Part shown: piece by piece, positions 1 through 24,977 of the stretch | Layout of the letters: each line of letters opens with the position of its first letter | How positions within the stretch are numbered: position 1 is the first letter of the stretch | Origin: a virus | IMG/VR virus record: IMGVR_UViG_3300030060_000158 | Location: 1-24,977 of that record | Strand: one strand, 5' to 3' | Length of the DNA stretch: 24,977 nt | Position numbers and translations under genes: made by a program | The notes under the pieces: generated by a model | Database searches by the model: none | What the model saw: only the letters and a program-made list of their open reading frames with translations | Told to the model about the DNA's origin: nothing

Positions 1-422
1 GATTTTTAGGTAAGTCTAAAAATAAAACTTATCAAGTTATACAAAAGTTTTTAGATGAAACATTTCCTAACGAAGAATGGTTTGCAGAGGATTCTTTTTG
101 TGCTTCTCAAGGTTATGGTGGTAAGATAGATTTATATTCTAAGTCTGGCATCTTTATTGATTTTAAAACTAAAGTAAACATAAAAGATAAAGACCCGGCT
201 AAGTTAGTTTATGACGACCATGCTATGCAATTATCAGCATATGCACAAGGTTTTAATTATGATGCACCAGAACGAGTGTCTATCTTTGTAGACCGAGAAG
301 ACCCTAAGTTTATTTCATGTCACATTTGGGATAAAGATACACATACAAAACACTTGTCTATGTTTAATAGCATTCTAACTTATTGGAAGTTAGTTAAAAA
401 TTATGACCCAACAAAACTATGA
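1..422 (+). CDS. PD-(D/E)XK superfamily nuclease, C-terminal part (5' end outside window)
   Basis: The reading frame is open from the left edge (first full codon at position 3) to the TGA at 420-422, so only the C-terminal 139 residues are visible. The core motifs of a PD-(D/E)XK (RecB/Cas4/lambda-exonuclease-like) nuclease appear in the right order. GGKIDLY places the metal-binding Asp at codon 129-131. DFKTK gives the D-x-K pair at codons 159-167. MQLSAYAQG supplies the Gln and Tyr of the downstream QxxxY helix at about 224-250. In phages such enzymes act as 5'-3' exonucleases or recombination nucleases that degrade host DNA or process replication intermediates; which applies here cannot be told. 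The stop overlaps the next start (ATGA, 419-422), so the two genes are translationally coupled. An internal ATG at 225 lies inside the fold and is not a plausible start. Confidence 0.8.
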   Translation, partial: FLGKSKNKTYQVIQKFLDETFPNEEWFAEDSFCASQGYGGKIDLYSKSGIFIDFKTKVNIKDKDPAKLVYDDHAMQLSAYAQGFNYDAPERVSIFVDREDPKFISCHIWDKDTHTKHLSMFNSILTYWKLVKNYDPTKL

Positions 423-664
423 GTGGAAAACAATCTAAAAAATTAAGACGTAAAGCAGAAACATTATTAATAGAATGGCTACGCACAATGGTTCCAGATG
501 AAGAGGACACTTCTAAAATTACTAAAAAGAACTTATATGAATTTCTCCCCAGTCAAACACATATATTTGCTAATAATAAATTTATGTTAAGTGCATATAG
601 TTTGCGTTGGTTTTACAAACAAGTTAAGAGAAATCCTAACATAACTTTACAGGATATATTATGA
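419..664 (+). CDS. hypothetical protein, basic N-terminus (81 aa)
   Basis: I do not recognise this small protein. It begins with a Lys/Arg-rich segment (SGKQSKKLRRKAE) followed by a probable helix (TLLIEWLRTMV). The rest is mixed helical, with an aromatic patch (SLRWFYKQ) near the C-terminus. There is no signal peptide, membrane segment or cysteine motif. The start overlaps the upstream nuclease stop as ATGA, and its own stop overlaps the next start as ATGA (661-664), so it belongs to a coupled operon with the nuclease and the DUF3310 gene. The basic N-terminus would suit nucleic-acid or protein-partner binding, but that is a guess from composition. Confidence 0.7.
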   Translation: MSGKQSKKLRRKAETLLIEWLRTMVPDEEDTSKITKKNLYEFLPSQTHIFANNKFMLSAYSLRWFYKQVKRNPNITLQDIL

Positions 665-927
665 CATATAAATTTAATGAGGACCAACATATAAATAATT
701 TATTAACATATATTGATAATACTTATAATGAACATTATGCTTCTGATAAGTATCAAGCTACTGATGTTATTATAGACTCCGGACATGGAGAAGGTTTTTG
801 TATGGGTAATATTATGAAGTATGCCAAACGCTATGGTAATAAAGATGGTAAGAATAAAAATGATTTGCTAAAGATATTACATTATGCTATAATAATGCTT
901 GATGTACATGACATGGAGAACAGTTAA
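661..927 (+). CDS. DUF3310 family protein (possible nucleotide kinase related to T7 gp1.7)
   Basis: The 88-residue product carries the hallmark of the DUF3310/SaV-like family: a GN-x2-KYxxRY block (GNIMKYAKRYGNKDG) followed by a Lys/Asp/Leu helix (NKNDLLKILHYAI). It lies at residues 48-80, within a protein of typical length. The family includes the C-terminal part of T7 gp1.7, described as a nucleotide kinase, so a role in deoxynucleotide metabolism is plausible. This is inference from family membership, because no classical P-loop is visible. The context supports it: the start overlaps the preceding gene (ATGA) and the stop overlaps the nrdA start by one base (TAATG at 925-929). Confidence 0.75.
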   Translation: MTYKFNEDQHINNLLTYIDNTYNEHYASDKYQATDVIIDSGHGEGFCMGNIMKYAKRYGNKDGKNKNDLLKILHYAIIMLDVHDMENS

Positions 928-2822
928 TGACAGAGGATAAAGTAGGACCTAAAGAATATTTAGGTATAAAAATTAATTATGATAACGAGAAAAAACTAGA
1001 TAAGTTTAGTCTTGATACATTAAAAGATAGATATTTTACAGGAGAAGAAACCCATGCCCAAGAAGCATTTGCCAGAGCAGCGACCTTCGGAGCAACCTTC
1101 AAAGGTGTCACAGATTTTGAATTGGCTCAAAGACTTTATCAGTACAGTTCCTCGTGTTGGTTTATGTTTAGCACTCCTATACTTAGTAACGGGGGAACAA
1201 GTCGTGGCTTACCTATTAGCTGTTTCCTCAATTATGTTCCTGACAGCAGGAGTGGTTTATCTTCTCACTATGATGAAAATATTTGGTTGGCGAGTTCAGG
1301 CGGAGGTATTGGTGGATTTTGGGGAGATGTTAGAAGTAATGGTGTATCTACTACTCATGGTAGTAAGTCTACTGGTTCTATCCCATTCATGCACGTAGTT
1401 GATTCTCAGATGTTAGCCTTTAATCAAGGTGTAACTAGACGTGGTAGTTATGCTGCATACATGGATATATCACACCCAGAAATAGAAGAGTTTATTGAAA
1501 TGCGAAAATCTTCTGGTGGAGATATAAATAGAAAATGTTTAAATCTACACAATGGAGTTAATCTTACTAATGAATTTTTACAAGCTGTTCAAGACGATGC
1601 AGACTGGAGATTAGTTGATCCTAAATCCAATGAAGCTGTTAAAGTTGTAAGTGCTAGAGACCTATGGTGGCAAATAATAAATGCACGTGCTGAAACAGGA
1701 GAACCTTACATTATTAATATTGATAATTGTAATGATGCATTACCACAAAAACAAAAAGATTTAGGTTTAGAAATAAGACAAAGTAATTTATGTTCTGAAA
1801 TAACATTACCAACAAACGAAGAACGCACAGCAGTTTGTTGTTTATCTTCTGTAAACTTAGAATACTTTGATGAATGGTCTAAAGATGAAAACTTTATCAG
1901 CGATTTAATTACAATGTTAGATAATGTAATACAACACTTTATTGATAATGCTATCGACACAACACAACTAGGAGAATATAATGCAAATTTTAAAAGGTTT
2001 CAAAAATATATACGAAAGGGTAAAGAAGGTTTTACTAGAGCTGCCTACTCTGCTTACAGAGAAAGGTCGTTGGGTCTTGGAGCAATGGGATTTCATGCCT
2101 ACTTACAATCACATAGTATCCCGTTTGAAAGTATTTTCGCTACAGGATTTAATAACAAAGCTTTCAAATACATTAAAACACGAGCCACGTCAGCTTCTAA
2201 GACACTCGCTGAACAACGTGGCGAAGCTCCTGATATTAGTGGGTCTGGTTTTAGGAATGCTCACCTTTTGGCTGTTGCTCCTAATGCTTCTTCTGGCATC
2301 ATATGTAGTGGGACTTCTCCTTCGATTGAGCCATACAGGGCTAACGTATATACGCACAAGACTCTTTCCGGAAGCTACCAAGTAAAAAATAAGTTCTTAG
2401 AAAAACTTTTTAAATCAAAAGGTTTAAAAGTAAAAGAACTAGAACAGTTATGGAAAGATATTGCAGGTAATGATGGTTCAGTTCAACACTTAGATATATT
2501 AACTGATGAAGAAAAAGAAATATTTAAAACTGCTAATGAGATAAATCAAATATGGGTAGTAGAACACGCATACAAAAGACAGGATTTTATATGTCAATCT
2601 CAATCAGTTAATTTATTTTTTACTTTACCAAAGGCAACAGAGTCGCAAGAAACTCACGATGAATATATGCAATATGTAAACGATGTTCATTGGTATGGTG
2701 CTAATAAATTAAAATCATTATATTATTTTAGGTCTAATGCTGCTCGTAATGCTGAAGATGTAAATGTTAAAGTACCTAGAATTAAACTAGATGATGTTGA
2801 ATGTATAGCTTGTGAGGGATAA
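927..2822 (+). CDS. nrdA: ribonucleoside-diphosphate reductase class I, alpha (large) subunit
   Basis: The large subunit of aerobic ribonucleotide reductase converts ribonucleotides to deoxyribonucleotides, using a radical supplied by NrdB. In the 631 residues the first redox cysteine is Cys99 (ISCFLN). A Gly-rich loop (SSGGGIGG, about 123-130) follows. The active-site trio is Asn287, Cys289 and Glu291 (NLCSEI), and the partner redox cysteine is Cys304 or Cys305. A Ser/Gly-rich segment ending SPSIEP precedes the radical-transfer tyrosine pair Tyr599-Tyr600 (SLYYF). The flexible tail ends in Cys626/Cys629 (CIAC), the pair that accepts electrons from thioredoxin or glutaredoxin. It is shorter than E. 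coli NrdA (about 760 aa), and no N-terminal ATP-cone is visible, so dATP feedback at that site is probably lost. The start overlaps the DUF3310 stop by one base. The end carries the Shine-Dalgarno site of the oxygenase gene. Confidence 0.96.
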   Translation: MTEDKVGPKEYLGIKINYDNEKKLDKFSLDTLKDRYFTGEETHAQEAFARAATFGATFKGVTDFELAQRLYQYSSSCWFMFSTPILSNGGTSRGLPISCFLNYVPDSRSGLSSHYDENIWLASSGGGIGGFWGDVRSNGVSTTHGSKSTGSIPFMHVVDSQMLAFNQGVTRRGSYAAYMDISHPEIEEFIEMRKSSGGDINRKCLNLHNGVNLTNEFLQAVQDDADWRLVDPKSNEAVKVVSARDLWWQIINARAETGEPYIINIDNCNDALPQKQKDLGLEIRQSNLCSEITLPTNEERTAVCCLSSVNLEYFDEWSKDENFISDLITMLDNVIQHFIDNAIDTTQLGEYNANFKRFQKYIRKGKEGFTRAAYSAYRERSLGLGAMGFHAYLQSHSIPFESIFATGFNNKAFKYIKTRATSASKTLAEQRGEAPDISGSGFRNAHLLAVAPNASSGIICSGTSPSIEPYRANVYTHKTLSGSYQVKNKFLEKLFKSKGLKVKELEQLWKDIAGNDGSVQHLDILTDEEKEIFKTANEINQIWVVEHAYKRQDFICQSQSVNLFFTLPKATESQETHDEYMQYVNDVHWYGANKLKSLYYFRSNAARNAEDVNVKVPRIKLDDVECIACEG

Positions 2823-2823
2823 T

Positions 2824-3402
2824 ATGTATATAGAAAAACCAGTAAATAAAAAACCTGCTCCATTTGTTAATGTAAATCATTTTTTAACAGAAACAGAGTG
2901 CATACAAGTTAAAAACATATCTAATGATATTGAAAAATGGACAGGTAAAATACATAGTAATACTGATAAATCAACAAAAGTTAACTCTGTGCGAGAAGTA
3001 GATGTATATCCTATACCGGCTTCTTCTGAATATAATTATTTATATGAAATAATTTTTGATGCTGTAAAAGAATGCAACAATAGTCATTTTAATTTTGATA
3101 TAGCAGGGATTTTTGATAATTTACAATTACTACATTATAAAAAAGGACATCACTATGACTGGCATACAGATATAGGTAATGGTATTTATGCTAACAGAAA
3201 AATATCTGTATCTGTTTTGTTGTCTAATGATTGTGAGGGTGGAGAACTTGTACTAAAACAAGGAGCAGATAGACCAATACATATGGAAGTTGGAGATATG
3301 ACAATGTTTCCAAGTTATGTATTACATAAAATAACCCCAGTTACTAAAGGAGAAAGATGGTCTTTAGTTACATGGATACAAGATATTAAACCATTTAGAT
3401 AG
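2824..3402 (+). CDS. 2-oxoglutarate/Fe(II)-dependent oxygenase (prolyl-4-hydroxylase/PKHD-like)
   Basis: The 192-residue protein has the Fe(II)-binding facial triad of the 2OG oxygenases: His114-x-Asp116 (YDWHTD) and distal His168 (VLHKITPV). Arg178 (GERWSLVTW), ten residues on, is positioned to bind the 2OG carboxylate. The intervening strand CEGGELVL is typical of the P4H/PKHD group. Family members hydroxylate proteins or small molecules; the substrate here is unknown. I chose the ATG at 2824 because GAGGG (2814-2818) lies five bases upstream inside the end of nrdA. A GTG at 2812 in the same frame would overlap nrdA and lacks comparable support. The gene sits between nrdA and nrdB, as auxiliary genes often do in marine phages. 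Confidence 0.88.
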   Translation: MYIEKPVNKKPAPFVNVNHFLTETECIQVKNISNDIEKWTGKIHSNTDKSTKVNSVREVDVYPIPASSEYNYLYEIIFDAVKECNNSHFNFDIAGIFDNLQLLHYKKGHHYDWHTDIGNGIYANRKISVSVLLSNDCEGGELVLKQGADRPIHMEVGDMTMFPSYVLHKITPVTKGERWSLVTWIQDIKPFR

Positions 3403-3410
3403 GAGTTTTT

Positions 3411-3560
3411 ATGAAATGTTGGCATTGTGATACAGAATTAATATGGGGTGGAGACCATGACATAGAGGAAGAAGACACAGAATACATGATGGAAACTAAT
3501 TTAAGTTGTCCAGAATGTCAATCACTAACAATAGTATATTTACCAAAGGAGGAAACATGA
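3411..3560 (+). CDS. small zinc-ribbon protein (49 aa)
   Basis: This short ORF has an AGGAG Shine-Dalgarno at 3401-3405, six bases before the ATG. The product starts MKCWHCDTELIWGGDHD, has an acidic middle (IEEEDTEY) and then SCPECQS. The two CxxC pairs (Cys3/Cys6 and Cys33/Cys36) would form a classic zinc knuckle pair. From memory, near-identical small proteins of the CWHCxxELIWGGDHD type are frequent in marine phages; no function is known to me. The stop TGA overlaps the nrdB start (ATGA, 3557-3560), and the nrdB Shine-Dalgarno lies inside its last codons, so expression is coupled to the small reductase subunit. Confidence 0.82.
   Translation: MKCWHCDTELIWGGDHDIEEEDTEYMMETNLSCPECQSLTIVYLPKEET
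3545..3552 (+). promoter_or_regulatory. ribosome binding site deciding the nrdB start
   Basis: AAAGGAGG lies four bases before the ATG at 3557. It is one of the strongest Shine-Dalgarno matches in the window. It sits inside the last codons of the zinc-ribbon gene and argues for a start at 3557 rather than the in-frame ATG at 3506, which lies within that gene and would add 17 residues with no family counterpart. Confidence 0.85.
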
Positions 3561-4543
3561 GTTTACTAGGAAAAAGAGAACATTACAAACCATTTGATGA
3601 TGCATGGATGTTTGATTATTATGATTTACAAAATCAAATGCATTGGCTACCAAGAGACGTTCCTTTACATACAGATGTAAAAGACTGGCAAGATTTGTCA
3701 GATACGGAACGTAATTTATTAACACAAATATTTAGATTGTTTACTCAGTCAGATGTTGACGTTGGCTCTGGCTACATAGATAGATATATGCGTATATTTA
3801 AAAAGCCAGAAGCTAGAATGATGATGTGCTCATTTGCAAACATGGAATCAATTCATCAACACGCATATAGTTTACTACTTGATACTGTAGGTATGCCGGA
3901 CATAGAATACAAAGCATTTGCAGAGTATGAAGAAATGTCTGACAAGCACGAGTATATTAATGATATTAAAACTACTCGCAAAGATAAAAAAAGTATTGCA
4001 AAAACTTTAGCAGTTTATTCAGCTTTTACTGAAGGACTACAGTTGTTTAGCAGCTTTGCAATCTTGTTAAACTTTCCACGTTTCGGTAAAATGAAAGGTA
4101 TGGGACAGATAGTAACCTATTCGATTCGTGATGAATCTATGCACGTAGAAGCCATGACTAAATTATTTAGACAGTTTATTCAAGAAAACTTAGACATCTG
4201 GACAGATGATTTTAAGAAAGAAATATACGATATATGTAGACAAATGGTAGACCTAGAAGATAAATTCTTGGACCTAGTATTTGAAATGGGAGATATACAA
4301 GGTTTAACAAAAGAAGATATGTATGCTTATAATAGATACATAGCTGATAGAAGATTACTACAGCTTGGATTAAAAACTAATTATGACCAGAGAGAAAACC
4401 CCTTAACTTGGTTAGACGAAGTTATGGGAGTTGAACATCAAAACTTTTTTGAGGGTAGAGCTACTTCGTATATGAAAGCAGGACTAAGAGGAAGACAAGA
4501 TAAAATTAACTTTACACCTTTGGAGAATCAAGATGATAAATAA
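3557..4543 (+). CDS. nrdB: ribonucleoside-diphosphate reductase class I, beta (small) subunit
   Basis: The 328-residue small subunit houses the di-iron centre and radical that activate NrdA. Metal-ligand candidates in order are Asp66 or Asp68 (QSDVDVG), Glu97 and His100 (MESIHQHAY), Glu159 (FTEGLQLF), and Glu193 and His196 (RDESMH). Tyr104 falls where the radical tyrosine of E. coli R2 (Tyr122) is expected, four residues after the His ligand, so a standard Fe-Fe/tyrosyl enzyme is likely. Length and motif order are typical of phage R2 proteins. The start at 3557 is set by an AAAGGAGG site and overlaps the zinc-ribbon stop. The 3' end overlaps the next gene by 11 bases. The nrdA - oxygenase - zinc ribbon - nrdB order makes one coupled unit. 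Confidence 0.96.
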   Translation: MSLLGKREHYKPFDDAWMFDYYDLQNQMHWLPRDVPLHTDVKDWQDLSDTERNLLTQIFRLFTQSDVDVGSGYIDRYMRIFKKPEARMMMCSFANMESIHQHAYSLLLDTVGMPDIEYKAFAEYEEMSDKHEYINDIKTTRKDKKSIAKTLAVYSAFTEGLQLFSSFAILLNFPRFGKMKGMGQIVTYSIRDESMHVEAMTKLFRQFIQENLDIWTDDFKKEIYDICRQMVDLEDKFLDLVFEMGDIQGLTKEDMYAYNRYIADRRLLQLGLKTNYDQRENPLTWLDEVMGVEHQNFFEGRATSYMKAGLRGRQDKINFTPLENQDDK

Positions 4544-4748
4544 ATCGGAAGCTAACTTAGTTAGTTTCAAAGTGCTACTAACCAGAGATAATAAAATAAT
4601 TACAGAGTTTAGTATGCTACCAGAAAAAATGGTAGATGAAATATTTCCTGCCGATGAACGAGCTTTAATTAAAACTGTATTACGTAAAGGTAAAGATAAA
4701 TTAGAGCCTTTGCACAATTATCTACAAAGAGAATTGAAAGCACTATAA
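4533..4748 (+). CDS. hypothetical protein downstream of nrdB (71 aa)
   Basis: I do not recognise this protein. It appears to have a short N-terminal beta segment (LVSFKVLLTRDNKIITEF) followed by helices and a basic C-terminus (KTVLRKGKDKLEPLHNYL). It has no cysteines, signal peptide or membrane segment. GGAG at 4522-4525 lies seven bases before the ATG, and the start lies inside the end of nrdB, so translation is coupled to it. It is the last clearly supported gene of the + strand operon. Its stop forms TAATG (4746-4750) with a very short following ORF. Confidence 0.7.
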   Translation: MINKSEANLVSFKVLLTRDNKIITEFSMLPEKMVDEIFPADERALIKTVLRKGKDKLEPLHNYLQRELKAL

Positions 4749-4826
4749 TGAAAAGAAAGAAAAGTATAACACTAAACCTGTCCAGAATGATAGACATCCC
4801 CAACAAATTTTATCATATAAGGTCAT
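4743..4826 (-). CDS. possible 27-aa hydrophobic peptide behind a consensus promoter
   Basis: On the - strand the ATG at 4826-4824 is preceded by GGGGAG with a five-base spacer (AAACT), and the frame runs 27 codons to TAG at 4743. The peptide starts MTLYDKICWG, has two cysteines, and is otherwise strongly hydrophobic and aromatic (SFWTGLVLYFSFFSL), like a single membrane span. A perfect-consensus leftward promoter lies just upstream (4849-4876). I do not recognise the peptide. A small membrane protein involved in lysis timing or superinfection exclusion would fit, but that is inference. It lies antisense to the short + ORF at 4748 and overlaps the last bases of the 71-residue gene. Confidence 0.4.
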   Translation of the reverse strand: MTLYDKICWGCLSFWTGLVLYFSFFSL

Positions 4827-4828
4827 AG
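4748..4828 (+). CDS. possible 26-codon basic ORF at the end of the + operon
   Basis: The ATG at 4748 overlaps the upstream stop as TAATG, the same coupling seen at the nrdA start. The product begins MKRKKSITLNLSRMIDIP and is basic. Nothing else supports it: it has no Shine-Dalgarno of its own, no recognised motif, and its length is within chance. It lies opposite a 27-codon leftward ORF with better initiation signals, so at most one of the two is likely to be functional. Confidence 0.2.
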   Translation: MKRKKSITLNLSRMIDIPNKFYHIRS

Positions 4829-4848
4829 TTTCTCCCCGTTACACTTAT

Positions 4849-4876
4849 ATTATATCAACTATTTTGAGTTTGTCAA
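4849..4876 (-). promoter_or_regulatory. leftward sigma70-type consensus promoter
   Basis: On the - strand TTGACA (complement of 4871-4876) is followed by 16 bases and then TATAAT (complement of 4849-4854). Both hexamers match the bacterial sigma70 consensus exactly. Transcription would start near 4842 and run leftward through the 27-codon ORF into the antisense strand of the 71-residue gene and nrdB. It lies immediately downstream of the last gene of the - operon, where a terminator would be expected. A chance match of both hexamers with acceptable spacing is possible in AT-rich DNA but uncommon. Confidence 0.6.
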
Positions 4877-4878
4877 GT

Positions 4879-5235
4879 CTATCCGGCTAAAGGATTCTTA
4901 TTTTCTTCTTTAAATATTTTAATGTCGGTTTTTACACTTTCGATATCAGCTTTCATACCTGATAGGTCAGATTTAATACTATCAATATTATTAAGTTTTA
5001 GTAAAACAGTTTCATCAATAGTTTTGTTTATGTAAGATACTGAAGTTTCTAGTGCTTCTATTCTTTTTTCAATCTCACCTAACCCATCATCAGTCTCTTT
5101 AGCTTGTTGAGCTTTTGCTTCTAGGTTTTCTATCCTGTTAACATACGTAGCTCCAGTATATCCAAACCCTGCAAGAGTTCCAATAATACCCATCAATGCA
5201 ATAAACTGTGTTGTTTTATTTTGTAACCAATCCAT
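4879..5235 (-). CDS. membrane-anchored coiled-coil protein (118 aa), spanin-like candidate
   Basis: Residues about 10-30 (QFIALMGIIGTLAGFGYTG) form one membrane segment near the N-terminus. The rest is a long charged coiled coil (IENLEAKAQQAKETD through SVKTDIKIFKEEN). An N-terminal anchor plus a periplasmic coiled coil is the layout of inner-membrane spanins, and the gene lies at the end of the lysis region, so a lysis role is plausible. No outer-membrane partner with a lipobox was identified, and coiled-coil anchors of unknown function are common in phages, so the function is tentative. A strong GGAGGAG site precedes the ATG and overlaps the end of the upstream gene. The stop lies three bases from the -35 box of the leftward promoter. 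Confidence 0.7.
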   Translation of the reverse strand: MDWLQNKTTQFIALMGIIGTLAGFGYTGATYVNRIENLEAKAQQAKETDDGLGEIEKRIEALETSVSYINKTIDETVLLKLNNIDSIKSDLSGMKADIESVKTDIKIFKEENKNPLAG

Positions 5236-5244
5236 AATCTCCTC

Positions 5245-7326
5245 CTATAAGTTTGGTTGTAATTCTTTTAATCTTGTCAAAGTTTGTATGCTTTGACCAG
5301 CTAATCCATAAAATGCTTCAATGTTATCATTGATAGTATTAGTTGTATAGATTGCTGTTGGCTCATACCATTGAGTTTGATCTGGTATGTAAACTGTTGC
5401 ATAGCTGTTAAAGTTAGGAACAAAGCCCATGTATGCTATAATTTTATCTTCCGAACCATACTCTCCGGTTTCTTGTTGTTTACTTTCAACTTCTTCTTGT
5501 GCTTGTTGTAGATTATTAGCTATAATGTTTTCAACCAGTTGTTGAGAATCTGCATCATTAGCTTGATTACTTATAGATACATCTAGGTTGTCTTGAATAT
5601 TTTGTGAGGTTGTGGTATTATTAGCTACCGATGTTGTTGTAGTACTACTTATATTAGAACTCATAGTGCTTGTCGTAGTTGTAGTTGTTGTAGTAGTGGT
5701 CATGTCTAGTATTTGATTAGTTTGTGCAGTCGATGAATTAAACTGATCCGAAATACTTGGAGAGTTAGAAATACTATTTGTAGAACTAGATGATGTTGAA
5801 CCTGACATACTTGAATTAGCTGCTCCGGTTGTTGATGTATTACCATGAACAGTTGTGTATACACTATCTCTAGCAGTTTTGTATGTGCTACTAACTACTC
5901 GTAGTGCCATCTCTTTTGTTATAGAACTTTTACCTTCTTGTTCTTCAATAACTTCTTCTTCTGTATCTTCACTACTTTCTTCTTCTATTTCTTCTTCTAT
6001 GGATTCCGATTCGTTTTCTAAAATTTCTTCTTCTAATTCCTCTTCTCTGTTCCCATGCTGTCTTTCTTCTTCTATCCATTCATCTAACTCTTCCATAGTT
6101 TCAAACTCTACAATCCTTGCAGGTTCTTCAAAATCTTCTAATAAAAATGTTTCTTGCAATACAAACTCATTTAAGATTGCATCTTCTATTCTAGGTAGCT
6201 GGTCTACTTGTCTACCTTCTAAATCTTCAAAAGCTAGTAATACTACAAACTCCTCTTGATGTTGCTCGTGTCGCATAGATTCTGGCTCAAACAAATCAAA
6301 CTCCTCTGGAAAAGTTTCATACTCTTCATCCAGAAATATAGGCTCTAAGAATATTTCTTCTTCAAAAATGTCATACAAAGTGTCATACTCTTCAAAATCG
6401 TCATACCCAAAATGTTCTTGCTCGTCTCTAAATATTCCACTAGCAAACTGCTCTTGTTCATCTACAAAACCATAGTCAACCATTTGCTCGTCAAAGAATG
6501 CAACAGATTCTTCTTGTCTGTATCCACGACAAAAGGGTGCATACTGTGGGTCTAGGTCGCATTGTAAATCATCATAAGCTTCCCAATATCCCGGACAGTT
6601 TGTATCATTTAGAGGATTACTACAGTCTAAATTATTACCAGAACCTGCTCCATACAATGAACCACCATTCTCTAGTAGTGTGTTAAAACTAGAATTATTC
6701 CAATCAACATTGACACAACTTGAGCTGTTAGTTGTACCTGTATTACATTCATCATAAAATAAATACTGATAGTAAGTATTAGAATCTTTTTGTTCTCCTA
6801 TCAAGACATCATGTTTATTAATATTAAGTGCACCATATCTAAAATCAAAACTAGAGTTGGTCCAAAGTATTACTTCAAAACTGTTATCAGAGCCACTACG
6901 ATTATATTCACGCATATCATACCAGCCAAAGACTGTTTTATCATTAAAGTTTTTTGCTAACATCTTAGAGTTGCTATCTCTAATTAAGTCAGTCCAGAAT
7001 GGAAAAAGTGTGTAGTTATATTGTGGAAGAGGGTCAGGTGTATAATCACCACAGTAATTATTATAGTTAATATTACCTGTACCTAACCCAAAATGAAGAC
7101 ATCCATTCGTAGCCATACGAGCAGATGTAAATTGTTGATCGTAAAAATTAAATGTAAAGTCTAAATTAAATGCAGACGATAATTGGTCGTCTCCAGCATT
7201 TAAACTTGTAGTTCCGGTTTGATTTGTTAAGTCTATTAAAGACTGATTGCTTTCATAAATGTATTGACTAGCAAGATTAAAACTTAAACAAAGAACTGCT
7301 ATTTGCCATAAAATTCGTCTATGCAT
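5245..7326 (-). CDS. exported NIDO-like protein with acidic stalk (693 aa)
   Basis: Residues 1-20 (MHRRILWQIAVLCLSFNLAS) look like a signal peptide. Residues about 45-180 have the pattern of a nidogen-like (NIDO) beta-sandwich: FTFNFYDQ, a conserved TNGCLHFG, LFPFWTDLI, VFGWYDM, FEVILWTN and DFRYGA. Residues about 192-270 are Cys-rich and include one CPGYWEAYDDLQC...CRGY unit, a repeat I recall from marine phage and bacterial proteins. Residues 273-465 are extremely Glu/Asp-rich with aromatic residues and DEQE-type repeats. Residues about 490-575 are Ser/Thr-rich with a run of ten Thr at 543-552. The C-terminal ~95 residues are a mixed tail. NIDO domains occur in extracellular adhesion proteins, so a surface or virion-associated role is inferred. 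The gene overlaps the preceding exported-protein gene by 28 bases. Confidence 0.72.
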   Translation of the reverse strand: MHRRILWQIAVLCLSFNLASQYIYESNQSLIDLTNQTGTTSLNAGDDQLSSAFNLDFTFNFYDQQFTSARMATNGCLHFGLGTGNINYNNYCGDYTPDPLPQYNYTLFPFWTDLIRDSNSKMLAKNFNDKTVFGWYDMREYNRSGSDNSFEVILWTNSSFDFRYGALNINKHDVLIGEQKDSNTYYQYLFYDECNTGTTNSSSCVNVDWNNSSFNTLLENGGSLYGAGSGNNLDCSNPLNDTNCPGYWEAYDDLQCDLDPQYAPFCRGYRQEESVAFFDEQMVDYGFVDEQEQFASGIFRDEQEHFGYDDFEEYDTLYDIFEEEIFLEPIFLDEEYETFPEEFDLFEPESMRHEQHQEEFVVLLAFEDLEGRQVDQLPRIEDAILNEFVLQETFLLEDFEEPARIVEFETMEELDEWIEEERQHGNREEELEEEILENESESIEEEIEEESSEDTEEEVIEEQEGKSSITKEMALRVVSSTYKTARDSVYTTVHGNTSTTGAANSSMSGSTSSSSTNSISNSPSISDQFNSSTAQTNQILDMTTTTTTTTTTSTMSSNISSTTTTSVANNTTTSQNIQDNLDVSISNQANDADSQQLVENIIANNLQQAQEEVESKQQETGEYGSEDKIIAYMGFVPNFNSYATVYIPDQTQWYEPTAIYTTNTINDNIEAFYGLAGQSIQTLTRLKELQPNL

Positions 7327-8348
7327 TGTCCTTTTGTTTTTGTTTTACTAATTACAACTTTACTAAATAATCCTACAACATCACGTTTTATTCTATCTCT
7401 CTTAGGATTTGATTCTTGTGTGCATTGTGCTATAAATTCTTTTTTAGCATCTGCTTCATCTGGTCGTGCACTAGGATTTTCTTGCCATGCAATAGTTGCT
7501 TCTTTACCAATCTTACCTTTATAAGGACAAGGTGTTCCTGCCATTGACATAGCTTTGAACACTCTTTCATCTTGACAAAGTAAACTAACTGAAGCCACCT
7601 TCATACCCATATCATAGAGATATTTACTAAGTTTTAATCGTTCACAGTTTTCATCGACTATTGTTTTACCACCTGATAAACCTATCACTTGACCAGAGAA
7701 TGCAGCCGAAGCTCCTACTCGGCATATATCCTGCGAATAACTCATAATACTTGGTGCAATAGCAGAAGCAGGAGGTGCTTTACTTTTTACGTTTTGATTA
7801 ATAGTTTGCACACTACTGGATTCATTAATGTTTCTATTTGTGTTATTACTAACTGTATTATTATTATTTTGATTTACATTATTAGTATTTACATTAGATT
7901 CAGACTCTGATTTATTAATGTTTGTATTTGTTGACGTATTAACATTAGTATTGTTAGAGGTTGTTGTATTGTTTACATTTTGATTGACAGTAGAGTTTAC
8001 TGTAGAAGTTGATGTAGATGTAGACGTATTGACGTTATTATTGTTGTTAGTATTGGTAGAAGTACTGCTAGATGTATTTGTATTATTGTTATTATTGGTT
8101 GCAGTACTAAAGTTTGTATTTGTATTAGTGCTGACATTTGTATTAGTATTTACATTTGTGTTATTGTTTGTGTTAGTATTTGTATTGTTATTAGTATTAA
8201 CATTAGTATTATTATTAGTATTTGTGTTAGTAGTCGTTGTAGTATTAACTGTTGTTAATGCATTGTCCTCATTATATTGAGTACCATCTTGACCATACGC
8301 AACATTAACTAATCCTAATGACAACATTAATAACATTAGTTTTTTCAC
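7299..8348 (-). CDS. exported Asn/Thr-repeat protein with six-cysteine C-terminal domain (349 aa)
   Basis: A GTG start at 8348 is preceded by GGAGGAG with seven bases of spacing and overlaps the upstream stop (GTGA). Residues 1-19 are a clear signal peptide (MKKLMLLMLSLGLVNVAYG). Residues about 31-185 are almost only Asn, Thr, Val and Ser (for example NTNTNNNTNVNTNNNTN). The C-terminal domain (about 200-349) contains Cys209, 235, 258, 274, 309 and 342, with SYSQDICRVG, VDENCERLKLSKYLYDMGMK and LLCQD blocks. I associate these with exported proteins of marine podoviruses, from memory; no function is known to me. Six cysteines in an exported domain suggest disulfides. The protein is likely periplasmic, on the cell surface or on the virion. 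Confidence 0.78.
   Translation of the reverse strand: MKKLMLLMLSLGLVNVAYGQDGTQYNEDNALTTVNTTTTTNTNTNNNTNVNTNNNTNTNTNNNTNVNTNTNVSTNTNTNFSTATNNNNNTNTSSSTSTNTNNNNNVNTSTSTSTSTVNSTVNQNVNNTTTSNNTNVNTSTNTNINKSESESNVNTNNVNQNNNNTVSNNTNRNINESSSVQTINQNVKSKAPPASAIAPSIMSYSQDICRVGASAAFSGQVIGLSGGKTIVDENCERLKLSKYLYDMGMKVASVSLLCQDERVFKAMSMAGTPCPYKGKIGKEATIAWQENPSARPDEADAKKEFIAQCTQESNPKRDRIKRDVVGLFSKVVISKTKTKGQCIDEFYGK
7850..8260 (-). repeat. low-complexity Asn/Thr codon repeat tract
   Basis: This interval encodes the Asn/Thr-rich part of the exported protein. On the - strand it is a degenerate mixture of AAT/AAC and ACA/ACT codons with occasional GTT/GTA. One block encoding NNNTNV recurs 16 residues apart (residues 45-50 and 61-66). 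The tract is imperfect but long enough to be prone to slippage or unequal recombination, so its length may vary between related phages. Confidence 0.7.
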
Positions 8349-8734
8349 TTCTTTTCTCCTCCGGGTTTTTTAGAACTATTAGTATATAAACCAAACCAAG
8401 CAGCACCAGCTCCGACTACTACTGATATTAATCCTGATTGTTGCATTGTTGGGTCTTGTAAATCCATAAACCAAAATGTAACATAGTATAAAAGATACAT
8501 ATAAATACTTAGAAAAGCTCTAGGTATTATTCTCCAGCTATCTACAGCTTGAGCAATAAAGATAAGTTTTTGATAAGGGTTATCATTCTTTTCATCTTCT
8601 AACTCTCTGATTCTATCTTTTAGCTCTGACTTTTCTTGTAGTAAAGCCATAAATTTATTGAGGTCAATTTCTACCTCATTTCTGTCCATGTCTCCACCAA
8701 ATCTACCCGGTGGTGGGTATCCTCCATTACTCAT
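8345..8734 (-). CDS. membrane protein with coiled coil and two C-terminal spans (129 aa), lysis-region
   Basis: The product begins MSNGGYPPPGRFGGDMDRNE, followed by a coiled coil at about 24-50 (MALLQEKSELKDRIRELEDE). Two hydrophobic segments come next: about 74-93 (FLSIYMYLLYYVTFWFM) and 101-117 (LISVVVGAGAAWFGLYT). The C-terminus is basic (SSKKPGGEKK). From memory, closely similar proteins occur in many marine phage genomes next to holin-like genes; the exact function is unknown, and holin accessory or antiholin would fit. AGGA lies upstream of the ATG within the end of the preceding gene. The 3' end carries the GGAGGAG site for the next gene. Confidence 0.72.
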   Translation of the reverse strand: MSNGGYPPPGRFGGDMDRNEVEIDLNKFMALLQEKSELKDRIRELEDEKNDNPYQKLIFIAQAVDSWRIIPRAFLSIYMYLLYYVTFWFMDLQDPTMQQSGLISVVVGAGAAWFGLYTNSSKKPGGEKK

Positions 8735-8742
8735 TGTTCATC

Positions 8743-9174
8743 CTATTTTTTTACTAAGCTACCACCAAAGTACATACCAATGATAGCTGATACGAGGTTG
8801 GTATCTAATTGTGTTATTACTAAACCTTTAAAAGTTATCCATTCAAATACTTCTCTACCATCTGTAAAGAATAAAAATCCCGGATTAAATACAGTATAGC
8901 CAACTGTTACATCAACATCTGGATAATAAACTGCTACTAATTTAGGCAGTATGACGATTGCAAATATTGACGACAATGCTATAATACGTCTGGTCCATTG
9001 AAACCCTGCATTTTCTACATTTCTAGCAGCATCTACAGCTTTGAGTTGAAACTCTCCACGAGTTATCAACATCTTTTGTTCGTCTTGTTTAGCCTTCATA
9101 CGTTGAGACCACAGACTTAACAAACTACTTATTAAAGTAGAGCCTAGCATTGTTATTATTTCAAAAGGAAACAT
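8743..9174 (-). CDS. holin-like membrane protein (143 aa)
   Basis: Three hydrophobic stretches are visible: residues 1-20 (FPFEIITMLGSTLISSLLSL), about 63-84 (RIIALSSIFAIVILPKLVAVY) and about 124-141 (LVSAIIGMYFGGSLVKK). Between the first and second lies a charged helix (QRMKAKQDEQKMLI). This layout, the GFQWTRRIIA block and the position two genes after a lysozyme without a signal peptide match a family often annotated as putative phage holin (three-span type). As a holin it would permeabilise the inner membrane to release the endolysin. The start follows the upstream stop as TAATATG, without an obvious Shine-Dalgarno. Confidence 0.72.
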   Translation of the reverse strand: MFPFEIITMLGSTLISSLLSLWSQRMKAKQDEQKMLITRGEFQLKAVDAARNVENAGFQWTRRIIALSSIFAIVILPKLVAVYYPDVDVTVGYTVFNPGFLFFTDGREVFEWITFKGLVITQLDTNLVSAIIGMYFGGSLVKK

Positions 9175-9175
9175 A

Positions 9176-9412
9176 TTATTTATCTATTGTTATTGTTGTT
9201 TCAAGTAAATCGTTTACAGAGTCTATTAAATATTCTGGCATATCTGCTGCCAGTATATCATCAGCACTATAAGCTTTCATAAAATGTTCTAATAAATCTT
9301 CATACAAAGGTCTAAACTCTTCTAGTTGAATCCACTTTTCATTACTTTTAGTACGAGCTTTACAATCTATTCTATAAGCTTTTTCTAATTGTTTTTCTGT
9401 GTATAACAACAT
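9176..9412 (-). CDS. hypothetical protein between lysozyme and holin-like gene (78 aa)
   Basis: I do not recognise this protein. It is a small acidic soluble protein, probably mostly helical (EKQLEKAYRIDCKARTKS, then EFRPLYEDLLEHFMKAY), with no signal peptide or membrane span. It overlaps the lysozyme stop by one base (TAATG at 9410-9414), and its own stop is followed after one base by the holin-like start (TAATATG). Its position inside the lysis cassette suggests a lysis or late-expression accessory, but the sequence gives no direct hint. Confidence 0.68.
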   Translation of the reverse strand: MLLYTEKQLEKAYRIDCKARTKSNEKWIQLEEFRPLYEDLLEHFMKAYSADDILAADMPEYLIDSVNDLLETTITIDK

Positions 9413-9864
9413 TATCTTTGCTCTAGTACTATATTTTGTAACTCTACACTACGTCTACCCACTTGATAAAACCATCTGCTGTCTTGCATTTGTCTAGCCA
9501 TTTCATCCCAGTTATGTTCCCAACAAGCTGTTAACATCTTGCGAAACTTGGAAAGTCTTGTACCACCTAGATTAAAACACATATTAACTAAGACGTGCTG
9601 TATAGGTTCTGGTAAATTATAAAAAGCTTCTTGACTTCCAAACACATGAATCGCTTCAGCATAATGTTTATCAAAGTCTATTGTATAATATGTATCCACT
9701 ATTTCTTGAGATACAGGTGTTCCGATATCCCAGTTATATTCAATTTCGTGTGGCTGACATAAATGCCCAACTCCTAAAGTTTTATATCCTAAACTATCCA
9801 TATAAATTTCTAGGACTTCGCCTTCGTGTCTTTTTATATCAGCTTTACATTGTTCTATATTCAT
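9412..9864 (-). CDS. T4-type lysozyme / endolysin (GH24 muramidase)
   Basis: This endolysin cleaves the glycan backbone of peptidoglycan. The catalytic triad of T4 lysozyme (Glu11, Asp20, Thr26) is reproduced with exact spacing as Glu14, Asp23 and Thr29 in KRHEGEVLEIYMDSLGYKT, followed by the GVGHL motif. The C-terminus has the expected helical segment around FRKMLTACWEHNWDEMARQM and RWFYQVGRR. At 150 residues it has the usual length. There is no signal peptide or membrane anchor, so release should need the nearby holin. I prefer the ATG at 9864, one base after the upstream stop (TAATATG). A TTG five codons upstream in the same frame would overlap the previous gene. Confidence 0.93.
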   Translation of the reverse strand: MNIEQCKADIKRHEGEVLEIYMDSLGYKTLGVGHLCQPHEIEYNWDIGTPVSQEIVDTYYTIDFDKHYAEAIHVFGSQEAFYNLPEPIQHVLVNMCFNLGGTRLSKFRKMLTACWEHNWDEMARQMQDSRWFYQVGRRSVELQNIVLEQR

Positions 9865-9865
9865 A

Positions 9866-12800
9866 TTATTTTGTCTCAATTAAATATATTTTTTCTGGCT
9901 CACCAGTTTTAGGATTAATTCTTGTTTCTGATTTTGTCAAAAACTTATCATTAATTGAAGTTTTATCTTTTGTAAAAATATAGTTTGGAGTTGTGTTTCC
10001 TTTTGGAAAAGTAGGTGTTGTTTTAATAACACTATAATTATTTTTATTTAAAAAATCATCTACACCTTTACCATAACCTGATATGTAATTATTGGAACTT
10101 AACATATCACTTTTAAATTCTTTTAAGTGACGTGCTGCTGCTACATCATCTTGTTTTGCTAGTCCAGTTTTTTTAGAATTGTTAAGTTTAATTATATCTT
10201 TATCAATTAATCTTAATAAATTTGACGATGGATTATCTGCATCAAAAACTTTGTTTTTATTAAAACGTAAAATATTTTTTATAGATGAAATATCACTAGC
10301 ATCAATTTCATAAATTGCACCTTTGTTACCAGTAAATTTTATTGTTCCTTGTTTGGTTGGAGCTGCAAACACTCCAAATTTTTGAAATTTTTTTGGTGGT
10401 CTAAGTTCAGTTAAATCTCTTCGTGTACTACCATGATAAACTGTTTTAGGCATACGAGATTTTGCAACAGATTGAAACACAGTTTCTGCACCTTCTGTAA
10501 CTAATTTTTTACCACTAAGTATACTTGCAAATTCAAAAACAGGCATAACATTTTTTAGTCCCGGTTCAGGTTCACCTTTAACACCTAATTGTTTTGCTAA
10601 GTTTGTACCTTCATAAATGATTTCTGGTCCATCTTTTGTCATACGATAATCAATACCTTCTTTATCATACTTTTCTTTAAGTCTTTTTTGCCTAGCTTCT
10701 TCTGTAAAATAATTTTGGATTCTATCTAGTAAATTTTGTTTAGGAGTTCCTCCTGTTCTTAGCTGTATTCTTTCATCTTCATCTTCCAGATAAGGTTCTC
10801 CAGTAAAAGGATTAATTCTTTCAGCAGCAATATCTTTAACATCAGATACTGGAAAATCTTTACTTACAGGACCTCCTTCAAATTTTGGGTCTCTGTCTAA
10901 TTCTCTTTGTAAATCTGTTATACCAGCTTTTTTTTGTTGTTTTTCAACTAAATCGTTTAACTGTCTAATTTGAATCTCATCATAAGTTTTATCTCTTGCC
11001 ATATCTCCTAAGTCTTTTACAAACTGGTCAAATTGAAAAATTAAATCTGGATTAGTTTTTGCAAGAACACTTCTATAAGGCATTAAATTTTTTATAATAG
11101 CAAGTTCTGGTCTATTTGTTTTTATAGCATCAATAAATACACCTCCGATTGTAGGACCTAATACACTTAATAAAGCAGTAAACTCATTATCTCCATATTT
11201 TTGATTTTCTTTAGCTGTATATAAAAGTGTTAAAGGTCCACCCACTCCCATATAATCTAAATCTTTTAATATAGCATCTAAATCATAATCTTCTTCTAAG
11301 GACTCTCCTCCTGTTTTAATAGCTCTTTGTAATCGAGTCATGCCTAACATTAAAGTTAAAACTGCCATATTTTTTGGAGCATTTACTAATGGCGAAAGTT
11401 TAGAATCTCTAATTACATTTTTGAAAACTGTATTAAAAAATGCTGTTGGATACGAAAATAATTGAAAGACAACCCTACCAAGATAATGATTCATTATTAA
11501 AGGTTTTTGACCAGATTCTCTACCGGGATTCATTACAACATCATCTACGTATCTAGCAGAACCAGCTCTTATAGTTTCTGTAAATAAATCATCTGCTTTT
11601 GCTCCATCTTTATACCATTTTATTCCTTTTTCAATATCAATTCCTAAATCAACTAAAGGTAATTTTAATCTTTGACCTTTTGCAGAATCTAATTGTTTTG
11701 CTGACATTTTACTTAATGTTTCTAAATTTTCAGTAATCATAATTTTACTAGCATTGTATGCAAAAATTTGCATAAATTTAGTATATTGGTCTAGTAAAAT
11801 ACTTCTATAAAATTTATAACTAATGTTACTTGTTATGGCTCCAAGCCCTTCTGCATAAGAATTTTGAACTGCTTCAGCTAAAGAGCCTTTTAAAACCATA
11901 TTTAGTTGATTTAATTCTTGTCTACTTAAACTTCTTCCTTGCTCACCTGTGGTAATATTCTTATATAAAACAGTAGTTTCATCATTAATAGTTTTATAAA
12001 ATGCTTTTAAAGCTACACTAGGATTACTTTTTAAAAATGGAATTAATGTTTCTGGAATACTTGAAAGTGTTGCAAGTCCTAACTTGTTTGCACTTTGTAG
12101 TAATATAATAGAGTTAGCTACTTTATTTAGCCCTCCTTCAATACTACCTTGTGGAACTCCTCCAATACCTACAATGTAATCTCTAAGAAGTTGCACTCTT
12201 TCTTTTTCGTTAGACATTGTTTTCATAGGATTTTTTAACGTGCCTTTGTAAATAACATTAGAGGGTTCAAACGAACCTACTATTTTTTCTGGTCGTAAAA
12301 TAAAATCTCCAGCAAACATTCTGTTCGTTATAAGTTTATCTATAACTTCTGTTAAATTATTTCCCTCTGCATTATTAATAATATCTCTATCACTTGGTCT
12401 TAATACTTCTGCATTTGTTTCATCAATCATTTTTTTTAATTGTTTTAAATGTGCATTTAACATTTTTGGATTAGCTACATCATCTAATTTTTCTACTTCT
12501 TTAGGTTTTAAATTTAATAAAGTATTTAAATCTATAGCTTGATTGTTTGTATTTTGTCTAATTAAAAAGTTTAGTCTTGTATACTCACCTACATTACTTG
12601 TATCAATTAAACTTTCAGTAAATCCTCTTGCTTTTAATCTATCTAAAATAACATCTCTGCCTGTAACTTCATCAGTTGCTTTTGTTGTTCCACCAAAAAA
12701 CTGATTTAGCCATTTTTGTTCAAACTCTTCTTGAGTAAAGCCAAGAGTTTTTTTTCTAACAATTTTACGACCCATACCATTTAAATAGAAAGACATAGCA

Positions 12801-14839
12801 GCTTGAATATCAGATACTAATAAATCTTGAATATTAGTCGTATCTAAATTTTTATACTTTCTCTGTCCTAGTGAACCTATAGTTGGGTCCATATCATCAT
12901 AAATTTTATTTACTAAATCGTCAACTGCTATAAGAGCATCAGAAAATGCCATGTCTTCATCATTAGCTAATTGAAAAGCAAATCTTTCTTTGTTTTTTTT
13001 ATTTTTAAAAAATTTAGCTGGTTTATAATATCTTGGAAAAAAATTAGGAACACTATGAAAAACAAACCCAGCATTAATTGCTTCTTTTTCTACATCATCA
13101 AATATTTTTCTTAAATCTTTACCAGCTTCAATAACTTGAATAGGAACACCACCTTGAACATCACCTCTATTTAAAAAAGCATATAAATCATTATTTAGTG
13201 CTGTTCCATTTTTAACTTTAAAGTTACCTCTATCTTTATATCTAGGATGTTGTCTTGCAAAGTTTTGAATATTTTCAACAATAGTAACCATACGACCCAT
13301 ATACGGACCAACTGTATCTCGAATTTGTTCTTGATAACTTCGTTGTTGTTTTGATGTACTATTAAGAATTGCAATAGGATTATCTAAAATACTATCCGTA
13401 GAATCATGTCTAATAAGTCTAAGAAAAGTATCAAAGTTAGGGTCAATCTCAGCAAGTCTTTTTGAATACGTTGTAGGTCTACCAAATAATAAAAAAGTGC
13501 TTATAGCTTCTTCATAACTTTTTTTACTTAACAAACCTCCTATTACTGGTTTTTCACTTGGATTATCTTTTAGCCTAGTTTCTCCATCTACTATTATTAC
13601 TTCGGGGTCTTCAACATCTATTGTTTTACTACCAGTTCTAAAAATTTCTGTAGGGTAAACTTCTGCTTCTTTATCAGCAACTCGTTCAACATGAGTTGAT
13701 TCAGGATTACCATCTCGGTTACGTAAGTTTAAACTTTCACTAGATGCTTCTTCTAAAGTTACAATTTTAGGATTTGGATTAGGTTTTGTTTGAGGTTCAT
13801 TTGGATTAATTATTTCAACATCATCTCTTTCTGGTGTTCTGTTTAAAATTATATTTTTAAATTGTTCTGAATCATCTGCTTCTTTTTTTCTTAATGCTCT
13901 AGCATCAAAATATCTATAACCAGCAGGTATAGCAACTCCGGGTATTAAACTTATAGTTGCACCAAAGGCACCAGATTTAGTCATTTCAGTTGGAGAAAAT
14001 TGTTCGTATCCCGGTATATCAAATTCTTCAAATAACTGTTGTCTTAATGCATAATCTGTTGAACCCAAAATAAATCCTTCTGTTCCTAGAAGTGTAGTAG
14101 TTTGTCTATAATTACGAGGGTCAATAGCAAATTTTGGTATCTTATCATAAGATTTTTTAACTGTTTGTTTAATTGCAGCTTTTAATCCTTGTCTCGCTGT
14201 TTCTCCTGCTGCAACTCTTGCTGGAGCACTTCCACCTGAAGTAAAAGGAAATGCTATAACTGCTGCCCAGTTTGCGACATCTGTTAATGCTCCTGCTAGT
14301 ATATCACCAGTTAATCCTAAATTTTCTGCAAAACCTTGTGCATTATATTTGTCTCTACCATCTGGTAAAACTTTATAAAATTCATTATATAAAAAGCTTA
14401 TATCGTCTCTAAACTGTATGTCTTCTGGACTTTGTTTTTTTTGTTGATTAAGAATATTTACTAATCTAATAGCTGCATGAGTTGTATTAAATCCTGCATC
14501 TCTTGCATAGTCTACAAATCTATCAGATGCTTTACTACCATCATCATATGTAGTTTTATCTACATAACTCATAGCTCTTATAGCTCGTTCTACAACCTCT
14601 GGATTCTTTTTAAAATCTGATATAGAAAGTTGTGGTGTTTCTGTAACTAAACCAAGCTCTGCATCCGTAACAGGTTTATCAAATGTTTGTGATATTAAAG
14701 CTTGATTTAACCTTTCTTCTGTTGTAGGAGGTTGAAAAGTTTCTTGTGGTTCTGAACTTAATCCAAAACTTGAAGTTATAGGTTCATCTACAATTTGAGG
14801 TTGTGAAGTTTTTTCTTCTTCTATAGGTACTAAAGGCAT
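9866..14839 (-). CDS. giant internal/ejection virion protein with C-terminal ART-like extension (1657 aa)
   Basis: The size, position before the lysozyme and hydrophobic stretches in an otherwise soluble protein match the large internal or DNA-transfer proteins of podoviruses. Hydrophobic stretches lie at about 174-205 (TGDILAGALTDVANWAAVIA), about 285-310 and about 1120-1145 (GRVVFQLFSYPTAFFNTVF). These proteins are ejected to form a channel across the cell envelope. The N-terminus is Pro/Glu-rich. Residues about 1340-1348 read RINPFTGEP, a motif I associate with the end of this protein type. About 310 residues follow, including VYHGS (Tyr1468, His1469), FGVFAAPTKQG (about 1488-1498) and IYEIDASD (Tyr1510), which resemble an ADP-ribosyltransferase fold. 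The protein ends with a second RINPKTGEP at about 1640. The ART assignment is tentative. There is no Shine-Dalgarno before the ATG. Confidence 0.72.
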   Translation of the reverse strand: MPLVPIEEEKTSQPQIVDEPITSSFGLSSEPQETFQPPTTEERLNQALISQTFDKPVTDAELGLVTETPQLSISDFKKNPEVVERAIRAMSYVDKTTYDDGSKASDRFVDYARDAGFNTTHAAIRLVNILNQQKKQSPEDIQFRDDISFLYNEFYKVLPDGRDKYNAQGFAENLGLTGDILAGALTDVANWAAVIAFPFTSGGSAPARVAAGETARQGLKAAIKQTVKKSYDKIPKFAIDPRNYRQTTTLLGTEGFILGSTDYALRQQLFEEFDIPGYEQFSPTEMTKSGAFGATISLIPGVAIPAGYRYFDARALRKKEADDSEQFKNIILNRTPERDDVEIINPNEPQTKPNPNPKIVTLEEASSESLNLRNRDGNPESTHVERVADKEAEVYPTEIFRTGSKTIDVEDPEVIIVDGETRLKDNPSEKPVIGGLLSKKSYEEAISTFLLFGRPTTYSKRLAEIDPNFDTFLRLIRHDSTDSILDNPIAILNSTSKQQRSYQEQIRDTVGPYMGRMVTIVENIQNFARQHPRYKDRGNFKVKNGTALNNDLYAFLNRGDVQGGVPIQVIEAGKDLRKIFDDVEKEAINAGFVFHSVPNFFPRYYKPAKFFKNKKNKERFAFQLANDEDMAFSDALIAVDDLVNKIYDDMDPTIGSLGQRKYKNLDTTNIQDLLVSDIQAAMSFYLNGMGRKIVRKKTLGFTQEEFEQKWLNQFFGGTTKATDEVTGRDVILDRLKARGFTESLIDTSNVGEYTRLNFLIRQNTNNQAIDLNTLLNLKPKEVEKLDDVANPKMLNAHLKQLKKMIDETNAEVLRPSDRDIINNAEGNNLTEVIDKLITNRMFAGDFILRPEKIVGSFEPSNVIYKGTLKNPMKTMSNEKERVQLLRDYIVGIGGVPQGSIEGGLNKVANSIILLQSANKLGLATLSSIPETLIPFLKSNPSVALKAFYKTINDETTVLYKNITTGEQGRSLSRQELNQLNMVLKGSLAEAVQNSYAEGLGAITSNISYKFYRSILLDQYTKFMQIFAYNASKIMITENLETLSKMSAKQLDSAKGQRLKLPLVDLGIDIEKGIKWYKDGAKADDLFTETIRAGSARYVDDVVMNPGRESGQKPLIMNHYLGRVVFQLFSYPTAFFNTVFKNVIRDSKLSPLVNAPKNMAVLTLMLGMTRLQRAIKTGGESLEEDYDLDAILKDLDYMGVGGPLTLLYTAKENQKYGDNEFTALLSVLGPTIGGVFIDAIKTNRPELAIIKNLMPYRSVLAKTNPDLIFQFDQFVKDLGDMARDKTYDEIQIRQLNDLVEKQQKKAGITDLQRELDRDPKFEGGPVSKDFPVSDVKDIAAERINPFTGEPYLEDEDERIQLRTGGTPKQNLLDRIQNYFTEEARQKRLKEKYDKEGIDYRMTKDGPEIIYEGTNLAKQLGVKGEPEPGLKNVMPVFEFASILSGKKLVTEGAETVFQSVAKSRMPKTVYHGSTRRDLTELRPPKKFQKFGVFAAPTKQGTIKFTGNKGAIYEIDASDISSIKNILRFNKNKVFDADNPSSNLLRLIDKDIIKLNNSKKTGLAKQDDVAAARHLKEFKSDMLSSNNYISGYGKGVDDFLNKNNYSVIKTTPTFPKGNTTPNYIFTKDKTSINDKFLTKSETRINPKTGEPEKIYLIETK
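9897..9923. repeat. degenerate direct repeat, copy A (distal end of the ART-like extension)
   Basis: This 27-base segment matches 10794-10820 at 22 of 27 positions, including the uninterrupted AGGATTAATTCTT. On the - strand it encodes INPKTGEP near the C-terminus of the giant virion protein. With its partner it brackets about 870 bases encoding the ART-like extension. Confidence 0.55.
10794..10820. repeat. degenerate direct repeat, copy B (proximal end of the ART-like extension)
   Basis: This copy encodes INPFTGEP on the - strand and is the partner of 9897-9923 (5 mismatches in 27). It may be a duplication scar of a C-terminal tail or simply a recurring NPxTGEP motif, which is common in large phage proteins. 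Confidence 0.55.
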
Positions 14840-14855
14840 ATTAATTTAAAATAGT

Positions 14856-16757
14856 TTATTGCAGCACCCAATGGATGCCATCTTCAGGGTCGCTTACAAA
14901 TTTCCAAACAGAGTTTCCGTTGTTTAATGAAAATTGTTGACCATCTTTAAATAACTCTGGTTGTGTTGTTCCTAGACTTTCTGGAGTATACCATAAAATA
15001 GGATTAGTATTTAATTTTTGATTATAAGATTTAATTTGATTTTCATCTAAAACTCTTTTACCTGTCAATTTAAATATATCAGCTTCAAACTCGTCTCCAG
15101 TATCTTTTGGAGTATACGTAGCAAATTCTTGTGGTTGATAAATTTCGTCATAGAGATTAAACTTAGGTTTTTTTTCAAAAACAGAACCAAATAATTCCCA
15201 ATCACTACCTTGTTCTATACCAAGTAACTGCATATTTACAGCAGCTCTAATAGCTTTTTGTTCATCTAAACCACCGGATGCTATTAATCTTTTTACTTGT
15301 GAAATAACTGTAATTTTAAATGTAAGTTTATCATTTCCATTTAGTTGATTATAGAATTGTTTTTGTCTTGTATTATTACTAGAGTTAATTTCAGCATCTA
15401 CTCTTCCACTAAATGTAGTAATATCTTCTTTTTTAACAGCAAAATTTTTGTAACTTGCTTTAAAACTTTCAGGGACACCATCTTCACCAAGTCCATATAT
15501 AACTTGTGCTTTTAAATGATTTGGTATAGCGTTAAAATCACCACCATATAATTCAATTATGTGTGATGCATCATTATAATTAATTCGTTCTCCTGTTGTT
15601 TTTGTTATATAGGTTGTTGGAAATGCTTGACTAAATCTAATAGTCAAATCATTGTCTGTAAATGATTCTGCAAATTGATTAGAATTATAAAATATTGAAA
15701 CAATCTCATCTGCATTGTCTAATTTTAGATTAGCATTTAAAGGTTGAGCATTATAATAAGCAATAAAGTCTGCTAGTTCATCAGGATTAGCTTTTTTGTT
15801 TTGTTCTGCTTGAATAATTCTTGCATCATCATCAAGTAAGGGCATAAAATAAAATGCATAATCATACTTACCATTTTCATCTAAACCTTTGGAATTACTC
15901 CATTGTCGAGATGTAGCAACAATAGCATTAAATTTCCTTTCTTGTTTTTCTAATTGTTTATTAGCTTTTTTACCACCTGTATTTTCTTCTTTTTCTTCTA
16001 TAAATTTACTAAGTATAGCTGAACTTCCTGCATAGGTTGGTAAAGAAACTCTATATTTACTTGTTTGTTCTACAATTTTTTGTAATTCTAATTGTTTAGT
16101 ATTAAATGATTTTAATAAATCAAATTTACCTCTTTCATTTAATTTTAATATTGAACCAAGCTCGTCTAATGGATTATTAATACCAAAATTTTTCTGTGAT
16201 AATGCAAGTTTTCTTACACTATCTAAAATAGGTTTTTTAAATAAACCTTTACTTTTTACATCATCTGAAAAAATTTCTAAAACTTCTGCTTGGTCTTCTG
16301 TTTCTGGTTCATATTTTGTAACTAATTTAGAATAACCTTCAAGTCTTTTGTTTATTATATTTGCTTGTTCTTCTGCTTCTTTTCTTAAAGATACAAATAA
16401 ATCATTATCTTGGTCTATACTTTCTTTAATGGCTTCTAATCCAGTAATACCAGCAGCACCTTTTACATCTTCTACATTAGATAAAAATATTCCTTCAGTT
16501 AAATTTCCTTTACCTTTTTTTATTAATTCATCAGCAATTTTTTGTTCTTTCTCATAATCTTCAAAGAGTTGAACAAATCTTTCTTCTTCATCTTTAAGAT
16601 TAACATTAATGTAATCTAAATTATTTTTTATTCTATTATTTAACCCTTTACTAATTCCTTCTACAATAGCTATTCCTACATCTGCTGCTCTAGGTTTTAA
16701 AGCTTTTCTAATTCTTCTTTGAATATTTTGTCCAACTTGTTGTTGTGGTGATATCAT
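14856..16757 (-). CDS. hypothetical internal virion protein (633 aa)
   Basis: I do not recognise a specific family. The N-terminal 250 residues are charged and helical, with probable coiled coil (NLKDEEERFVQLFEDYEKEQ, then KEAEEQANIINKRLEG). The remainder is mixed alpha/beta without membrane spans, cysteine motifs or a signal peptide. The C-terminus, around GNSVWKFVSDPEDGIHWVLQ, looks like a small beta domain. It sits directly before the 1657-residue ejection-type protein and after other structural genes, so an internal virion or ejectosome component, analogous in position to T7 gp15, is likely by context only. AGGAGA lies shortly before the ATG, which follows the upstream stop as TAATATG. 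Confidence 0.65.
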   Translation of the reverse strand: MISPQQQVGQNIQRRIRKALKPRAADVGIAIVEGISKGLNNRIKNNLDYINVNLKDEEERFVQLFEDYEKEQKIADELIKKGKGNLTEGIFLSNVEDVKGAAGITGLEAIKESIDQDNDLFVSLRKEAEEQANIINKRLEGYSKLVTKYEPETEDQAEVLEIFSDDVKSKGLFKKPILDSVRKLALSQKNFGINNPLDELGSILKLNERGKFDLLKSFNTKQLELQKIVEQTSKYRVSLPTYAGSSAILSKFIEEKEENTGGKKANKQLEKQERKFNAIVATSRQWSNSKGLDENGKYDYAFYFMPLLDDDARIIQAEQNKKANPDELADFIAYYNAQPLNANLKLDNADEIVSIFYNSNQFAESFTDNDLTIRFSQAFPTTYITKTTGERINYNDASHIIELYGGDFNAIPNHLKAQVIYGLGEDGVPESFKASYKNFAVKKEDITTFSGRVDAEINSSNNTRQKQFYNQLNGNDKLTFKITVISQVKRLIASGGLDEQKAIRAAVNMQLLGIEQGSDWELFGSVFEKKPKFNLYDEIYQPQEFATYTPKDTGDEFEADIFKLTGKRVLDENQIKSYNQKLNTNPILWYTPESLGTTQPELFKDGQQFSLNNGNSVWKFVSDPEDGIHWVLQ

Positions 16758-16758
16758 A

Positions 16759-17382
16759 TTATCTCCTATCTAGTAAATTTTGTTCATTCGTTTCGTCTGG
16801 TCTATCAAGTAACCCTAACGTCTGTTCAGTAGGTGCAAAGTCTTGAACTTGTTGCTGTAAAGCTGGTGCTTCAGCTATAGTTTGTGCTGATAAACCACCA
16901 AGTTTTCCTGTTAACATTTGTTTTAAATTATCTAAACTTTCTCGTTTTTCATCTGGGTCAAGTTCATCTTCTTGAGCTTCACCTTCATAACCTAATACAT
17001 CACCTATTCCTGCTTTTTCAGCTAAAGCCAGTATCATATACATAACTGGTTCCATTAATAAAAGCATTAAATCTGGATTAAATTGTCCTAATTGAAAACC
17101 TCTGTATAAAATAGCAGAAGCAATATCGACAACACTTGTACCACTTTTTAAAGCTCTAAGTAAAGAAATATAATTTTCTTCTTCAGTCATGTCAGCAAAG
17201 ATAGCTGTGGCTGCTTCTGGTACAGAAGTATAAACAGGAGGTCTCTCCCATGAATAAGGCTGTTCAGTTGAATTTGTTAAAGACTGACCCGGCACTCCTT
17301 TATTAAATGCACCTTCTAATAATCTAACTTTTTCAGGAGAAAAATCTTGTTGATTTATTTCTAAATTATTTATAAATTCCAT
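16759..17382 (-). CDS. hypothetical structural-region protein (207 aa)
   Basis: The family is not recognised. The N-terminal part (about 1-60) has many Pro, Gly and Ser residues (GVPGQSLTNS, PYSWERPPVYTS). A helical hydrophobic middle follows (VVDIASAILYRGFQLGQF and LMLLLMEPVMYMILALAEKA), which could be buried helices or a membrane-active segment. The C-terminus is acidic and Gln-rich. It lies between the 452- and 633-residue virion-type genes with only a few bases of spacing. AGGTG precedes the start, and the stop abuts the next gene (TAATATG). It is probably a minor virion component or chaperone; no direct evidence separates these. Confidence 0.62.
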   Translation of the reverse strand: MEFINNLEINQQDFSPEKVRLLEGAFNKGVPGQSLTNSTEQPYSWERPPVYTSVPEAATAIFADMTEEENYISLLRALKSGTSVVDIASAILYRGFQLGQFNPDLMLLLMEPVMYMILALAEKAGIGDVLGYEGEAQEDELDPDEKRESLDNLKQMLTGKLGGLSAQTIAEAPALQQQVQDFAPTEQTLGLLDRPDETNEQNLLDRR

Positions 17383-17384
17383 AA

Positions 17385-18743
17385 TTAAACACCTAATACT
17401 TTTTGATAATCAGTTATTTCTGGTAAATTTAATTGTGGCATAAAAATACCTCCATTAGCAAATCCTTGTAAATCACTAGGTTGGGCAACAAATAAAGGAA
17501 CTTGAGTTATTCCATTCATAGCTAACATATTTGAAGTTTGTGCAAATGGTTTAGACATTGTAAAATCTACTTGAGTTCTTGCTGGTTCAGCTTCTACTAT
17601 ATCAGCTACAACCGGTTGGTTATAAACCATTTCATATCCTTCTGGTATATAATCTTCTCCTAAAACAGCTCGTTCAACACCAGATACTGTAGCTCCGAGT
17701 AAAGGTCCTTGAGCTGCTCTGCCAAATTTTGTACCTTCTACAGTAACAAATTTTTCTCCATCATAAACAACTTCATTGTATCTACTAGGTATACCTTCAA
17801 ACGAAGTAGTTCCAGTTTTTTCTCCAAAAACACCTGTAGGAGATTCAATAGAAGTAGGAGCCACATAACTTGCATTAAAAGTTTTTTCAAAAGCTTCCAT
17901 ATCAAAATTATTCATTTGTTCAGCAGTAAACCCTTGAGTAGCATTTTCATATGCTTCTTTATAAGCACTTTGTCTGTCTTGAGTTAATCCCGGTGTTCCG
18001 GTTCTTAAATTAACAGTTGATAAATCTGTAAAAGCACCACCAAAATCTTGTATAGTTCCATTGAATTGATTATCTAAAACATTTTTAAAGTTATTAGAAT
18101 ATTCTTTAAAATTAAATTCTCCATCAGCATTAACTTTGTAAATATCTTTACCTCTTAAATGTGCTTCAAAAGCAACAGAGTGTCCTCTACCAAAGTTTAA
18201 ACCTTGAGAAGTTAAATTACCACTCGCATCAAAAAAACTTGGATTAGCTATTTTAAATGCTTCAGTAGACTCATATCCCATTAACTGTAAACCATCTTTA
18301 CTGTTCATCCATGTTGATAATTCTTTATCATTCATAACAGGAACAGAACCGGGTTCAAGTCCAATAGCTGCTCTTGCTCTATCTAAAAATCTATCAAAAC
18401 CTTCTAATGTATCACCAACAACAGGTATTTGTTTTAAAGTTCCAAACACAGCATCAGTTACACTTTTATATGCACCCATAACACTATTACCTACGTTATA
18501 AATACCTTTCATAACATTACCCATAGTGCCTTGCAATCCTCCTGCCCACGTACCAAAACTACTCCATAAATACGAGCCTATATAAGGCATAGCTATCATC
18601 ATTCCTATTGTTCCAATGGGTCCTAGTTTTCCTAAAAATTTACCAACACCTTTAAAAACTGATTTAAAAGCTTTACCAATTTTTTTACCAATTTTTTTAA
18701 TACCACTCCAAATTTTCTTACCTACTTTTCTAAGTTTACCCAT
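17385..18743 (-). CDS. virion protein with cationic amphipathic N-terminus (452 aa)
   Basis: Residues 1-42 are a striking Lys/Gly/hydrophobic repeat (GKLRKVGKKIWSGIKKIGKK, then IGKAFKSVFKGVGKFLGKLG). A hydrophobic segment follows (IGTIGMMIAMPYIGSYLW, about 43-60). This N-terminal architecture is familiar from structural proteins of many marine and enteric podoviruses and looks able to insert into membranes, consistent with an internal or DNA-transfer protein. The remaining residues (QIPVVGDTLEGF onward) are soluble, with Gly/Thr/Phe-rich segments, and end LPEITDYQKVLGV. The ATG overlaps the upstream stop (TAATG), with AGGAG seven bases before it, encoded within the acidic tail of the preceding protein. 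The function is by analogy only. Confidence 0.68.
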   Translation of the reverse strand: MGKLRKVGKKIWSGIKKIGKKIGKAFKSVFKGVGKFLGKLGPIGTIGMMIAMPYIGSYLWSSFGTWAGGLQGTMGNVMKGIYNVGNSVMGAYKSVTDAVFGTLKQIPVVGDTLEGFDRFLDRARAAIGLEPGSVPVMNDKELSTWMNSKDGLQLMGYESTEAFKIANPSFFDASGNLTSQGLNFGRGHSVAFEAHLRGKDIYKVNADGEFNFKEYSNNFKNVLDNQFNGTIQDFGGAFTDLSTVNLRTGTPGLTQDRQSAYKEAYENATQGFTAEQMNNFDMEAFEKTFNASYVAPTSIESPTGVFGEKTGTTSFEGIPSRYNEVVYDGEKFVTVEGTKFGRAAQGPLLGATVSGVERAVLGEDYIPEGYEMVYNQPVVADIVEAEPARTQVDFTMSKPFAQTSNMLAMNGITQVPLFVAQPSDLQGFANGGIFMPQLNLPEITDYQKVLGV

Positions 18744-20860
18744 TATTCATCTCCTTCATCATCATCATCATCATCAGGAACAGGAATATCTGTTGACCCA
18801 TAATAATTTGTTGTTATACTTTTTACTAAATTAATTAAATCTCTTGTTGTACTATTAGATTTTTCTGCAAGTGCTCCTTCATTAGCAATAGCTGTAGCTT
18901 GTAATTGAGTAATTTGTGCTCGAGAATTTTCTACACTTCTAAAATCAAAATCTGCTTGGTCTCTTAATTCTTGCCATAAAAATGATAATGATTGAGAACT
19001 TAAATTAAAAGCATTCATAGCATTTGACATATTAATTTGATTTTGTGCAGCAGTATTAATTGTATTAGCCTGTCTTCTCCATTGAACATTAGAAGCTTCA
19101 ACAACAGCAGCATTTTGTGCATTCCATTGATTTCTTGCAAAGTCTTGTTGAGAATTAAATTGGTCTACTTGTGTTGCTAATTGTGCATTAAATCTATTTA
19201 AATCAGCTTGTCTCTGTGCATCTCTTGCAGCAGCAGCATTTGTTTGAGTTGTATTAAATTGTTTCATAGCATTTAACTGTGATGCATTAAATTGATTTGC
19301 TTGAGTTTGTAATCCAGCCATAAATTGATTTGTTTGATTTTGACTGGTCGCATTAAACTGAGCAGCAGCATTTTGAGCAGCTTGATTACTTAATATTCTT
19401 TGTTGATTTTGTTGAGCTTGTAAAACATTTGCTTGTTGATTGTTTGCTAAGTTTGTTAAATCCATTTGTAAAAATGCTTTGGCATTTTGTATTTGTGCTG
19501 CTTGATTAAAATTAGCTTCTGCTATATTAGCTTGAGACATTAAGATAGCATCTTGTACTACACCTTGTTGTTCCATTGTAGCTTCACTTAATCCAACAGT
19601 TTGTAAAAATTTACTATTAGCTAAAGCTGTTTGTTGGTCAGCACTAAATTGTGCTAAATCAAATCTAAACACATTATCAGCATTTTTAAGAGCTGTTTGT
19701 TGTAATCTTGCAGCATTTGCTTCTGCTTCTTGTGCTTCAATCCCTCGTTGTTGAGCTATGCTTGTTTGTAAAGCTTGAGCATTAGATTGGGCTATAGGTA
19801 TTGCTGATTGTATAATAGCATTAACTAATGCATCTCTACCTACAGTAGAAGCTTCTAGTCCTCTTGAAGCTAACATCTGTTCTACTTGTGCTACAGCAGG
19901 TCTAGCAAAAGCTGGTATGTTACCACTTTCAATACCTGTTAATAATGAATCTAACTGTGTTGATACTAAAGCTTCTTGAGGTAATCCTGCAATTAATCCT
20001 CTTTGACTTTCATCAAAATTTGCTAGTCTAGCTTCTAATACAGTTGGGTCATTACCTAATTGATTAATTTCAGAAGCTGATAATCCTGCGTTAGATAATT
20101 GTTGTCGTGCTCTACTTATTCTAGCTAACGAACTTCCAGCATTAACAGCAGCAGTTGATTTTGCTTCTTCACTTAATGTTCCTACTACTCGTTCTGTTAA
20201 AGCTCCTTCTGGTATATTAACTTCTGCTGCATCTATTGTAGCTACTCGATTAACTCCAGCAGCTTGTGCAACAGCATCGTCTGAAAGTCTGCCTTGTGCT
20301 GCTGTAACTTGAGCTGTAGGGTCAATAGTAGCTGCTGTCATTTGAGCAGCTTGGATTGGTTGAGGTTGTGAAATTTGTGCTGTGTCTTGTACTGTAGTTA
20401 CTTGTTCTGGTGCAACTGGTGCAGCTTGTGTAGCTGTAACTGAGGTAGGTGCAGCCATAGTTGTCGTAGCTTGTCTTATATCACTACTAACAGCAGTTCC
20501 CTTTTCTTCAGAAATACCGGGAATAACAGCAGCTTCTGGAACTGTTCCTTGTACAGTTTGTCCAATTAAATTTGCAGTTTCATCAAGCCTTGCTTGTTTT
20601 TCTTCAGATATGGGTTGTTTAGCTGATAGAGAATTTGTAGTAGGTTGATTACCTCCAGTATTATTACCTGCTATTGCTCTTTCATAATCTGCCCTAGTAG
20701 GATATTGTACATGATAGCTATCATAAGCTTCACTTGCTCCTCTTTGAAATCTAGGATTAGGTCTTGCACCATGCCATAATTTAACACGACCACCACTACG
20801 CATATCTACACGACCAGCAGTTGTATATAAATCTCTTTTATTTTTTCTTTTTTTTGCCAT
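18743..20860 (-). CDS. Ala/Gln/Asn-rich coiled-coil virion protein with acidic tail (705 aa)
   Basis: The N-terminus is basic (MAKKRKNKRDLYTTAGRVDM, then RSGGRVKLWHGARPN). A Pro/Thr/Ala/Gln-rich linker at about 90-190 (QAAPVAPEQVTTVQDTAQIS) leads to about 400 residues of Ala/Gln/Asn-rich helix with repeated NQ/QFN patterns (NQTNQFMAGLQTQANQFNAS), predicted as long coiled coil. The last residues are PVPDDDDDDEGDE, encoded by a GAT run. Such Q/A-rich helical proteins in this position are typical of podovirus internal virion or ejection proteins. I cannot assign it to a T7 gene. AGGA lies nine bases before the ATG. About 86 non-coding bases separate it from the upstream gene, the largest gap in the - block. 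Confidence 0.68.
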   Translation of the reverse strand: MAKKRKNKRDLYTTAGRVDMRSGGRVKLWHGARPNPRFQRGASEAYDSYHVQYPTRADYERAIAGNNTGGNQPTTNSLSAKQPISEEKQARLDETANLIGQTVQGTVPEAAVIPGISEEKGTAVSSDIRQATTTMAAPTSVTATQAAPVAPEQVTTVQDTAQISQPQPIQAAQMTAATIDPTAQVTAAQGRLSDDAVAQAAGVNRVATIDAAEVNIPEGALTERVVGTLSEEAKSTAAVNAGSSLARISRARQQLSNAGLSASEINQLGNDPTVLEARLANFDESQRGLIAGLPQEALVSTQLDSLLTGIESGNIPAFARPAVAQVEQMLASRGLEASTVGRDALVNAIIQSAIPIAQSNAQALQTSIAQQRGIEAQEAEANAARLQQTALKNADNVFRFDLAQFSADQQTALANSKFLQTVGLSEATMEQQGVVQDAILMSQANIAEANFNQAAQIQNAKAFLQMDLTNLANNQQANVLQAQQNQQRILSNQAAQNAAAQFNATSQNQTNQFMAGLQTQANQFNASQLNAMKQFNTTQTNAAAARDAQRQADLNRFNAQLATQVDQFNSQQDFARNQWNAQNAAVVEASNVQWRRQANTINTAAQNQINMSNAMNAFNLSSQSLSFLWQELRDQADFDFRSVENSRAQITQLQATAIANEGALAEKSNSTTRDLINLVKSITTNYYGSTDIPVPDDDDDDEGDE
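18757..18776 (-). repeat. GAT trinucleotide run encoding the poly-Asp tail
   Basis: Six uninterrupted CAT triplets on the + strand (GAT on the coding strand) encode the Asp run at the C-terminus of the 705-residue protein. The copy number could vary by slippage without breaking the frame. Confidence 0.75.
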
Positions 20861-20946
20861 TCTTTTTTTTCCTACGTTTTTGTAGAGTTACTATCAGAAT
20901 AGATAAGAGGGGAGTTTTTGAAGTTTTTTTATGCTTCATATCTATT
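20861..20946. other. 86-bp intergenic spacer within the - operon
   Basis: This is the widest non-coding gap between - strand genes. It carries the leader of the 705-residue protein gene (AGGA nine bases before its ATG). It also contains a weak five-base inverted repeat (TGAAG...CTTCA, about 20929-20948) and a four-base CTAC/GTAG pair. No consensus -35/-10 pair and no convincing terminator were found. A phage-specific promoter cannot be excluded, because only one such gap is available for comparison. Confidence 0.4.
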
Positions 20947-21189
20947 TTACTTGACTTCAAAGAGTTTGTCAAGTTTTTCGTCTATTTTTTCTATTCTGTC
21001 CATAATGTCTTGCATATCATCACGTAACTCAAATTTTGTAACATATTCTTTTGCTATCTCTTCACGAGTTTTATTTAAGAGTATGTCTTGTCTTTTTAAC
21101 TCTGTAGCATTTTGTCTAATCTGAAACCAAATAGGAGCAAGTACTAAAGTTATTAAAACATTCCAAATTATGTAAGGCGATACTTCCAT
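20947..21189 (-). CDS. small membrane-anchored coiled-coil protein (80 aa)
   Basis: The N-terminus MEVSPYIIWNVLITLVLAPI forms one membrane span ending near residue 23. The remainder is a coiled coil (TELKRQDILLNKTREEIAKE, then DIMDRIEKIDEKLDKLFEV). I recall very similar small proteins next to tail-fibre genes in marine phages. The function is unknown, with an inner-membrane spanin or anchoring role as a guess. It overlaps the upstream stop by one base (TAATG at 21187-21191), so it is coupled to the tail gene before it. Confidence 0.7.
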   Translation of the reverse strand: MEVSPYIIWNVLITLVLAPIWFQIRQNATELKRQDILLNKTREEIAKEYVTKFELRDDMQDIMDRIEKIDEKLDKLFEVK

Positions 21190-21788
21190 TAGCTTAGTTC
21201 TGGAAACTCACCAAGAGGTCTAACTGGAGGTGTTGCATTGTTATATACATACAAAGCTGCCAAAGCATCAACGTCTGCTGCATTGTCTATTTGAGTACAC
21301 ATAGAGTTAGCTTTTGTACGCACACTAGCTCTCCAAGTTTTAATATTACTTGGCATAGCTGTACCACCATCAGCTTCTCTAATAACCATCCAATCCGTAT
21401 CTGATAAAATACTACCTGCTTGAGAGTTTATTACAGCTTTGTGTTGTGGTTTTAAACCATATTGTTTTATTTCACCTTCTGTACCAAGACCATCTGTTTC
21501 GTCTTGGGCTGTAAATAGTACATCATTTAAAGGTTTAGCTGTAGCTGTACCATAACTTGCAGTTACTGTATCACTTGCAAAGTTAAAAGATTGGTCAGTA
21601 TTTATGTAATACTGTTTATCTTTTAAGTTTGTATTATCAATTACTACTTCATAAATTCCTATAGCTTTAAGTTCTGACTCTGACCAAAGCTCAAAAATAT
21701 TACGGGGATATTTAATATCTCCTATTGTTAATTGTATAGGTCGTGTATATATTTTACTTACACTACCTGATTGTACTAATGCCCACAT
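21189..21788 (-). CDS. tail-fibre-associated protein, DUF4376-like (199 aa)
   Basis: The product begins MWALVQSGSVSKIYTRP. It has a central beta-rich part and a C-terminal helical part containing SDTDWMVIREADGG, WRASVRTKANSMCTQI and VDALAALYVYN. The DW-x-hydrophobic-R plus R-x-x-VR-x-x-x-N arrangement resembles the DUF4376 domain found in phage tail-fibre and fibre-assembly proteins. From memory, close relatives are common in marine phages immediately after fibre genes. It is probably a fibre tip, adaptor or chaperone. GAGG lies shortly before the ATG and overlaps the end of the DUF7483-like gene. Confidence 0.66.
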   Translation of the reverse strand: MWALVQSGSVSKIYTRPIQLTIGDIKYPRNIFELWSESELKAIGIYEVVIDNTNLKDKQYYINTDQSFNFASDTVTASYGTATAKPLNDVLFTAQDETDGLGTEGEIKQYGLKPQHKAVINSQAGSILSDTDWMVIREADGGTAMPSNIKTWRASVRTKANSMCTQIDNAADVDALAALYVYNNATPPVRPLGEFPELS

Positions 21789-21791
21789 ATT

Positions 21792-22856
21792 TTACCTCGC
21801 TGTTGTTGGGATTCCGGTTGATGTTACAAATGGATTTTCTGCAAAACACATATAAATATAAGTACCACCACTTCTATTCCAAGCTGAGTCTGTATTTCTT
21901 AACTTAAATCCATTTGATAAAAAATCTATTACATTTGTAAAACTACCTGTGGCTTCTGCTGCTGTTGTATTAGCAACAAGTCGTGCATCAGCAGAATTAA
22001 TAGGGTCTCTTTTTGTGTCAAACATCCACCAACTGTTTGAATTACCTGTTTCCTTCAACATTATAAAGTTAGTTTTAAATCCTGTATAAACAAAAGTACC
22101 ATCTGCATTTCCACTACCGACATACTTCCCAAACTTGCTGTAGCCTTGTTTTTCTGCAAAGCAGTAAGCTACTATATCATCACCATTATTATTTGTTTGT
22201 GATGATGTGCCAACTGTAAAAACAGAAGATGTTGGTTGTGTTCCGTTAAACCTACCACCACTATATTGAGTTGAGTCAGTTGTATTTAGTCTTAAAAAAT
22301 AATTTGCACTTGTGTTAATATCTTTATGATAAACAATCCAGTTTACTGCTGAATCTCTATTTTTTAAAATCATCATATCAGGTTTAACTCCAAGACCATG
22401 ACCAACTGTCGCTATTGAACCTGTGCCTGTATAAGTAACAATACTAAAACCTGCTGTTGTATTTGCTTGAACTGTAGAAGTTATAGAGCCATTTGAGTTT
22501 GAAGCTGTTGTGCCACCACCTGCTTTCCATTGCCAAGCTACAAAAGTATTTCCACTATAGTTAGGCACCTGAGAGCCATCATAACCTATAGTAAAACCAT
22601 CAGTATCAAAAGACTCCACCATATTTGTATTAGTGCCTTCAGCGGTTGTAGCATCAGAATTTAAAGTTTTAGTATTTCCTCTTGAAGAATCTTGTAAAAA
22701 GTGACTATATCCAGCATTTCTATTTTTTAACCATACCCAATCAGGTTGTAAATCACTATTACCATCATTGGTTAATGCTCTACCATCAGAACTATTACCA
22801 GTCCATAACAAAGTTTGAAAATATGCTGAAGGGTCGTCTATTGTTGTATAACTCAT
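21792..22856 (-). CDS. tail-fibre/receptor-binding protein, DUF7483-like (354 aa)
   Basis: The protein contains the Trp/Gly/Asn-rich beta pattern of the DUF7483 type: DWVWLKNRNAGYSHFLQDS, TFVAWQWKAGGG, then GTGSIATVGHGLGVKPDM and MILKNRDSAVNWIVYHKD. The second half repeats the theme (FVYTGFKTNFIMLKE, WWMFDTKRDPIN, GFKLRNTDSAWNRSGG, YIYMCFAENPF). Such modules occur in marine phage fibre proteins and probably fold as beta-sandwiches that contact the host surface. There is no membrane span or signal peptide, as expected for a virion protein. The start follows the upstream stop as TAATATG. It forms a string of short fibre genes with its neighbours. Confidence 0.72.
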   Translation of the reverse strand: MSYTTIDDPSAYFQTLLWTGNSSDGRALTNDGNSDLQPDWVWLKNRNAGYSHFLQDSSRGNTKTLNSDATTAEGTNTNMVESFDTDGFTIGYDGSQVPNYSGNTFVAWQWKAGGGTTASNSNGSITSTVQANTTAGFSIVTYTGTGSIATVGHGLGVKPDMMILKNRDSAVNWIVYHKDINTSANYFLRLNTTDSTQYSGGRFNGTQPTSSVFTVGTSSQTNNNGDDIVAYCFAEKQGYSKFGKYVGSGNADGTFVYTGFKTNFIMLKETGNSNSWWMFDTKRDPINSADARLVANTTAAEATGSFTNVIDFLSNGFKLRNTDSAWNRSGGTYIYMCFAENPFVTSTGIPTTAR

Positions 22857-22857
22857 A

Positions 22858-23823
22858 TTATCCGAACTCCGCTAAATTTTTAGTGCAAATTGCATAATAA
22901 CCTGTAGGTGGTGCATAAACAAATGAACCATAACCATTTTCGTCTGTATTTGTATGAGTGTTACTCATAGTTGTATAACCACCAAAGTTAGTTTGATATG
23001 TATGAGTTCCAAAAGAATACACATAAGGTATAAAAAGTTCTGACGAAATATCAGTTTGACTTGCTAATAAATTACCTTGAGAGGAATTGTTTACATAGCA
23101 AGTAAGTGTCCAGTTATCCGCATCATAAGCAAAACCTATAATATCATTGGTTGACCAAGCTGCTCCATAACTTGATACAGCTGTTCCATTTACATACCTA
23201 TCACCATCATAGTGATAAACAAAATTACCTGTTTCATCATAGAAAAAAAGTGTTCCTTGATTTGACGCTATTCCTGCTCCTGATACAAGCGTATTACCAT
23301 TTACAGTAGGTTTTATTTCCCAATACCATTTTCCATTAGCAACACCTATAGTAGCTGGTGAATATCTATAATCATTAACATTATTACCTATTTCTGTTGC
23401 ACCTTCTGACATTAAAGGCATTCTATCAGTAGCTTGTCTAAGAACATTCTGTGTAGCAAAATTATTAGTGCAAGTGTCAGTTGCTTGGTCTGCTGCCGCT
23501 ATATTATTTTCAGTAAAATCTGTACCACCACTTACATCATTACCTAAATTAGAAGAATCCTCAAAATCTAAATAAAATTTATTAGTTCCTGAAGGTTTAC
23601 TTTCTACATCAATAGGCTTCCATATACCAGTATCACTATCAAACTCACCAAACTCTGTAGGTGCTGATGCAGTACCATCTTGATAACAAATTTCACACAT
23701 GTAGCCAGCAAAAGGTTGTCCATTATCAATAGAGTTATAACCTATAACTTGTTTTTCAAAATTAATGCCTAAGTTATCATTTTGACTTGGATTATTTGTA
23801 GTGCTAAAAGAAGTTTCTTGCAC
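22858..23823 (-). CDS. C-terminal fragment of a split LamG/SPRY tail-fibre gene (321 codons)
   Basis: The frame is open back to 23838 and encodes LYVNGVQETSF before the nominal GTG at 23823. LYVNGV is the conserved final-strand motif of a LamG domain, so the reading frame begins in the middle of a domain. The remainder has a linker (KFYLDFEDSSNLGNDVSGG) and a SPRY-like domain at about 155-270 (VANGKWYWEIKPTVNG, IIGFAYDADNWTLTCYVNN). It ends in an AFG-type fibre tail. The GTG has no proper Shine-Dalgarno. Together with the ORF at 23829-24185 it reconstructs one LamG+SPRY fibre protein. It may be expressed by reinitiation or not at all. Confidence 0.65.
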   Translation of the reverse strand: MQETSFSTTNNPSQNDNLGINFEKQVIGYNSIDNGQPFAGYMCEICYQDGTASAPTEFGEFDSDTGIWKPIDVESKPSGTNKFYLDFEDSSNLGNDVSGGTDFTENNIAAADQATDTCTNNFATQNVLRQATDRMPLMSEGATEIGNNVNDYRYSPATIGVANGKWYWEIKPTVNGNTLVSGAGIASNQGTLFFYDETGNFVYHYDGDRYVNGTAVSSYGAAWSTNDIIGFAYDADNWTLTCYVNNSSQGNLLASQTDISSELFIPYVYSFGTHTYQTNFGGYTTMSNTHTNTDENGYGSFVYAPPTGYYAICTKNLAEFG

Positions 23824-23828
23824 TCCGT

Positions 23829-24185
23829 TTACATATAATTAAAAGCTATTACAATATGATACCAAGCAGAAACATCTCGAAACACTCTGTCTGTATTTCG
23901 CCAAGTAGTAGTTCCACCACCTATTCTTAATGTATCATCTGTTTGAAATCGAGCAAAAGTTCTACCATTATCATTATCAGTATTACCAAAAGTAAAAAGA
24001 TATTGAGCCGTGCTAATTTCTGTTCTTTTAATCCACATACTAATTGTTCCTGTGTATCTACTACCAGCACTACTAACATCTCTTGTAAGATATTCAGTAT
24101 TATCAGCTTCAAGTTTTACAGAGTTAGCTACATCATATCCAGTAGCTACACTACCTCTATTAGCTGTTCGTTGCAGAGTTTCCAT
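23829..24185 (-). CDS. N-terminal fragment of a split LamG tail-fibre gene (118 codons)
   Basis: The product carries the first part of a LamG/concanavalin-like domain: SVKLEADNTEYLTRD, YTGTISMWIKRTEI, YLFTFGNTDND and VFRDVSAWYHIVIAF. It then ends abruptly with NYM and a TAA at 23829-23831. In a complete domain of this type the WYHIV-A-x strand is followed after roughly a dozen residues by LYVNG. That motif is present immediately downstream in another frame (23838-23824). The short length and truncation mid-domain make this a broken gene or sequencing/assembly error rather than a complete protein. The ATG lies three bases after the stop of the upstream fibre gene (TAATATATG). Confidence 0.65.
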   Translation of the reverse strand: METLQRTANRGSVATGYDVANSVKLEADNTEYLTRDVSSAGSRYTGTISMWIKRTEISTAQYLFTFGNTDNDNGRTFARFQTDDTLRIGGGTTTWRNTDRVFRDVSAWYHIVIAFNYM

Positions 24186-24188
24186 ATA

Positions 24189-24977
24189 TTAGCTTTGTGT
24201 TAAGTTTTGTGTAATACCTATGTTTTGCCATTTAGAACCATTATATCTAAAGGCATATATATCTGTCTTAGCATCTGTAGCAGTTTGAGTAGGAGTTGTA
24301 TCTCCTGCAAACTCAAATATTGCATTCCATGCTAAAGTGTATGGTCCACTTGATGCATGTTGAGCTACCTCGATACTAATAATAGCTCCTTCTACTGCAT
24401 TACTAGGTGCAGAAATTGTTGAGTTTTCTTCTAATAATAAGAAAGCATTAGCTGCTGCTGCTGCATCCCACGATACTGTACCATCTGTTAAAGATACTTG
24501 AGATATATTTGCAGAGGTTTGTGATGTTACTACACCAGAAGTATTTAAAGTTCCATCTATATCTGTGTTGTCTAAGTTAGCAGTTCCATCAACATCTATG
24601 TCTCCAGAAACATCTAAGCTTACTGCATCAACTTCACCAGCTACTGTTAATACTCCATCAGCAACAGTCATTAAATCTGTATCGTCTGTATGACCAATAG
24701 TAGTACCATTAATAATTACATTGTCAACTGTAAGTGTTGTAAGTGTACCAAGACTTGTAATATTTGATTGAGCTGCACCTGTAACTGTAGCTGCTGTTCC
24801 TGATACGTTACCAGTTACATCACCTGTTACATTTGCTACCAACGTTCCGGCTGCATAGCCTGTAGCACTTGTATTAACTGTTGTGCTAGGCTCTGTTTGT
24901 GTATCTACAAATAATCTAAAGGTATTATCAGTAGAAGCATCAAAAAACAAACCTGCATATTTAGTTGTACTTGATTC
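24189..24977 (-). CDS. tail-fibre protein, C-terminal part (5' end beyond right edge)
   Basis: The frame is open to the right edge (ESSTTKYAGLFFDASTDNTF), so a nominal start at 24950 (TTG) is not real and the N-terminus lies outside. Visible features are Gly/Thr/Asp-rich beta repeats (VTGDVTGNVSGTAATVTGAA, NITSLGTLTTLTVDNVIING and DAVSLDVSGDIDVDGTANLD) typical of elongated phage fibre shafts. A C-terminal beta domain follows (GAIISIEVAQHASSGPYTLA) and ends with IYAFRYNGSKWQNIG. It is the first of a run of fibre genes and likely the main fibre shaft; later genes may be tip or alternative receptor-binding modules. The repeat pattern and context support a tail role; the receptor is unknown. Confidence 0.75.
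   Translation of the reverse strand, partial: ESSTTKYAGLFFDASTDNTFRLFVDTQTEPSTTVNTSATGYAAGTLVANVTGDVTGNVSGTAATVTGAAQSNITSLGTLTTLTVDNVIINGTTIGHTDDTDLMTVADGVLTVAGEVDAVSLDVSGDIDVDGTANLDNTDIDGTLNTSGVVTSQTSANISQVSLTDGTVSWDAAAAANAFLLLEENSTISAPSNAVEGAIISIEVAQHASSGPYTLAWNAIFEFAGDTTPTQTATDAKTDIYAFRYNGSKWQNIGITQNLTQS

Follow-up and report, generated by a model that had tools for sequence, protein, structure and literature searches.

The window, by which we mean the whole 24,977-nucleotide stretch of viral DNA analysed here, encodes on its minus strand a protein of 1657 residues (P0001) whose C-terminal end had been read by eye as an ADP-ribosyltransferase (ART)-like domain fused to an ejection protein. 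This raises the questions of whether the domain is indeed ART-like, and what such a domain would be doing at the end of a protein of this kind.

Genomic context of P0001

The genes that define the context of P0001 are the following:

9866..14839, minus strand: P0001, the gp16-slot (ejection-type) protein, 1657 aa; gene order like that of HTVC103P, HTVC104P and HTVC115P
10820..14839, minus strand: body of P0001, residues 1-1340, delimited by homologues ending at the connector, L010 among them; matches phrog_7348 (E 2e-38) and phrog_6958, a virion structural protein (E 2e-16)
11138-12136, minus strand: conserved core of the body, residues about 902-1234
9412..9864, minus strand: lysozyme gene immediately downstream (Phage_lysozyme, PF00959, E 3e-7), the conserved edge of the slot
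14856..16757, minus strand: putative gp15-like protein, 633 aa, assigned by position, size and synteny
16759..17382, minus strand: putative gp14-like protein, 207 aa, assigned in the same way

The order of the genes for proteins of 705, 452, 207, 633 and 1657 aa resembles that in HTVC103P, HTVC104P and HTVC115P. The 705-aa neighbour of P0001 matches proteins of these three Pelagibacter phages and of Roseobacter phages CRP-345 and CRP-9, all of which we take to be HMO-2011-type phages. HTVC115P and the CRP phages have a gene order similar to that of the window, with ribonucleotide reductase encoded on the other strand. P0001 occupies the gp16 slot of an HMO-2011-type marine podovirus. This phage group has been described previously, and a DraG-like ADP-ribosyl hydrolase is encoded in some of its genomes (PMC9038755); the enzyme might have a link to the ART-like tail discussed below, or none.

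The 207-633-1657 aa order resembles gp14-gp15-gp16 of T7, which measure 196, 747 and 1318 aa (PMC8954989), and P0001 has both the position and the size (>1000 aa) of a gp16-type protein. T7 gp16 differs in being without an ART tail, and no sequence match between it and P0001 was detectable. Family searches with the 633-aa protein and a pattern search of viral contigs with the P0001 body likewise gave no match. The placement of the domain on an ejection-type protein, as had been claimed, is supported.

Other genes of these phages deserve mention. The window encodes a 2OG-Fe(II) oxygenase (2812-3402; Pfam E 9e-16), the neighbours of which look like ribonucleotide reductase genes. Two late-region proteins (5245-8348) look by eye as if they began with signal peptides; long NTNTN-type repeats mark one, a NIDO-like stretch together with an acidic region the other. 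In HTVC115P, gp46 (L104:15798-16247), located inside the virion gene cluster, is annotated as a toxin-activating lysine-acyltransferase.

A probable, divergent ART-like domain at the C-terminus

All three motifs on which the original prediction was based lie where it had put them, within residues 1463-1648 of the minus-strand protein: VYHGS (1467-1471), FGVFAAPTKQG (1488-1498) and IYEID (1509-1513), all inside 9897-10453. The domain and its sites are as follows:

9932..10465, minus strand: ART-like domain, residues about 1459-1636; PF18760 E 0.008; relatives in L001, L006, L007, L088, L097, L075, L027 and L092
10433..10435, minus strand: H1469 of VYHGS, candidate for the first catalytic residue; all relatives covering the site retain HG
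10367..10369, minus strand: F1491 of GVFAAP, at the Y position of the second motif; F or Y in relatives
10301..10315, minus strand: IYEID, residues 1509-1513, a structural strand; E not conserved
9965..9985, minus strand: NYIFTKD, residues 1619-1625, a C-terminal strand followed by D; candidate third motif, from the alignment

When the isolated domain was compared with 24,736 Pfam families using hmmscan, the sole family retrieved was ART-PolyVal (PF18760; E 0.008, 17.4 bits); the whole of P0001 matched it with E 0.042 (15.1 bits). The match spans just the first third of the profile, and the curated cut-off of 31.2 bits was reached neither by the window domain nor by its relatives (up to 20.6 bits). 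PF18760 was also the sole family for L006 and L007 (E 7.9e-4 and 3.8e-3). In a scan of nine members of the domain family it was the commonest match and had the best E-value (3e-4; three members), with a PARP model appearing once (E 0.086); since the nine are homologous, these matches are not independent tests. No PF18760 match was found for L088 and L097. Profile-profile comparison of the window-type domain with canonical ART-PolyVal was not significant, and searches with the domain against PDB sequences and against phage and bacterial genomes retrieved no match. A canonical ART profile matched an ADP-ribosylating toxin chain at no better than E 0.57.

Relatives of the domain in IMG/VR are few (L001, 95% identical, L006, L007, L088, L092 and L097), and two more, L075 and L027, came from the set of lysozyme neighbours. 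In every case a large protein, or the fragment of such a protein at a contig edge, ends in the domain, and at all loci whose next gene was read (L001, L006, L007, L027, L075, L088 and L097) it is the lysozyme gene. Downstream of the lysozyme in L088 (9499-13764), proteins resembling CsgG, curlin repeats, FecR and CHASE2/nucleotidyl cyclases were recognised by eye.

Structure prediction, which had been proposed as a check on the fold, gave low-confidence models. The AlphaFold model of the window domain has a pLDDT of 55 (<50 over the first 88 residues) and yielded no sensible Foldseek match; a listing of 50 VIA rows for this model contained AcrIF11 as its only ART, a weak match at rank 47 (Z 2.9). 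The model of the L097 domain is about half confident (pLDDT 64, pTM 0.56), and confidence is low in both models over the half that holds the motifs, with pLDDT mostly <50. Weak matches to ART folds were obtained with this second model: among Foldseek hits, all with E-values >0.2, the first in the PDB was 6kyf (E 0.76) and the third was 9r35_D, from a Xre-RES toxin complex, RES being a member of the ART superfamily. VIA-align placed residues 1421-1594 of 9k3a_B at rank 4 against residues 1-164 of the L097 model (Z 3.5, rmsd 3.8, 102 residues aligned), a Z value in the range where unrelated matches are frequent; it is outranked by YchF proteins, for which the match covers about 60 residues, and differences of up to 1 Z unit count as ties. 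The protein in 6kyf, AcrIF11, is an ART anti-CRISPR (PMC12421852).

Taken together with the Pfam results, these weak structure matches make an ART-like fold likely. The sub-threshold Pfam scores, poor models and non-significant profile-profile comparison would also suit some other alpha/beta fold in which the motif likeness arose by chance. This we consider improbable, as PF18760 tops the member scan, a PARP model also turns up there and two of the top three Foldseek matches are ART-superfamily folds. What stands of the proposed ART-like domain is a likely assignment to about residues 1459-1636, with PF18760 as the best family and weak ART structure matches on its side, and with sub-cut-off scores and low-confidence models.

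The putative active site

The candidate active-site positions of the window domain hold H, F and D, and the R-S-E of the Alt/VIP2 clade is not found there; judged by these residues, the domain appears to resemble the H-Y-D class of ART-PolyVal, whose H, Y and D lie in strands 1, 2 and 5. The third of the motifs originally proposed fared less well. The E of IYEID is E, P, K or D in the aligned relatives while Y, D and S are retained, so that IYEID is a structural strand and could be dismissed as the catalytic E motif. A better candidate is D1625, at which D or E is kept in most relatives (E in L075, L027 and L092; D one residue earlier in L088), with an uncertain register against PF18760.

With F at the second motif and S in place of the GYDGV-type Asp of strong PF18760 members, the activity of the window domain is uncertain. 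The domain might have an ART-like fold and yet be catalytically dead or weak, in which case it would act through binding to NAD, to nucleic acid or to a host protein, or serve to plug the virion core. The two substitutions would favour this, the Asp being S or K in most short-type relatives as well. The second-motif residue is Y in L007, L088 and L097. However, F also occurs in L121, a strong PF18760 member; moreover, HG is retained in every relative covering the site, and an acidic residue is retained near the last strand. We therefore regard a dead or weak enzyme as rather unlikely.

Comparison with known phage ARTs

The nearest known kind is that of the polyvalent proteins. Polyvalent ART-PolyVal proteins are likewise large phage proteins of virion type, carry an ART domain predicted to be injected and combine effector domains in a mosaic fashion. 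Unlike in these, the P0001 domain scores below the family cut-off and sits at one fixed C-terminal slot of the gp16-slot protein. Mosaicism is seen across the family (ART-like, ART-PolyVal, zincin-like and multidomain tails), and in P0001 itself one effector-like domain was found.

An injected effector of this sort had been considered notable for a marine podovirus, but precedents exist. The vRNAP of Roseovarius Plymouth podovirus 1 has an ART domain (PMC5512222, Iyer et al. 2017), and in ORF27 of cyanophage A4 (A-4L), a pre-ejectosome protein of solved structure (9k3a_B), residues 1421-1594 form an ART-like C-terminal YHGT...GTYFS domain, reading LYHGT and SGTYFS (PF18760 E 0.17). A4 is a freshwater cyanopodovirus, unlike the window phage, and 9k3a_B has no sequence match to the window protein. 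In Pf-WMP3 and Cyanophage PP, proteins matching the ejectosome tail of A-4L bear the annotation ParB-like partition nuclease or tail protein.

T4 Alt, with which the original prediction had drawn a parallel, is also a virion-borne ADP-ribosyltransferase delivered at infection. It is, however, a separate internal head protein, not fused to an ejection protein, and Iyer et al. placed it in the R-S-E Alt/VIP2 clade (PMC5512222), whereas the window domain resembles the H-Y-D ART-PolyVals; kinship of the two was rejected by active-site class. AcrIF11, a phage ART and the best Foldseek match of the L097 model, is only weakly similar and, unlike the fused domain of P0001, is a stand-alone anti-CRISPR.

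Variable tails behind a conserved connector

The alignment of body homologues with P0001 reaches to about residue 1357-1380, which is where many of them end. The features around this point are:

10748..10849, minus strand: connector, residues 1331-1364 (VSDVKDIAAERINPFTGEPYLEDEDERIQLRTGG), the end of the body in tail-less relatives
10466..10747, minus strand: linker between connector and domain, residues 1365-1458, within a blastp match (1316-1628) to L002/L003
9893..9922, minus strand: second, degenerate connector copy RINPKTGEPE, residues 1640-1649

The connector consensus, RINPFTGEPY, was matched 45 times across the set and forms the C-terminus in most relatives. RINPKTGEPE is identical to it at 8 of 10 positions, a level reached in none of 20,000 shuffles of the tail, as if the window cassette were bounded by two connector copies. 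In L044 a connector-like EQMNRLGF is repeated within the tail.

Searches with the neighbouring lysozyme found 452 relatives, and 80 of these loci were retrieved for comparison of the slot. The gp16-slot proteins of the 80 loci differ widely in length. In the connector motif scan, 39 distinct proteins end ≤59 residues past the connector, and 20 run on for 90-1303 residues (five of the 20 are the window itself or were fetched for their tail, and the long-tailed L022, L040, L041 and L014 were missed by the connector motif scan). Of the 63 ORFs, eight are short fragments or have their start at a contig edge, with intact C-termini. The extension, whose presence in relatives had been proposed as a check, is variably present, the compared relatives carrying at the same spot an ART-like tail, another tail or none.

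Canonical ART-PolyVal-like tails were found in L013 and L034 (E about 2e-4) and in L030, the latter related to a protein from the head cluster of Sulfitobacter phage phiGT1. In phiGT1 the ART-PolyVal-like protein (L093:2629-3792) is encoded between portal-side genes and the scaffold protein. L025 and L035 carry a zincin-like HEIVH tail, read from the sequence, and L044 a tail of 1303 residues. Among cultured phages, the tail of HTVC104P contains Phage_lysozyme (5e-9) and methyltransferase (7.5e-4) domains, HTVC103P has the same combination with a methyltransferase-like domain, the HTVC033P protein matches LPD38 (E 1e-23), and the proteins of CRP-9, CRP-345 and CRP-2 are short (1121-1156 aa). 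Several tails are without a known domain. In the tails of L040 (5616-7001) and L022 (5090-6988) there are HNAT and LHSIF...KNPLEI stretches; these tails may represent additional ART-like domains, for which Pfam gave no support.

Comparison of closely related loci reveals how the tails differ. Over 3960 bp, L061 and L074 have 99.2% identity; a 329-bp insert in front of the lysozyme then sets them apart, after which identity resumes at 97.8%. L034 and L046 are 91.4% identical over 3877 bp and continue into tails without relation to each other (about 980 and 257 bp), beyond which the lysozyme resumes at 84.7%. Conversely, L025 and L035 share tail and lysozyme (88.7%; tails 88.6%) with almost no match upstream, their bodies giving none. 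The window tail is 27-34% identical to tails found on other bodies; among these, L006, L007, L088 and L097 have tails 30-34% identical and bodies that do not match its own, in comparisons made by blastp only, so that bodies called unrelated may still share distant homology. Tails are therefore cleanly gained and swapped at the connector, and one tail is common to unrelated bodies. With other domains or none at the identical spot in related phages, the end of P0001 looks like an exchangeable payload slot.

Proposed role of the gp16-slot tail

We propose, with a probability of about 0.62 for the whole, that the C-terminus of the gp16-slot protein is an exchangeable payload slot, occupied in the window phage by an ART-PolyVal-like payload delivered at infection. 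The body (residues 1-1340) would assemble in the internal core of the virion, and the C-terminal part would pass into the host cytoplasm at infection by analogy with T7 gp16, the C-terminal region of which is presumed to enter the cytoplasm (PMC8954989). After the conserved connector some phages have no tail and others one of several effector-like domains that are unrelated to each other. The divergent ART-PolyVal-like domain of the window phage would enter with the first DNA and, ahead of phage gene expression, move ADP-ribose from host NAD+ onto a host or defence factor. Presence in the virion, delivery, catalysis and target of the ART-like tail are what we infer from these comparisons.

Alternatively, the tails could be interchangeable domains that serve the structure or assembly of the virion core, which is how the several tails without a known domain might be read. 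We find this unlikely: the recognisable tails look enzymatic (ART-PolyVal, HEIVH zincin-like, methyltransferase, lysozyme), and the presumed cytoplasmic destination of the T7 gp16 C-terminal region also speaks for delivery.

Extending the payload-slot proposal, we lean slightly towards the gp16-slot protein of abundant ocean podoviruses acting generally as a delivery arm, with one exchangeable payload site behind the connector, into which anti-defence effectors are inserted or swapped, much as the C-terminal toxin domains of polymorphic toxins are exchanged. With empty, filled and swapped sites all known, the idea can be tested directly. If it is true, one of the commonest phage groups of the ocean would deliver varying proteins alongside its DNA through a fixed arm, and the tails would make up a ready-made catalogue of candidates for early anti-defence or take-over factors.
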